NCBI GenBank assembly: GCA_007753915.1
Contig: CP036352.1
Location: 1 to 64,000 of the forward strand
DNA: 64,000 bases
Source of the DNA: Phycisphaerae bacterium RAS2
GTDB lineage: Bacteria; Planctomycetota; Phycisphaerae; UBA1845; UTPLA1
Direction of reading: 5' to 3'
Part shown: positions 1-64,000 of the stretch, in pieces
Layout of the letters: each line of letters begins with the position of its first letter
How positions within the stretch are numbered: the first letter of the stretch is position 1
The notes under the pieces: generated by a model
The model's input: the letters and a program-made list of their open reading frames with translations, nothing else
What the model was told of the DNA's origin: nothing
Databases searched by the model: none
Made by a program: the position numbers and the translations under genes

Positions 1-1338
1 ATGCAAACGTTGAATCAATCGCTTCAATCCGCGGTTTTGGAGTTGGTGCGCCGATGTCATCCCGCCATTTGTCGCGCGTGGTTTGGTGAACTGGTCGTCG
101 AAGACGCCCAGGGAGGCGAAATCACCGTCGTCGCCGCCAATGCCGCGCAACTGACCTACCTGCTCGAGCACTGTCGGCGGCCGCTGGTCGAAGCGGCCCA
201 GGCCGCCACGGGCCGGCTGGTCTCAGTGCGGTTCGTCCTGCCGGACGGCAGCGAGCCATCGACCGACGCCGGTGAGGAGGACGACGACCGCCCGTCCTTT
301 GAAAAAGACAGTGGCATCTTTCGCATCCACGGCGACTACACATTCGACCAGTTCGTGGTCGGCTTGTGCAACCGCATGGCGCACGCCAGTTGCATGGCCG
401 TCAGTGAATCGCCGGGCACGGTGTACAACCCTTTGTTCATTTATGGCAACGTCGGGCTGGGCAAGACCCACCTGCTCCACGCCATCTGGCACAAGGTCTT
501 GGATCGCTCGCCAGCCGCGCGCGTCATGTACCTCTCCAGCGAAACGTTCATGAATCACTTCATCGAGGCGATGGAGAAGGGGGCTTTGGACAGCTTCCGC
601 TTCCGCTATCGCCACGTCGATGTGCTCATGATTGACGACGTGCAGTTCCTCTCATCATGCGAGCGCACGCAGGACGAGTTTTTTCACACGTTCAATACGC
701 TGTATCAGGCACACAAGCAGATCGTCCTCTCGGGTGATCGGCCGCCTTCGGAGATCGTCGGCCTGGAAGACCGCCTCGTCAGCCGATTCAACTCCGGCTT
801 GGTGCTGCGGATTGATCCGCCCTGTCTTGAGACGCGCATGGCGATCATTCGCAAGAAGTGCCGCGCGCGACGGATGGAGATCCCGGAAGACGTCGCGATG
901 TACCTGGCCACGCGGCTCAAGTCCAACGCCCGCGAGCTGGAAGGGGCGCTCAATCGACTTCACAGCATGTCCACACTGGATTCCCGCATCATTGACATGA
1001 ACCTCGCGCGGGAATGCCTCGGGCAGGATTCCTCTGAAGCCCGACGCCAGATTCGAGTCCAGGACATCCTTGGAATCGTGACGGAAAAGTTCGATGTGAA
1101 GCTTTCCGACTTGCAGGGCCGACGCCGTAGTCGATCCATCGCCCTGCCGAGGCAGGTCTGCATGTACCTCGCCCGGCAGCTGACGTCCCACAGCTTGGAA
1201 GAGATCGGCGGGTTTTTCGGCGGGCGCGATCACACCACCGTCCTGCACGCCAACCGGCTGATCACCGAGCGGCGTAGCGCCGACGCGGCCTTCCAGGCGC
1301 GGCTCGAGGACATTGAGGCATCGCTGCGCCAGGGATAG
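1..1338 (+). CDS. dnaA: Chromosomal replication initiator protein DnaA
   Basis: AAA+ initiator that binds DnaA boxes at the origin and opens the duplex for helicase loading. The 445-residue length is normal. Walker A GNVGLGKTH is at residues 149-157 and Walker B MIDDVQF at about 210-216. The C-terminal domain IV carries the DNA-binding signature GGRDHTTVLHANRLI at about 407-421. A weakly conserved N-terminal domain (about 1-85) is followed by an acidic linker (about 87-98). The ATG is the first base of the window, so no upstream promoter or ribosome site can be seen. dnaN follows after 357 bp, the usual dnaA-dnaN order. Confidence 0.97.
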   Translation: MQTLNQSLQSAVLELVRRCHPAICRAWFGELVVEDAQGGEITVVAANAAQLTYLLEHCRRPLVEAAQAATGRLVSVRFVLPDGSEPSTDAGEEDDDRPSFEKDSGIFRIHGDYTFDQFVVGLCNRMAHASCMAVSESPGTVYNPLFIYGNVGLGKTHLLHAIWHKVLDRSPAARVMYLSSETFMNHFIEAMEKGALDSFRFRYRHVDVLMIDDVQFLSSCERTQDEFFHTFNTLYQAHKQIVLSGDRPPSEIVGLEDRLVSRFNSGLVLRIDPPCLETRMAIIRKKCRARRMEIPEDVAMYLATRLKSNARELEGALNRLHSMSTLDSRIIDMNLARECLGQDSSEARRQIRVQDILGIVTEKFDVKLSDLQGRRRSRSIALPRQVCMYLARQLTSHSLEEIGGFFGGRDHTTVLHANRLITERRSADAAFQARLEDIEASLRQG

Positions 1339-1695
1339 CGTCTTCGCGGCTTGTGTAGACGGCTGTTGGATCGCGTGGAAAAACTGACGGTGCAGGGCGG
1401 GTGGGCGACGAGCGTTTACGAGAGCTTCCATCCACTGTGCGTCAGTCGCGGTGAAAACAGGAGTTACGCACAAGGCGTTTTACAGGGTCGCGACGTTGGA
1501 CGGTCCGTGCAATCGGGTGTAAGATTCTGTCCGCGAAATGGTTAGTTGAATCAGGCCGCCAACGGGGCGGTCGACACAGGCCTTACTAACGTATACGACG
1601 ACAAGAATTTCTATTCGGCGGATGGAAGCAAGCGCCGGACAATGTGAATGAGTGACCGGTAAGCCGCCGGTTTTGTTGAATGCTGGGAAGTAACC
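1339..1695. other. dnaA-dnaN intergenic region, possible origin segment (weak)
   Basis: A gene-free stretch of 357 bp. It has three sequences one mismatch away from TTNTNCACA on either strand, at 1352-1360, 1464-1472 and 1643-1651. About one such near match is expected by chance in this length, so this is not evidence for an origin. No AT-rich unwinding stretch or iteron cluster is visible. The dnaN promoter should lie here, but no convincing -35/-10 pair was found. Confidence 0.3.
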
Positions 1696-2790
1696 ATGAA
1701 ATGCGTTATTGATCGAGCTGCGTTGCTGGAGGCCCTCGCGGCAACGTCGAGCGTCCTCCTGACCCGTACCCCCAAGCCGATCCTCCAGTGCATCCGTGTC
1801 ACGGCGGAAAAGCAGGGCGTGATCCTGACGGCCTACGATCAGGAAGTCGGCCTGCGCTGCGTGGTGAAGCAGGTCGATGTGACCAAGACGGGCGAAACGC
1901 TGGTCCCCGGCGACCGCCTGTTCTCGATCGTGCGGGAATCGGCCGACGAGACGCTGTCGTTCGAAACCGATGGCGACGTGCTCCAGGTTCGCGGAGCCGA
2001 CAGCTATTTCAAGATCAACGGACAGAATGTGCGCGAGTACCCGCCGGTGCCCGACATGGAGGGCGAGCCGGACTTCGTCGTAAAGGTGGCAGCCTTGCGC
2101 GAGGCGGTCGACAAGACCCTGTTCGCCGCGGCGCGCGAGAACACGCGCTACGCCATCAACGGCGTCCTATGGGAGAAGAGCGGCAAGCATGTGAACCTTG
2201 TCGCGACCGACGGCCGGCGGCTGGCAATGTCAGGCGTCTCGCTGGAGAAGGCCGTCGGCGAGGATCGCTCAGCGATTGTCCCGACGAAGGCGCTATCGCT
2301 GCTGGGCAAGCTGCACTTCGACGCCGACGAAGCGATGGACGTGCAGATCAAGCAAAACCAGGTGTTGCTGCGCACGTCGCGGGCGACGATCAGCAGCGTG
2401 CTGGTCGAAGGGCATTTCCCGAAGTACCAGGACGTCATCCCGCGCGATAACGACAAGAAGATTCCGCTGCAGACCGAGGCGTTTCGCAGCGCCGTGCGCC
2501 GGGCCGCCCTGCTGGCCAACATGGAATCCAAGGGCGTGCGCATCGCCATTTCGAGCGAGGGCATGGTGCTGACCAGCCGTTCGCCGGAGCAGGGCGAGGC
2601 GCGCATCAACGTGACGGTGGATTACAAGGGCACGCCGATCGAGATCGGTTTCAATCCCGAGTTTTTGCTGGACGCGTTGAAGGTGTGTGACGCCGAGATC
2701 GTGCTGGAGTTGAAAGACCCGGGTCGCCCCGGCGTTTTCAAGAGCGGGCCGCATTTCACGTATGTGGTCATGCCGGTGAACTTGTCCTGA
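1696..2790 (+). CDS. dnaN: DNA polymerase III beta sliding clamp
   Basis: Ring-shaped processivity clamp that tethers the replicative polymerase and other partners to DNA. The 364 residues match the three repeated clamp folds of the family. Typical segments are FKINGQNVREYPPVP near residue 98, an NGVLWEK-VATDGRRLA stretch near 155-177, and the C-terminal end YVVMPVNLS, the usual VMPMR(L) region. The ATG has a short purine-rich site (GGGAAG) a few bases upstream. The gene sits between dnaA and a DUF721 gene, as in many bacterial replication loci. Confidence 0.97.
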   Translation: MKCVIDRAALLEALAATSSVLLTRTPKPILQCIRVTAEKQGVILTAYDQEVGLRCVVKQVDVTKTGETLVPGDRLFSIVRESADETLSFETDGDVLQVRGADSYFKINGQNVREYPPVPDMEGEPDFVVKVAALREAVDKTLFAAARENTRYAINGVLWEKSGKHVNLVATDGRRLAMSGVSLEKAVGEDRSAIVPTKALSLLGKLHFDADEAMDVQIKQNQVLLRTSRATISSVLVEGHFPKYQDVIPRDNDKKIPLQTEAFRSAVRRAALLANMESKGVRIAISSEGMVLTSRSPEQGEARINVTVDYKGTPIEIGFNPEFLLDALKVCDAEIVLELKDPGRPGVFKSGPHFTYVVMPVNLS

Positions 2791-2811
2791 CGCGCGAGGT
2801 CGTGCATTCGC

Positions 2812-5822
<3,011 letters not shown>

Positions 5823-5905
5823 TTCGCTCCGAAACGCCCCGACGCAGCCGATTCGCCGCGTGGTTTGAGCGCACGCCGCGGCCGGGCCTCGCGCTCGTCG
5901 CGCTG

Positions 5906-7645
5906 GTGGTGGTCTTCTACGCGCCGTCGCTCTTCACCGATTTCATGCTGGACGACCATCGCATGCTGCGCGTGTTGCGAGAGTATCGCGACGGGCTGCG
6001 CGAGACGCCGATGGTGTATGACTTTCTCGCTGGCGACGGGCAGAATGCCGCGCAGCGCGAGGCCGGCATCTACCCGTGGTGGATGATGGACGGGTTGAAA
6101 TATCGCCACCTGCGGCCGACGGCATCGTGGATGCTCTACGGCGAGTATGTGTTGTTCGGCGAGCGGGCGATGGGGTTTCGTGCTGTTGGTGTGGCGCTGT
6201 ATGCGGTCGGCGTGGTGTTGTTGTTGCACGTGTTTCGGCTGGCATCGGGCGATGAGCGCGTAGCGCGGTGGGCGGCGCTGGTGTTCGCGCTGGCGGCGAG
6301 CCACGTGATTCCCGTGGTGTTCATCTCGGCGCATTGCGATCTGATCGCGCTCGTCGCGGCGGGCGGTGTGCTTGTGCTGACCGGCAACTTCGTGCGGCGC
6401 GGCGGCGCGGCGCCGCTTGTTGGCGCGGCGGTGCTGCTGCTGATCGGCCTCGGCGCGAAAGAGGCGATGCTGCCGGTGACGATTGCGCCGGCGCTGTGGT
6501 GGCTGATTCTTGGTCGCAAAGCCGGGACAAACGGAACAACGCGCCGCGCGGCGATCGCTACCGGAGCGATGCTCGCCATCGGGCTCGCTTGGCTCGCGTA
6601 CTACACGCGCGGGGGCTATGGCTCGAACACGCTTGCCATGATGGACCCGCTGCGGCATTCGCGTGAATACCTCGCGGCGCTTCCGTCGCGAGCCGTGTTG
6701 CTACTGGGGACGTGGCTCTTGCCGCTCAATCCGTTTCTGCCGGAGATTGTCGAAGGCGGTCGGCGATGGCTGATGCCGCTGATGTGGTTTGATCTGGCCG
6801 CGCTGGGGGTGGTGGCGGCGCTGTTCCTTCGGCGATGGCGGCGCGTGCAGGGTGTCGGAATTATGGCACTCTGGCCGATCTTGTTTCTGCCGATCCTCGC
6901 TTGCACACCGCCGGATGATCGCGTGATGATCCTGCCGTCGATCGGCCTGGCGTATCTGGCGGGCGTGTGGCTCACGGGCCGGTGGGGCGGCCAGCATTCA
7001 GGCGTGTCGGCCGACCGCGCGGGAGAATCCTGCGGAGCGTTCGCGCGCGATGGCCGATTGCTGCGAGTGCCGCTGGTCCTGTTCGTGTGGCTGCAAGTGA
7101 TGACCGGCGCGTTGAACATGGCGGCGGCTCCGTTCACCGAGTGGGAGGCCCAGCGCAACCTGCGCGTCATGGCGGATGTGCTGAATAGCGACCGAGCCTC
7201 AAGCGGACCGGCGGAGCCGGCGCGGCAGGATCAACCGTGGATCATCGTGCTGAACGCGCGCCGGATGGTCGAGCCGCTCTTCATGCAGGATCGATTCAAT
7301 CGCACGGTCGGCCCCGGTCGGGTGGCGGTGTTGTGCGACGTTGGCGATCCGAAGGTGACGCGCGTGGATGGCTTTACGCTTCGCATCGAGGCGACGAACA
7401 CACCGCTGCTGACGACGTATCTCGGCATGATGGGCACGCCGCGCGGTCGGCCGCGGCAGGTGGGTGATGCTCTCGGCGTGGGCGAATACGAAGTACGCGT
7501 GGTGGAAGTGCGCGACGGCGAAGTTCACGCAGCGGAAATTCGATTCCGCGAATCACTGGACAGCGGGAGGTACCATTTCTGGTGGAGCGAGCCTTCCGGC
7601 CCGCCGAGGCGATGGACGCCGGAAACCAACACGCTATCGCCGTAG
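5906..7645 (+). CDS. Multi-pass membrane protein, GT-C type glycosyltransferase-like
   Basis: 579 residues with about ten hydrophobic helices. Near the N-terminus a DFMLDDHRML segment places paired Asp residues in the first extracytoplasmic loop, as in GT-C lipid-dependent glycosyltransferases of the PMT/TMTC kind. The C-terminal third is soluble. The family assignment is inferred from topology and the DD motif. The GTG at 5906 is the first standard start in frame, but it cuts into the first helix; the frame stays open back to the gyrB end with hydrophobic residues from about 5885. The true start is probably an unusual codon upstream, for example ATT at 5822 overlapping the gyrB stop. Confidence 0.6.
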   Translation: MVVFYAPSLFTDFMLDDHRMLRVLREYRDGLRETPMVYDFLAGDGQNAAQREAGIYPWWMMDGLKYRHLRPTASWMLYGEYVLFGERAMGFRAVGVALYAVGVVLLLHVFRLASGDERVARWAALVFALAASHVIPVVFISAHCDLIALVAAGGVLVLTGNFVRRGGAAPLVGAAVLLLIGLGAKEAMLPVTIAPALWWLILGRKAGTNGTTRRAAIATGAMLAIGLAWLAYYTRGGYGSNTLAMMDPLRHSREYLAALPSRAVLLLGTWLLPLNPFLPEIVEGGRRWLMPLMWFDLAALGVVAALFLRRWRRVQGVGIMALWPILFLPILACTPPDDRVMILPSIGLAYLAGVWLTGRWGGQHSGVSADRAGESCGAFARDGRLLRVPLVLFVWLQVMTGALNMAAAPFTEWEAQRNLRVMADVLNSDRASSGPAEPARQDQPWIIVLNARRMVEPLFMQDRFNRTVGPGRVAVLCDVGDPKVTRVDGFTLRIEATNTPLLTTYLGMMGTPRGRPRQVGDALGVGEYEVRVVEVRDGEVHAAEIRFRESLDSGRYHFWWSEPSGPPRRWTPETNTLSP

Positions 7646-7662
7646 GGTCCGCTGTGCGGACC
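7646..7662. repeat. Short perfect hairpin, REP-like
   Basis: GGTCCGC-TGT-GCGGACC, a 7-bp perfect stem starting right at the stop of the upstream membrane-protein gene, between convergent genes. No T-run follows, so it is not a standard terminator. It resembles short extragenic palindromes. Repetition cannot be judged inside this window, where I see one copy. Confidence 0.4.
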
Positions 7663-7725
7663 GATGTGCAATCCGAGCCGCGACCGTTAGGGAGCGCCGC
7701 GCGGCGCGTGAAACAACAATCAGCG

Positions 7726-8445
7726 TTAGATCCCGAGTCGATTGAAAACATCAGTCCAATAAGTGGGTGACGGGCTATTCTTAACAAAACGATTAAGGAC
7801 TCGTTGTGCGTGTAATTTCAGCAAAGAGTCGTCATACAAAACTTTTGTGAGATGGGGTCTGCGCCGCCGCAGGGTCGGCGGATATTGGCTCGCTATCTCG
7901 AGAACCCAGGCTGACTTGAGCGGGTCGTCGGGCGACTTTACCAAGTCCTCCACGAACTCATCAACCCAATCGCCGTGAGTTTTCTTCTCTGCGAATTGAA
8001 CTAGGATTTCGATTACGGAATAGCAATTGCTTACAATGTCGTTATACTCAAGCCCCCACCCCCTATCCTGACACGCCTCTTTATCATAATGGACTACCTC
8101 GAAGCTCTTTGTCCATTTTCGCAAGCAGTCAAACACACACTTCTTGGTAGGCCCCAGCAAGCCATCCCGACTCAGCTGCTCCGAGTGCATGGAAATGAAG
8201 TCAACAACCCCCAGGAAAAACTCTCCATAGTTCTCGCGCTGCTCGAATATATAGTTGATTGCCAGCGGAAGAAAATAGACTTGTTTCTGGTACATAGTGC
8301 CCGGCCATTCGGCTGAAAACACCTCGCGAAAGTGTCGCCAGCTCAATTGCGTGTTCGGCGTTTCAAGTACCGCGTTCAGGTATTCGGCGACGAGTTCGCC
8401 GGGGTCCAGAAACTGTTCCGGCCGAGGATAGGGAGTGCGAAACAA
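7726..8445 (-). CDS. Hypothetical protein paired with a DNA methyltransferase
   Basis: 239 residues, not recognised. The composition is clearly AT-richer than neighbouring genes, which suggests transfer. It appears mostly helical and rich in aromatic residues, with no signal peptide or membrane segment. No PD-(D/E)xK, HNH or GIY-YIG motif is visible. The only reasonable start is TTG at 8443-8445, 15 bp after the methyltransferase stop and in frame with it, so translation may depend on coupling. The pairing raises the possibility of a cognate restriction or accessory function, but the sequence gives no direct support. Confidence 0.6.
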   Translation of the reverse strand: MFRTPYPRPEQFLDPGELVAEYLNAVLETPNTQLSWRHFREVFSAEWPGTMYQKQVYFLPLAINYIFEQRENYGEFFLGVVDFISMHSEQLSRDGLLGPTKKCVFDCLRKWTKSFEVVHYDKEACQDRGWGLEYNDIVSNCYSVIEILVQFAEKKTHGDWVDEFVEDLVKSPDDPLKSAWVLEIASQYPPTLRRRRPHLTKVLYDDSLLKLHAQRVLNRFVKNSPSPTYWTDVFNRLGI

Positions 8446-8460
8446 AGTATCGCCCCACGC

Positions 8461-9471
8461 TCACGGCATCAACATCGATGTCGATTCCACGCCGCTTCGC
8501 TTCCTTCGGGGCGATCGCGACTGGTTGGTGTTTGAGGTGCTCGCCAGCGCCCGCCCTTTGCGCGTTGCCGGCGCGGTTGTCAGCGGGTCGGCCGGACCGG
8601 TGAGCGGATCGCCCGGTTTGATGGATTTGAGTCGTTCGACGATGTTCGCGGCATATTCCTTTGACAACTCAAAGCCGACGAACTTGCGCCCCAGTTTTTT
8701 TGCAACCGCCAGCGTCGTGCCGCTGCCTCCGAACGGGTCGAGCACGGTCTCGCCCTCGCGCGAGCACGCGCGGATGATGCGGCCGAGCAGTTGTTCGGGC
8801 ATCTGGCAGCCGTGCCAGCCGCGGCGCTCGTTGAACGTGCCGGCCACGCGCGAGAAGTACCACACATCGCTGCCTGGCGGGAATCGATCGGGAATGTCCT
8901 GCGGGCGCAGCACGAAGCCGTCGACCGTCGGTACTTCCGGCGGCAGCGGCGGCGCAATCATCCAGGTGTCATCGGGCAGTCGGCCGCGCGAATCGGCCCG
9001 CTTGTCGGCATAGACAAGTTGCCGCGCGGACGGCACACGCACGTCATCGGCGTTGAACGTGAACGCCTTGGCGTCCTTGGTGAAGTAGAACAGGTGTGCA
9101 TGGCTGCGCGTGAACTTGTGCGTGCAATGGACGCCGAAGGTGTAGAACCAGATGACCCAACTTCGCATGTGGAAGCCGACTTCGCGTGTCGCAAGCACTT
9201 TCAGTTCAGCGGCGTATTCATCGCCGATGGCAAGCCAGAACGCGCCGTCGGGTTTCAACACGCGATGCACGCCGGCGATCCATTTCCGGCACCACGCAAC
9301 GTATTCGTCCGCTGCGCGGCGGTCGTCGTACACATCGTAGTCGTAACCGATGTTGAATGGCGGATCGGCGAAGGCGAGATCGACGGAGCCTTCGGGCGTG
9401 GCGGCCAAGCCCTCGAGGCAATCGATGTTGTGAATGGCGTTGAGTCTGGGTGGGCGTTTCATTGCGTCCAT
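8461..9471 (-). CDS. DNA methyltransferase (N4-cytosine/N6-adenine, beta-type motif order)
   Basis: 336-residue site-specific DNA methyltransferase using SAM. Catalytic motif IV is DPPFNIGY at residues 36-43, and the SAM-binding motif [10 protein letters not shown] lies near 245-253. Motif IV before motif I is the beta-class order. A DPPF tetrad fits N6-adenine or N4-cytosine methylation. The basic tail after about residue 290 (KKLGRKF...RSPRRKRSG) may bind DNA. An internal ATG at 9462 is an alternative start. The unknown gene at 7726-8445 follows directly in the same direction. No recognisable endonuclease is adjacent, so it is either an orphan methylase or part of an undescribed pair. Confidence 0.88.
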
Positions 9472-9530
9472 GCCGCGGCGCGAACCGCGCCGTGTTCCTC
9501 TTGATCAATCCATCGTAGCGACCGCGCGCG

Positions 9531-9555
9531 CGAAAAGAAAGCCCCGGCCGGGCTT
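9531..9555 (-). terminator. Rho-independent terminator of the acyltransferase gene
   Basis: Perfect 6-bp stem AAGCCC/GGGCTT with a 5-base loop at 9539-9555. Read on the minus strand it is followed by a T-rich tail (TTTCTTTTCG, 9531-9540). It lies about 80 bases after the stop of the gene at 9633-10331 and would end that transcript before the methyltransferase gene. Confidence 0.65.
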
Positions 9556-9632
9556 GGCCATGGCCTTTGGGAGCGATCCTGCCCTGCGCGAATGATCCGA
9601 AGCGCGGGAGGGTTCCAAAGATTTGGGTGGTA

Positions 9633-10331
9633 TTAAACCGGGACCGAGGCTGTGATTTTTCCGGGCCGGCCCATCAGGTCGGCGAACTCGTCGGCGTTCG
9701 GAGCCTCCTTGATGGATCGCGCCGGCACACCGACGACCGTCGACATCGGCGTCACGTCGCGCGTGACCACCGCGCCCGCGCCGACGACCGACTCGAACCC
9801 GACGCGAACGTTCTGAACGACCGTCGCGCCGATGCCGATGAATGCACCGCTCTCGACGGTGACGTGACCCGCGAGGCGCACACCGGGGCAGATGTGCACG
9901 GCCGTGCCGATCATCGACTCGTGATCGACGATGCAGCCGGTGTTGAGAATGGCATAGTCGCCGATTTGACAGTGCGCACAAACCATCGCGCCGGCGGCAA
10001 TGACGACGCCGCGGCCGATGGAAGCGTTGCCGGCGAGCTGCGCCGACGGATGAATCGCCGAGAGCACCTCAAAGCTGTTTTCGTGGAGCGCCTCCGCCAT
10101 GGCGCGGCGGACGCCGTTGTCGCCGATGGCGACGACCGCGGCGCGGATGCCGCGCGCGTGCAGTTCGGGCAAAGCGTCGAGATCGCCGAGGACGGGCAGA
10201 CCGTCGACCCGTCGGCCGCGCAGCTTGGGGTTGCTGTCAATGAACCCGACAGGCTTGTGCTGCTTGGCCTGTTGGAGAATATCGAGCACGACTCGTCCGT
10301 GTCCGCCCGCGCCGAAGATGACGAGTTCCAT
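9633..10331 (-). CDS. NeuD/PglD-type sugar O-acyltransferase
   Basis: 232 residues. The N-terminal Rossmann-like domain starts ELVIFGAGGHGRVVLDIL (residues 2-19), the nucleotide-sugar binding half of PglD/NeuD enzymes. The C-terminal half (about 95-210) has hexapeptide repeats of a left-handed beta helix, with the family His in NTGCIVDHES. Such enzymes acetylate amino sugars for surface polysaccharide or glycan decoration using acetyl-CoA. The start at 10331 has a GGAG site seven bases upstream; the frame is open further upstream but without a family match. It is divergent from the export locus, so a role in the same polysaccharide is plausible but inferred. Confidence 0.85.
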   Translation of the reverse strand: MELVIFGAGGHGRVVLDILQQAKQHKPVGFIDSNPKLRGRRVDGLPVLGDLDALPELHARGIRAAVVAIGDNGVRRAMAEALHENSFEVLSAIHPSAQLAGNASIGRGVVIAAGAMVCAHCQIGDYAILNTGCIVDHESMIGTAVHICPGVRLAGHVTVESGAFIGIGATVVQNVRVGFESVVGAGAVVTRDVTPMSTVVGVPARSIKEAPNADEFADLMGRPGKITASVPV

Positions 10332-10790
10332 GGTGTGCTCCAGACGGCCGATCGCCGGGCCCTGCAGGCAGCGCGGCTGAACGGGCAGGTCTATCAAGGG
10401 GTATCGGTGAGGGGTTGCGGCGCACTGAACCGGACGAGCATTTGTCGCGTAGAGAATGGGGCCTGCGCGGGGGCGAAGCCGAGGAAGGTTCGAGAAAAAA
10501 ACATGGGATGGGGTTGATACGAGCAGTTCGCGTGAAAACCGAACTGGCGCAGCGTAGAGGCGCGAGCTTATCGGTCGAAGCGGCGGGAATTGCGCGGCGC
10601 AGGATGAGTTTGCGCGTGTGGCGGATCGCGCAGGTTTTTGGGGTCGAGGCGACGAAATAGCTTTTATCGGGTCGCAGCGGTGACGATAAAAGCGGTCGAA
10701 GCGATAAACAGAATCGCGGGACCCAGAAGCATGGGCAGGAGAACCGCTGTGACAGGGCAAACTCGGACGATCCACGCAACAGGTACGAAA
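10332..10790. promoter_or_regulatory. Divergent control region with a 10-bp inverted repeat
   Basis: A gene-free region of 459 bp between the divergent acyltransferase and export-lipoprotein genes. It contains a perfect inverted repeat GCTTTTATCG (10660-10669) and CGATAAAAGC (10684-10693) with a 14-base spacer. Related fragments TATCGGTCGAAGCGG and GCGATAAACAG lie nearby at about 10568 and 10699. This looks like an operator for a dimeric regulator. No clear -35/-10 pair is visible. Confidence 0.45.
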
Positions 10791-12503
10791 ATGGGCATCG
10801 CGAATCATCGGGCGCTGCGGGGTGTCGGCATGGCGACATGCCTCGTGTTTGTGCTCGTGGTCGGTCTGGCATGCAGCCCGGCGGGAGAATCCAGCAACTG
10901 GATGATGAACGGGTTCCTCGATCCGTCGCAGGTCGGTCAGTTTCGGGGCGAGAAACGCAATGAAGTGCGCAGCGTCATCAGCATTCTCGAAGAGCCGATG
11001 GGCATCCCCAACACCGAGGAACCGACGCCGGACGATCATGTCGCACGCTTTGAGGAAACGCGCATCGCCCCGGGCGACGCGGTCAACATCACAATCTTTG
11101 AATTGATGGCGGCCGGCCAGGCGTCGGAGACGCAGGTTCGTGTCGGCAATTCAGGTTACGAGACCATTCCGGGAATCGGCCGTGTGCGCTTGCTGGGTTT
11201 TACGCCCGGCGAACTTGAAATGGAGATCAAACGCTATCTGAAGGAGCAGGACATTCTTGCCGACGCGGATGTGCAGGTGACGCTCCTCGATGTGCGCAGT
11301 CTTCAATACTCGATTCTTGGATCGGTTCAGCGGCCCGGAACATTTGTCCTGCCGCGGCCCGATTACCGCCTGCTTCAGGCAGTGGCGGAGGCCGGTGGGA
11401 TCAGCCCCTTGATCGAGAAAGTATATGTTTTTAGAAAAGGCGAGCCGGCCCCCGATGAGGCCGGTGCCGTCGGCACGGCTAATCCAGCGCCGGCCGGTCA
11501 GCTAACGTATCATCTCTCCGATGTGGGGCGATCGGGCGGGGGGCTTCCGTTCAAGCAGCCGACGGCAAGCGGCGCGTCGGAAGATCAGGATGTGCCAACG
11601 TCGTCGACCAGTGAACCGCCGCCGTCCACTGGCGGGGGGCTCGGTCTTGAGCCGCCGCCGGCCTCGGACATGCCCGGGCTGGCGAGCGAAACGCCAACTT
11701 CGACAACGACATCGGCTGCTACTCTGTCTCCTGAATCAATGCCGACGGATCAACCGGCCGTCAGTCAGGCGGCAGTGGATGAAATGGAAATTCTGGAGGG
11801 CCGCACGGGAACCTCGCAACCCTCCATTAGCTGGGACCCGGCGCGAGGCGGCTGGGTGATTGAAGGAGCACCGGTGGATCAGTTGCCGGGAGCGGAGTCG
11901 CCGGCCGGCTCACAGCCAACCGGTCAGTTGCCGCCGACTCCTCCGGGCATCTTCGCGGGCGGCGCAGAGGAGCGGACACGGATCATCGAGATTCCCGCGA
12001 AGGAACTGATGGAGGGTGACGGTCGTTACAACATTGTGGTGCGTCCGTTCGACGTGATTCAGGTTCCGCCGGGAGCGGTCGGGGAGTACTACATTCAAGG
12101 GAACGTCGCACGTCCCGGGGCGTATGGGATGAACGGGCGCCGGCCGACGTTGAAAGAGGCGATCGCCAGCGCGGGCGGGTTCGGGGCGTTGGCTTGGCCC
12201 TCGCGCGTGGACCTGATCCGGCGAGTCAGCCAGGACGAAGAGCAGATCATTCAGGTGAATCTGGACGCGATTTACGCGGGCGAAGCGCCGGATCTTTATC
12301 TGAAGCCGAACGATCTTGTGAACGTCGGATCGTCGCCTGCGGCGGTCTTCCTGGCGGTGTTGCGAAACGCGTTTCGATTTACGTATGGGTTCGGGTTCGT
12401 GTATGATCGCAACTTCGCGGACGCGGACAGCTTTGGCGCGAAAGAGTCGGTCAAGACGCGGCGATTGCAGGAAGCACAGATTCGCGGCTTGCCATCCAAC
12501 TAG
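10791..12503 (+). CDS. Polysaccharide export outer-membrane lipoprotein (Wza-like)
   Basis: 570 residues. The N-terminal hydrophobic segment ends in VVGLAC (Cys28), a lipoprotein-like cleavage site. The polysaccharide-export domain starts near residue 90 (RIAPGDAVNITIFE) and an SLBB-like domain follows (SILGSVQRPGTFVLPRPDYRLLQAV). An unusual Pro/Ser/Thr-rich insert of roughly 200 residues (nt about 11440-11990) separates this from a second SLBB-like domain (YYIQGNVARPGAYGMNG). The protein should form the outer-membrane exit for polysaccharide. The start at 10791 gives a sensible signal peptide; an upstream open extension lacks one. It heads the exosortase locus. Confidence 0.87.
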   Translation: MGIANHRALRGVGMATCLVFVLVVGLACSPAGESSNWMMNGFLDPSQVGQFRGEKRNEVRSVISILEEPMGIPNTEEPTPDDHVARFEETRIAPGDAVNITIFELMAAGQASETQVRVGNSGYETIPGIGRVRLLGFTPGELEMEIKRYLKEQDILADADVQVTLLDVRSLQYSILGSVQRPGTFVLPRPDYRLLQAVAEAGGISPLIEKVYVFRKGEPAPDEAGAVGTANPAPAGQLTYHLSDVGRSGGGLPFKQPTASGASEDQDVPTSSTSEPPPSTGGGLGLEPPPASDMPGLASETPTSTTTSAATLSPESMPTDQPAVSQAAVDEMEILEGRTGTSQPSISWDPARGGWVIEGAPVDQLPGAESPAGSQPTGQLPPTPPGIFAGGAEERTRIIEIPAKELMEGDGRYNIVVRPFDVIQVPPGAVGEYYIQGNVARPGAYGMNGRRPTLKEAIASAGGFGALAWPSRVDLIRRVSQDEEQIIQVNLDAIYAGEAPDLYLKPNDLVNVGSSPAAVFLAVLRNAFRFTYGFGFVYDRNFADADSFGAKESVKTRRLQEAQIRGLPSN

Positions 12504-12575
12504 TCTCGGCGCGGGCGGCGAACCCGGTCCGGACTGTGCCGCCGATGGCTTGATCCGCCGGAAGGCCGTGCAGGC

Positions 12576-13562
12576 ATGAGCATCGACAACGCGCCAAGTT
12601 CCAATGCCGCCCCCGCCGAGGCGATTTCCTCGAGTACGGCGGCGCGGCGACGAACGGTGGATGCGTTGCCGAGCTGGGCTGCTTTCCTGGGCGGCCCGGG
12701 CATGGCCAAGATCGCCGTGCTCGCGGCGCTCATGATCTGGCTCTACTGGGCGCATTTCGTCCGCTTGTACACCCTCTGGAAGGAGCCGGACTGGTCTCAC
12801 GGATTCCTGCTGCCGTTCTTCGCGCTCTATATCCTGAACACGAAGAAGCGCGAGTTGATGGAGGCGGAGCATCGAGGCTCGATCTGGGGCTGGGTGTTGA
12901 TCGCCGGCTCGTTGTACATCTTCATTTGGAGCATTTCCGCCAAGATCGGTTATCCGCAATCCCTTTCGATTGTGTCAGTCATCGCGGGGCTGGTGCTGCT
13001 CCTGTGCGGCTGGCGCACGTTTCAGTTGTCGCTGTTTCCGATCGCATTTCTCGTCCTGACGATTCCGCCGCCGGATCGGCTGTACCGAGAAATCACGCAA
13101 CCGATGCAGCAGGGCGCGGCGGCAGTTGCCACAGCTGTCTTGAATATGTTTCCCGGCGCGGAAGTTGAGCGCAACGGCATCAACATCTGGTTCTTCATGG
13201 ACACGGGCCACAACGGGACGTTTACCGTGGCCGGCGCGTGCAGCGGCATGCGGTCGCTGATGGCGTTCGTGGCGCTGGGGCTGGCCACGGCTTATTTCGC
13301 GCCGCGCCCCACGTGGCAGCGGTTGTTCATGGCGGCTGTGACGGTTCCAGTGGCGCTGTTTTGCAACGTGTTGCGCGTCATCATCACGGGGTCGTTTCAG
13401 ATGTACGAGCGGGGCGATCTGGCTTCGGGCACGCCGCACTCGCTGCTGGGCTTCCTGATGTTCGGCATCGGTTTCGGAATCTACGCGCTGTTGCTGTGGG
13501 TGCTGGATCACTTGTTCGTGGCAGATTCGGAATCTGCGACAGAAGCGGGGGCTGGGGCATGA
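12576..13562 (+). CDS. Exosortase (transpeptidase-like sorting enzyme)
   Basis: 328-residue integral membrane protein with about eight helices. The catalytic triad is visible: Cys222 in AGACSGMRSL, Arg267 in CNVLRV and His288 in GTPHSLLG. Exosortases process PEP-CTERM tails and couple protein sorting to exopolysaccharide. The C-terminal acidic tail is short. The stop overlaps the next gene as ATGA. Two proteins with PEP-CTERM-like tails are encoded in this window, at 23004-24587 and 27957-28673, and are likely substrates. Confidence 0.93.
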   Translation: MSIDNAPSSNAAPAEAISSSTAARRRTVDALPSWAAFLGGPGMAKIAVLAALMIWLYWAHFVRLYTLWKEPDWSHGFLLPFFALYILNTKKRELMEAEHRGSIWGWVLIAGSLYIFIWSISAKIGYPQSLSIVSVIAGLVLLLCGWRTFQLSLFPIAFLVLTIPPPDRLYREITQPMQQGAAAVATAVLNMFPGAEVERNGINIWFFMDTGHNGTFTVAGACSGMRSLMAFVALGLATAYFAPRPTWQRLFMAAVTVPVALFCNVLRVIITGSFQMYERGDLASGTPHSLLGFLMFGIGFGIYALLLWVLDHLFVADSESATEAGAGA

Positions 13563-14305
13563 CGGCGCAACGCAATCGACTGTATTTTGTCCTTGCCGTG
13601 GCGACCCTGGGCGGGACTGCGGCATACATTCAGATTCAGACCGCGCGGGGCGCGCTCCAATTGCTTAAAAAGCCGCTTCCGATTCGAAAACCGCTCGTGG
13701 ACATGAACCGCGATGCGATGATGCCGTTTCGGGTGATGCGGGAGGATCGCTTGACGGCCGAGATCGTGGAGAACCTCGGGACGCAGGAGTACATCAACTG
13801 GTTGCTGCAGGAAGTCGGCCCGCGCGATGCCAAGGCGGTCCATTTCTCGGTCACCTATTACACGGGGGTGCAGGATCAGGTGCCGCACGTCCCCGAGGAG
13901 TGCATGTTTCAGGGGGGGATGACCCAGGAATCGGATACGATGCTGACGTTCAAGCTGCCCCGGCTCGGTCAGGATGTGCAGGTTCGGCGCTTGAGTTTCA
14001 ACACACCCCGGCAACTTGGCCAGCGCTCGTACGTCTATTACACTATTTGCGTCAACGGCGAGTTCCACGGCGACCGCCAACCGGTTCGCATCAAGATGGC
14101 GCACCCATTGGAATCTCACCTGTACTATTCCAAGGTTGAGATTTCGCTGGACGGGAGCGGCGTGGACAACCCGGCCCGGTTTGATGAGCAGGCCGCCGAG
14201 ATTTTTGATCGCGCGTTGACGGAGTTGTTCAAGTCGCATTGGCCGCCGCCCGGCTCCGAGCGTGGTGGCATGGCTGCGCCAGGGAACGGCGCGGCTGCCG
14301 GTTGA
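13559..14305 (+). CDS. EpsI-like exosortase-associated protein
   Basis: 248 residues with an N-terminal membrane anchor (about residues 8-24). The VPHVPEECMFQGG segment matches the H-x-P-E-x-C pattern of the EpsI/DUF3485 domain that accompanies or is fused to exosortases. The protein should sit at the outer face of the inner membrane and assist exosortase; its exact role is unknown. The start overlaps the exosortase stop by four bases, so the two are made together. It ends with a Gly/Ala/Pro-rich tail. Confidence 0.82.
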   Translation: MTAQRNRLYFVLAVATLGGTAAYIQIQTARGALQLLKKPLPIRKPLVDMNRDAMMPFRVMREDRLTAEIVENLGTQEYINWLLQEVGPRDAKAVHFSVTYYTGVQDQVPHVPEECMFQGGMTQESDTMLTFKLPRLGQDVQVRRLSFNTPRQLGQRSYVYYTICVNGEFHGDRQPVRIKMAHPLESHLYYSKVEISLDGSGVDNPARFDEQAAEIFDRALTELFKSHWPPPGSERGGMAAPGNGAAAG

Positions 14306-14415
14306 CTCCCACGGACAGGACGAATCGAAAACAGAAATCGGATGACGGTTTCGCTTTGCGCGGTGCGGTGTGCGTCGCGTCAGGCGATCCGCAGTCAGGA
14401 AGGCGTTGAAACACC

Positions 14416-17400
14416 ATGGCGAAGAAACTGAATCGCAATTTGATCGGGGGCCTGGCCCTTTTTGGAATGCTTCTGGTCGGGCTGGCGGGCTTTGCGCTGT
14501 TGCGCAGCCTGCCGGGGCATGATCCAAAAGTCTATGAGGCCCAGGCCAAGGAACTTCAGGAAAAGGGCGAATTGGACCGGGCTGCGCAGACCTTCATGCG
14601 CGCATTCCAGCGCGATCCCCAGAAGAACCCCGAGTACCTGATCATGGCGGCACGGTGCTACGAGGACATGGGGCTGCTTCAGGAAGTGCGATCGCTGATA
14701 TCCGAGGCGAGGAAGAAAGACCCGATGCTCAAGTCCGCATCGGAGATGAGCGTCGGGCTGGAGATGGAAGTCGCGAAGATGGTCGGCGGCACCACGACGT
14801 GGACACGCGTGAAGGAAGAAGCCGACAAACTGTTGGAAATCAACGAGCAAAGCCCCACGGGGAAGGCGGCGCTCGGTATCGCGCTGGCGAATCTTCGCGG
14901 CGACGACGAGCGGCTGGCCGAGCAGGCCCTGGCGGTTTTGCGAGAGGCCTGGAAGCTCGACCCCGGGAACGCCTCGGTGGTGGAAGCGCTGGTCATCGGC
15001 GAGATCGGCACGGCGCTGGGGAAACTGACCGACCGGGACCGCGAAGACGGAAAGCGGCTGGTGCAAGAGGGCGAAACGATTATCTCGCAAAGCCTCGCGG
15101 CCGTCACCGATAAAGCGACAAAAGACTACAGCAACCTGAAGCGCATGGAGGGGCTGTATAAGGCGCTGACGGCCACCTTGCCCGGGATGCGGGATGACGC
15201 GCGCCTTGCCGAGGGGGTGTCCTTGCTCGAGCAGCTTGCGTCGTCCGACACCGTGAGCTGTGACGCGGCCCTGACGCTTGCGAACCTTAAGCTGGGGCTG
15301 TCGGGGGTCAATATTCCCCGCGACGTGGAGGGGGCGGAGCGAGCGGTTCGTTCGGCGATCGAGCGGTTTCCCAAGGACGGCCGCCCCTATTTGATGCTGG
15401 GGCAGATTCTGCAGATGAAGCGTTCCAGCGAGCAGGATCTGGCCAAGCGCCTGGCGATGATGGGCGATGAGGCGAAGGTCTTTCAGGACGGGCTGGCCAA
15501 TGTCGCGCGGGCGAAAGCGTTCAAGAAGCAGATGGATAACTTCTACCGCGTGCTGTATTTCCGCGAGCTGACGACACAGGAACTCGACAAAAGCCAGATT
15601 CCCGGCATGAACGAGGCCGATCGTAACGCGGCAATGGCGAAGGCCGAGGAGTGGATTAACAAACTGAAGGCCGAGGAGGACCCGCAATCGCTCGTGGTCC
15701 GCACACTGACGGCGGCCTTGCTAAACGTCCGTGGCGATACTGTTCAGGCGACGGCCGAGGCGGAGGCGGCCGATCGTTTGCTGGGAGCAGCCCAGGACTT
15801 GCAGCTTCAACTGCTTCTGGCGGACCTTTATTTTCGGCAGCAGCAGTGGGGCAACGCGCGCAAATCGCTTGAGCGAGCCCTGGCGTCGCGGCGGGACCTG
15901 CCGCTGATCTATGTTCGGTTGGCGCAGGCGCACCTCGCCATGAACGATGCGACGACCGCGATCCAGTACTTGAACGTGACCAAGCCAGAGAGCGTTCGCA
16001 ACGCGCTCGAGACATCGCAGTTCGCGATTCAGCTTCGCGTTGAAGCATATCGCCAGCTCAACCAGCTCGCGCTGGCGCAGGAATGGAGCTCCAAATTGAG
16101 GGACGAAGGGCCGGCCGCCGCCCTGCGCGAGGCCCGGCTCATGATCAGCGCCAAGCGCATGGACGAAGCAGAGGCGAAGCTCAAAGAGATTCTCAAGACC
16201 AGTCCGCCGGATGTGGATGCGGTTCGGCTATTGGTTCAACTGTATCGAGATACCGAGCGAGACGCCGAGGCGCGGTCCCTGGTTGACGAAATGGCCAAAG
16301 GCAACCCGGATATGCGCGTGTTCCAGGGGATGAAAATCGCTCTGACTGACGCGGGCGACGAAGCGCGAGACGCTCAAATGATCGCGTTTATCGAAAAGGA
16401 ACAGGATGCGCTTACACGCGAGACCATGCTGGCCGATTTTTATCTCTCGCGCCAGAAGTGGAAAGACGCGATGGCGCGCCTCGATGCGGCGGAAGCTCTG
16501 CAACCGAAGAACCCCGGAGTAATTGATCGTCAATTCCGCGCTGCGGTCCTCGCGCAAGACTGGGACCGCGCCAACAAGTACGTACTCAAAGACGGCGAGT
16601 TGAATCTCGACGGATCTGGCGGGCGTATCGGGCAGGGTCGATTGGCGCTGGCGAAGGGCGAAGGGCCGAAGGCCGTGGAGTTGATGCGCGCGGGCTTGGC
16701 TGTTTTCCCCAGTAACAGCATGGGCTGGACCTATCTGGCGGAGGCATACATTGAGATGGGCAATCGCTCCGAGGCGCGGACGGCCCTGGCGCGGGCCCTG
16801 GAGATCAATCCCACCAATGGTTTCGCGAATCGCGCGATGGCTGAATTGGCCTTGCGCGAAGGCGATGAGGCGTCCGCAGAAAAGTACCTGGAAGCGGCGT
16901 CGCGGGTCATGCAGGAAGAGCCGTGGGTCAAGCGGCAGGTTCAGATCATGAAGGAAAAGGACAATCCCGAACAGGGGATTGCCTCGCGAGAGCGCGTCCG
17001 CAAGGAGGAACCCAAGAACCTGGAGAATCTCGTGTTGCTGGCCCGGCTGTATGCCCACGCGAAGGTGGCGCAGTTTGACAAAGCGACCGAGGTTTATCGC
17101 GAAGCGCTGGAGGTTTCCAAGAACGATCTGGCGCTGGCGAAGGAGTTTGCGGCGTTTCTTGCTCGTGACGACGTGAACCGACCGGCCGAAGGCGACGCGC
17201 TGCTGGTGGGACTGTTGCGCAATGCGGAGAAGGACCGGCCGATGCAGGCGAAGATCTCCGTGGCGCTCGGTCAATTCTGCGAGGCCCAGAAGCAATTTGC
17301 GACGGCGGATCGGCACTTCCGATTCGCCGTGGAACGCGACCCCTCGCCCGGGATTCTCAACGCATGCGGCGAGTTCTATGCACGGACCAACCGCCACAAG

Positions 17401-19020
17401 GAAGCGGCGGAGTATTACAAGCGCCTGTGTGATGTCGCCAAAGACGACGCGCGCGTCCTGCAGGAGACGCGCGGGCGGCTCTGCGCGTTGTACCTCGCGA
17501 TGGGAGACCTCGACGAAGCGAAGGTCAACATCGACGACTACGTGAAGCAGTATCCCAATGAAGCCCAGGGGCTGATTTATCTCGGCGCGTTTCACCGGAT
17601 CGGCGGAGACATCCAGAAGGCTAAGGACGCATTTGATCGCCTGCTGGAAAAGCAGCCGGACAACGCCACGGCCCTCTGGCAGCGCGGTCAACTCAACATG
17701 CTTCAGGGCCGATGGCAGGCCGCGCTCGATGATCTGCAAAAGGCCAAGGCCTACAGCCCGCGCGATTTCTTTTTTCAGCATCGCATCATGCTGGCCCAGG
17801 TGCTGCTGGAGCTGGATCAGGGCGCGGCGGCCATCACCGAGCTGAAGTCCATTCTTTCGGACGAGCCGGGCAATGAGTTGGCGATCCAGGCGCTGGTGGA
17901 CGCGTATTGCACGATGCGTCCGCCTCGGTTTCAGGAGGCCGAGAACCAACTGCTGACGGTCATGCGCGAGCGACCGAAGGATTACCAATGGCCCATGATG
18001 CTCGGTCGGGTGGCCGAGCGCGAGGCGTCCGGCAAGTCGCCGGAAGAGATCAAGGACGGCGCGAAGAAAGCGGCCAAGGCGTATGAGCAGGCGGCGGAAT
18101 TGTCGCGGTATCGTGCGGAGACCGTGAGCGCGCTGTTTCGGGTCTGCAAACACGCGGACAACCCGCAGGCCATCATTTCCTACGCGGATTCCAGGTTGTC
18201 CACGAAGCTCTTGATGTCCATGCCCCCTGAACTTGCCATGGTCGGCTGGGCGTACAGCCGGGTTGGTCAGAGGGAGCGCTGCCTGGAGAGGTTTGATCAG
18301 GCCATGTCGGCGGCGGGCCAGGATTTTCTCGTGTACAGCAAGGTGGTCAACGAGATGATCAACGCCCTCGGCAAAGATGAGACGCTTAAGCGCGTTCGAG
18401 CCCAGGCCGAGGCCAGCCCCGAGAATATCGACAAACAGAAGGCGCTGGTTCACATGTTGCACGCCGACCAGAAGCCGGACGACGCGATCGCGCTGTGCGA
18501 CCGCATCTTCAAGCTTGCGGTTCGCAACGAGGACAAGCTCTTCTCCCTTGTCGGCGCCGGTATGTTGCTGGAGCAGTTGAAGCGTTACGAAGACGCCAAG
18601 GCCAAGTACGAAGAGGCGCTGAAGATTGACTCAAACGAGCCGACTGCGCTGAACAATTTGGCCTACCTGTTGGTGGATCGTCTGAATCGCCCGGCGGAGG
18701 CCCTCCCCTATGCCGAACAGGTCAACCGCATCCATCGGCGGTCCAACGCCAACGTTCTGGACACGCTGGGGTGGATTCAAGCGCAAATGGGCAAGCTGCG
18801 CGAAGCGGCCGGCACCCTGCTTCGCGCATTGGAAATCGACCGCGACAACATCGCGGCCCAATACCATCTGGGGGTCATCCACAAGCGTCTGGGCGAGCGC
18901 GAAGAAGCCATCGCACGGCTCAAATCCGCGAAAAAAGCCATCGAGAACCAGCAAAGCGAGGGTTTTGCCAAGCTGGTCGATGCGGAATTGCGCGAACTCG
19001 GGGCCGGGGCCGGCTCGTAG
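14416..19020 (+). CDS. Giant membrane-anchored TPR protein of the exosortase locus
   Basis: 1534 residues. A single N-terminal membrane helix at about 10-32 (GGLALFGMLLVGLAGFALL) is followed by tetratricopeptide-like repeats over almost the whole length. Examples are AAQTFMRAFQRDPQKNPEYL near 40-60 and ALNNLAYLLVDRLNRPAEAL near the C-terminus. TPR proteins (PrsT-like) are regular members of PEP-CTERM loci, but this one is much longer than the roughly 900 residues usual there. It is probably a periplasmic scaffold for export or sorting partners. The ATG at 14416 is followed at once by basic residues and the helix, supporting the start. Confidence 0.85.
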   Translation: MAKKLNRNLIGGLALFGMLLVGLAGFALLRSLPGHDPKVYEAQAKELQEKGELDRAAQTFMRAFQRDPQKNPEYLIMAARCYEDMGLLQEVRSLISEARKKDPMLKSASEMSVGLEMEVAKMVGGTTTWTRVKEEADKLLEINEQSPTGKAALGIALANLRGDDERLAEQALAVLREAWKLDPGNASVVEALVIGEIGTALGKLTDRDREDGKRLVQEGETIISQSLAAVTDKATKDYSNLKRMEGLYKALTATLPGMRDDARLAEGVSLLEQLASSDTVSCDAALTLANLKLGLSGVNIPRDVEGAERAVRSAIERFPKDGRPYLMLGQILQMKRSSEQDLAKRLAMMGDEAKVFQDGLANVARAKAFKKQMDNFYRVLYFRELTTQELDKSQIPGMNEADRNAAMAKAEEWINKLKAEEDPQSLVVRTLTAALLNVRGDTVQATAEAEAADRLLGAAQDLQLQLLLADLYFRQQQWGNARKSLERALASRRDLPLIYVRLAQAHLAMNDATTAIQYLNVTKPESVRNALETSQFAIQLRVEAYRQLNQLALAQEWSSKLRDEGPAAALREARLMISAKRMDEAEAKLKEILKTSPPDVDAVRLLVQLYRDTERDAEARSLVDEMAKGNPDMRVFQGMKIALTDAGDEARDAQMIAFIEKEQDALTRETMLADFYLSRQKWKDAMARLDAAEALQPKNPGVIDRQFRAAVLAQDWDRANKYVLKDGELNLDGSGGRIGQGRLALAKGEGPKAVELMRAGLAVFPSNSMGWTYLAEAYIEMGNRSEARTALARALEINPTNGFANRAMAELALREGDEASAEKYLEAASRVMQEEPWVKRQVQIMKEKDNPEQGIASRERVRKEEPKNLENLVLLARLYAHAKVAQFDKATEVYREALEVSKNDLALAKEFAAFLARDDVNRPAEGDALLVGLLRNAEKDRPMQAKISVALGQFCEAQKQFATADRHFRFAVERDPSPGILNACGEFYARTNRHKEAAEYYKRLCDVAKDDARVLQETRGRLCALYLAMGDLDEAKVNIDDYVKQYPNEAQGLIYLGAFHRIGGDIQKAKDAFDRLLEKQPDNATALWQRGQLNMLQGRWQAALDDLQKAKAYSPRDFFFQHRIMLAQVLLELDQGAAAITELKSILSDEPGNELAIQALVDAYCTMRPPRFQEAENQLLTVMRERPKDYQWPMMLGRVAEREASGKSPEEIKDGAKKAAKAYEQAAELSRYRAETVSALFRVCKHADNPQAIISYADSRLSTKLLMSMPPELAMVGWAYSRVGQRERCLERFDQAMSAAGQDFLVYSKVVNEMINALGKDETLKRVRAQAEASPENIDKQKALVHMLHADQKPDDAIALCDRIFKLAVRNEDKLFSLVGAGMLLEQLKRYEDAKAKYEEALKIDSNEPTALNNLAYLLVDRLNRPAEALPYAEQVNRIHRRSNANVLDTLGWIQAQMGKLREAAGTLLRALEIDRDNIAAQYHLGVIHKRLGEREEAIARLKSAKKAIENQQSEGFAKLVDAELRELGAGAGS

Positions 19021-19250
19021 AGTGTATTGAAGGCCGGCCCGCGGGGGGCCCGGCCCGGAGCGAAGGAAAAGGCCCGGCGAATCAAAGCGCGTAACGCCAG
19101 CGGCGCAGGAAATGCGGCCCGATTGGTGCGAAGTGCGCAAAAGCTGCCTGGCCGTCGACGAGGGTACACACTCTCGCTTTGCGTTCCCCGATTGTGCGGC
19201 GCTGATCCTTCGCAAATGCCGATGTCAAATGTGATGATGAGGGCGTCACC

Positions 19251-21779
19251 TTGACCACGCTTACCGCAGCCAATCCAGCTTATGGAGGTCGCCCCGCGCC
19301 GATGGCTCCGGCGCGCCCGGGTTCGTCGGGGGGGCCGGGCCTGACGGGCGCGGACGCGTGGCGGATTATCCGCCAGCGCATGGTGATGATCATCATTCTG
19401 TGGGCACTGTCGATCGGCGCGACGATCGGCGGCACCATCCTCTGGGCCAAGTATTACCCCAGCTATCGCGCGGAATCACTGATCTGGGTGGAGTCCATCG
19501 ATCCGGTCGACATCACGCGCCCGCTCGCCCGCGAGTCTCACATTCAGGAAGACGTGATCACGCGCATGCTTCAGGACCAGGCGATGCTGGTAACCAGCGC
19601 CACGGTCCTGCTCAAGGCGATTGAAGACCCGAAACTTCGCGCGACGCAGTGGTGGCGTGAAGCGCAGGAGAAGGCGGCCCGCAAGGGCGACGACGAAGTC
19701 GAATTGCTTCGGGACATTCTCACGTCGACCCCCATTCGCGACACAAACTACATTCAGGTGACGGCATCGTGGCGCAACCCGGAGGACGTCAAGGAAATCG
19801 TGAACGCAGTGGTGCGCCGTTACGACTCCACAATCCATGAGCTGCAGCGCGGCTCGATGAAGGAGCAGGCGGATTCCATTGACAAGGAACTTCAGGCTGC
19901 GCAGAAGCGACTCGATTCATTGTTGCGCCAGAAGGAAGACTTTCGTCGGTCGCAGGACTTCTCCGCGCGGAGCGGCCAGGAAGTGGACGAGCGCGTCATG
20001 ACCTTGACCGCGCTGGAGACCGAGCTCCTCATGGAGAGGACCCAGCGCGAGGCGCAGTACGCAGCGCTGCAGGGCGCCCGCGCCGAGGACCTCCCCATCA
20101 CGGAAGACATTCAGGCGCTGTTGGATGCCGATGCGGGGCTTGTGCAGCTGGAGGCGCGCGTGCAGGAGCTTGATCAGATCCTGGCATCGGCGCGCGAGCG
20201 CTACGGCGCCAATCATCGCACGATTCGCGAGCTGGAAGCGACCCGTGCCGCCGCTGCCGAGCGATTGGTAAGCGAGACGAACGTCAAGGCGCTCCGCATG
20301 AAGCAGCAACAACTGGACATGGTCCGACGCATGTATCTGGAAGCCCAGGACCAGGTCATGAGCATCACGGAAGCGAAGTCGCATTCCCTCGACCAGCAGC
20401 GAGACCGCGAAGCAAAGCTCGTGGAATATGAGCGGCTGGAAGAGAAGGCGGAATTGGAAGACGCACAGGTCAAACAGCTTTCCGAGCGCAAGAACCAGCT
20501 TGAGCTGGCCGCAAACCAGAAAAAGACCGTTCGAATCGAAGTTCGGCAGGAGGCCCGCGCGCCCAAGCGCATGTCGGCGCCGAAGTTTGAGCTGGTGATT
20601 CCTGCCGGGTGCTTGTTGGGTCTGGCCGCGAGCATCGGCCTGGCTTTCTTGCTCGACATGACCGACAAATCCGTCCGCACGCCGCGTGACGTGCTCCGCC
20701 AGCAGATTCCCGTCCTGGGCACGATTCCGACGACCGAGGACGATGAAATCGAAATCGAGCGGCCCGAGACAGCCGTTCTCGACGCGCCGCATTCAATCGT
20801 GGCCGAGGCATTCAAGAATTTGCGGGCCAACCTGTTCTTCAGTGCGCCGGCCGAGCAGCAGAGTACGATTCTTGTTACCAGCCCCAGCGGCGGCAATGGA
20901 AAGACAACCATTGCCTCCAACCTGGCGATTGCGATCGCGCTGACGGGCCGGCGCGTGTTGCTGATCGACGCCAATTTCCGCCGCGCGAGCCTGCCGCGCG
21001 TCTACGCCGGCATGCGAACCGACGGCTTGAGCAACATCCTGATCGGCCAGGGTCACCTCGACGACTACGTGACCGCGTCGCCGGTGCCCGGCCTGGACCT
21101 CGTCAGCGCCGGGCCGATCCCGCCGAACCCGGCGGAGCTTCTCGGCAGCAGCTACCTGCGCGACATGCTGCTGGAAGCGCGGGCCCGGTATGACCAGATC
21201 ATCCTCGACGGCCCGCCCGTGTTGCTCGTCAGTGACGCGATTGTTCTCTCCGGCGCGGTCGACGGCGTCATTCTCGTGTGTCAGTATCGTGCCACCTCGC
21301 GCGGCGCGCTGCAGCGGTCGCAATCGCAGCTTGACGCGGTCAACGCGAACATCTACGGCGCCGTGCTGAACCGGGTCGAGTCGCGGGCCGGCGGTTACTT
21401 CCGCAAGAACTACCGCGAGTTCTACCAGTACAGCGAGCCGGATGAAGAAGCCGCAGATCGTCCGAAGCTGGACAGCGCGGGGGCCGCAGCCGCGGCAACG
21501 CAGGTGCCGGGAGAGGACGCTGCATCATCGCTCGGCATGGAGGGCGGCGAGAGCGGCGATTCGGTCGCGACGGCCTCGGCGGATTCCGAGCTGGGCCTCG
21601 GTGAGGACGCGCAGGCATCGGCCGGGGGTGACGCACTGGATCAGGAAATCGCCAGCCTCGGCGCGGACCTGGACAGCAGCGCGAGCCTGTCCGGCGACTC
21701 GGAGCTTGGCCTCTCGCTCGACGATCCGGCCGCGAGCGACGAAGACAAACCCGGCGACGAGCCAAACCCGGCGCGATAG
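19251..21779 (+). CDS. Wzc-like polysaccharide chain-length protein with BY-kinase-type ATPase
   Basis: 842 residues. The N-terminal Wzz domain is bounded by two membrane helices (about 44-66 and 447-470) with a long coiled coil between. The cytoplasmic ATPase has Walker A SPSGGNGKTT (Lys551), a Walker A'-like LLIDANFRR where most kinases have D-A-D, and Walker B IILDGPP. A Tyr cluster YFRKNYREFYQY near 714-725 could be autophosphorylated. An acidic tail of about 110 residues with DSELGL repeats follows, which is unusual. The start is TTG at 19251; an in-frame ATG at 19302 is an alternative. It is part of the export locus. Confidence 0.87.
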   Translation: MTTLTAANPAYGGRPAPMAPARPGSSGGPGLTGADAWRIIRQRMVMIIILWALSIGATIGGTILWAKYYPSYRAESLIWVESIDPVDITRPLARESHIQEDVITRMLQDQAMLVTSATVLLKAIEDPKLRATQWWREAQEKAARKGDDEVELLRDILTSTPIRDTNYIQVTASWRNPEDVKEIVNAVVRRYDSTIHELQRGSMKEQADSIDKELQAAQKRLDSLLRQKEDFRRSQDFSARSGQEVDERVMTLTALETELLMERTQREAQYAALQGARAEDLPITEDIQALLDADAGLVQLEARVQELDQILASARERYGANHRTIRELEATRAAAAERLVSETNVKALRMKQQQLDMVRRMYLEAQDQVMSITEAKSHSLDQQRDREAKLVEYERLEEKAELEDAQVKQLSERKNQLELAANQKKTVRIEVRQEARAPKRMSAPKFELVIPAGCLLGLAASIGLAFLLDMTDKSVRTPRDVLRQQIPVLGTIPTTEDDEIEIERPETAVLDAPHSIVAEAFKNLRANLFFSAPAEQQSTILVTSPSGGNGKTTIASNLAIAIALTGRRVLLIDANFRRASLPRVYAGMRTDGLSNILIGQGHLDDYVTASPVPGLDLVSAGPIPPNPAELLGSSYLRDMLLEARARYDQIILDGPPVLLVSDAIVLSGAVDGVILVCQYRATSRGALQRSQSQLDAVNANIYGAVLNRVESRAGGYFRKNYREFYQYSEPDEEAADRPKLDSAGAAAAATQVPGEDAASSLGMEGGESGDSVATASADSELGLGEDAQASAGGDALDQEIASLGADLDSSASLSGDSELGLSLDDPAASDEDKPGDEPNPAR

Positions 21780-21856
21780 ACTATCTCCTGCTATTCGGTT
21801 GGTGGAGCGCCCACGACCTGCGCGGCGCAGCGGGCCGGGTCGCGCGGGAAATCGTC

Positions 21857-22864
21857 GTGACAGATTCCATTCAAATCGCCCGGCAAATCATCAACGAGCA
21901 GTCGGACGCGCTGCGCGCGCTGGCGGAATGCGTCGGCGAGCCGCTGCAACGCGCTGTGGCGCTCATCCGCGCGGCCCCCGATCCGACGATTGTCACCGGC
22001 ATCGGCAAGAGCGGCCTCATCGCGCGGAAGATCGCCGCAACCCTCGCCAGCACCGGCACGCCGGCGATGTTCATGCACCCCGTGGAAGGTGTGCACGGCG
22101 ACCTCGGGGCGGTCGGCGCGAAGTCGGTGCTGATCGCGCTGTCCAAGAGCGGCCACACCGAGGAACTGGTGAAGTTTGTCGGGCACTTCCGCCGGGTCGG
22201 CGGGCATGTGATTTCCATCTGCGAGTCGCCCGCCGGCGGGTCGAAATCGCCACTTGTAGAATTATCGGAGATCGTGCTCGCTCTGCCCTCGCGGCCGGAG
22301 GCAGGGCCGCTGGCGCTCGCGCCGACCACGAGCACCTTGATGATGCTTTCACTGGGCGATGCGCTCGCCATGGCGCTGTTGGATGCGCGAGGGTTTGACG
22401 AGGCTGCGTTTGCGAAATTTCACCCCGAGGGCAGCTTGGGTCGCAAGCTGCTGCTGCGAGCGGCAGACCTGATGCACGGCGGGCGCGAGATGCCGCGCGT
22501 GGTCGCGGGGGTCGCGTTCAACGACCTGCTGATGGAAATGACCGGCAAGCGCCTGGGCATGGCGTGCGTCGTCGACGCCGGCGGCAAGCTGATCGGCGTG
22601 TTCACCGACGGCGACCTGCGCCGCCTGCTGATGCGATGTGAGTCGCCGGGAAAACTGACCGCGCACGAGGCCTGGCGACAGAGCCGGCGTGATCCGAACG
22701 AGACACCGGTCAAATGCTCGACCGTGCCGCCGACGATGCTGGCCGTCGATTGCCTGCGCACCATGCGCGAGAGCGAAATCACCGTGCTGGTCGTCTCGGA
22801 AGACGGCGACAAGCCCACGGGAATCATTCGGTTGCAGGATGTGGTCCGCGCGGGCCTGGGCTAG
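21857..22864 (+). CDS. kdsD: KpsF/GutQ-type D-arabinose 5-phosphate isomerase
   Basis: 335 residues that interconvert ribulose 5-phosphate and arabinose 5-phosphate, the entry to Kdo synthesis. The SIS domain has GIGKSGLIARKIAATLAS (about 50-67), the active-site HPVEGVHGDLG segment (about 74-84) and SKSGHTEEL. Two CBS domains follow from about 205 to the end. The start is GTG at 21857; no ATG is available nearby in frame. Its place next to the Wzc-like gene suggests it supplies a sugar precursor for the exported polysaccharide or lipopolysaccharide. Confidence 0.9.
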   Translation: MTDSIQIARQIINEQSDALRALAECVGEPLQRAVALIRAAPDPTIVTGIGKSGLIARKIAATLASTGTPAMFMHPVEGVHGDLGAVGAKSVLIALSKSGHTEELVKFVGHFRRVGGHVISICESPAGGSKSPLVELSEIVLALPSRPEAGPLALAPTTSTLMMLSLGDALAMALLDARGFDEAAFAKFHPEGSLGRKLLLRAADLMHGGREMPRVVAGVAFNDLLMEMTGKRLGMACVVDAGGKLIGVFTDGDLRRLLMRCESPGKLTAHEAWRQSRRDPNETPVKCSTVPPTMLAVDCLRTMRESEITVLVVSEDGDKPTGIIRLQDVVRAGLG

Positions 22865-23003
22865 GCTTGAGCCGGACAATACCAGCGCCAGCCGGCTCAA
22901 AACCATTGAATCCCGCAGCGAGAACTCATTACCATACCACGGTAGCGGATTCGGCATTCCTGGGGCGTGGCCGCGATGCGGCTGCTGTGTGGACGGGCGC
23001 GCA

Positions 23004-24587
23004 ATGCGGATATCGAATGTTGCGGGAGCTACGGCGGTTTGGGTACTTGTCTGCGGTGAGGCGTTGCAGGCTGCACCACCCTATCGGGTCGTCGCGCTGA
23101 CGGGCGACGCAGCGCCGGGAAGCGATGCGGGCGTGGTGTTCTCCGCCCTCGGCGTCGGCGCAATCAACGAGAGCGGGGAAGTGGTGTTTACGTCGGCGCT
23201 TCAAGGCCCCGGTGTCGTCGCCGGCAACGATCAAGGGATCTGGGTCCAGAGGCCGGGCGACTATTCACTGATCGCGCGAGAAGGGGCATCTGCGGTGGGG
23301 ATTCCGGGCGCGACGTTCGCACCGTTCTCCGGTGTGTCGTCTCCTTATCACTCGGATGGCGGCGCGGTTGCCTTCAAGCAGGCGGTCTCCGGCGTGACGG
23401 CCACCGGCCTGTGGTCCACGCGCGACGGAAGCCTGAATCTGGTTGCTCGGACGGGAGACACCGCGCCGGTCGGGGTCGGCGGCGTGAATCTGAACTCGAT
23501 CGATGCTGTGGCGTTCGATGCGCTGGGGCGAGTAACGTTTACGTCTGTATTAACCGGCACAGGCGTGGATTCGACCAACAACTCGGCGGTGTTCAGCGAT
23601 GCCGGCGGACCGCTGGCCATGGTCGCGCGCACGTCGCAGCACGCGCCGGGGACGGCTGCTGGCGTGACCTGGGCGAGCTTTAATAACCCGCGCGTGGGCG
23701 AAAATGGGTCGGTCGTCATTCGGGCGATGCTGCAGGGGCCGGGGGTCGCCACCACGAACGACGCGGGAATCTGGTCCAATCGAAGCGGCCCGTTGAGCCT
23801 AGTGGTGCGCGAGGGGCAACTCTACCCGACGACCAGCCTGACCATGACGTCGATCAGCAACTTCGCCGTCAGCAGCGACGGGCTGGTCGGATTTTACTCG
23901 AGCCTCTCCAGCGGCGTGTCGAACGTGATGTCGCTCGTCGCGCAGACGCCGACGGGTTTCCGCGTCGTGACGCAGGCGGGGCAGCCCGCGCCGGGTACGA
24001 CATCCGTCTTCACGAACTTCAACCTGAACAACATGTTGATGAGCGGCGTCGGCGGCATGGCGCACATCGGCTTTTTGAGCGGCGGCGGTGCGAACACGGG
24101 AAACGACACGGGCATCTGGAGCGAAATCAACGGCGTCTATCAACTCGCCGCGCGCGAAGGCGCGATCGCGCCCGGAGCCGGCTCGGCCGTGTTTGGCGAT
24201 TTCTTCAACGGTCTATTTAACATCAATCCGAACGGCCAAGTCGCGTTCACGGCGGCGCTGAGCGGCCCGGGCGTCACAACAGCCAACGACAGCGGCCTCT
24301 GGGCGACCGACCACCTCGGCGCCCTGCAGTTGATCGCGCGCGAGGGGGACTTGCTCGAGGTGATGCCGGGAGACTTTCGTATGATCGCATCGGCCTCGAT
24401 GCTGTCGTTCACTTCGGGCGTCGACGGCAACCGCAGCACGTTCAACGGCAATGGTGAACTGGTCTTCTGGGCCGGCTTCACCGACGGCAGCAACGGCATC
24501 TTTGTGGCAACGGTACCGGAACCGGCGACCGCGGTGCTGGCGCTGCTCACCGGAGTAAGTATGCTCGCGTTTGGCCGACGTGACTAG
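23004..24587 (+). CDS. PEP-CTERM secreted repeat protein
   Basis: 527 residues with a signal peptide (residues 1-23, ending EALQAA). About seven repeats of roughly 65 residues carry the pattern G-x-G-V-x-x-x-N-D-x-G-I-W followed by L-x-A-R-E-G-x-x-A-P-G. Repeats of this kind are common in planctomycete secreted proteins. The C-terminus has VPEP, a hydrophobic helix and GRRD, a standard PEP-CTERM sorting tail and a likely substrate of the exosortase at 12576-13562. The start at 23004 gives a proper signal peptide; the frame is open upstream into the isomerase gene but shows no sense there. Function beyond surface location is unknown. Confidence 0.83.
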   Translation: MRISNVAGATAVWVLVCGEALQAAPPYRVVALTGDAAPGSDAGVVFSALGVGAINESGEVVFTSALQGPGVVAGNDQGIWVQRPGDYSLIAREGASAVGIPGATFAPFSGVSSPYHSDGGAVAFKQAVSGVTATGLWSTRDGSLNLVARTGDTAPVGVGGVNLNSIDAVAFDALGRVTFTSVLTGTGVDSTNNSAVFSDAGGPLAMVARTSQHAPGTAAGVTWASFNNPRVGENGSVVIRAMLQGPGVATTNDAGIWSNRSGPLSLVVREGQLYPTTSLTMTSISNFAVSSDGLVGFYSSLSSGVSNVMSLVAQTPTGFRVVTQAGQPAPGTTSVFTNFNLNNMLMSGVGGMAHIGFLSGGGANTGNDTGIWSEINGVYQLAAREGAIAPGAGSAVFGDFFNGLFNINPNGQVAFTAALSGPGVTTANDSGLWATDHLGALQLIAREGDLLEVMPGDFRMIASASMLSFTSGVDGNRSTFNGNGELVFWAGFTDGSNGIFVATVPEPATAVLALLTGVSMLAFGRRD

Positions 24588-24658
24588 CGCACAAGTTGCC
24601 ACAAGACATAAGGTTACATTGGTTTGATTCTTGACTAGACAGGGTGTTTCCGTGGCCC

Positions 24659-24686
24659 TTGACGCCCCGGGAAAGCGAGCTATATT
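24659..24686 (+). promoter_or_regulatory. Candidate upstream promoter (P1) of 16S
   Basis: TTGACG (24659-24664), a 16-base spacer and TATATT (24681-24686), close to the sigma-70 consensus. It lies about 610 bp before the mature 16S start. It is called by inspection only. Confidence 0.5.
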
Positions 24687-24889
24687 TCCCCCGGAGAAAA
24701 GGTCCGGCGCGAGGGAGTAAGCCGGGTCACTTGCTGCTGTGCCCGCTTGGCGTGGTTGGCCGAGGGGTTCATGAAAACGGCGGCGTTGCGAGTGGCTCCG
24801 CTCTTTTCCTTGCTCCGGATTTTTTGTCGGCCGGTCGAATTTGGCCGGAAAACGGCGAAAAAAAGCCTGAAAAATCTCCGAATGCGGGG

Positions 24890-24917
24890 TTGACACGGCG
24901 AATCGTTGTGTTAACTT
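24890..24917 (+). promoter_or_regulatory. Candidate main promoter (P2) of 16S
   Basis: A perfect -35 TTGACA (24890-24895) is followed 16 bases later by TAACTT (24912-24917), a weak -10 of the kind found in stable-RNA promoters. Short A-runs at 24848-24876 directly upstream resemble an UP element. The -10 assignment is uncertain by one or two bases. Confidence 0.5.
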
Positions 24918-24964
24918 GCGTTGCTCGACACGACGAACCTGTCACGGGTTTGGCGTGAATGAGG

Positions 24965-24983
24965 CCGGCGGCCTGGCTGCCGG
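24965..24983 (+). promoter_or_regulatory. boxB-like leader hairpin
   Basis: CCGGCGGC-CTG-GCTGCCGG forms an 8-bp stem with one G-U pair and a 3-base loop. It lies 54 bases before boxA, where rrn leaders often have a boxB hairpin. Confidence 0.45.
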
Positions 24984-25036
24984 ATACGGCGGAAACGCCG
25001 GGCGATTGAGTCGGTTGCACGCTGACTTGGTCGCAC

Positions 25037-25048
25037 TGCTCTTTGACA
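25037..25048 (+). promoter_or_regulatory. boxA antitermination element of the 16S leader
   Basis: TGCTCTTTGACA matches the E. coli rrn boxA core TGCTCTTTAACA in 11 of 12 bases. In known systems NusB-NusE binds it to stop premature termination. It sits directly before the 5' arm of the 16S processing stem, the standard arrangement. Confidence 0.78.
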
Positions 25049-25051
25049 AGT

Positions 25052-25066
25052 AAACAGAGATTGCCG
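25052..25066 (+). other. 5' arm of the 16S RNase III processing stem
   Basis: AAACAGAGATTGCCG is perfectly complementary over 15 bases to CGGCAATCTCTGTTT at 27006-27020, on the far side of the 16S gene. Three more pairs (25048-25050 with 27022-27024) extend the stem after one mismatch. Such a stem brackets pre-16S RNA for RNase III cleavage. Confidence 0.85.
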
Positions 25067-25296
25067 CGAGAATGTGGGGCGTCTTTCGGGCTGCTATTCC
25101 CGGAGGAATGCCTTGATCCCACAACTCGACTGTACGGCGTTTGGTTTCACAGCCGGGCGTCATGGTCGAATATTGGGTGTGCGATCGGTCAACTTGGCTG
25201 ATCGTTTTCAAATTCTCGTGAGCAGATGAGCGTTTGAGCCTTTTAAGTCGAATTCTGCGAACGTCGGAGCGATCCGGCGGTCGTAAATCGATAAGT

Positions 25297-26875
<1,579 letters not shown>

Positions 26876-27005
26876 GGGGATTCCTAGACGGATGCGACGC
26901 ACGCCTTCGGGCTTGCCTCGCACCGAACAGGTCAGCACATTTTGGACATCGTCGATTTGGCGAAAGCCAACGCGGCGGTGGCGGCAGGTTGGAAACAACC
27001 CGCCC

Positions 27006-27020
27006 CGGCAATCTCTGTTT
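27006..27020 (+). other. 3' arm of the 16S RNase III processing stem
   Basis: CGGCAATCTCTGTTT pairs with 25052-25066 (15 of 15 bases). It lies 133 bases after the 16S 3' end and just before the terminator, so the precursor contains only 16S. Confidence 0.85.
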
Positions 27021-27035
27021 TCTTTTGATACACAC

Positions 27036-27080
27036 AACGCCCGGTGCGCGAGCAATCGCCTCCGGGCGTTTTTGTTTTTG
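27036..27080 (+). terminator. Rho-independent terminator of the 16S transcript
   Basis: Stem AACGCCCGG (27036-27044) and CCGGGCGTT (27062-27070), 9 bp perfect, with a 17-base loop, then TTTGTTTTTG. It ends transcription about 200 bases after the 16S gene, which confirms a single-gene rRNA unit. Confidence 0.85.
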
Positions 27081-27092
27081 CTCCGGTCCGAG

Positions 27093-27112
27093 CCGCCGCA
27101 GTCATGCGGCGG
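27093..27112. repeat. REP-like hairpin type A, left copy
   Basis: CCGCCGCA-GTCA-TGCGGCGG, an 8-bp perfect stem with a 4-base loop. A near copy (CCGCCGCA-GTAA-TGTGGCGG) lies at 27755-27774, so the two flank the transposase gene. Confidence 0.72.
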
Positions 27113-27190
27113 AAGGAGTTAGGCGCAATTCCTGTGCCGTGCACACAGGCTGTTACCGACGACATGAGTTCTCGTTACGATCCGAACGTT

Positions 27191-27210
27191 CCGGGTCATG
27201 ACTGACCCGG
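27191..27210. repeat. REP-like hairpin type B, left copy
   Basis: CCGGGTCA-TGAC-TGACCCGG, an 8-bp perfect stem with a 4-base loop. Outer arms TCCGA (27181-27185) and TCGGA (27212-27216) can extend the stem across an internal loop. A near copy lies at 27854-27873. Confidence 0.75.
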
Positions 27211-27262
27211 CTCGGACGCTGGTCGCGGGCAGATCACCGGCCCGTCTCGGAGGGCGCCGTCC

Positions 27263-27766
27263 ATGAACGATGCGCCGCTTGCATACCTGATTACGTTCAC
27301 GACATTTGGTTCATGGCTGCACGGAGATCCGCGCGGGTCGGTGAATCGTGAGCACAGCGAGCCGGGTTCGCCCTTCTTGCTGCCCGACGAGCATCTTGCA
27401 ATGGCGGAGGCAATCTCGGCGCGGCAGTCGTCTCTGGTGCTCGATTCCGTATCGCGCGCGGCGGTTCGCTCTGCGATTGTCGGTGTCTGCGCTCATAGGC
27501 AATGGCCGCTTCACGCGGTCAATGTGCGTACCAATCATGTCCATGTAGTTGTTTCTCTGTGGGCGAAGCCGGAAGCGGCCCTTCATGATTTCAAGGCGTA
27601 TGCGACGCGGGCGCTGCGCCAGAATAAGCTTGTCAATCCGACGGTCAGCCCGTGGACATCCGGCGGCAGCACGCGATATCTATGGAAGTCGAGTGATGTG
27701 GAATCAGCGTGCCGATACGTCACCGAGGGGCAGGGTGCGGATCTGCCTTCCGAGCCGCCGCAGTAA
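27263..27766 (+). CDS. REP-associated tyrosine transposase (RAYT, Y1/HUH type)
   Basis: 167 residues. It starts with the family opening YLITFTTFGSWLHGD and has the HUH metal-binding motif NHVHVVV at residues 93-99. A Tyr nucleophile candidate lies in the C-terminal part (RYLWKS or CRYVTEG). RAYTs are single-copy domesticated IS200/IS605-type enzymes thought to mobilise REP hairpins. Here the gene is flanked on both sides by one copy each of two hairpin types, and its TAA stop lies in the loop of the right type A hairpin. It is inserted directly after the 16S terminator. Confidence 0.85.
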   Translation: MNDAPLAYLITFTTFGSWLHGDPRGSVNREHSEPGSPFLLPDEHLAMAEAISARQSSLVLDSVSRAAVRSAIVGVCAHRQWPLHAVNVRTNHVHVVVSLWAKPEAALHDFKAYATRALRQNKLVNPTVSPWTSGGSTRYLWKSSDVESACRYVTEGQGADLPSEPPQ

Positions 27767-27774
27767 TGTGGCGG
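27755..27774. repeat. REP-like hairpin type A, right copy, overlapping the transposase stop
   Basis: CCGCCGCA-GTAA-TGTGGCGG; the stem keeps pairing through one G-T wobble. The transposase stop codon TAA (27764-27766) sits in the loop. It matches the left copy at 27093-27112 at 18 of 20 positions. Confidence 0.72.
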
Positions 27775-27853
27775 AATGAGTCAGTGTAACTAAGGCGTTG
27801 CGATTGCAGGGGGCGCGTACTTGTGCTCGCGGGCCTTGTTCGCCTCCGGCATT

Positions 27854-27873
27854 CCGGGTCATGGCTGACCCGG
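27854..27873. repeat. REP-like hairpin type B, right copy
   Basis: CCGGGTCA-TGGC-TGACCCGG, differing from the left copy at 27191-27210 in one loop base. The downstream context CTCGGA is shared as well, so the repeat unit is longer than the stem. Confidence 0.75.
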
Positions 27874-27956
27874 CTCGGAAGCGGGGCGCAGCGAATCAGC
27901 GCGCACCAAACGGGGCTTGATATCAATGATGTCGCGTTAGGCTGGGCGCTTCGCGG

Positions 27957-28673
27957 CTATCGGTTGCGCGTCGCCAAGCGGCGTCTCAAGGGCGTCATCA
28001 TGCCAAGCACAAGCATCATCGCCGCGGCGGCCGGTTCGGGGACGGTGTGAATCTCGGCGCTGTTGAACAGCTCAATCGAATCCCCAAGTGAGTCCAGGTA
28101 GAACCGCATCTCCATGTGATGCTCGGTCGTCGTCGGCAGCACGAGCGGTCCGAGACCGCCCATGAACGGATGCGGGCCTGGGCCGGCATACAGCCCCGTC
28201 GCGAAGGTTCCCATGGGCTGGCTGTTGATCCACGCGCGGTATTCAAGGCTGGCCCCGCGCACGTCGTGATCGACGGTGTTGTCAAACACGCCGTCAATCC
28301 ACGCGGTGTGTGCCTGCAGGCCGGACGCCGCGTAATTGTGGACGAAGTCGATCTCGCCGACGTCGAGCGGCGTGTTGGCGATCTTCTCGATGAGCGTGTT
28401 GGTCACGACCGTCGAGACGGGCGGCACACCATTGAAGCCGCCCTCGGCGAAAATGACACCCGTCGCCTGCCACCGATTCATCGCGTCGTTCAAATTGAAA
28501 TGGTGCTCGATGTCGCCCACGGCAAGGTTGGCATCGTCGGGGCTGTTGTCTAGCACCTGGTAAGCGGGAATGTTGTCAATATAGACGTCGATTGCAAAGC
28601 CGGCGACGGCGGGCCGGGCGGACAGGCACAAACCCACCGCAACCGCTGCGCAACGCAGAGCTTGACGATTCAT
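27957..28673 (-). CDS. PEP-CTERM secreted protein
   Basis: 238 residues. The signal peptide is MNRQALRCAAVAVGLCLSAR followed by a PAVA-G cleavage site. The middle is an Asp/Asn-rich beta-type domain of unknown function (FAIDVYIDNIPAYQVLDNSP and on). The end has VPEP, a short hydrophobic helix and an Arg-rich tail, a PEP-CTERM sorting signal that fits the exosortase at 12576-13562. The start at 28673 has a strong GGAGGAG site six bases upstream; an in-frame extension to 28721 would spoil the signal peptide. Confidence 0.8.
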   Translation of the reverse strand: MNRQALRCAAVAVGLCLSARPAVAGFAIDVYIDNIPAYQVLDNSPDDANLAVGDIEHHFNLNDAMNRWQATGVIFAEGGFNGVPPVSTVVTNTLIEKIANTPLDVGEIDFVHNYAASGLQAHTAWIDGVFDNTVDHDVRGASLEYRAWINSQPMGTFATGLYAGPGPHPFMGGLGPLVLPTTTEHHMEMRFYLDSLGDSIELFNSAEIHTVPEPAAAAMMLVLGMMTPLRRRLATRNR

Positions 28674-29142
28674 GGCACTCCTCCGTATTTGCGTGGACGA
28701 AACCGCCGCGGGCACGACCACCCACAGCCGGGCGCGAGATCATTCAGGCCGTAATCTTACTTTTTTCTTCATGCGAAATCAACCTTCGCGGCCGCGCTCG
28801 CTTTCGACACGGCGACCGGACACTTGCGGGCCCCCTTCAAATCGTGCCGCGAACGGGCTTGAGATCGGCTTTCATGCTGCGTGGCGCGATTTCGTTTCGT
28901 TTCGCTCCCGGCCGGAAACGCATCTTCAATGGGCGGGAATCGTCGCCCGGCCCTTCGAAAGTTCCCGCGACGAGGCCGCGATTGAGGCATGCGAGATTCT
29001 CGGAAATCTCCGTGAAGCCGGGAGGCGAATCGTCGCATGAACGAATTGGGGGCGGCGCGTGCCGGTCTTGCTGTCCTGCTTTTCTGGTCGCGCGCACGAC
29101 GGAGGAGTTCGGACCTAAAGGCTCATGAAAACGGGAGTCATC
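28674..29142. other. Divergent intergenic region
   Basis: 469 bp between two divergent genes for secreted proteins. It should contain both promoters. I see no convincing promoter pair, terminator or repeat, and the open frames on either strand do not look coding. Confidence 0.4.
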
Positions 29143-30879
29143 ATGAATCGGATTGTTTGGGCGATAGCGGGATTGGCTGGCGTCTTGTGCCCGGCGAGTA
29201 ACTTGATCGCGCAGGGAACGGCGTTCACTTATCAGGGGCAACTCATGGAGGCCGGCCTGCCTGCAGCGGGCAACTATGACATGGTGTTCCGTGTCTTTGA
29301 CGCGGATGTGGGCGGCACGCAATACGGGGCTGACTTTCCCCTGGCTGGCGTGTCGGTTAGCGAAGGCCTGTTTACCGCGACGATCGACTTTGGCGCGGGT
29401 GTTTTCACGGGTGTCCCGCTCTGGCTCGAGATTGAAGTCAACGCGACCGTGCTCGCACCGCGGCAATCGCTGACCGCGACACCGTATGCGCAAACGTGCA
29501 ACGACTCCTATCTCTCTACGATTGCGAGTTATTCCTACTACACTTACGCGCCCTGGGTTCCGCTGGGGAGCGACTTGTATTACCTCGACGGCAACGTTGG
29601 CATCGGCACAACGACACCCACGGCGAAACTTGAAGTCGCCGGCGAGGCGGGCGTCGACGGCATTCGCTTTCCGGACGGCACGCTTCAGACGACGGCCAGC
29701 GGCCTTGGCGGCGGCCCATGGCAATCCAACGGGTCCGATGTCTGGTATAGCGGCGGCGGCGTCGGCATCATCGGCGGGTCCTCGCCGTTCCCGTCGGGCA
29801 AGGGCGTCTTTCTCGAAGGCGGCAGTGCGAGCAGCGCGCAGGTATTTGCGTACAACTATGACGCCGGGCAATCGTTATCGCTAATTCTCAATTCGCCCGG
29901 CGGCAATGTCGGCATCGGCACGAACTCGCCGACCTCCAAGCTTCACGTCGCGGCCAGCAGCGGCAGCACCATCTTCGCATCGACCTCGGCCGGGCGCGGC
30001 GTCTCCGGATTGGCCACGTCCAACTTCGGCGGAACCGGTGTCCATGGCGAACATCAGCAAGCCCTGAACTCCGGCTCGCTCGGCACGTTGGACGCCGGCG
30101 TGACCGGCGTTGCACAGGTGTCGGTCAACTACGGCGGCAACTTTATCAACACCGAAGCAGGCGGCATCGCTCTTCGATCGCAAGGTCTTCTCGATGTGGT
30201 CGGCAGCGGCGCCGGGACGGAGCTGCTTCGCTTCAACACGGAACGACCCTGGGTGTTCCGGCAGATTTACACAGGGCCGTCCACGGGGTTGCAACTGAAG
30301 GCCACGAGCGGTCTCAAGAATTTCGAGATCACATGCAACAACGACGTGAACGTCGCCACATTCCTAACGGACACGGTGAACCCCCGTGTGGGCATCGGTA
30401 CGACGACACCCGTCGCCACGCTCGATGTCAACGGCACGACACGCACCAAGGTGCTGCAAATCGTTGGCGCGGACCTTGCGGAGAAGTTCCCCACCAGCGG
30501 CGGCGCCGCGGAGCCCGGCACCGTGATGGAGATTGATCCGGCGAATCCTGGGCTGCTTCGCCAATCACAAGGCGCATACAACCAGCGTGTCGCCGGAGTT
30601 GTCAGCGGCGCGAACGATTTTCCTGCCGGCGCCATTCTCGGCAACCTGCCCGGGCATGATGACGCGCCGCCGATCGCACTCTCGGGCCGGGTGTGGACAT
30701 GGTGTGACGCAAGCGAAACGGCGATTGCCCCCGGTGACCTGCTCACGACGTCGGATACGCCGGGCCATGCAATGAAGGCGGCCGACCGCAATCGGGCACA
30801 CGGCGCCGTCATCGGCAAGGCCATGACCTCGCTCAAGAGCGGCCGCGGACTGGTATTGGTATTGGTCAATCTCCAGTAG
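29143..30879 (+). CDS. Secreted protein with tail-fibre-like IGT repeats
   Basis: 578 residues with a signal peptide (about 1-24). The N-terminal beta domain begins AFTYQGQLMEAG, a common opening in planctomycete and related secreted proteins. Several NVGIGTTTPTAKLEVAG-type repeats follow (near residues 152, 255 and 415), as in phage tail-fibre-like surface proteins. The C-terminal domain of about 130 residues (GADLAEKFP... to GRGLVLVLVNLQ) caps the fibre. It probably forms a trimeric extracellular structure, but the role is unknown. ATG 29143 is preferred over ATG 29125 because GGGAG lies five bases before it. Confidence 0.72.
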   Translation: MNRIVWAIAGLAGVLCPASNLIAQGTAFTYQGQLMEAGLPAAGNYDMVFRVFDADVGGTQYGADFPLAGVSVSEGLFTATIDFGAGVFTGVPLWLEIEVNATVLAPRQSLTATPYAQTCNDSYLSTIASYSYYTYAPWVPLGSDLYYLDGNVGIGTTTPTAKLEVAGEAGVDGIRFPDGTLQTTASGLGGGPWQSNGSDVWYSGGGVGIIGGSSPFPSGKGVFLEGGSASSAQVFAYNYDAGQSLSLILNSPGGNVGIGTNSPTSKLHVAASSGSTIFASTSAGRGVSGLATSNFGGTGVHGEHQQALNSGSLGTLDAGVTGVAQVSVNYGGNFINTEAGGIALRSQGLLDVVGSGAGTELLRFNTERPWVFRQIYTGPSTGLQLKATSGLKNFEITCNNDVNVATFLTDTVNPRVGIGTTTPVATLDVNGTTRTKVLQIVGADLAEKFPTSGGAAEPGTVMEIDPANPGLLRQSQGAYNQRVAGVVSGANDFPAGAILGNLPGHDDAPPIALSGRVWTWCDASETAIAPGDLLTTSDTPGHAMKAADRNRAHGAVIGKAMTSLKSGRGLVLVLVNLQ

Positions 30880-30912
30880 GGCAGCCTGCGAAGTTGAATG
30901 CGAGGTTTCGCG

Positions 30913-32022
30913 ATGAATAGACAATTGCAACGAGGGGGATTGATTTCCGCCGGCCTGACGATCCTGTCCATGCTGCAAGCCGGCCAGGCCCTGGCGGCTG
31001 ACGAATGCGGCACCCGGGTCTCGCGGGAACAGGCGCGCGATGTGAGTGCACTGGAGGCGTTGGGCGTTTATCGGAGCGGCCCGGCCGCGGAGTATATTCT
31101 GAATGTTCCCGTGTCGATTCACATCGTGCATCTGGACAACGGCAACGGCGGAATAAGCCAGGCCGACGTGGATGCAACGATGGCCTTTGCCAACAGCACC
31201 TGGATCGGTGCGGGAATGCAGTTTTTCCAGGCGGGCGCCACGATTCATATCAATAATACAAACTTCTACACCGGCATCGACAGCCAGGCTGAAATCGACG
31301 CGCTCCGCGGCACCAGTTCAGTGCCCAACACCGTCAACGTGTATTTCACCCAGAACCTTTCTGATGGCACCAATTCGCTCTGCGGGCAGGCGACCTTCAC
31401 CACGTCGCCGGGAAACCAGGGCATTGTCGTCGCCAACGACTGCACCGCCCCGGAGTATCCTTCGACGTTTACCCATGAGATGGGACACTTCTTCGATCTC
31501 CTGCATACGCATGAAACGGTCTTCGGCCTCGAATGTCCAAATGGGTCCAATTGCTCGACCGCCGGCGACCTGGTCTGTGACACGGCGGCCGACCCGACGC
31601 TGGAAACCGATTCGGATGAACCGACATACAATGTGGACCCTTCGACGTGCACCTATTTCGGCACGTCGATGCGATGCGGACAGACATTCAATCCGGATCC
31701 CACCAATCTGATGTCTTATGCCGGCAGCTGCCGGTCTCATTTCACCTATGGCCAGAACAGCCGCGCGTTGGGTACGCTCGTCAACCTGCGATCCAATCTC
31801 GTGAATCCGCCGCAGCTCAACGTGACGTGGGTGGATTTTGCATACGGCGGCGGTTCGAACGGGTCGTTCAACCAGCCGTACAATTCGCTTGCCGCGGCGG
31901 TGGCGGCGGTTGCGCCGGGCGGGCGCATCGTCATCAAAGCCGGTTCGACAAATCAGACACTGACCATCAACAAAGCATTGACGCTGGATTCGTTTCGCGG
32001 GTCGGCCACGGTCGGCCAGTAA
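30913..32022 (+). CDS. Secreted zinc metalloprotease, M43/pappalysin-like
   Basis: 369 residues with a signal peptide (residues 1 to about 29, ending QALA). The zinc motif is HEMGHFFDLLHTH and a Met-turn candidate NLMSYAGSC lies about 85 residues later, as in metzincins of the M43 family. The C-terminal 60 residues (VDFAYGGGSNGSFNQPYNSL and on) look like the first coils of a right-handed beta helix that stops early. The protein may therefore be shortened. ATG 30913 has a GAGG site upstream; ATG 30898 is possible. Confidence 0.8.
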   Translation: MNRQLQRGGLISAGLTILSMLQAGQALAADECGTRVSREQARDVSALEALGVYRSGPAAEYILNVPVSIHIVHLDNGNGGISQADVDATMAFANSTWIGAGMQFFQAGATIHINNTNFYTGIDSQAEIDALRGTSSVPNTVNVYFTQNLSDGTNSLCGQATFTTSPGNQGIVVANDCTAPEYPSTFTHEMGHFFDLLHTHETVFGLECPNGSNCSTAGDLVCDTAADPTLETDSDEPTYNVDPSTCTYFGTSMRCGQTFNPDPTNLMSYAGSCRSHFTYGQNSRALGTLVNLRSNLVNPPQLNVTWVDFAYGGGSNGSFNQPYNSLAAAVAAVAPGGRIVIKAGSTNQTLTINKALTLDSFRGSATVGQ

Positions 32023-32054
32023 TATTACAAATGTCACAAACAGGAGTTGAGATC

Positions 32055-32510
32055 ATGCACCGGCGTTCACGCAAAGATGGAATCGCGGCGATGGTCGTTT
32101 GGTCCGTTGCGGTCGCAGTCGCGCAGGGCGGGCCGCGCGGTGATTTCAGTTTGAACTGGCACACCGTCGACGGGGGTGGCGCATCGGGCGCCGGCGCCAG
32201 CGTCGGCGGGCTGTATGCGGTCGGCGGCACGATCGGCCAACCGGACGCCGGCTCGTTTGTTGTTCCGATGTCTGGCGGTGCGTTTGAGTTGGTGGGTGGG
32301 TTCTGGGCTGCCGCGACACCGAGCTGTGCCTGCCCGGGCGACATGAACCACGATGGAGATCGCAACGGCGCCGATGTCCAGGGATTCGTCAATTGCTTTG
32401 TTGGCGCGGGGAGTTGCCTGTGCGCGGATGTCGAAGCGGGCGACGGTGTGAACGAAGACGACATTTCGCAGTTTGTCGCCGATCTACTGGCCGACAGCCC
32501 GTGTCCCTGA
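32055..32510 (+). CDS. Small secreted protein with dockerin-like calcium-binding end
   Basis: 151 residues. The N-terminal signal region (about 1-24) leads into a domain LNWHTVDGGGASGAG with VGGTIGQPDAG that recurs in planctomycete secreted proteins. The C-terminal part has DMNHDGDRNGADVQGFVNC and GDGVNEDDISQFV, two EF-hand-like loops as in type I dockerins. Paired Cys residues (CAC, CLC, SPCP) may form disulfides. The start has AGGAG about nine bases upstream. It follows the protease gene by 32 bp, so the two may be co-transcribed. Confidence 0.72.
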   Translation: MHRRSRKDGIAAMVVWSVAVAVAQGGPRGDFSLNWHTVDGGGASGAGASVGGLYAVGGTIGQPDAGSFVVPMSGGAFELVGGFWAAATPSCACPGDMNHDGDRNGADVQGFVNCFVGAGSCLCADVEAGDGVNEDDISQFVADLLADSPCP

Positions 32511-32660
32511 TGCGGCCGAAGTGGCGCGTCAGCGGTCGGGGGCGTCGTCGTGCAGAACCGCAGTCGGCCCGTGCAGCGGCGAAGCGGGATCGCGAATGGT
32601 GCCCTCAACGGGAAACGCCTGAAAGGCAACGGTCGGTCATTGTCTTCAAATTGTCGAAAC

Positions 32661-32706
32661 AGCCGCCGATCGGACTCGAACCGATGACCTGCGGTTTACA
32701 AAACCG
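32661..32706 (-). other. 3' fragment of tRNA-Thr(UGU): integration att remnant
   Basis: Read on the minus strand, this is the second half of a tRNA: anticodon loop TTTGTAA (anticodon UGU) with 4 of 5 stem pairs, variable loop AGGTC, T-arm ATCGG-TTCGAGT-CCGAT, acceptor strand CGGCGGC and discriminator T. No D-arm or acceptor 5' strand precedes it. Homology stops inside the anticodon stem, as expected for a site-specific recombination crossover. Element DNA should lie at higher coordinates. The intact tRNA is not in this window. Confidence 0.8.
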
Positions 32707-32977
32707 GAGGGAGTCCTTATCGACACGCGACTTACGCGAGCGCTTACCCTCTTTCTTACCGGATTCGCCGGAAGCCGCCTCTGAAGCTACCTCTCCCGCG
32801 ATTGATGACGCGGACCTCGCCTTGATTTGCCGCGCGTGGTCCACGCTGCCGGAGGCCGTTCGAGCCGGGATCGTCGGCATGGTCCGGGCGTTCACCGGGC
32901 CGGATGGCGAGGACACCGCGAGCAGGCAGCGAGACGGCTGCGAGGGCCTTTCGGCAGCGGCCGGGGAGCAGGCATGA
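32684..32977 (+). CDS. Short coding remnant starting in the tRNA fragment
   Basis: An open frame of 97 codons whose ATG lies in the tRNA remnant. The C-terminal part DADLALICRAWSTLPEAVRA resembles short tails I associate with element-end proteins in planctomycetes, which is recollection rather than proof. The stop overlaps the HNH gene start as ATGA, suggesting genuine coupled translation. It may be the tail of a larger, truncated gene such as an integrase. Function unknown. Confidence 0.4.
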   Translation: MTCGLQNRRESLSTRDLRERLPSFLPDSPEAASEATSPAIDDADLALICRAWSTLPEAVRAGIVGMVRAFTGPDGEDTASRQRDGCEGLSAAAGEQA

Positions 32978-33372
32978 TGGCGGGCGGGATCTTTTATCCC
33001 TGCGCGGAGCCGGGCTGCGGCGTGGCTTCGCCGGAGCGGTACTGCGAGCGGCACCGCAAGCAGCGCCGAGGCACCACGCTGAATGGTAGCCCCGCGCGGA
33101 GCGGGAGAGCCTACGGCGGCGAGGCGCTGGACGGCATCGCGCGAATCCACGGTACTCGCGCCAGCGCAGCCCGGCGCGGCTACGGCCGTCGTTGGCGGCG
33201 CCTTCGGCTCGTGGTGCTCAAACGCGATCCGGTCTGCCGCGCCTGCGGCCGGGAAGCTTCCACCGACGTCGATCACATCCTTCCCAAGCGCGCGGGCGGA
33301 CCGGACACGCTGGAGAACCTCCAGGGCCTCTGCGGACCGTGCCACAGCCGCAAGACGGCATCGGGCCGGTAG
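32974..33372 (+). CDS. Phage-type HNH endonuclease
   Basis: 132 residues. The HNH core is VDHILPKRAGGPDTLENLQG with a following CGPCH, and zinc Cys pairs CRAC and CGPC flank it. A second CAEPGCG/YCERH zinc knuckle is near the N-terminus. Small HNH proteins of this kind are typical of phage packaging modules next to terminase genes, where they help DNA cutting; a P27-type small terminase lies 3.4 kb downstream. It overlaps the preceding frame by four bases. Confidence 0.85.
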   Translation: MMAGGIFYPCAEPGCGVASPERYCERHRKQRRGTTLNGSPARSGRAYGGEALDGIARIHGTRASAARRGYGRRWRRLRLVVLKRDPVCRACGREASTDVDHILPKRAGGPDTLENLQGLCGPCHSRKTASGR

Positions 33373-33831
33373 AGCTTCACACGCAACCTGTGCATCCTTT
33401 GAATGAAGCAAGCCAACGCACGGATGAGCACAACGGCGAGCGAGATCGCTGACGCGCTCGGTCGCTCGCGCGCGATGAACTTCACACATTGCATTCGCGC
33501 AGGAAGGCGACACGCAGCGCACGACGATGACGCAGCGTGAATCAAGACGACCGTCGGCGCATGATGATGACATGCAGTCGTGTCCACGCCCCCGGAGGGG
33601 GGTGTCGAATCTCTAACACTGAACCTCCGTGGACCGTCCCCCCAGCAGCGCATTTTTTTCCGCGAAATTCCCCTGGGGGGGGTCTGATTTTTCTCGCTTC
33701 GCGTCGACGCCGAACGTATAATTGTCGCGTTGCTTTTCACGTGCGGCAAATCGGGCCGGTGCACTGCTGCATTCTGTTGAACCTTTGTCCGTGACAGCGT
33801 GACACGTGACACAACTCCAAGGATGGAGACC
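33373..33831. promoter_or_regulatory. Gene-free region with a long-loop hairpin and GTGACA repeats
   Basis: 459 bp without a convincing gene. A hairpin CCCCCCAG (33638-33645) and CTGGGGGG (33673-33680) with a 27-base loop is followed by TGATTTTTCTC, which could terminate or attenuate transcription. Three direct copies of GTGACA at 33791, 33799 and 33806 lie just ahead of the ParB-like gene and may be protein-binding sites. Confidence 0.4.
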
Positions 33832-34380
33832 ATGAAGATCAAGGACCGGATCACGGGACTGAAGCGCATCAAGGCCGCGGACCTGCAACCGCATCCCCTG
33901 AATTGGCGCATCCACACGCAAGCGCAGCGCGAGGCGTTGCAAGGCCTGCTCTGCGAAGTCGGCTACGCCGATGCGCTGATCGCACGGCAATTGCCCGACA
34001 AGAGCTATCAACTGCTCGATGGCCATCTCCGGGCCGAGACGACGCCGAACACGCGCGTGCCGGTGCTGGTCGTGGACCTGGATGATGCCGAAGCTGCGAA
34101 GCTGCTGGCCTCGCTCGATTCATTGGCCTCGATGGCCGGCAGCGACCCGGCGCAGTTGGATGCGCTGCTTGCCGGGTTGAAGACCGACAGCGCAGCCCTG
34201 TCAGCGATGTGGGAGGGCATGACGTCGAGGGTGGCTGAGGCGATTGCTCCGGCGGAGTTCAAGGAGATCGATGAGACCATTGAGACCGCCTACTGCTGCC
34301 CGAAGTGCGGGTATCGGTGGAGTGGATCGCCGGGCGGGGCAAGTAATGACGCGAACGGTGAGGCCCATGAAGGCAACTAA
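33832..34380 (+). CDS. ParB-like nuclease-fold protein with C-terminal zinc ribbon
   Basis: 182 residues. The N-terminal ParB/Srx-fold domain covers about residues 9-90, with LQPHPLNWRIHTQAQREAL and the LLDGHLRAE motif in place of the usual DGHxR. The C-terminus has a YCCPKCGYRW zinc knuckle. ParB-like proteins of this size often sit before DNA methyltransferases in phages and may target or regulate DNA modification. The start at 33832 has GGAG four bases upstream. The gene overlaps the next one by 14 bases. Confidence 0.78.
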   Translation: MKIKDRITGLKRIKAADLQPHPLNWRIHTQAQREALQGLLCEVGYADALIARQLPDKSYQLLDGHLRAETTPNTRVPVLVVDLDDAEAAKLLASLDSLASMAGSDPAQLDALLAGLKTDSAALSAMWEGMTSRVAEAIAPAEFKEIDETIETAYCCPKCGYRWSGSPGGASNDANGEAHEGN

Positions 34381-35803
34381 GCAGCGCGCGACCTCGCGAC
34401 CCACGCGGCCTTCGCCGCAAAAGCACACGCGTCGTACTGCGCCGTCGCGCTCTGTCGAGCCCGCGCGGCGGTCAGTCTCCACTCCGTCGGCCAAGCTGCC
34501 CTACCGTGTGCCGTCGATGGCCGAGATCGCGGCGGTGCCGGATAGCGGGTATCGCACCATCTCGCTCTTTGCCGGCTGCGGCGGCAGTTGCCTCGGCTAT
34601 CGGATGGCGGGCATTCGCGTGATCTGGGCCAACGAGTTCATTCCCGCTGCGCGGGAGACCTACGCCGCCAACCATCCCGGCGCGGTGATCGATGCGCGTG
34701 ACATCCGCACGATCAAGCCGCAGGAGGTGCTGAAGGCGATTGGCATGAAGGCGGGAGAGCTGGACCTGCTGGATGGCTCTCCGCCGTGCGCTTCGTTCAG
34801 CACGGCCGGCAACCGCGCGGAGGATTGGGGCAAGGTCAAGAAGTACAGCGACACCCAGCAGCGCACCGATGACCTCTTCCACGAATACGCGCGCCTGCTG
34901 AAGGGGATTCAACCGAAGGTCTTCGTCGCCGAGAACGTCAGCGGGTTGATCAAAGGCGTCGCCAAGGGCTACTACCTTGAAGTGCTCGCAGCGCTCAAGG
35001 CCTGCGGCTACCGCGTGGCGTCACGCCTGCTCGATGCCCAGTGGCTCGGCGTTCCGCAGGCGCGCCAGCGGCTGATCTTCATCGGCGTGCGGAATGACTT
35101 GGGAATGGACCCTGTGTTCCCCAAACCGCTGCCCTATCGCTACAGCGTGCGCGAAGCGCTGCCGTGGGTTGTGCGTGGCAAGTATGGCGCGAATTGGCGA
35201 TCTGCCGATGCGCCCAGCCCGACCGTCTCGGCATCCATGGCCCGCAACCCGGCCAACAACTCGCAGGGGCTGGAACTGGTCGAGGCGATGCGCGGCGGGA
35301 CGCGCCTGATCCACGACACGCGCGGCAACCGGCCGGCGAAGGACTTCACCGATGGGCCCTGCCCGACGATCACGGTCGGCGTCGATGGCTGCAACTCGTA
35401 TCACTATCAGGTCGTCACGCCGCGCGAGTCAGGCGAACTCGCCGCGCTGCACGTCGAGTCCGAGAGCGACATCACCGGCTATGCCATCGGCAAAGAGTGG
35501 GATCGCCTCGGGACGGGCCAGAAGGGGCGCTACCTCAACTTCATCAAGCCGCGCATCGACCGGCCGTGCCCGACCGTCACGCAGACCGGCGGCATCACCG
35601 GCGCAGCGAGCGTGGTCCATCCGACCGAACGGCGCAAGTTCAGCATCGCCGAACTCAAGCGCCTCTGCGGCTTCCCGGATGATTTTCAACTGACCGGCAG
35701 TTACGCCCAGCAATGGGAGCGGCTCGGGCGGGCTGTGCCGCCGGTGATGATGTCTCACATTGCCCGAGCCGTCAGGGATGGAATCCTATGCAACCTGAAG
35801 TAA
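34367..35803 (+). CDS. C5-cytosine DNA methyltransferase with Arg in motif X (candidate carboxymethyltransferase)
   Basis: 478 residues. Motif I is TISLFAGCGGSCLGYRMAG, the catalytic motif IV GSPPCASFS (Cys141), motif VI AENV (Glu189) and motif VIII QARQRLIFIGVR. A long target-recognition part follows, then motif X as QQWERLGRAVPPVMM. Motif X normally reads G-N-(S/A)-V; here the Asn is Arg455 (codon 35729-35731). From memory, changing this Asn to Lys or Arg in M.MpeI lets the enzyme use carboxy-SAM and make 5-carboxymethylcytosine. The next gene, overlapping by 16 bases, is CmoA-like, so a natural carboxymethyltransferase is inferred. The first 50 residues are basic and Ser/Thr-rich. The start at 34367 has GAGG upstream. 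Confidence 0.92.
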   Translation: MKATKQRATSRPTRPSPQKHTRRTAPSRSVEPARRSVSTPSAKLPYRVPSMAEIAAVPDSGYRTISLFAGCGGSCLGYRMAGIRVIWANEFIPAARETYAANHPGAVIDARDIRTIKPQEVLKAIGMKAGELDLLDGSPPCASFSTAGNRAEDWGKVKKYSDTQQRTDDLFHEYARLLKGIQPKVFVAENVSGLIKGVAKGYYLEVLAALKACGYRVASRLLDAQWLGVPQARQRLIFIGVRNDLGMDPVFPKPLPYRYSVREALPWVVRGKYGANWRSADAPSPTVSASMARNPANNSQGLELVEAMRGGTRLIHDTRGNRPAKDFTDGPCPTITVGVDGCNSYHYQVVTPRESGELAALHVESESDITGYAIGKEWDRLGTGQKGRYLNFIKPRIDRPCPTVTQTGGITGAASVVHPTERRKFSIAELKRLCGFPDDFQLTGSYAQQWERLGRAVPPVMMSHIARAVRDGILCNLK

Positions 35804-36660
35804 TGCCAACAAGCGAAGCCCCCTGCATGGTGAGCGGCACAGCGCCCCTACTCGAAGCAATTCCGCGCAGCGACATTTCCACCGCGTGCGCTTCTGTCGA
35901 GCCGGCACGTTCACCCGAAGCGCCGCAGTGCAGCGACATCTCCCTGCCCGAGGCCGTCGACCACGTGATGGCCGATGGCAAGTGGTCATTCAACGAAGAA
36001 GTCGCCCGGGTCTTCGATGACATGCTGGCGCGGTCGATTCCGCAGTACGACGTCATGCGTAAAGCGGTCTTCGATGTCGGTTGCCGCTACGTCCAACCCG
36101 GGACGGCCATCGTGGACCTCGGCTGTTCGCGCGGGGAAGCACTCGCGCCCTTCATCGACCGGTTCGGGGCGCTGAACCGCTTCCTCGGTATCGAGGTCTC
36201 GGCACCGATGCTGGCCGCCTGCCGCCACCGGTTCAAAGGCTACATCGACTGCGGGGTGGTGGACATCCGCGACCTGGACCTTCGCAGGGGCTATCCGCCG
36301 GTTGCGGCGAGCCTGACGTTGTGCGTGCTCACGCTCCAGTTCATCCCGATCGAGCATCGTGCGCGCGTGTTGCGTGACATTTACGACCGGACGGTCAAGG
36401 GTGGCGCGGTCATCCTCGTCGAGAAGGTATTGGGCTCCTCGGCCGGGGTCGATGGCCTGTTGACCGAGGAGTATTACCGTCTCAAGGCCGCGCACGGGTA
36501 TTCGTGCGAGGAGATCGAACGCAAGAAGGCGGCGCTGGAGGGCGTCCTGGTGCCGGTGGCTGCCAAGTGGAACGAAGACCTGCTCCATAGCGCGGGCTTC
36601 GGTCAGGTGGAGTGCTTCTGGCGGTGGATGAACTTCGCGGCGTGGGTGGCGGTGAAGTGA
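35788..36660 (+). CDS. CmoA-like carboxy-SAM synthase homologue
   Basis: 290 residues. After a 60-residue leader, the sequence follows E. coli CmoA closely: WSFNEEVARVFDDMLARSIP (CmoA [20 protein letters not shown]), DLGCSRGEA at 110-118 (DLGCSLGAA), TLQFIP (TLQFLE), HGYSCEEIERKKAALEGVL (NGYSELEISQKRSMLENVM) and MNFAAWVAVK (FNFGSLVALK). CmoA converts SAM and prephenate to carboxy-SAM. The CmoA Arg199 that I recall holding the carboxylate aligns with Lys247, keeping the charge. The ATG lies inside the 3' end of the C5-methyltransferase gene, implying coupled expression. No CmoB is present. An ordinary methyltransferase role remains possible. Confidence 0.82.
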   Translation: MQPEVMPTSEAPCMVSGTAPLLEAIPRSDISTACASVEPARSPEAPQCSDISLPEAVDHVMADGKWSFNEEVARVFDDMLARSIPQYDVMRKAVFDVGCRYVQPGTAIVDLGCSRGEALAPFIDRFGALNRFLGIEVSAPMLAACRHRFKGYIDCGVVDIRDLDLRRGYPPVAASLTLCVLTLQFIPIEHRARVLRDIYDRTVKGGAVILVEKVLGSSAGVDGLLTEEYYRLKAAHGYSCEEIERKKAALEGVLVPVAAKWNEDLLHSAGFGQVECFWRWMNFAAWVAVK

Positions 36661-36778
36661 TCGAGGGCGTTCAAGTAACACGGCGCATTCAAGCGACTCT
36701 GCGCAGTGTCTTTCCGATCTGCCGCGAGGGGACGCACCACTATCTCGTGGCGCTTTGCGCGGCCGATGGAGCCTGACC

Positions 36779-37246
36779 ATGCGCGGCCGCAAACCCATCC
36801 CGACGGCGATCAAGCGGGCGCGCGGCAATCCCGGCAAGCGGCCGTTGAACGACCACGAGCCACAGCCAGCGCGGGCGATCCCGTCGTGTCCGGAGTTCCT
36901 TGATGAGGCAGCGCGAGACGAGTGGCAGCGCGTCACGGTGCTGCTGGACCGTAGTGGCATCTTGAGCGAGATCGACGGGACGTTGCTCGCGGGCTATTGC
37001 CAGGCTTACAGCCGATGGCAATACGCCGAGCGGCAGCTGCAGAAGTACGGGCCGGTGGTACTCTCGCCGGACAAGAAGTTCCCGCTGCCCAGCCCGTACC
37101 TGGCGATCGCCAACAAAGCGCTGGAGCAGATGCACAAGTTCTGCGTCGAGTACGGCATGACGCCGAGTAGCCGCAGCCGGGTCACGACCGTCCCGCGGCG
37201 GGTGAGCAATCCGGAAGATCCGAAGAATCGGTTCTTTCCGAAGTGA
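36779..37246 (+). CDS. Phage small terminase subunit, P27 family
   Basis: 155 residues. The opening MRGRKPIPTAIKRARGNPGK is the hallmark of P27-type small terminases, followed by CPEFLDEAARDEWQRV and the helical YCQAYSRW region. Such proteins recognise phage DNA for packaging together with a large terminase. No large terminase, portal or capsid gene follows, so the packaging module is incomplete here. The ATG at 36779 is chosen because it starts the family motif. Confidence 0.85.
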   Translation: MRGRKPIPTAIKRARGNPGKRPLNDHEPQPARAIPSCPEFLDEAARDEWQRVTVLLDRSGILSEIDGTLLAGYCQAYSRWQYAERQLQKYGPVVLSPDKKFPLPSPYLAIANKALEQMHKFCVEYGMTPSSRSRVTTVPRRVSNPEDPKNRFFPK

Positions 37247-37361
37247 GGCGGATGGGTCGAGCGATGAGACGGCGCGTGATATGGAGACGAGCGAACTGTG
37301 GCGCGGGTCGCGGCGCAATGATACGGCGGTCATATTCCTAAATCGCCGGGGAAATGCGCGA

Positions 37362-37949
37362 ATGGGCGGCAGCAATTCAGGATGGCACGGCGGCAACGGC
37401 AGGCCGCAGCGGAAAGCGCGCGTCGATGAATGCCCGGTCGTTCTGTCGGTCAAGGAGTTGGAGCGGCGCTGGCCGCTGGGCGATGACATCGACGGTTGGC
37501 TCGATTGCGGTATCCGCTACGAACTCCGGCCGGAGCGGCGCGAGGAGGAATCAAAGGCCACAGCCGTGACTCTGATGTTGTTCGGCTCACGCAAAGAAAG
37601 CGACTCGCCGACAAGACCGATTGAACTCTTGACGCTCACCGCGCGGTCGATGCCGTTCGGTCCGGACCGCTGGCACTTCCTCTGCCCGCTTTGCAACCGT
37701 CCCGCGCGAAAGCTCTATATCCCGCCGGTCGGCGCGCCACCAGCTGATGCCGCATCGGGCGATAGGCCCAAACGCTTCGCTTGCCGCTCATGCCACAACC
37801 TGACCTACGATAGCGTCCAGACCCACGACCCGCGCATCAGCCGCCTGCGCGGCGACCCCGACCGCCTCGCCGCGGTTCTCGATTCCGCGCAGTTCATCGA
37901 CGCGCCGCCGGGGCCGCTGAGCGCGGCTCTATGGGCAATACTCAGATGA
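37362..37949 (+). CDS. Phage/mobile-element zinc-ribbon protein
   Basis: 195 residues. The N-terminus is GGSNSGWHGGNGRPQRKARV, a Gly-rich basic start seen in a family common in mobile elements. The C-terminal half has FLCPLCNRPARKLYIPP and FACRSCHNLTYDS, two CxxC knuckles forming a zinc ribbon. Function unknown; nucleic-acid binding is likely. An earlier ATG at 37281 is possible, but the start chosen gives the usual family opening. It is the last plus-strand gene of the phage-like block. Confidence 0.62.
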   Translation: MGGSNSGWHGGNGRPQRKARVDECPVVLSVKELERRWPLGDDIDGWLDCGIRYELRPERREEESKATAVTLMLFGSRKESDSPTRPIELLTLTARSMPFGPDRWHFLCPLCNRPARKLYIPPVGAPPADAASGDRPKRFACRSCHNLTYDSVQTHDPRISRLRGDPDRLAAVLDSAQFIDAPPGPLSAALWAILR

Positions 37950-38250
37950 ACTGGGGGCCTCTGTTAGAAAGCTCAAGATTCATCCGAAAAATTTAACATG
38001 GTATTTATCGCATTCCTCGTCGAAGTAAGCCAAGTATGATTGCGAGGTAAATACATAATGCACGAGGCTCTTCGTAGATTTCGTAACCGCCCGGACGAAC
38101 GAACGCGCGACTATTCTCTGTGTAGGAAGAATTCAATGACGCGGACTTGAATGACTGCTGTGTGCAGGCGAGTATGCCACAACTAAATCGGTGATCACTT
38201 AATATCGTAATGTCAATTACCGAATCCGGATATTGTAAAACTACATTTTC
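37950..38250. other. AT-rich spacer between phage-like module and defence island
   Basis: 301 bp lower in GC than both sides, between convergent gene blocks. A possible imperfect hairpin uses GTATTTA (near 38001) with TAAATAC (near 38048) and CCTCG with CGAGG. No gene is seen. Confidence 0.4.
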
Positions 38251-41200
38251 TCAGCCCGTCCACCGAGGATCGACCAACGCCGCTTCAAGCTCGACTCCGA
38301 TAGCTCGCGCCTGTCGCTGGTTGTCGGTGAGAGCATCGACGAAATCACTCAGTTCGCTACGCTCGGCCTCGGTCCAATCAGGATATTCGCCGAGCTGCGC
38401 GAAGCACCGCTGCAAGCGTCTCGCACCGGCGGTGTCCCGGCGCATTTGCTCATGAAACGTCGAGTTGAGATCGTCCGCCGTCCCAGCGATGCAAACCAAG
38501 AATCGGCCAAGCTCGCGACGCAATCGCAGCAGGGCCGCAAGTCGTTGACGGGCAACGGATAGCTTCTCGCGCGCCGTCGCAGCCGACTCGCGACGCCGAA
38601 CTTCCTCCTCGGCATCCTTTTTGCGGTCGGCGAGTGCGCCTTGCCAATCACTCGGCGGCGGATATGTACCGTCCCATTCGTCCACCCGTTCGAGCAAGGC
38701 CGACAGTGACGCTATCGGAAGGACTTCGCCGTCACGCACCCAACAAGCACTCGTTGCTCGAAACGCACTCTGCTGTCCGGCGGCAATTACGAGCGGAAGC
38801 CGTTCACCAGGACGGCCAAGGACGGCAGCAAGTTGACGAATGGTCGGTTCCGACGGACTGAGCGGATGCACCGCCCGATCGGCCTCCAATTGCTCCGTCG
38901 TTACGGCAAAGCAGGCCTTTGGTAAACCCGCGTTACTCAATTCGACGATACGTTCGTCCTGGGCCACGCAGCATTCCGGGCCAAACGAGCCATCAAACAA
39001 CTGCATCATTTTCAGGAGGTCAGACTTGGTGGTTGCGGCCTTGGCGGTCGGTGTCTCCTGGGCAACGGCTTGAACGTAGGTGTCGGCCGAGAGCCTGTCG
39101 CGTTCAACGTCGCTTGCGGCTTGGGCAAGCTCCTCAATCTGAGCATGGTTGCCGCTCAACAGGACGCGCCGGGCCTTCGCGAGAACCGGCTGCATGGCGC
39201 CGACAAAATGCTCGAAGAGCTGACAGCGCGTGCGCAAGACGCGGTACACCTGCTCATCGACGCTATCCTTCAGAAACAAGTTAATGATCCAGATGGGTGA
39301 GAACTGCTGCCCGATTCGGTCAATGCGGCCAATGCGCTGTTCGACCTTGCTCGGGTTCCAGGGCAGGTCGTAGTTGATCAATGCTCCGGCAGCCTGCAGG
39401 TTTAGCCCCTCGCTTGCCGCGTCGGTGCAGAGCAGGACTGAGAGCTCTCCTTGCCGAAGCTTGCGCGTAATTGCATCCTTCGTTACCGGCTTCCAGCTCT
39501 CGCCATCCCAAACGCGACCGCCGTCGCCACTGTAGCTGCCCAGTCGTTGCCCGTAGTGATCGACGAGCGAATCCCGCAAGTAATCCAACGTGTCCGTGTA
39601 TTCCGTGAACACCAACGCCGGACGGCCGTCGTCGGTTACCTGCCGTAGAAGTCCGAAGAATTTGTCGCGTTTGCTGTCAAGCGCGCCCAAGGCCCGCAAA
39701 TCGGCCAACAGGCGCTCCACCTCAGCAAGTTCGGCTTTGGCAACGTCTGGACTCTCCGGAAACGCCGCAGAGATTGCCTTTTCACCTTCCGGTACGTCGT
39801 CGTCTCCCAGAAGTTCCGGCGCGTCGTCGCGCCGCAATTCCACGTCATACGCTCGTCGTTCGGCAACCGCCTGAAGTCCAGCTCGCCTTCGATTCAGGCT
39901 CTCCCGAATCGCTTGCGGCGAACTCGACGCCCGGCGTCGATAGATCGTCATCACGAAGCCCTTGCCAGGCTTTTCACCTTCGAGCTTCTCGAAGCGCTCA
40001 TTGATGTAGCGAGTCACTGCGTCATACGCCTGGCGCTCGCGCGCGTCCTCAAAGTCGAACTGCACGTCCTCGACGCTGCGGCGGGCTGGCGGCCGTTCGA
40101 GCAATCCCATCTGGTGGTATTGGCGTAACGTGTCTCGCGTGTTGCGGTGCATTCGGCGCGATAGTGGCGACGATTGTCGCAACCATCGCGACCATTCCTC
40201 GCGCTGTGTTACCGGCGCAAACGATAGTTTTCGGGCGAGTGCCCCATCGTCGAGCGACCGTACGGAATTCCCATCAGGAAGGGGCGGAAATTCGGAATCG
40301 CTGGCGATGAGCGCTGCGGCACGGCGAGCGAGGGGTAGCTCACACTGTCCGCTAGACATTGCAGCAAGAGCGCCATAGTAGTCGCGCACGGCGCTGAAAT
40401 CCGCGAGCCATGCTCCCCCTTCGCCGAGAACTGAAAGCAGGTCCCACGGTTCCCACGGGTGTGTTTGCATCGGCGTGGCGCTTAGCAGGAGGATTCCGCG
40501 AGCGCGCCGTCGCAGCTGGAGCTGACGAAGGAGGTCCAAGAGGAGATTGGCGCTATTGAATTCACTCTCGACCTGATCGCGTCGGCGCGCCGCGTGCGCT
40601 TCGTCCAACAGGACTAGGTCCCACGGTTCGGCGGCAAGGAGAACGGGTAGGTTGCGCTCAGTCCGGGCGGTTTCCCGGCTCATCAGGAGCACATCTTGGC
40701 GCAGTGCTTCGGCCAGGTCCTCAACCCGTTCGGTCCGCTCGTCAGGCCAGACGAGGGTATTGATCCCCTCCAGCCGCGGGAAGATCAGCCCGCCTTTTTC
40801 CCGCAATTCCGCTTGCCATTGCTTGAGCAGGCCTGCGGGCATCAGCAGCAACGCCCGGCGAACACCGCGGCCAGCGAGCAGGCGCCGCAGAATCAGAATG
40901 GCCTCAATGGTCTTCCCCATGCCGACTTCGTCGCAGAGCAGTCTTCCGTCGGGCCACGCCGCAGTGGTCTCTTGAACGACCCTCCGCTGGTGAGGCCAGA
41001 GGTCCACCATTGCTGTTGCGTCGCACGTGGCTTCGCCGATTTCCCCGATGAGGTACGGCGATTCGACGATAAATTGCCAGATCATCGCCGCTTTCTGACG
41101 GGCGAGCGCATTTGACGGCTCATTGACCGGCGGCTCCTTCGGCGCGAGCTTGATGAGTTTGAGTTGAAGCGCTGCCGGCAGCGTGACGGTGTGAACGTCG

Positions 41201-41868
41201 GGATGCGTGTCATTCCAGAGCGTGTTGAATTCGTTGCGGTACTCGTCGTACCGGTCTGTGTCGCTCCAAGATGTCGAAACTTCTAGCCGTTCGTAATTGG
41301 CGATCAGCCCCTGTGCCGATTCGTTGCCGCTGCCATTGAAGACAACCGCGTTGCCGCTCTCGTCAGTGATGATGCCGAATTTCGCGTGGACGATGCCCAC
41401 GCCGCGACGCATGACGCCGACGCGGATATCGAGGAGTCCGGCCTTGACTAACCAACCGAGCATCGCGAGACGTTGCTTTTCAAGTACGTCTTTCGGCTTC
41501 TTGAATCGTTTAAGCAGCGCCTCTTCGAGTTTCGCGGTATCACCGGTCTCCGTCATCGCCTGGACGTCTTCGGCGGACAGTTCTTCGTTCACGATGAGGC
41601 GCACGGACGGGCGCTGGGCATCCTCACCGCGCGCGATAAGGCGTTCAATCAGCTTCGCGAAGCCGCGTGCAGCGGCCGACAGCACGGTGCTTGAGAAGTA
41701 AGCGCAGCAGCGGTCGTACCGGACGGCTTCAGCGAGAGCCGGGACGTAAAGCTCATCAAGAAGTACAGGGTCGGGGCCGCGAAGGAAGCGTTTCCACGCA
41801 CGGGCCTTCAAGTCGCCGGGCGGAAGGACGGTGCCGGCGGATTTCGACTCGACGGAGCCGTCGCTCAT
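38251..41868 (-). CDS. PLD-SNF2 helicase of an anti-phage system
   Basis: 1205 residues. A phospholipase D-like N-terminal domain contains HAKFGIITDESG followed by NGSGNES (about 160-190), an HxK half-site. A SNF2-type helicase follows: Walker A DEVGMGKTIEA near 320, DEAH box LLDEAHAARR, motif III LLSATPMQTH and motif VI QRIGRIDRIGQ. The C-terminal 250 residues are helical. Proteins of this build accompany DUF499 and DUF1156 proteins in predicted anti-phage clusters. The ATG overlaps the methyltransferase stop (ATGA), so it is the last gene of this block. Confidence 0.86.
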   Translation of the reverse strand: MSDGSVESKSAGTVLPPGDLKARAWKRFLRGPDPVLLDELYVPALAEAVRYDRCCAYFSSTVLSAAARGFAKLIERLIARGEDAQRPSVRLIVNEELSAEDVQAMTETGDTAKLEEALLKRFKKPKDVLEKQRLAMLGWLVKAGLLDIRVGVMRRGVGIVHAKFGIITDESGNAVVFNGSGNESAQGLIANYERLEVSTSWSDTDRYDEYRNEFNTLWNDTHPDVHTVTLPAALQLKLIKLAPKEPPVNEPSNALARQKAAMIWQFIVESPYLIGEIGEATCDATAMVDLWPHQRRVVQETTAAWPDGRLLCDEVGMGKTIEAILILRRLLAGRGVRRALLLMPAGLLKQWQAELREKGGLIFPRLEGINTLVWPDERTERVEDLAEALRQDVLLMSRETARTERNLPVLLAAEPWDLVLLDEAHAARRRDQVESEFNSANLLLDLLRQLQLRRRARGILLLSATPMQTHPWEPWDLLSVLGEGGAWLADFSAVRDYYGALAAMSSGQCELPLARRAAALIASDSEFPPLPDGNSVRSLDDGALARKLSFAPVTQREEWSRWLRQSSPLSRRMHRNTRDTLRQYHQMGLLERPPARRSVEDVQFDFEDARERQAYDAVTRYINERFEKLEGEKPGKGFVMTIYRRRASSSPQAIRESLNRRRAGLQAVAERRAYDVELRRDDAPELLGDDDVPEGEKAISAAFPESPDVAKAELAEVERLLADLRALGALDSKRDKFFGLLRQVTDDGRPALVFTEYTDTLDYLRDSLVDHYGQRLGSYSGDGGRVWDGESWKPVTKDAITRKLRQGELSVLLCTDAASEGLNLQAAGALINYDLPWNPSKVEQRIGRIDRIGQQFSPIWIINLFLKDSVDEQVYRVLRTRCQLFEHFVGAMQPVLAKARRVLLSGNHAQIEELAQAASDVERDRLSADTYVQAVAQETPTAKAATTKSDLLKMMQLFDGSFGPECCVAQDERIVELSNAGLPKACFAVTTEQLEADRAVHPLSPSEPTIRQLAAVLGRPGERLPLVIAAGQQSAFRATSACWVRDGEVLPIASLSALLERVDEWDGTYPPPSDWQGALADRKKDAEEEVRRRESAATAREKLSVARQRLAALLRLRRELGRFLVCIAGTADDLNSTFHEQMRRDTAGARRLQRCFAQLGEYPDWTEAERSELSDFVDALTDNQRQARAIGVELEAALVDPRWTG

Positions 41869-44800
41869 TCCTCATCCTCCGCGGTCGCTTCCTCCTCCGG
41901 CTCGTCGGGTTCGTCGTCAAGTTCCTCGCTCACCAGGCCGTCCATCCGCTGGCTAAACAGACCACGCTCGACTTCCTTCTGCTTCCATTCCGGCGACGCG
42001 ATGCTGAACAGTTCGGGGAGAAGTGCGTGCCACGCACGAAACTCAGGGAACTTTGTGGCCGCCGCGTTGGGGTCTTCCTTGCCCTTTGCGGTGAGCTTCG
42101 CAAAACGCACGGCCGGCGGCGCGGCGTTGACCAGCGCCTGCATGAGCTTGGCGACGCTGGAATCGGCGGTCCAGTTCTGCTGTCGGGCCAGCGCTTTGGC
42201 TGAACCGACGCCACCCTTGCCACCGCTGGCCTCGATGTAGCGCAGGGCAAGCGCATGGCAGGCGTCCAGCGCCGTGCGGAAGCGCGGATCGTTGGGGTGA
42301 ACTTTCAGCGCGTCCTTTTTCTTCCGCTTCTTCGGGATGGTGACCGTGCCGAACAGCATTTCCTCCACCTGGTCCGGCTCCAGGGCTTTGTCCCTGCGGC
42401 GGTCGCGGGCGGAGAGGACCTTGATCTTGTCGCCCTCCTTGTTGACGAGTCCTGCGACGACGAGCTGGTCCACGTCCATGCCGACGGCGTGGCCCAGAAG
42501 CTTGGCCTCGTTAAACCGAAATTCCGCCGCACCCAACACGTCCCAGCACAAAAGAGCGAACTGACCCTCGGCTTCGACGCCGTCGAGCCCGCGGGCGGCG
42601 AGTTGCTCGATGCGCCACTTGCTGACGGCGTCGCTGGCCAGGTCGATGGCCTTGTCCACGCCGACGGGCTGGCCGGTGTCGGTGCGCACGTCGTCGTACT
42701 GGCTGTAAACCTCCATCGCCGGCCCGAACGAGCCGACGAGCTGGTCCACGGGGTTGAGTCCGTCGTCGCGCAGGCGCTCGGCGGCGCTGCGGGCCCGGTC
42801 GCGGATCGTCTCTTCCATCGTGTGGTCGAAGTAGCCGACGCCCGCGCCGGCGGGCCGCTTACGAGCGACGAGGATCACCGTGCTCTGGGCGGCGTTCTTC
42901 TTCGCCTGGTGTAGGCTGTGCTCGCTTTCGGTTTTCACCGGCCATGTGGCCGTGATCTTGAAGCCGGCACGGATCAGGGACGTGAATAGCGCCTCCCAAG
43001 CCTCCTGCTTCTTGTGCGTGAACATAACGGTCAGAACGCCGTCATCGCGGAGGATTCGGCGGCATTCCTTGAATGCATCTGTCATCAAACCAAGATAGTG
43101 TGTGCGCGATTCGGCCTTCGCGTCCTTAGCTTTCTTCTTTCCCTTCTTAAACCGTGACGCATTGACGACCGCCTCTTCATCGTGGTCGCACAAGTATGTG
43201 GAGTACCACTCCGGATGACGATGCCCCTGCGTTCGCTTTAGCCAGACGTAGAAGAAGTCCGCCAGTTCAGAATACTGAACATTGTCATCGTAAGGTGGGT
43301 CCACGACGACCGCCGCGATGGAGCCATCGAGAAGGTGGGGCAAGGTACGAGCTGATCCAAGCTGAATCTCGACTGGCTCACTGCGATCGCTCCGACTAAG
43401 TTGTGCAACGTGCTCGTATGCCTCCGTTACGTTGTCAATGGCCCACTCCAAGCCGGAACCGGCGATGCATGGTGCTAGCTCGCCAAAGGTCAGCTTGTAA
43501 GCGTAATCATGGCGATCCATCTTGCTCTTGATTACTGCCCTTGTGCTCTCCCATCTTGTCCCATTGCAGTTGTGATTGAAGAACTTGTCGTGAGCGAACG
43601 CCAGCAAATGCACAACGGCTTCACCGAGATCGGCGCCTTCGGACTTGACAATCTCCGGGCGCAATCTGCGCAGTTCTTCAACAAGTACACCGGAGCAGAG
43701 TAATTGCCGAGGACAGAACATATCCGTCCAATACAATTCACCGCGTTTGAGCGGCTTATCGTTTCCCTTGGATTCCTTGTCATCCAAGTCGCCTGTCTTG
43801 TCGCCCGGCGGAATCCGCTCGGTCGGGATGACGTTCGCCTTCTCCCACTCCTTGCGATGCTTCGCCAGCTCCTTCTCCGCGGCGGCGAGCGCGTCCAGGT
43901 CGGCTTTTTCGGGCGGCTGGAACTTCAGCCCGCTGCCGGTCTTGATGGCGACCGCGTAGAGGGCACTTTTCATCCGGCCCTGCTGGGCCATCGCCTTGAT
44001 GTAATCCGCGCCGATCGGCTGGCCATGCCAGACACCGTCCACGCTTCGACCGGAAAAGAGCGAAACGCCCTTGCCGTCGGAATACGTCGGCGGAGGGCCC
44101 TTCGCAATCTGCCCGGCGCCGCGGCCGGCCTGCTGAACCCGAATCGTCCACGTGCCCTTGCTGCGATCCGCAATGGGTACGGCGAGCAGACAGTTTTCGC
44201 CGCAGACGCTGTGATTCTTGGGCTTCAGCAGGTGCCAGTCCGGGACCAACGGCGTGTCGAACTGCGTGTCCGGACAAGGAACCGTACGGGCGAAGATGTA
44301 TGCATGCACCAGGCCCTGTTTGTGCTCGGGATAGAACGGCGCCAACCGTTTCTCGACTCGCTTCAACCAATCGCGCGCCCAGCGACGCGCCTTAGTCGCA
44401 AGCTCCGGTCCAAAGCGGAATGGATAATCGACGGTGGCTTCCAGTACGGAGCATGCGACCGGGTTGTATTCGTTGGCCAGCGTCTTGAAACCGAGCCGGG
44501 CGGATTCAAGCGGAATCGAACCGCCGCCGGCCATCGGGTCGATGACGACAACATCATCTCCCCACGCGCGGAGGACCGCCGCGTCCATCGCGGCCAGGTC
44601 TTTGGATTGAAGGTTACTCTTGAACGCCCGGTCGCAGTTGAATCCGCCCTCGACTTTGTAGCCGGTGTCCATGAGTTGCCGCGTGGCGACCAGTTCCCGG
44701 CCCGGACGACCGAAACCAAGCAGGCGCTCGAACTGCTCGCGTGGGAAATCGGCGGGAAGTAGGGAGCCGAGAACCGCTGCACGGGACACCGTCAGCGGTC

Positions 44801-44978
44801 GCCGCGCCCACCAAACGTGCAGGAAAGTATGCGGTGCGAGGGCGCTTGCGCTACCGCGCTCACGCATACACTCGACGCCTATTGCGGCGGCGGGCAGCCA
44901 ATCCTCAATTAACACACGTGGCGGCTCAAACGCCCCCTTGGCGTTCGCTTTCTTGTTGTTTGAAATCGCCGTGGCCAT
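41865..44978 (-). CDS. DUF1156 anti-phage-associated DNA methyltransferase
   Basis: 1037 residues. The N-terminal DUF1156 has the typical HVWWARRPLTVSRAAVLGSL segment. Motif I is DPMAGGGSIPLES and the catalytic motif IV DPPYDDNVQYSELADFFYVW, so it should methylate adenine N6 or cytosine N4. The C-terminus is a very acidic tail. By analogy with BREX and DISARM, methylation would mark self DNA. It starts directly at the SIR2 gene stop with a GGAGGAG site inside that gene's end, and overlaps the helicase gene by four bases. Confidence 0.88.
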   Translation of the reverse strand: MATAISNNKKANAKGAFEPPRVLIEDWLPAAAIGVECMRERGSASALAPHTFLHVWWARRPLTVSRAAVLGSLLPADFPREQFERLLGFGRPGRELVATRQLMDTGYKVEGGFNCDRAFKSNLQSKDLAAMDAAVLRAWGDDVVVIDPMAGGGSIPLESARLGFKTLANEYNPVACSVLEATVDYPFRFGPELATKARRWARDWLKRVEKRLAPFYPEHKQGLVHAYIFARTVPCPDTQFDTPLVPDWHLLKPKNHSVCGENCLLAVPIADRSKGTWTIRVQQAGRGAGQIAKGPPPTYSDGKGVSLFSGRSVDGVWHGQPIGADYIKAMAQQGRMKSALYAVAIKTGSGLKFQPPEKADLDALAAAEKELAKHRKEWEKANVIPTERIPPGDKTGDLDDKESKGNDKPLKRGELYWTDMFCPRQLLCSGVLVEELRRLRPEIVKSEGADLGEAVVHLLAFAHDKFFNHNCNGTRWESTRAVIKSKMDRHDYAYKLTFGELAPCIAGSGLEWAIDNVTEAYEHVAQLSRSDRSEPVEIQLGSARTLPHLLDGSIAAVVVDPPYDDNVQYSELADFFYVWLKRTQGHRHPEWYSTYLCDHDEEAVVNASRFKKGKKKAKDAKAESRTHYLGLMTDAFKECRRILRDDGVLTVMFTHKKQEAWEALFTSLIRAGFKITATWPVKTESEHSLHQAKKNAAQSTVILVARKRPAGAGVGYFDHTMEETIRDRARSAAERLRDDGLNPVDQLVGSFGPAMEVYSQYDDVRTDTGQPVGVDKAIDLASDAVSKWRIEQLAARGLDGVEAEGQFALLCWDVLGAAEFRFNEAKLLGHAVGMDVDQLVVAGLVNKEGDKIKVLSARDRRRDKALEPDQVEEMLFGTVTIPKKRKKKDALKVHPNDPRFRTALDACHALALRYIEASGGKGGVGSAKALARQQNWTADSSVAKLMQALVNAAPPAVRFAKLTAKGKEDPNAAATKFPEFRAWHALLPELFSIASPEWKQKEVERGLFSQRMDGLVSEELDDEPDEPEEEATAEDEE

Positions 44979-46115
44979 TCAGTCTCCTCCCCGCGTAGCA
45001 ACCGACCTATGTCGGATTCGCGATGACTCTTCGATTCTGCGAGGGTCTTGCGCAAAATCCTCGAACGTCAGACTAGTCCAATGAACCCTGTCCTTTTGTC
45101 GGAAGAATCGCTTGTAACGGCTCTGCTCCAATTGACGCGCGTGAGCATCTTTACCGGCATGTTCATTGACAATGAAGACCCTGGGAGGAAGACCGAGTCT
45201 GTTGATCTCAGCCCTTTTCAACAGATATTTGATATGCATATCCGCATCGGGAAAAGAGTAACCACAAAAGATGATTCGGTCGGCCAGTTTCAACTCTTCC
45301 TCCGCCCGTTTCCAAACCTGTTGCAGATAGAAATTCGACATCACTTTGAAAAAGGTGGGAGGAATAATTACGGATACGCGCGTTCCCTGGCATTGACCGC
45401 ACTTTGCCCGGTGCGCCCCGTCAAGCACTTCTGAGGCAATCTTCTCACCTGGATGCAGGAACATCTCATTGCATGACGGGCAGAAGAGCCAGTTGAGTGA
45501 GCCATGCAGTTTCAGAAGAGGCATTCGCGATGAGGCACAGGTCGCGTTTCGGTAGTTGCCAAAGTTAATGCCATAATCGATCTGGTCGGCCGCTGGTCCC
45601 AGCGCATTATCGATCAGGTTGTCGTAATTCAAGGAGAGAAAAACGGTCGAAGTAATCCACCCTGTTCTGCGCAACGATGAGATCAGCTTAAGATGGTTTT
45701 GCTGTGAGGTCCGGAGCTTCTCTTCGAGATAGACCGCGATGAGCGCTACGAGGTGTTCACGGATTTCGCTGACCCGGGCACCGTGACTTTCATTTCTGGA
45801 AATATTTTTGAAATACTCGCGTCGGGAGTCTGCCAGTTCAAGCAAGCCTAGCGCCTCTTCGAACGTAGGGAAGTCGGAATGCGACGTATTCTCCGTTACG
45901 CAGATTCCCCAAATCTGCTCAAAGTGTTCTGCCAGCCGATGCTGCATGGCGGCATTTTGAATGCGATCGGCGTCGCGCCGAGACTCGAAGAACCCGCGGA
46001 GCAGGTCAGCCTGCAGCGGCGCGCCATCTGCAGCCGACGCACCTGCACCGAGGATGATGGCGGTTCGTGGGGTTCGGCCATCAGAGCACACGCTATTACC
46101 TCCTCTCCTCGACAT
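44979..46115 (-). CDS. SIR2-like (SIR2_2) domain protein
   Basis: 378 residues. NAD-binding motif ILGAGASAADGAPL near residue 20, SLNYDNLID and the LKLHGSLNWLF His motif. Cys pairs CPSC and CGQC form a zinc knuckle. SIR2 domains in defence systems (Thoeris, DSR, pAgo-linked) degrade NAD+ to abort infection, so this may be a toxic effector added to the DUF1156 system. It is in the same direction as the methyltransferase with zero spacing. Lower GC than the flanks suggests separate origin. No signal peptide. Confidence 0.82.
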   Translation of the reverse strand: MSRRGGNSVCSDGRTPRTAIILGAGASAADGAPLQADLLRGFFESRRDADRIQNAAMQHRLAEHFEQIWGICVTENTSHSDFPTFEEALGLLELADSRREYFKNISRNESHGARVSEIREHLVALIAVYLEEKLRTSQQNHLKLISSLRRTGWITSTVFLSLNYDNLIDNALGPAADQIDYGINFGNYRNATCASSRMPLLKLHGSLNWLFCPSCNEMFLHPGEKIASEVLDGAHRAKCGQCQGTRVSVIIPPTFFKVMSNFYLQQVWKRAEEELKLADRIIFCGYSFPDADMHIKYLLKRAEINRLGLPPRVFIVNEHAGKDAHARQLEQSRYKRFFRQKDRVHWTSLTFEDFAQDPRRIEESSRIRHRSVATRGGD

Positions 46116-46296
46116 CGATCACCTGCGAGTTCGGATTATTAGCCTTGTGTCTTTCGAGCCCCGAGCTTGTCCCGACCCATCGATTCAATCAGCCCGGCCG
46201 ATTTCATGACACATTCGAGGCGGATTGACGGCACATCGGCGTTCTGCCTTAGGAATCCGGCGAGTTTCGGCCTGAGCGGGGGTTGGCCCAACCGGC

Positions 46297-48027
46297 TCAT
46301 TCATCTTTTGCCCTGGCCCGGAAATCCAAACCGAGCTTCTCTCGGAGGAACTCCTTCAGCACAAATACCTCGACGTTGTGATCTGATGTATCAGATACAA
46401 GCATGTACTTCGTGTGCATGAGTGCCGCATCCGTCTTTGGGGAAGTAATCCGGACCGTCCGCACTTCGCCCCGCAAATCGACCACCTTGTCGTCGTTTGC
46501 CAGCCTCGTGTCCCAGCAAATGACGGCGGCCAGCTTATTGAATGAGTGGCTGAACTCCCTGCGCAATTCGTATTTCATTTCCACGAACCGCAGGGCGGCG
46601 CGATTCAAGTCGAGAGCGTAGTCTTTGGTGACGAGAAGGTCATAGCCGAAGCGCGTATCGTAATCGACTACTTTGAAGCCGAATAGATCAGGTTCGAGTG
46701 CGATCAGTTGCATGACAATGCTAAAGACACCGCCTTCCTGACGAGGTGCGACGAATAGCACCCCCATGTGCTTGGCGACATGCTGCCCCAACGCCGCCTT
46801 CTTGCGCCGCTCAAAGTCCTTTTCCTCGGCCTCGGCGTTCTTGTATAGCTGTTGCCGCTCCAGCTCTTCTCGGTACTTCTGGTAGTGTATTGTTGGGACG
46901 ATCTGGTCCTTGAAGACGCGGGCGACGGTTCTCTGGATGCATTCGAGATCCGCGGCGGGAGTGTTCTCTATGCTGCCGCGGTTGGCAGTTAGGCGGAAAT
47001 CCTGTGAGTTAACGAATGCGTGGTACTTTGTCCACTCGCTACGTTCGGCAATCCATTCGTTCTTCCGAGCGATGGGGATGTAGTCTTTGGCGACCCAAAG
47101 ACCGTAACGTCCTTCAACGTTGTACTCGCCCTCACGCCAGGTCTTCCATGGCTGATGAATCATGAGGTTGTACTGACGTTTTGCCTGGTCACCCTCGATA
47201 CCAAAGACGATATCGATCGTCGATCCAGGCTTGCCGTCCACTTGAACGTCTCGGAAACACCATCGAGCGACGTAGAAATCCAGGGGCGAAACCTTGTCGC
47301 TTTTCTTTAGGTCAGTAAGGTTGTTGTTCTCCGTCGGGAAGGGATGGCCGAAGGAAAGCCGCTCCGGATCGGGGCTGGCGTGCCCAAGTCCCCGCAAATG
47401 AAGCACGACGTTGTCGTGCTGAGTGATATCGAGTTGCTTCTCGAAAGAGCCGAACTTGGTGAACCAAAAGACGTAGTCCTTGAGTGCCTCGTGGCTGAAG
47501 CCCTTTTGGGCATTATCGTTGTATCCATAAACGGTGACGGTTGTGCCATTCTCAGCGTCACTGTCGGACACCCCATACAGTGCGTACGGCAGTTTCCCTT
47601 GTCGAAGCATTTTCTTAGGTTCATCCATTGTGGCAGTGATGCAGCGGCGATCACGGATGCTGGAGACTTGGATTCGTCGGCTATTGAAGTATATCTTGGT
47701 CCCGTGACCCTTCTCCCCGATGGCACCCGACGACTTGTAGCCACGCTCATCGTGTATCCGACGGGTCGAGATGCCAAGCCCAAAGAATGCAGTCAACGCC
47801 GCTTTGTCCAACCCGTGGCCGTTATCCTGAAACACGAGAACGAGTTCGTCTGTGCCCGTGGATTTGTCGATATGAGCTGTCACTCTGATGACGGTTGCCT
47901 TTGCGTCGAATGCGTTGCTGATAGCTTCGCGAACGATCTCGCGCGGTTCCGTGAAGTCATTGCAGATTTCCAGAAACTCTGCGGCGGGATCGACCGTTGG
48001 TTCAATCCTTGTTTGATCATCCGGCAT
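46297..48027 (-). CDS. GHKL (HSP90-like) ATPase with a possible C-terminal nuclease domain
   Basis: 576 residues. The ATPase part has EAISNAFDA (N box), DNGHGL (G1) and GEKGHGTKIYF (G2). A middle transducer region follows, with a charged helical stretch near 375-400. The C-terminal domain has GYDLL (Asp463) and FVEMKYEL (Glu483, Lys485), spacing that fits a PD-(D/E)xK nuclease core. ATPase-nuclease proteins of this build are frequent in defence islands. ATG 48027 is preferred over the TTG just before it. It is separated by about 180 bp from the SIR2 gene. Confidence 0.78.
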   Translation of the reverse strand: MPDDQTRIEPTVDPAAEFLEICNDFTEPREIVREAISNAFDAKATVIRVTAHIDKSTGTDELVLVFQDNGHGLDKAALTAFFGLGISTRRIHDERGYKSSGAIGEKGHGTKIYFNSRRIQVSSIRDRRCITATMDEPKKMLRQGKLPYALYGVSDSDAENGTTVTVYGYNDNAQKGFSHEALKDYVFWFTKFGSFEKQLDITQHDNVVLHLRGLGHASPDPERLSFGHPFPTENNNLTDLKKSDKVSPLDFYVARWCFRDVQVDGKPGSTIDIVFGIEGDQAKRQYNLMIHQPWKTWREGEYNVEGRYGLWVAKDYIPIARKNEWIAERSEWTKYHAFVNSQDFRLTANRGSIENTPAADLECIQRTVARVFKDQIVPTIHYQKYREELERQQLYKNAEAEEKDFERRKKAALGQHVAKHMGVLFVAPRQEGGVFSIVMQLIALEPDLFGFKVVDYDTRFGYDLLVTKDYALDLNRAALRFVEMKYELRREFSHSFNKLAAVICWDTRLANDDKVVDLRGEVRTVRITSPKTDAALMHTKYMLVSDTSDHNVEVFVLKEFLREKLGLDFRARAKDE

Positions 48028-48045
48028 CAATTAAACTCCGACGTG

Positions 48046-48474
48046 TTAGCGCACTGCCTCAACAAGAATCCGCAAGGCTCGGGTAGCTCGCTTTCCACCG
48101 GGACGGGTCATGAGGCCGAACCACCAAGCTGCTTCGGTTCCGTCAGATTGCCGGAGATTTTCGGCGGCCGTATGAAGGCGCTGCGAATTACGAAGTCCCA
48201 TCGCGACCAGTGCATAGCAAGCCACACGGGCACCCCAGTCCATGTCGAGCGGGTGGAATGGTCCGCTGGTGAGCTTCGCACCATTGCCGCCCGTCGCACG
48301 CACTGCGCCACGGAGAAGCGCGGCGGCCGATGAGTAGGCGAGAGGCGAGATGGACGCAACGCGCGCGAGGCGCTCATCCTGATGGCCGTTCAAGGTGCGG
48401 CGATACAAAATGGCTGCATCGCCGGCACGTCGGCGCACGACTCGTATGGCGAAAGCGGCCTGGCGAACCTTCAC
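48046..48474 (-). CDS. Small conserved-looking partner of the DUF499 ATPase
   Basis: 142 residues, not recognised. Basic N-terminus, Ala/Leu/Arg-rich, predicted helical, with WGARVACYALVAMGLRN and EAAWWFGLMTR segments. No signal peptide. The GTG start overlaps the DUF499 gene stop (GTGA), so production is tied to that ATPase. Its place corresponds to the small proteins (for example DUF3780) seen in similar clusters, but I see no DUF3780 match. Confidence 0.65.
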   Translation of the reverse strand: MKVRQAAFAIRVVRRRAGDAAILYRRTLNGHQDERLARVASISPLAYSSAAALLRGAVRATGGNGAKLTSGPFHPLDMDWGARVACYALVAMGLRNSQRLHTAAENLRQSDGTEAAWWFGLMTRPGGKRATRALRILVEAVR

Positions 48475-51419
48475 TTCGTACCTCCAGCCGGCTTGTCAAA
48501 TGTCGCCTTCACCGCGATTCCGTCGGGAGCAGAGCCCTGCGTTTGCTGTAGCTGAGAGAGCATTCCGGTCCGTCCGGCTGCACCAAAGGTCAGTTTGAAT
48601 TCGACTTCATAGGAGCCGCCCTCGACCAGCGAATTGAAAATCGTTTGTGCGATTCCAAGCGGTTTGGTCGGATGGTTCAGTTTTACGTTGCTCGCGGCGA
48701 AATTCATGTCGCCGCCGTCCTTGAGCATTCCGCTGGCTGAGACCGACACCGACAGTTGCTCGGCGCTGATCGGTTGCACGAGGTTGGGGAGCATGGCCGC
48801 GTCGCCGGGCGTCTTGGCGATGAGGCGCAGTTCCAAGAGCGGCCGTTCGTTAGCGTACTCCAGCACCTTCTCCCAACTTGTAGCTGTAACCCGTCCGGGT
48901 GTGACGGGCGGAGGTGGTGGCGTGGGATCGCCGCCGCCAGTCCCTCCAGTGCCGCCGGTCCCTCCGCCTCCTCCTGGTGGAGTCGGCGCGTCTTCTTTTA
49001 GCCATGCGTTGGCGGCAGTCGAACCGGCCGCCGCAACTCGAACGGAATCGTCGAGCGGAAACGTCGTCAATGAATCGGCCACACGACGACGGCGACCTTC
49101 GGCGCCCTCGACGCGGCCTTTTGCGTCGTACGCGCGGCCATCATCGAACCGAATCACGATCTTGCCGTCAGTAAGCGCACGAAGGACGGTCTGACGTACA
49201 ATGCTTCCGTCTGGAATCAGTCGCAAACCCGGTGCACCCAGAAACCGCTCGTGAATCGCCTTGGCCGTGAACACATCCGGCTGGTCAACGATTGGAACGG
49301 CCCCGGGCAAAACGTCACGGATGAATCGACCAACGTCAAGCGCGTCGTTTGGCTCGTAAATGAGCTTGTTGCCGTCGAGGAACTTCCGCACGCAGGTTTG
49401 TCCCTGCGGCTTTTGCAGGATCTGCTCATCCGGCACCTGATATTTCTCGTCGAGAGCCTTGACGGCTCCACCGGGCAGAACGATGCGGTCAAAGGCGCGC
49501 CGCGTTTGAAGGCCGAATTGCTTAACGAGTTCGGGACTGATCTTCTTGAGCTGCTCGCGAACCATTTTGCCGGAGTCGCCCTTGTTCTCCTTCTCTATCG
49601 CTTCAGCGGCCATAAGGCGCTGAGCGCGACGAATCGCTTCGTTGAGTGCGGTCGGCGTCGCGGTCACAGCGAAGATCGCGTTTTGAAATCCGCGAGGCAT
49701 CGGCGCTGCCGGGTCGCTGTCATCGCCATAGGCCACGACGGCCTTGGCGATCCGTTCGTCTGCGCAAAGTGCAAGCTGCAACGCGGCCGATTCGGGCACC
49801 TGGCGTGCGGACGTCGGCCAAGCGGCAACCTTGAACGTCATGCCTTGGAAGTAGCCTTGAGCCTCCGCGAGCACGCGACTGCGTGCGTCCTCCATCGGAA
49901 TGTCAGCAACGCGTTCCTCGATCTGTTTGAGGACGTTGGGCTCGAATCGGAACTGGCAGCCGCGTCCCGAAATTGTCGGGTAGGTGTGCCAGCAAACTCC
50001 CATCAGGCGGTCCATCGCCTCGGCTGGTTCGGGACCCGCTTCGTCGGGGCGCAAGGTCACGAGGGCGAGGTCGGCCGGCTCCAGGCCGCTGTTGGGGGTC
50101 AACGGAATGCTCTCAAGCATGATGGCCGAAGCGACGCGTCGATGTACGCCGCGTGTGGCGCCGCCATCGAGTTCCCCGCCATGCTTGTCGATGTCAGCAG
50201 ATATTGCGGCCTTGAATTCGTTTCGGTTTAGACGATTGAGGAGATCAGCCTGGATTCGAGAGCTTGCCCAGTCAATCTCGCCGGCGGTGATCAACTCAAC
50301 ATCATCCTTGGCGTCCCATACGTCACGGATGATTCGGGCGAAAAGGCGAAGAACGCCGCGGCTCTTCTGAAAGTCCTGCATGGCGCCGAGCCGGTCCGTT
50401 GCCGTATCGAGCAATCGCGGATGAAACGGATAACAATCGACGATGCGTTTCGCGTACGGCCCGCTCGCGGATTCTGCGGGCAGCGATCCGGCGGCATCCT
50501 TGCAAACTCGCTCGTACAGACTGTGATAGGTTGCGGAAGAAGCTTGTGCGGCACCGTTGTTCACCGACTCGAATAAGCGGCGGACGATGACGCGCGCCGA
50601 TTCGTCGCCTATCGGATCAAAATCGCTGACCTTGCGACCGAAGATGTCGTCGAGCTTTGCTGCGGCGGATTGGAGCGTCGCTCCGAGCTGGTTGCTTTGC
50701 GTCGCGTACGCGGCCTGAGCTCCGGGGTCGGTGATAATGAGCACCGTCTGTGGCCGCTTGCTCACTACCGACATCAAAGAATTCAAGAAGCCCAGGAGAT
50801 TCCCTTGGCCGCGTTCCGAGAGCTTCGCCATGTAAACGACGAGTTCGTCGAGCAAGATCAGGACCGGGCCATTGGGAAACACCGACTCGATCTGTCCCTC
50901 GCTCGGAGATGCCTCAGGGTCGTCGGCTTTGCCCAGGAGCCTCAGCCCTTTCTCCTCGTCGAGTCGGTAGAAGATCTCGCCCCAAAGGCTGTGGACCTTC
51001 GTCTTGCCGTGCGAGGCGAACTCCGGAAATCCGGCCTTGCTGGCATCGACCGCAGCCGCTTTTAGGGCCGATGGTCGGCCGGCCGCAGGCAGGAGGTCGG
51101 TGCCGAGAGCCGGGTCATCGATTCCGTTAGCGAGGTGCCACAACGCCATCAGCGTGTGGGTTTTGCCGCCGCCGAAAGCGGTGCTGAGGCGAATCGTCGT
51201 GCCACCCTCTTTCGCCGCCGATAGTCGGCCGAAGACCGCTTGGACGACTTGGCACAAGTGCTTCGCAGGATGCGTGTTTTGAAAGAAGGCCCGTGGATCG
51301 CGATAGACCTTGGGGGCCTTTTCCGCGATGAGATCGCCGAAATCTGCGGCGAATATCGCGTCGTCTAAATCGCCCTTGAGAACTTCCACGCGAGGTTTAC
51401 AGCCGCTAAGAACGCCCAT
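48471..51419 (-). CDS. DUF499 anti-phage-associated AAA ATPase
   Basis: 982 residues. Walker A is STAFGGGKTHTLMALWHLA (about 80-98) and Walker B VLILLDELVVYMAK (about 195-208). DUF499 proteins include the BREX-type PglY/BrxC ATPases. Near residue 820 a run of Pro and Gly (PTPPGGGGGTGGTGGTGGG) links the ATPase to a C-terminal beta domain. It is the first gene of the minus-strand defence block. ATG 51419 is preferred to a TTG two codons upstream. Confidence 0.87.
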   Translation of the reverse strand: MGVLSGCKPRVEVLKGDLDDAIFAADFGDLIAEKAPKVYRDPRAFFQNTHPAKHLCQVVQAVFGRLSAAKEGGTTIRLSTAFGGGKTHTLMALWHLANGIDDPALGTDLLPAAGRPSALKAAAVDASKAGFPEFASHGKTKVHSLWGEIFYRLDEEKGLRLLGKADDPEASPSEGQIESVFPNGPVLILLDELVVYMAKLSERGQGNLLGFLNSLMSVVSKRPQTVLIITDPGAQAAYATQSNQLGATLQSAAAKLDDIFGRKVSDFDPIGDESARVIVRRLFESVNNGAAQASSATYHSLYERVCKDAAGSLPAESASGPYAKRIVDCYPFHPRLLDTATDRLGAMQDFQKSRGVLRLFARIIRDVWDAKDDVELITAGEIDWASSRIQADLLNRLNRNEFKAAISADIDKHGGELDGGATRGVHRRVASAIMLESIPLTPNSGLEPADLALVTLRPDEAGPEPAEAMDRLMGVCWHTYPTISGRGCQFRFEPNVLKQIEERVADIPMEDARSRVLAEAQGYFQGMTFKVAAWPTSARQVPESAALQLALCADERIAKAVVAYGDDSDPAAPMPRGFQNAIFAVTATPTALNEAIRRAQRLMAAEAIEKENKGDSGKMVREQLKKISPELVKQFGLQTRRAFDRIVLPGGAVKALDEKYQVPDEQILQKPQGQTCVRKFLDGNKLIYEPNDALDVGRFIRDVLPGAVPIVDQPDVFTAKAIHERFLGAPGLRLIPDGSIVRQTVLRALTDGKIVIRFDDGRAYDAKGRVEGAEGRRRRVADSLTTFPLDDSVRVAAAGSTAANAWLKEDAPTPPGGGGGTGGTGGTGGGDPTPPPPPVTPGRVTATSWEKVLEYANERPLLELRLIAKTPGDAAMLPNLVQPISAEQLSVSVSASGMLKDGGDMNFAASNVKLNHPTKPLGIAQTIFNSLVEGGSYEVEFKLTFGAAGRTGMLSQLQQTQGSAPDGIAVKATFDKPAGGTK

Positions 51420-51561
51420 CGTCAAGCACCTACAAAAAGCCCGCTACTATCGTGGCGACAAGCGCTAGCAAAAAAAGGGTCTAGCGATCGCAATCGGCCA
51501 TTATAAACGGGATCAGGCTGCAGACCACCATGATACGACAAAGAAGGACATCCAGGCCATC

Positions 51562-52200
51562 TTAATATGAAGGGCGGTCCTCGCCGCGATGCAGAAGCTC
51601 ATGCGCCAGTTCGTGCGCGATTACCGCGAATTCCTCGGCGGCGGGCAGGCCCGGCCGGATGCTGATGCGACCGCCGCGAGACAGGCCAAGGGCGCTGCCT
51701 GCACCGATCTCGTAGTCGAGCGCGATACCGCGCGAAGCGACGACCGTCTTGATGCAGTCAAGGTGCTGGCCGGGATCGCCGTTGATACCGGCCGGCTCGG
51801 GCAGCGGCTGGCCGTCGGTCTGCGACACGTCGAAGACGTACACGCCGCGGAAGCGCAGCACGGTCTCGTCGCGCTCGGCGGATTCGCCGGCGGCAGGCCC
51901 GGCGTCGCGCCCGCCACGGCGGCTCTCCGACTTGCGGAAGACCATCGGCGCGATGATGGCGATGCCCTTCTCGCCCTGGCGGACGTACCGGCCCATCTGC
52001 TTCCAGGTGTTGAAGCCGGCGACGTGCGTCGCGTCGGGCTTCTGCGACAGGATCAGCATGACGTTCCCGAAGCTGTACTTGTGGAACTTCGCCAGCATCG
52101 ACAGATAGCGGGTGAGTTCCTCGCTCCTGCCTGCGGCGAGCGCCTGGCTGAGTTGTTCGAGGGCCTGGTCGGCGACTTTCTTGGCTTGTTCGGCTTTCAT
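51562..52200 (-). pseudogene. ArdC-like antirestriction protein, probably truncated at the 3' end
   Basis: 212 residues. The N-terminal ArdC-type ssDNA-binding domain (LAKFHKYSFGNVMLILSQKP, FNTWKQMGRYVRQGEKGI) is followed by an M78-like protease motif IAHELAHELLH. In the family another 60 or more residues follow, with a second metal-binding Glu; here the frame ends nine residues after the motif (GEDRPSY). The break lies near the edge of the defence island. A strong AAGGAG precedes ATG 52200. ArdC genes protect incoming plasmid or ICE DNA. Confidence 0.72.
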
Positions 52201-52521
52201 GATTCTGCTCCTTTTCTTGGGGACTGCGAGTGGTCCCTTCACCCCGGCTGAGGGACCCGAGCGGTCCAGAAAAGGAGCGAGCGGCGACAAGGCCGGCAGG
52301 CCGCCGGAGAGTCCCGCGAAGCGGAGCAGGACGAACGCCGGACCGAATCCGAAGGATGCGAAACGGGTCCGGCGTGAGGCGTGCAAGACTCGAAGGCGAG
52401 AAGCGAAGCGGTGCCGGCCGGACGCCGCGTTTGAAAGCCGGGCAAGCGGGGTTAGAGATCGCCGCAAGTAGAGCCGAGCGAGATGGCGAACGCCCAATGC
52501 TTCGAAGTCAGTTGAAGGCGG
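52201..52521. other. Gene-free GC-rich stretch upstream of the ArdC-like gene
   Basis: 321 bp. The ribosome site of the ArdC-like gene lies at its left end. The open frames here lack any recognisable protein sense. No terminator or repeat is seen. Confidence 0.35.
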
Positions 52522-53115
52522 TCATTCAGGCTGCATCGGCTTGAAGTCGATTGATGGCGAAGGGGGCCTGTCGGGTATTTGCACGCGAAGGAACGGCTTC
52601 TCGGCCGCCTGGTGGCAGGAATGGCAGACGATGATGGTATCCCGGTAGGCCGCCACAGCGCGGTCCTTCTCCTTACGGGCGATGGCCGACTCAAATGCGG
52701 CGAACTGTGTGTTGTCGAGCGCTTCGGCGATGCCCCGGATGTTCAACTCTTCGCCCGTGCTTAGCATCCGAACCGGCATCGCCTCCACGGCTTGCTCCAT
52801 GCTCTCGCGACACTCGTGCAGATAGAAGTCCGCGAGCGGCCAGTTTTCATGGTCAATCGCAAACCATAGATTGCCAAAGTGGTAAGCGACCCCGCTCATG
52901 AGCGTTCCTTGCCCCGGCGACAGCGCTTCGAGGTGCTTGATCCGGACTTCCAGTTCGGCGTTGCCCTGAGCTTGCGATGTGCCGTTCGTCCGTGTCCATC
53001 GGCCTGTTCGTGATTGCTGCGACGAGTCTGCCCCGTGGCAGCAGCCAAGCCACAAGAATGCCAAGGCCATTGCACCGCACGACAGCCGGAAGCCGTGTTC
53101 CGAATTTGTTGTCAT
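52522..53115 (-). CDS. Secreted cytochrome-c-like protein (CxxCH)
   Basis: 197 residues. The N-terminal hydrophobic segment ends in LWLGCC at about residue 26, a lipoprotein-like export signal. A helical middle part (HFGNLWFAIDHENWPLADFY) and a C-terminal CHSCH motif at 164-168 suggest one covalent heme. It resembles small cytochrome-c-like proteins without a known partner. The start at 53115 is preferred because GGAG lies six bases upstream. It is the last gene of the minus-strand group with DoxX and the AhpD-like protein. Confidence 0.65.
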   Translation of the reverse strand: MTTNSEHGFRLSCGAMALAFLWLGCCHGADSSQQSRTGRWTRTNGTSQAQGNAELEVRIKHLEALSPGQGTLMSGVAYHFGNLWFAIDHENWPLADFYLHECRESMEQAVEAMPVRMLSTGEELNIRGIAEALDNTQFAAFESAIARKEKDRAVAAYRDTIIVCHSCHQAAEKPFLRVQIPDRPPSPSIDFKPMQPE

Positions 53116-53180
53116 CGTCGTCTCCATTTCGATTGGTCCCAGCAACCGCCAGATTCCGTGCGGATGACCACGTTCCGAAA

Positions 53181-53681
53181 CTACCCCTTTGTTTGCGCTG
53201 GGGCGGCGCGAGATCGCTGAATCACTGCGTCAACGGACCACCTGCCGGCGCCGACGATCAACAGAAACACACTGCCGAGCAACATGGCCCAGTCGGTGCG
53301 CGACTCATGCGCCATCGCCCAGAATCCGTACTCAGGCAGTTTGCGGACATGGAAGCCCCACAGGTCGTGCCCGGCGAGGATCGGCAGCTTCGTGGTGACG
53401 ATGGCTGTCGCCATATCGATGATCAGCGGGATGGCCGCTGCGCGCGTCAGCAAACCGGGAATCAGGAAAGCGCCGCACGTCAACTCGAAGAACGCAACAA
53501 AGTATGCGATGTTGGGCTGAGCAAAACCCATCTTGTCGAACCTGCCGGGACCAAGCTCGCCCGGAAACAAGAACTTCTGCAATCCCTCGGAGATAAACAC
53601 AAGGCCGACCATGAGACGAATGAGGATTACGCTTCTCGAAGCGGTCGCATCAAAGACGAGGTTTCTCAACGGTGTTCGCAT
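53181..53681 (-). CDS. DoxX-family membrane protein
   Basis: 166 residues with four membrane helices. The opening helix ILIRLMVGLVFISEGLQKFLFP is the DoxX hallmark, followed by FFELTCGAFLIPGLLTR. DoxX-type proteins work with redox or thiol enzymes in oxidative-stress membranes, though the chemistry is poorly known. The gene follows the AhpD-like gene by 24 bp, so they are probably co-transcribed. Confidence 0.85.
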   Translation of the reverse strand: MRTPLRNLVFDATASRSVILIRLMVGLVFISEGLQKFLFPGELGPGRFDKMGFAQPNIAYFVAFFELTCGAFLIPGLLTRAAAIPLIIDMATAIVTTKLPILAGHDLWGFHVRKLPEYGFWAMAHESRTDWAMLLGSVFLLIVGAGRWSVDAVIQRSRAAPAQTKG

Positions 53682-53705
53682 GGGTTTCTCCGATCGGCCT
53701 AGCCG

Positions 53706-54263
53706 TCACGCGCGCCGCTTGTGCCTCATCTCCGGTTCAGGTTCCACGCCGAGCGCGTCCATGACCCGGTTCGCGTAGTTGAAATAGGAAATCGCGTGGA
53801 CCGCATCGACGATGGTTTCGTCATCGAAGCCGGCATTCCGCAGCGAAGCGATGTCGTCGCTGCGCATCTCCAGGGGATGCAGCGACAGCTTGACGGCGAA
53901 ATCAAGCAGGGTCTTCGTCGGCGCGTCGAGGGCCGCCGTGCGGTAGTCGGTCTGGATCAAAGCAATCCGCCCGTCATCGCGGACCTCGGCACGGAGGTCC
54001 GATTCGTGTGCCTCCATTCAGTAAAGGCAGCCGTTGACCTTGGAGACCACGGTGGCGATAAGCACCCTTTGAAGCCGGGTCAGCCCGCCGGGTCCGTCCA
54101 TGACCTGACGATACATCTGCCGTCCGATGGCCATGCTCTCGGGGCGCAGACTTTGCACTTTGACCAGGTTGATCACCTTGCCGCACCTGGCCCGCGTCTC
54201 GTCATAGATCTTCGCGAGCAACCCGGTGGCCTGCTCTTGCGTAATCGTCGAAACCCAACTCAT
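53706..54263 (-). CDS. AhpD-like peroxidase-related selenoprotein (in-frame UGA at the CxxC motif)
   Basis: 185 codons in one frame with an internal TGA at 54018-54020 (codon 82). Both sides match one protein of the AhpD/carboxymuconolactone decarboxylase-like peroxidase-related family: GLTRLQRVLIATVVSKVNGC before, MEAHESDLRAEV and FDDETIVDAVHAISYFNYAN after. The family active site is C-x-x-C-x-x-x-H; here it reads NGCLY-(TGA)-MEAH, so the TGA takes the place of the second Cys. A stem-loop 16 bases after the TGA fits a bacterial SECIS. AhpD-like selenoproteins with CxxU are known. A plain nonsense mutation is the alternative. AAGGAG precedes the ATG. Automatic callers would split it in two. 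Confidence 0.8.
53980..54001 (-). promoter_or_regulatory. SECIS-like hairpin for selenocysteine insertion
   Basis: On the mRNA: CGGACCTC-CGTGCC-GAGGTCCG, an 8-bp perfect stem with a 6-base loop that has G at its second position. The loop begins 24 bases after the UGA. This fits the usual bacterial rule (loop about 16-37 bases after UGA, G in the first two loop bases). Confidence 0.68.
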
Positions 54264-54356
54264 GGTTCGTGCTCCTTCTGCATTTGAATGTGGCTGATTT
54301 CAATCTCATGGCTTGCGAATCTCCCCTGAGATTTCCGCAACCAGTTGCCTGGCCCC

Positions 54357-54773
54357 TTACCTATGTCGTCGCCTCGTCTTCGAGCGTTGATCGAGATTAT
54401 CATTCCGGCCAATCGCCATAGCACCCTTCGCGCGCTTGGCGCTGCCAAATACGCGGTGTAACTCAGATTCGAATAGCTCTCGAAACAGCTCCTTGACCTT
54501 CTCCTTGGCCTCCACCAGGGTCCGGCGTCCGTTCGGTGTGATCGCATAGACGCGACGCGCGCTCTGGCCGGCGGGTTCCTTCTTCGAACGCAGCAGGCCG
54601 CGTTTTTCGAGCCGGTGAAGCATGGGGTACAGCGTGCCCGCGCTCAGCTGGTATCCGTGCCGGGCCAGTTCCTCGATGATCCACAGCCCGTAGATCGGTT
54701 TCTCGCCCGCGTGGTGCAGGATGTGAAGGGGGATGAGTCCCGCGAAGAGTTCCTGATCGAGTCGCAATCTCAT
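54357..54773 (-). CDS. PadR-family transcriptional regulator
   Basis: 138 residues. The winged-helix domain is typical PadR: LHILHHAGEKPIYGLWIIEE, the recognition part LSAGTLYPMLHRLEKRGLL and the wing RRVYAITPNGRRTL. The C-terminal helix allows dimerisation. It lies upstream of the AhpD-like, DoxX and cytochrome-like genes on the same strand and is divergent from chrA, with a symmetric operator candidate in between. It probably represses itself and chrA in response to an unknown stress signal. Confidence 0.88.
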   Translation of the reverse strand: MRLRLDQELFAGLIPLHILHHAGEKPIYGLWIIEELARHGYQLSAGTLYPMLHRLEKRGLLRSKKEPAGQSARRVYAITPNGRRTLVEAKEKVKELFRELFESELHRVFGSAKRAKGAMAIGRNDNLDQRSKTRRRHR

Positions 54774-54792
54774 TGCCGTCGCTCTCGCTAAA

Positions 54793-54813
54793 CGATATCG
54801 TGTTCCGATATCG
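54793..54813. promoter_or_regulatory. PadR operator candidate
   Basis: CGATATCG (54793-54800), five bases, CGATATCG (54806-54813): two identical palindromes in the 65-bp gap between padR and chrA. Position and symmetry suggest the regulator's own site controlling both directions. Confidence 0.62.
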
Positions 54814-54838
54814 ACAACGGATAATAGGTGACTTGCCG

Positions 54839-56020
54839 ATGAACGTCAACAGCGCGAATACGATGAGACTACGACAAGAGAACCTGCGGGAACTGGCGGC
54901 CGTATTCCTCAAGCTCGGGGCCACCGCCTTCGGCGGGCCGGCAGCTCACATCGCCATGATGGAGGACGAGGTCGTCACCCGCCGTGCTTGGATGACGCGC
55001 GAGGAGTTTCTTGACCTGCTCAGCGCGACGAACCTCATCCCCGGACCGAATTCGACGGAAATGGCGATTCACATCGGCCATCGGCGGGCCGGGTTCCTTG
55101 GGCTGCTTGTGGCCGGCGCGAGTTTCATTCTACCGGCGGTACTCCTCGTTACGCTGATCGCGTGGGCCTACGTGCGTTTCGGCACGTTGCCGCAAGTATC
55201 AGCATTCCTTTACGCCATGAAGCCCGTCATCCTGGTTATCGTGTTGCAAGCCTTGTGGCGGCTGGCGCACAGCGCGTTGAAGGACCGGACATGCGTGGCC
55301 GTCGCGGTGGTTGCAACGACGTGCGGGCTGGCAGGAATCAACGAGCTTCTGATACTTGCCCTTGCGGGCCTGTTCATCCCGCTCGCGCGGAATGTCTTTC
55401 CATCCCGCTTGCCGCCGGCGACGCCGTGCCTGTTGCTCGCTACCTCAACGACCGCACCGGCATCCGCCGCTGTAGCGCTTGGCGCGGCGACACCTTTCGG
55501 TCTCTGGCCTCTATTCCTATTTTTCATCAAGGTGGGATCGGTCTTGTTCGGGAGCGGATATGTCCTGCTCGCTTTTATTCGCGCCGATCTGGTCGAGCAT
55601 TTGGGGTGGCTGTCCGAGTCGCAATTACTGGACGCGATCGCCGTCGGCCAAGTCACGCCGGGACCGGTGTTCACGACCGCGACGTTCATCGGTTACATGC
55701 TGGGCGGGTTGCCGGGCGCGGCCGTTGCGACCGTCGGAATTTTCCTGCCCGCCTTCTTCTTCGTGGCGGTCAGCGGGCCGTTGCTGCCGCGACTACGCCG
55801 CTCAAGGTTCGCCTCGGCGGCGCTGGATGGCGTCAATGTCGGCTCTGTGGCCTTGATTGCGGCGGTGATTTGGCAACTTGGAAACGTAGCCCTCTGCGAT
55901 GCGCAGACTGTCTTGATCGCGGTCGTCTCCGCCTGCCTGCTTTGGCGGTTTGCACTGAATTCTGCCTGGCTGGTCGTCGGCGCAGGCTTTCTAGGCACCG
56001 CGGTCAGCCTGGTGCGCTGA
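54839..56020 (+). CDS. chrA: Chromate transporter ChrA, two-domain form
   Basis: 393 residues, about ten membrane helices. Each half has a CHR motif: FGGPAAHIAMMEDEVVTRRA with NLIPGPNSTEMAIHIG in the first, and FGSGYVLLAFIRADLVEHLG with VGQVTPGPVFTTATFIGY in the second. ChrA proteins pump chromate out of the cell. ATG 54839 has AGGTG eight bases upstream; ATG 54863 is possible. Control by the divergent PadR-type regulator is likely. Confidence 0.92.
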   Translation: MNVNSANTMRLRQENLRELAAVFLKLGATAFGGPAAHIAMMEDEVVTRRAWMTREEFLDLLSATNLIPGPNSTEMAIHIGHRRAGFLGLLVAGASFILPAVLLVTLIAWAYVRFGTLPQVSAFLYAMKPVILVIVLQALWRLAHSALKDRTCVAVAVVATTCGLAGINELLILALAGLFIPLARNVFPSRLPPATPCLLLATSTTAPASAAVALGAATPFGLWPLFLFFIKVGSVLFGSGYVLLAFIRADLVEHLGWLSESQLLDAIAVGQVTPGPVFTTATFIGYMLGGLPGAAVATVGIFLPAFFFVAVSGPLLPRLRRSRFASAALDGVNVGSVALIAAVIWQLGNVALCDAQTVLIAVVSACLLWRFALNSAWLVVGAGFLGTAVSLVR

Positions 56021-56052
56021 CCAAGACGAAACCGGTCAGCCGATCTGCGTAA

Positions 56053-56709
56053 TCATCGCGCCGGGGTCGGCCCCGCAGGCCCGGCACCATGCCGCGAATT
56101 CCACCGGGTCGATGTGGCGGCCGCCGATCGTGGACCCGAGGACGGATTTGGCTCGGCCAAATATTCAACCGAGCTTCGGCGGATCCGGGCCGTGACGGGT
56201 TCTTCAGCGTCGAGGCGGCGGGCAGCAGTGCGTTCGGGGGCGGCGTCGATGGTGTGGGCGGTCTTGAGGGCCTTGATTTGGTCGGCCAGTTCGGCGGTCG
56301 AAAGCTGAGCTTCGGTAGTGGGATCGGGTGATTCGTCGCTGCTTGAATTTGACGGCATGCCGGCGAGGCTTGTCTTGAGCTGGTCGCGCAGTTGCGTCAG
56401 TTCGCCGTGGAAGGCTTCGTGCGTGAACGGCTTGCCGATGCGGGGCTGGTAGTCGCGGAGTTGCGATTCGGCGATGGAAAAGTCCTGCTTCACACCGGCG
56501 ATCTCGTTGCCGTAGGCGTGGCACAGCCGTTCCAGCGCGTTGAATACGGCGCGCGGGCCGTGGCTGCCGCGGAGCAGCCGGTCGTAGCGGGTCGTCGCGC
56601 CCTCAAGATACGCATCAGGCGGGAAGTCCCGGTGCAGCACGAGGCCGAAGCACAGTCCCCGATAGACGCCGAGCGAAACGCGCTGCTCCTGCCGCAGGTC
56701 GCGCGGCAT
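56053..56709 (-). pseudogene. C-terminal fragment of a plasmid/ICE helicase-methylase protein
   Basis: 218 residues beginning MPRDLRQEQRVSLGVYRGL. In my recollection this is the tail of very long helicase/DNA-methylase proteins found beside ArdC-like genes on plasmids and integrative elements. The catalytic domains that should precede it are missing: the sequence upstream of 56709 has no continuing match. It is therefore a remnant, broken near 56.71 kb where the next block begins. The ArdC-like remnant at 51562-52200 is on the same strand. Confidence 0.5.
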
Positions 56710-56835
56710 TTGATAAGTTTGTGCGGCCGGCGCATCTATCGAATCAGTTCGTCCGATTCTTTGTACCGGGGCACACCTGCTCTCGAACAGATAGGCCTAG
56801 CCGCTTCAAGATCGCATGCCACATTTAAGCTACTC

Positions 56836-59800
56836 TCACCCCCTCGCCCGAATCTGCGCCAACAAATTCACATCCTTGATCTCCCGATCGCGCGAGAGGA
56901 GCAGCACTTTGCTCATCACTTCCGCCGTCTTGGGGTCGTCATCGGCGAACGGGAGGAACAGTCGGCCGCGGTGTTGGCCGTGGACCGGGACGATGACGAG
57001 TTCGCCGCCGGGGATCAGGTGCGTCGTGGCGCTGCCGAGATGCACGGTGTATTCGCCGAGCTCACCATGGATGACGGCGAATGTCTCTTTCAGTGTCACA
57101 TTATCCAACTGCAACAGCGTCAGCGTTTCGCGCAAGAGCGACCGCCGCATATCGACTGTGCCGGCCGATGCCTCCGGGTCCACGCCGCCTCGATGGGCCA
57201 CGCTCACCATGAGGTCCACATCCCGAAACGTCTCGCTCAACAATCGCGGTGGCAGCGCCTCCAACCGCAGCGGCTCGTATTCACTGCGCCGCGCGAAGCG
57301 CACACGCTCCATCGTCAGGCCTTCAATATCCGCCGGCGTGTGGAACGCCTCCATGAACTCGATCCAAGCGACGATCTTGTCTTCGTGGAACAATCGAAAA
57401 ACGCCGGCGTCCGGTGCGACAACCCAGCCACGCGAGCCGAGCAGGGCCACAGCCTGCCGCGGATTGACTTGATGCCCGGCATATCGCGCCGAGAATGTCC
57501 CGTCCTTCCTCTCCTGCTCGGTCAGGACGTACAACTCGCGGAAGATTTGTTTGAACGGCTGCACGCGCTCGGCCGCAAAGCAATCTCGCTGCCACTGGCT
57601 CCACTGCTTCGTTGCCAACAGATCGACCGGGTGCGCCATGCGCAATGCGTCGTTCTTGCGAATCGGCTCGATCTTCCCGGTACAGTCGCGCAGGCCCTGC
57701 CCGCCATCGACGGGATAGCCGATCAACCCATCACCGACAAACACGAGTCGCTCCAACAGCGGCCGAAGCATCACGTTGCCCATCAGATCGCGAAGCTCTT
57801 CGCCGGTGAATCGATCGCCGCGACACATGGAAAGCTCAAGTGCCTGTCGCATGCGACTGGCGGAACGCCGAAGGTCCGTCTTGCGTTCGGTCAGTTCCTG
57901 AACCGCAGGCGACTTTTTCACGGCCGGCGGAATGCTCTTGAGCGGTTTGTCTCCGCGTCGCGATGAAATCTCCGGCAGGCCGTCGTCGCCGATGGCCAAT
58001 TGCACGACGACATCGCCGACTTGTGCTGTGACCGGGCCCTTCGCCAGGTCAGCCGTCGCGAGCCCCTCCATCGCCCATTGCAGGCGAGTCGCATCCGGGT
58101 ATCCGGCGGTTCGGGCAAGATTATCCAGGCCGATACGAGCGGCGAGTTTCTCCGAGGCCTGCCGCTGCGAGCCAAACTTTCGACACCCACGGACGAACTC
58201 TTGCATGACGCGATATCGCGCGAGCACTTCCTCCTTGGATGACTGGGCAAGCGGCAGCAGGCCGAGCGCGCGGACGGCGTCCTGCTTGCGCCTCGACTCA
58301 ATGTCCTTGATGAGCGTCTCGCGCTTCACCTGGCCGAGCATCGCGTCGGCGAAGAGCTGGGCGCGCTTATGCCCCGCGCCGCCGGTGGCGTACTTGGCCA
58401 GTTCGTCCAGCTTGTTCCATCGGGCGCTGCCCAGCGCTTGGTAAACACGACTGAACCACTCCACGTCCACCGCGCCGTCAACGAGGTCTTCCAGCGTCAG
58501 CGGCGTGAGCTTGCGAATCTCGGCGTTCCACGCGTTGCGAATTTCCTCATCCACGCGCCATTTGTTGTCCTTCGTGTGGGCGTGAATCCACCAGATCGCC
58601 TCATTCAGCGATTCCCACTTCACGGCTCCCTGAACGTGCCGCGCCCAGTGCGGGGCGAACATTCCGGCGGCGAGAAGCATTTCCTCGCCGATGCTTGCAG
58701 CATTCATCGCCTCGGCGAATCGCTGCGGCGTGTCGTCCTTACCCGGCGAGGTGACCGTGATCAGGTGGCTGAAGCTTGCCGATTTGCTCAAACCCGCGTC
58801 GCCCCAGGCGCGCGTGCGCCGGAGTTTTGAATCGCGGCCGATGGCCTGAAGGACGCGAACGAGAACATCGACCCCGCCGGCATATTCGAGGTGGGTCGCC
58901 GGCTGCGTGGCCGGCGTCTCGCTGTCGCCACGCTCCAGTTCGATGTCGAGCACGCGGTCGATGGCACGCTGCACGACGGTCGCGAGCGCCGGCGAGAGTG
59001 TGTGCTTGCGCAATGCAAGAGACGCTCGCGAGAATTCTCGGAAGGACAATGTCTGGTAGAAATTTTCCTTCTCGCGCGGTCCCAACAGACTATCGAAGAC
59101 ATCATGCTCGTTGGCATAGCCGCCGTCGAACGCCGCGGCCATGTCGTCCCATTTGACGCGCTGGCGCGGGAGATGAGTCGAAGCCTGATTCCCCGTGAGC
59201 CGCGCCGCGAGCGAACGTGCAGACTGTTTGAGTCGGGCGATGCCGGTTGGGCTTGGCAGCGATACCGAAAGCGGTTCATCGACCCAACGAAGTAACCCGA
59301 ACAAGCGGCGGCCATGCTGGACTTGCCAGTGCTTCTTGTATGTCGCAACTCTTTTCGTATCGACTATCAAAATGTCGCAGTCCGAGACCAGATAACGGAG
59401 TTCGGGCTTGCCGAATTCGTCTGTTTCCGCGACCCTCTCCCGCGGGATCGCCGCCAGGATTGTCTCGAAGGCATCGACGATGAAGTCGGCGATATCGACG
59501 TTCGACTCGAACGTAACAAGCCACTGCAGCACGGATAGAGCAACTGCGGGGTACTTCAGCTTTGTTCCGGAGCGGATGACCTGGCGAACCGCTTCCGCCC
59601 AAAGACCCTTGCGCGCAATCCAGCGCCGCTCGGATTCAAAGTGCGAAATGAGAATAGCGCGGACTACCTCCATGCCGTCCGCATCGCGCGCCGCTTTGGG
59701 CCTATCTGCCCACACCTTTTTCCAAATTTCCCAAAGTGGGATGTCTTGGAGCTCTCTGATCAGGTGTTGCCGATTGCCGTGGTCCCAGGTGAACCCGTCT

Positions 59801-61938
59801 CCGAGGCCGAATTCGATTGCTCCCAAAGGCTTTAGGTCTGTGTCGGGTGCGCCTTCGTACCGCTTCACCGGTGTATCTCGGTATTCGTGGACCGTGTCGT
59901 CAATCAGTTTCGCCAGCGCCGCGGCAGCGGGCGTCACGAGTTGGACCGCGCGTTTTTGGGGCGGCGTTGGTGGCGTGCGTTTCGCGGGGTCCATCAGGCC
60001 GAGGGCGTTGGCGAGCGTTTGCGGCGCGGCATCGGTCAATACGAGCTTCTCGATAACGGCCCGCTCGTCGGAATCCAGGACCGAGCTGTCTTTGAGCGCG
60101 GTCCGCGCGACGCGGCGCGTTGCGTCGGTCGCGCGCTGGTCCTTGATCATCTGTTGCATCAGGTCCAGGCCGGCCCTCCGCTGTGGTTTCTGATTCGCCC
60201 AGATCAACCGGCAGGCGCTGGCCAATGCATCGTCGTTGCTCAACGTCAGCAGCAATTTGATCACGGCCCGGCGGAGGTCTTCTGACTTTCGCGTGAGCAA
60301 TTCTTCAAGGATCGAGGCGTCATCCGGCTTGAGCGTTTGCTTGGTGAGCGCCGATATGGCCGCCTCACGCACCGATGTAGATGCGTCGCCCACCATGCGC
60401 AGCAAGATTTCGCGAAATTCCCCCTTCATCGCGCCGGGGCGTTGCAATAACTCGGCGGCGTAACATCGCCCATTCGGCGACATGAATTGAAAGTAGGGCA
60501 CGATTCGATTGAGCGGTCGGTCGGCAAGCGCAGGCAGCAAGGCATCCGCAACACTTTGACGCTCAAGGGTGTCGCTCGACCAAGGCCAAACCAGCGGCTT
60601 CACGCGGATGGTCGGCTTGGGGAACCGCTTGAGCAGGCGTTCCAATCGCTCAAACAAGTCTCCCGCCTCGACGGAGGACTTGCTAAGTCCCGAAAAGTTC
60701 ACTTTGAGCCAATTCGGGAGTGCCGATTCGAACGACTCGATGAGCGTATTGTTGATCTCCTGCTCTCGAATGCGACGATGGAGTTCGCTGTGCGCAGCAT
60801 ACGCTGCAAGGCAGGCAACGCGCTCATCGGTGTCGTCCACTGCCGGCACGACGACATCGTATGTGTCGGGAATCCCAAGGGCCGTGAGCGCGGCTGCTGC
60901 GGCGTAGCGCATCTCCACGGATCGATGCTTGAGCAGCTTGGCAGCAGCCGGGATAGCCGACTGTGCATCTTCAAACGCCAAGCACCACAGCGCAAGGAAT
61001 GCCTCCGAACCGTCACTGCCCGCGAGCGCTTTCGTCCGAACCGCCTCGTCGTTCAGCATCACAGCGACCTTCTCCAGCGTGTCGCTTGTATACCGGGCGC
61101 TTTGAGCATCGAGCATGAACCCGAGCCAGACGTCGGCCGCGCGCACGGTCGCGCTGAACCGGACCAGATTGTTGTCCAAGATGACGCGGAGCATGTGGCG
61201 AAATGCGCCGGGGTGGGCAATGTCAACCGCTTCCAGGATCTGCTGCCGCACGCCTTCCTGTCGCTGCGCCGCGAGCAGCAGCTTTTCGATGTACTCCCAG
61301 CATTCGCGGTCCGAGCTGCACAAGAACGCCGTAATGACGTGCCGGCCCATCTGGCCGATTTCGTGCTGCCCCTCGGCGCTGTCGCGGAGCGTCTTCTTGA
61401 TTTCGTCCGCCTGCGGACCGCCCTCATCTATCCCGGCAGCCAGCAGCAGGCCGATCTGGCTGCCGTTGTAGGCGAACTCCAGATGCGGTGCGTAGGCCGC
61501 AAGCTGTAGCAGGTCTAGGTCCAGCGATTCCAGGCTATGAAGCAGATAAACCAGGAATTCAACGCGAGCTTCTTTTAAGAGGTCTTCACGACCGGGAGCA
61601 CGAAATGGCTTTCGCGTCGGGCCGGACAGGTACGGCAACCGATCGTGCAGGTTCCACGCGGCTCGGAACGCCTTGGCCAGCTTCGGAAACAGCGCGTCCC
61701 CCAGTTGCAGGAGTACTTTGTCGTCGTATCGCACCAGGAAATGTTTGGCGGTGTTCTGCGTTCGCCAGACATCGGTCGTCTTCCCCGGCTCGGGATCCTT
61801 TGCGAGATCCACGAGCTTTTGCCCGACCTGTTTCACGACGCGCGGCAGGCCGCGCATCGCCTTCTCGCGAACGGCGACCCACGTCTTTGTGTCGTACTGC
61901 GACTCCAGCCTCTTGACTATCTCATCCGGGCTAAGCAT
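56836..61938 (-). CDS. Giant HEAT-repeat protein with DUF5724/DUF4132-like end
   Basis: 1700 residues. The first 700 residues are HEAT/ARM-like helical repeats (RYAAAAALTALGIPDTYDVV, STSVREAAISALTKQ). The remaining part resembles DUF5724 and the MolR/DUF4132 domain (GLGDGFTWDHG; PVDLLATKQWSQWQRDCF; VFRLFHEDKIVAWIEF). The ending GELVIVPVHGQHRGRLFLPF with DPKTAEVMSKVLLL is typical of DUF4132. Function unknown; a defence role is possible from location only. The preceding gene ends two bases upstream, so they form an operon. Confidence 0.68.
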   Translation of the reverse strand: MLSPDEIVKRLESQYDTKTWVAVREKAMRGLPRVVKQVGQKLVDLAKDPEPGKTTDVWRTQNTAKHFLVRYDDKVLLQLGDALFPKLAKAFRAAWNLHDRLPYLSGPTRKPFRAPGREDLLKEARVEFLVYLLHSLESLDLDLLQLAAYAPHLEFAYNGSQIGLLLAAGIDEGGPQADEIKKTLRDSAEGQHEIGQMGRHVITAFLCSSDRECWEYIEKLLLAAQRQEGVRQQILEAVDIAHPGAFRHMLRVILDNNLVRFSATVRAADVWLGFMLDAQSARYTSDTLEKVAVMLNDEAVRTKALAGSDGSEAFLALWCLAFEDAQSAIPAAAKLLKHRSVEMRYAAAAALTALGIPDTYDVVVPAVDDTDERVACLAAYAAHSELHRRIREQEINNTLIESFESALPNWLKVNFSGLSKSSVEAGDLFERLERLLKRFPKPTIRVKPLVWPWSSDTLERQSVADALLPALADRPLNRIVPYFQFMSPNGRCYAAELLQRPGAMKGEFREILLRMVGDASTSVREAAISALTKQTLKPDDASILEELLTRKSEDLRRAVIKLLLTLSNDDALASACRLIWANQKPQRRAGLDLMQQMIKDQRATDATRRVARTALKDSSVLDSDERAVIEKLVLTDAAPQTLANALGLMDPAKRTPPTPPQKRAVQLVTPAAAALAKLIDDTVHEYRDTPVKRYEGAPDTDLKPLGAIEFGLGDGFTWDHGNRQHLIRELQDIPLWEIWKKVWADRPKAARDADGMEVVRAILISHFESERRWIARKGLWAEAVRQVIRSGTKLKYPAVALSVLQWLVTFESNVDIADFIVDAFETILAAIPRERVAETDEFGKPELRYLVSDCDILIVDTKRVATYKKHWQVQHGRRLFGLLRWVDEPLSVSLPSPTGIARLKQSARSLAARLTGNQASTHLPRQRVKWDDMAAAFDGGYANEHDVFDSLLGPREKENFYQTLSFREFSRASLALRKHTLSPALATVVQRAIDRVLDIELERGDSETPATQPATHLEYAGGVDVLVRVLQAIGRDSKLRRTRAWGDAGLSKSASFSHLITVTSPGKDDTPQRFAEAMNAASIGEEMLLAAGMFAPHWARHVQGAVKWESLNEAIWWIHAHTKDNKWRVDEEIRNAWNAEIRKLTPLTLEDLVDGAVDVEWFSRVYQALGSARWNKLDELAKYATGGAGHKRAQLFADAMLGQVKRETLIKDIESRRKQDAVRALGLLPLAQSSKEEVLARYRVMQEFVRGCRKFGSQRQASEKLAARIGLDNLARTAGYPDATRLQWAMEGLATADLAKGPVTAQVGDVVVQLAIGDDGLPEISSRRGDKPLKSIPPAVKKSPAVQELTERKTDLRRSASRMRQALELSMCRGDRFTGEELRDLMGNVMLRPLLERLVFVGDGLIGYPVDGGQGLRDCTGKIEPIRKNDALRMAHPVDLLATKQWSQWQRDCFAAERVQPFKQIFRELYVLTEQERKDGTFSARYAGHQVNPRQAVALLGSRGWVVAPDAGVFRLFHEDKIVAWIEFMEAFHTPADIEGLTMERVRFARRSEYEPLRLEALPPRLLSETFRDVDLMVSVAHRGGVDPEASAGTVDMRRSLLRETLTLLQLDNVTLKETFAVIHGELGEYTVHLGSATTHLIPGGELVIVPVHGQHRGRLFLPFADDDPKTAEVMSKVLLLSRDREIKDVNLLAQIRARG

Positions 61939-61940
61939 GT

Positions 61941-62384
61941 TCAGGCCCCTGCAAGAAAGGTCAGTCGCAGGAATGTGATCCGGCTGTCCTCCGCCAGCTT
62001 CACGATCGCGTCCAGTTCGCGGTATTCGATTTCGTCAATAATGACAAGATACATGCCATCTTCAAAGGCCTCCAGTGCCGTCGCAATGGCCGACTCGACG
62101 TCGACGGGCTTCTCCTTGAACGCCCGCGGCAGGCCGTCACGCCCCTCGGGGCTGACTTTTCCGCGTTCAAGCCCCTCTTCAATTTGGCGAGGGGACAGCA
62201 CCCGGTCCAGCTTTCGCGCTTCCCGCCGCCGCTCAAACGCGGCCACTTCCTGCGTTACGACATGGGTAATCAGGGCGCGGAGCGTCAGCGGCCCGCCGTC
62301 GCCGACTTCCTCCGGCGGAGGGACGGAGAAGTCCTCAAAGAGCCTCCGCCGCTGGCCGATGCCTTTGCCGGTGATGGTGAGCAT
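61941..62384 (-). CDS. Small partner of the giant HEAT/DUF4132 protein
   Basis: 147 residues, not recognised. The N-terminal part MLTITGKGIGQRRRLFEDFS leads to a helical middle (EVAAFERRREARKLDRVLSP) and a C-terminal hydrophobic strand VIIDEIEYRELDAIVKL. Only two bases separate its stop from the giant gene's start. The pair is probably one functional unit. Confidence 0.65.
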   Translation of the reverse strand: MLTITGKGIGQRRRLFEDFSVPPPEEVGDGGPLTLRALITHVVTQEVAAFERRREARKLDRVLSPRQIEEGLERGKVSPEGRDGLPRAFKEKPVDVESAIATALEAFEDGMYLVIIDEIEYRELDAIVKLAEDSRITFLRLTFLAGA

Positions 62385-62752
62385 GACACAATTCTAACAC
62401 ACGAACCGCGCCGCCATTTGACGGGTTCTTGCCCCGGAGACAACTTCATTTCGGCACGGCAACCGCTTGCAGGCAACAAGTGGGTAGGGCCAGTGAGAGC
62501 TTCGTTCGAATGAGTTTACAGGCTAAAGCCGATTAGCCCCTGGATGGAGCCTTGGGACAATCTGGTGCCCCTCCCATGCCGCGGCTTGACCGTCAAGATA
62601 TGTGATTATCCAATTGGCGGATAAGCAGCTGTATCGGTGGAATGCCTAAACCCTTCCTATGGAGCTCTATTCCGATGAGCCAGCCTTAAGCTCGCTTACT
62701 ACCGCCCTAAGCACACAGCAAGGAATGCTGGCGACAATGGTCGATCGTCACT
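62385..62752. other. Gene-free region, AT-richer
   Basis: 368 bp. It should contain the promoter for the minus-strand pair ending at 56836. No clear promoter, hairpin with T-run or repeat is seen. GC drops here compared with the block to the left, suggesting another junction. Confidence 0.35.
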
Positions 62753-63106
62753 TTACCCGCGGCTTGTCGGTCGGCAATTGGATTCAATTAGGCAGTCGTC
62801 ACCATGCGCTGCGAGGCCCGAGTATTGGAACACCTCATTCCATCGGGGAACTAATTCAGAGATTTTGTGAGATCGACTACATTGCCGACACCGGTAAAAG
62901 TAGTTTGATCCATCGAGCTTCTCAACCTGCATTGGGGCTTTGCACATATCGCATTGAATTCTAGGAATCTGAGATGCGTTAACATAAGCTGGCTCGCCGC
63001 AGCATAAGCAGTTGCGAGACAAGAAGCCTCCCTCGCGACTTTTCACTATCTGGGCTTCTGACCGACAACACTTCGAGAGCTCTGTACTGATCAACTTGGT
63101 AGCCAT
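62753..63106 (-). CDS. Small zinc-ribbon protein, unknown
   Basis: 117 residues. Paired Cys motifs are CLCC, CDMC and CRQC with a further CC near the N-terminus, fitting one or two zinc ribbons. No family recognised. ATG 63106 has AAGGAG seven bases upstream. It lies 17 bp after the next minus-strand gene, so the two are probably co-transcribed. A plus-strand frame overlaps it but lacks any sense. Confidence 0.55.
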   Translation of the reverse strand: MATKLISTELSKCCRSEAQIVKSREGGFLSRNCLCCGEPAYVNASQIPRIQCDMCKAPMQVEKLDGSNYFYRCRQCSRSHKISELVPRWNEVFQYSGLAAHGDDCLIESNCRPTSRG

Positions 63107-63123
63107 GTCATTTCTCCTTCGCA

Positions 63124-63432
63124 TTAGGCAGCATTGATCCAGTTCTCATGGGTATGAATGCTGCGATTTGCATCGCCATTTAAGAGCCTTACCGAAAGAA
63201 GACCTACGTGTAGGTTGTTGTCAATCGTAATCTTAAGGGCCTGCGCATCGTTCTTGATCGCCATTCGCAAGTTGGCGTTCTTTAGGACGTAGAGTCTTGC
63301 CCGAGTGCGTCCCCTGGCGAGCTTTGCAAGGTGGTTGCAAACGACTGCTCGCTCAAAACATACTGCGGCCGAATCACCATCAAAGGGGGCAAGCTGATCT
63401 AGGCACGAGCTGGTAATGCGTTTGGTGGACAT
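63124..63432 (-). CDS. Small hypothetical protein
   Basis: 102 residues. No motif recognised; two Cys (SSC, AVC), a basic middle (KLARGRTRARLYVLKNANLR) and a beta-like C-terminal half. ATG 63432 has a strong GGAGGTG seven bases upstream, which supports it being real. It is upstream of the zinc-ribbon gene on the same strand. Confidence 0.5.
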   Translation of the reverse strand: MSTKRITSSCLDQLAPFDGDSAAVCFERAVVCNHLAKLARGRTRARLYVLKNANLRMAIKNDAQALKITIDNNLHVGLLSVRLLNGDANRSIHTHENWINAA

Positions 63433-64000
63433 TGTAGCACCTCCATTAATAGGCGGGCCCGTGAATTCCTGACCAAGGGAGCCCACGGGGCCAATCCGAC
63501 TTGTGCAATTCAAGAATCGCCCACGATGGGCGACTTGGAGCTAGCCGGCGTGAAATTGTCGATTCAAGAGTGGCAGAGCAATTGCCCCGCCGATCAACGA
63601 CGGTTGCGGCAAACTACAAGAGTTGACTTCTTTTCCGCATCTGGAAGGGCCTGCCTGCTCAACGGCCAATCTGGTTGATTCAGCGAGCAATACTCGAATG
63701 CTTCTCGAAATTAAACCAAGGCCCGGTAGAGATACGCCTACCTAATTAGAATTTTGCTGCCATTAGGGCAGCAGTCCAATTGTGTTCGTCGTGGTACGCT
63801 TGCAAACGACCCGACCAGTGCTTTGGAAACTTGATACAGGAATCTCGATCGTATCCTTGGGTAGATCCGCGACCGGTGGTATCGCCATCAAACTTACTGC
63901 TCACGTTCACCAAGACGGGGGGCTCGCCGAGAGGGTAGCCGGCGTAAAGGGCTGTTGATCAATGAGTTAAGAAATTCCTGCTAAGCTGCTATTGTTCACT
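63433..64000. other. End region, mostly non-coding
   Basis: 568 bp, AT-richer than the window average. It has a hairpin TGCTGCC-ATTAG-GGCAGCA (63755-63773) without a T-run and one short minus-strand frame listed separately. Otherwise I see nothing. Confidence 0.35.
63746..63910 (-). CDS. Possible short CDS or gene fragment
   Basis: 54 codons from a GTG, in a frame open back to 63959. The residues look protein-like (SSKFDGDTTGRGSTQGYDRD, then KFPKHWSG), with mixed composition unlike chance GC-rich frames. There is no clear ribosome site. It could be the tail of a gene broken upstream. Confidence 0.22.
   Translation of the reverse strand: MNVSSKFDGDTTGRGSTQGYDRDSCIKFPKHWSGRLQAYHDEHNWTAALMAAKF

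Follow-up and report, generated by a model that had tools for sequence, protein, structure and literature searches.

Does the frame on the minus strand between positions 53706 and 54263 of the window (the whole 64-kb stretch of DNA analysed here) hold two short genes, or a single enzyme whose active site contains a selenocysteine (Sec) encoded by UGA? The initial annotation had proposed a selenoprotein from a frame of 185 codons whose sole interruption is a TGA at 54018-54020; these coordinates are correct, and the strand, which it had not given, is minus. The gene starts with ATG at 54263 and ends with TGA at 53708-53706, giving 185 residues when the inner UGA is decoded. As had been anticipated, gene calling with table 11 splits the same frame into open reading frames of 81 (54018-54263) and 103 amino acids (53706-54017). 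Ordinary gene calling cuts the enzyme in two, and many of the searched Planctomycetota genomes contain TGA-bearing homologues. Three features are central to the question:

53706 to 54263, minus strand: predicted gene for an AhpD-like selenoprotein, 185 codons followed by a TGA stop, with C79-L-Y-U82, H86 and Val67.
54018 to 54020, minus strand: UGA codon 82, the putative selenocysteine codon and the only inner stop in the frame.
53980 to 54001, minus strand: predicted bSECIS hairpin, with an 8-bp stem (54001-53994 with 53987-53980) and the loop CGUGCC (53993-53988), based on fold and covariation.

The read-through protein exceeds the cut-off of the NCBIfam family TIGR01926, named 'peroxidase-related enzyme' (150.6 versus 81.8 bits, residues 2-178), and contains a CMD domain (40 over 23). 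Profiles of other AhpD-type proteins and selenoproteins remain below their cut-offs, including TIGR00777 for AhpD of the Mycobacterium tuberculosis type (28.6 versus 191.95), NF041238 or AhpD_rel_CFYUT (57.4 versus 175) and NF053654 or GroundWater_YciW (26.8 versus 310), and the arsenite methyltransferase/AhpD family NF041537 is missing from the eight families that match the read-through protein at 0.001. An AlphaFold2 model, computed from the window protein and 28 relatives with Cys in place of Sec, has a mean pLDDT of 92.2 and a pTM of 0.86, and the top Foldseek matches are AhpD-type crystal structures, led by 6k40 (E 1.3e-11, TM 0.82). The likeness to the peroxidase-related structures 6k40, 2oyo, 2pfx, 3c1l and 2prr is one of full-length homology (26-34% identity, TM ~0.8), whereas 6k40, 2oyo and 2pfx, in three alignments, have Cys where the window protein has Sec and Glu where it has Val. 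With AhpD of M. tuberculosis and with PA0269, the window protein shares the all-helical AhpD fold, the Cys-x-x-Cys/Sec motif and a His four residues further on, and the equivalent of Cys133 of M. tuberculosis AhpD is Sec. The motif around the UGA reads C79-L-Y-U82-x3-H86, in which C79, Y81, U82 and H86 align with homologues containing Cys, and the UGA does lie at the second active-site Cys, as first suggested. No AhpC-type family was found among the eight neighbour genes scanned.

The claim that AhpD-like CxxU selenoproteins are established in other bacteria agrees with the accessible parts of the literature. PMC1088965 described such proteins as new, PMC1794560 and PMC2398784 counted them again, and a 2026 review (PMC13188914) catalogues them as TIGR01926 CxxU selenoproteins, with MCB9421940.1 as an example (PMC13188914, PMC9312934). 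Since the review lists TIGR01926 CxxU proteins, our core finding belongs to a known selenoprotein family, which the window protein resembles both in exceeding the family cut-off (TIGR01926/COG2128) and in the position of CxxU. The accessible parts of the open-access literature searched, including the main text of PMC4807772, mention no AhpD-like selenoprotein in Planctomycetes.

The UGA is shared by most of the homologues compared. From 128 profile hits aligned from fetched loci, five without a residue at the Sec column and all duplicates were set aside, leaving 118 distinct stretches in which the Sec codon is TGA in 107, TGC in six, TGT in three, and TTG and CTC in one each. The comparison of homologues at this codon, which had been recommended at the outset, therefore sets 107 UGA rows beside 11 non-UGA rows (nine Cys, two Leu); the proportion of 107/118 is no frequency estimate, since the set was not random and combines best hits, hand-chosen TGA rows, all eight TGA-free rows listed in a phylum search and only three of many weaker TGA-free relatives. 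That phylum search covered 392 genomes, 167 of which have a match at 1e-20, and among the matches listed, which leave off the weakest, all but eight carry TGA. Purifying selection acts on both sides of the codon. Between the window gene and a 93% homologue, dN/dS is ~0.08 before the UGA and ~0.17 after it, the latter being a rough value from 10 synonymous and 6 non-synonymous changes, and dN is lower than dS on either side of the UGA in all eight pairs tested, with one upstream dS saturated.

Two further loci illustrate the range of states at this codon. In one genome (L094, G171:C155), two AhpD-like genes stand in tandem, one with UGA and the other with TTG (Leu), a one-base difference at the Sec codon. 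A contig of the Nitrospira sp. CR1.3 MAG (L053) carries a 65% homologue with UGA, which is counted in our totals; no SelB over the cut-off was found in this MAG, so the contig may be mis-binned or the gene stranded, and we draw no conclusion on Nitrospirota.

The hairpin downstream of the UGA folds with -14.3 kcal/mol. An 8-bp hairpin with a G-containing loop had been described 24 bases downstream of the UGA; the hairpin itself stands, while the distance of 24 nt fits the apical loop, the stem beginning at 16 nt. Published limits for bSECIS elements are a stem of 4-16 bp, a loop of 3-9 nt, a G at loop position 1 or 2, a UGA-to-loop distance of 16-37 nt and an MFE of at most -7.5 (PMC13188914, section 5). 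The hairpin lies within all of them (8-bp stem, 6-nt loop with G as its second base, a distance of 24 nt, -14.3), as judged by comparing the fold with these limits. The 26-nt hairpin is more stable than shuffled versions (z = -3.7, 0/200 as good), but a 46-nt stretch including the UGA gives z = -0.9 with 30/200 shuffles as good, so that folding energy alone is weak evidence. An Rfam scan of the 64-kb window returned 16S rRNA only.

Stronger evidence for the hairpin comes from its codons. Counting codons from the UGA, D-L-[RQ]-x-E occupies positions 7-11 in 73 of 107 UGA rows and in none of the 11 non-UGA rows. In these 73 rows, Leu at codon 8 is written CTC in 72, whereas CTC makes up 36% of the Leu codons in the rest of these genes, and codon 11 is GAG in all 73, compared with 70% of Glu codons elsewhere. 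Pairing survives in 422 of the 438 stem pairs of these rows, while 1000 synonymous resamples retain 329 +/- 7 and never more than 351. Where Asp7, Glu11 and Val/Ile12 are all present (60 rows), the wobble base of the Asp7 codon (C/T) and the opening base of codon 12 (G/A) form 43 C-G, 14 U-A, 2 U-G and 1 C-A combinations, which makes 57/60 Watson-Crick pairs (Fisher p = 1e-10, without correction for kinship). In a tree of 59 rows, both sides change on seven branches, codon 7 alone on three and codon 12 alone on one, and both stem sides have changed in seven of eight path-disjoint pairs. The constraint on synonymous sites and the compensatory changes indicate, by sequence comparison, that the hairpin is selected at the RNA level, and covariation of this kind between the two stem strands is sequence-based support for a selenoprotein. 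Not all UGA rows share the hairpin: five or six of the six tested stem pairs are kept in 80/107 UGA rows and fewer than five in 27/107, which may use other hairpins, and one of the 11 non-UGA rows keeps five pairs. Within the 4.3-Mb genome, the pattern TGA-18N-GAYCTCCGKNNNGAGRTC has exactly two matches, one in the window gene and one in an AhpD-like paralogue at C1:402,945, and a control with the reversed pattern gave 0 matches. This paralogue (C1:402702-403373; L012 6703-7371) has CFYU with UGA and the same SECIS motif, keeps the Glu, and has ~43 additional residues separating the SECIS from the C-terminal part.

The machinery for Sec insertion is encoded in the genome, a single contig of 4.32 Mb. 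The search for selA, selB, selC and selD that had been advised finds all four: a tRNA-Sec (71 bits, anticodon tca, UCA), SelB (297.8 bits, cut-off 242.25), a predicted selA that overlaps the end of selB and is assigned from its own sequence, and SelD (372 bits), which itself contains one in-frame TGA in the motif CAGUAGK (C1:2633461-2634384, L055). Among 101 genomes (this one and 100 relatives), SelB is found at 1e-60 in 88. A TGA-containing match (E at most ~1e-12) is present in 49 of the 101, this genome included, the position of the TGA having been checked in the fetched stretches; SelB is detected at 1e-60 in 46 of them, and the three others are 75-81% complete. Because tallying tRNA-Sec by family E-value is unspecific, ringing in 14/14 control genomes, we counted by the score gap between 61 and 52 bits; at least 60 bits is reached in only 40 of the 49, under these stricter filters and in mostly draft assemblies.

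Taken together, the Sec machinery, the agreement with SECIS limits, the compensatory changes and the UGA in 107/118 homologous stretches support the selenoprotein interpretation of the initial annotation, and we consider the gene, with a probability of about 0.93, to encode a functional CxxU selenoprotein of the AhpD-like/peroxidase-related family. If the UGA were instead a real stop and the two halves relics of a decaying pseudogene, the two short frames under table 11 would be explained, and relatives do show some decay, as had been named at the outset as a warning sign. In G001, a genome of the same genus, one homologue is interrupted near residue 139 (56% identity over residues 1-138, 76% over 141-182) and a second is a remnant with extra stops (61% identity to the window gene), and a few other relatives have a second stop, among them four TGA-bearing matches of those listed in the phylum search. 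The sign does not extend to the closest copies (93%, in genomes G013 and G015), which have no other stop, and we do not take the G001 copies for the window gene because of their identities of 56% and 61% and the lack of shared neighbours (none of five window neighbour genes was found beside them), while selB of G001 is 80% identical. Decay is also hard to reconcile with the same UGA in so many stretches, with a dN lower than dS both before and after it and with a stem selected at synonymous sites, and we regard it as very improbable.

A changed code that assigns UGA to Trp or some other standard residue, or read-through without selenium, would leave the frame open. However, the gene's own terminal stop is TGA, nine of the 11 non-UGA rows have Cys at the Sec column, and tRNA-Sec, SelA, SelB and SelD are encoded alongside a bSECIS after the UGA; this explanation is about as improbable as decay. 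Even less credible is a sequencing or assembly error in a TGC or TGT Cys codon, for which one base would suffice, as the same codon recurs in assemblies of many genera and is followed by the SECIS motif. We reject all three of these alternatives.

For the selenoprotein, we propose that SelB and Sec-tRNA would bind the hairpin loop, leading to insertion of Sec at codon 82. Sec82 would then attack a peroxide or disulfide substrate, an activity suggested by that of relatives, Cys79 would resolve the selenenylated intermediate, and a thiol donor would regenerate the enzyme, in keeping with the general scheme of Sec attack, Cys resolution and thiol regeneration. The selenol of Sec has a pKa near 5.2.

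The window protein departs from AhpD in its proton relay. According to the accessible part of PMC3141380, the relay in AhpD consists of Glu118-Cys130-His132-Cys133-His137; PA0269 has Tyr instead of His132, and one relative has His instead of Glu. The corresponding columns of the window protein are Val67-C79-Y81-U82-H86, with a spacing of 12 as from Glu118 to Cys130; the five-residue relay of the AhpD type is not complete, Val67 standing in the column of Glu118 (Glu36 in PA0269). Among the 107 distinct UGA rows, this column holds Glu in 92, Val in 14 and Tyr in one, and all 11 non-UGA rows keep Glu (in L093, one of the nine Cys rows, Thr replaces the first Cys). The 15 Val/Tyr rows, all with UGA, form one clade among Glu-keeping Sec rows with support of 100/100, in a midpoint-rooted tree whose bootstrap was unsettled; they include two damaged G001 copies and L053 of the doubtful Nitrospira bin. 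Cys79, Tyr81, Sec82 and His86 are present in every clade row.

Judged from these sequences, the loss of Glu looks like one event, confined to Sec proteins among the rows compared. As a single event, it is no proof that Sec allowed the loss; the non-UGA rows are too scarce for 15/107 versus 0/11 to reveal a difference, and since 92 of the 107 UGA rows have Glu, Sec alone does not lead to its loss. Conceivably, the relay Glu is dispensable in the clade, the selenol being ionised at neutral pH. If the loss is dependent on Sec, the clade would constitute a natural experiment on what selenium gives an enzyme.

The surroundings of the gene comprise the following features:

53181 to 53681, minus strand: DoxX-family membrane protein, next downstream after a 24-base gap, with the order kept in G013 and G015.
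52522 to 53145, minus strand: small protein containing a heme-c-like motif, CHSCH, and encoded third in the likely transcript.
54357 to 54773, minus strand: PadR-like regulator, directly upstream of the AhpD-like gene.
54773 to 56020, plus strand: ChrA-type chromate transporter, divergent.
51572 to 56708, no strand: probable laterally moved block of ~5.1 kb that shares 89.2% DNA identity with genomes from a different genus and has an ArdC-like gene at its left end.

The DoxX gene is likely to share one transcript with the AhpD-like gene, and the CHSCH protein has no match in Pfam at 0.001. The block matches from 51572 to 56708 in G015 and from 51574 to 56708 in G013, where the contig ends; both genomes belong to another genus of the same family. 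Given that the block is 89.2% identical yet the window SelB is only 57-60% identical to those of G013 and G015 (80% to that of same-genus G001), lateral transfer is the simplest reading. At the right end of the block, a 218-aa frame corresponds to the end of a 1461-aa frame in G015, and at the left end lies the ArdC-like anti-restriction gene, as if the block had been cut from a larger mobile element. The flanks hold a DUF499 gene (48471-51425), which scores 156 bits with an NCBIfam anti-phage-associated family whose cut-off is 1200, and a DUF5724/DUF4132 protein of 1700 aa (56836-61938). The DoxX, PadR and ChrA neighbours occur beside the G013 and G015 copies only and at no other locus searched (most with 1.5 kb per side), and these operon partners are therefore not general. 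Viral contigs scanned for relatives gave none; 452 plasmid records have homologues, all below 60% identity, and the 15 matches listed are Agrobacterium 'peroxidase-related enzyme' proteins.

Metal-related genes are frequent around the clade. With 13 metal-related query proteins, metal-transport or YHS genes were found near 9/14 clade loci, leaving out a second counting of the G013/G015 block, versus 1/16 control loci that keep Glu, where the single match is weaker and AcrB-like; the queried families have no match at the other 5/14 clade loci. The 113 neighbour frames of the 14 clade loci include YHS (6), E1-E2 ATPase (3), AcrB-type transporters (2), ArsP permease (2) and HMA (2) among the best 25 of 86 families, and the best 25 of 125 families in 121 frames of the 16 control loci are LysM, YkuD, acyl-CoA dehydrogenase and others without a metal-transport name. 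Since the 13 queries came from clade loci, two loci are from G001 and several share neighbours, the metal context is a lead rather than a test. The mobile, metal-linked setting suggests a physiological role for the AhpD-like selenoprotein, and the clade might have been co-opted into metal- or metalloid-stress islands that move between planctomycetes.

It is possible, though we think it unlikely, that the selenoprotein serves to bind or transfer a metal or metalloid rather than to reduce peroxides or disulfides. The neighbours at 9/14 loci and the lost relay Glu point this way, as do, in the accessible part of PMC13188914, a list in which most transporter-type predicted selenoproteins are implicated in metal/metalloid resistance and a catalogued arsenite methyltransferase/AhpD-domain selenoprotein. 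On the other hand, Cys79, Tyr81, Sec82 and His86 are kept throughout the clade, the fold is that of AhpD, and the adjacent metal genes vary by locus and, among those searched, are lacking at 5/14. We tentatively suggest a scenario that has a modest chance of being correct, in which a Sec-only AhpD clade lost the relay Glu once, a selenol having no need of a general base, and was later carried from one planctomycete to another on islands of metal resistance, where it would act as an enzyme of metal stress that depends on Sec; the DL[RQ]xE stretch would be conserved for RNA rather than for protein.

Compared with the TIGR01926 CxxU selenoproteins listed in the accessible part of the review, the clade differs in having Val or Tyr for Glu and frequent metal-related neighbours, neither of which is mentioned there. 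In the open-access literature searched, as far as its text was accessible, neither a Glu loss nor a metal link turned up for AhpD-like TIGR01926 selenoproteins, and the clade's Glu loss and mobile metal-linked setting appear to be features without a counterpart in it. At one G001 locus (L161), the interrupted AhpD-like selenoprotein gene is flanked on both sides by ArsP-like permease genes.
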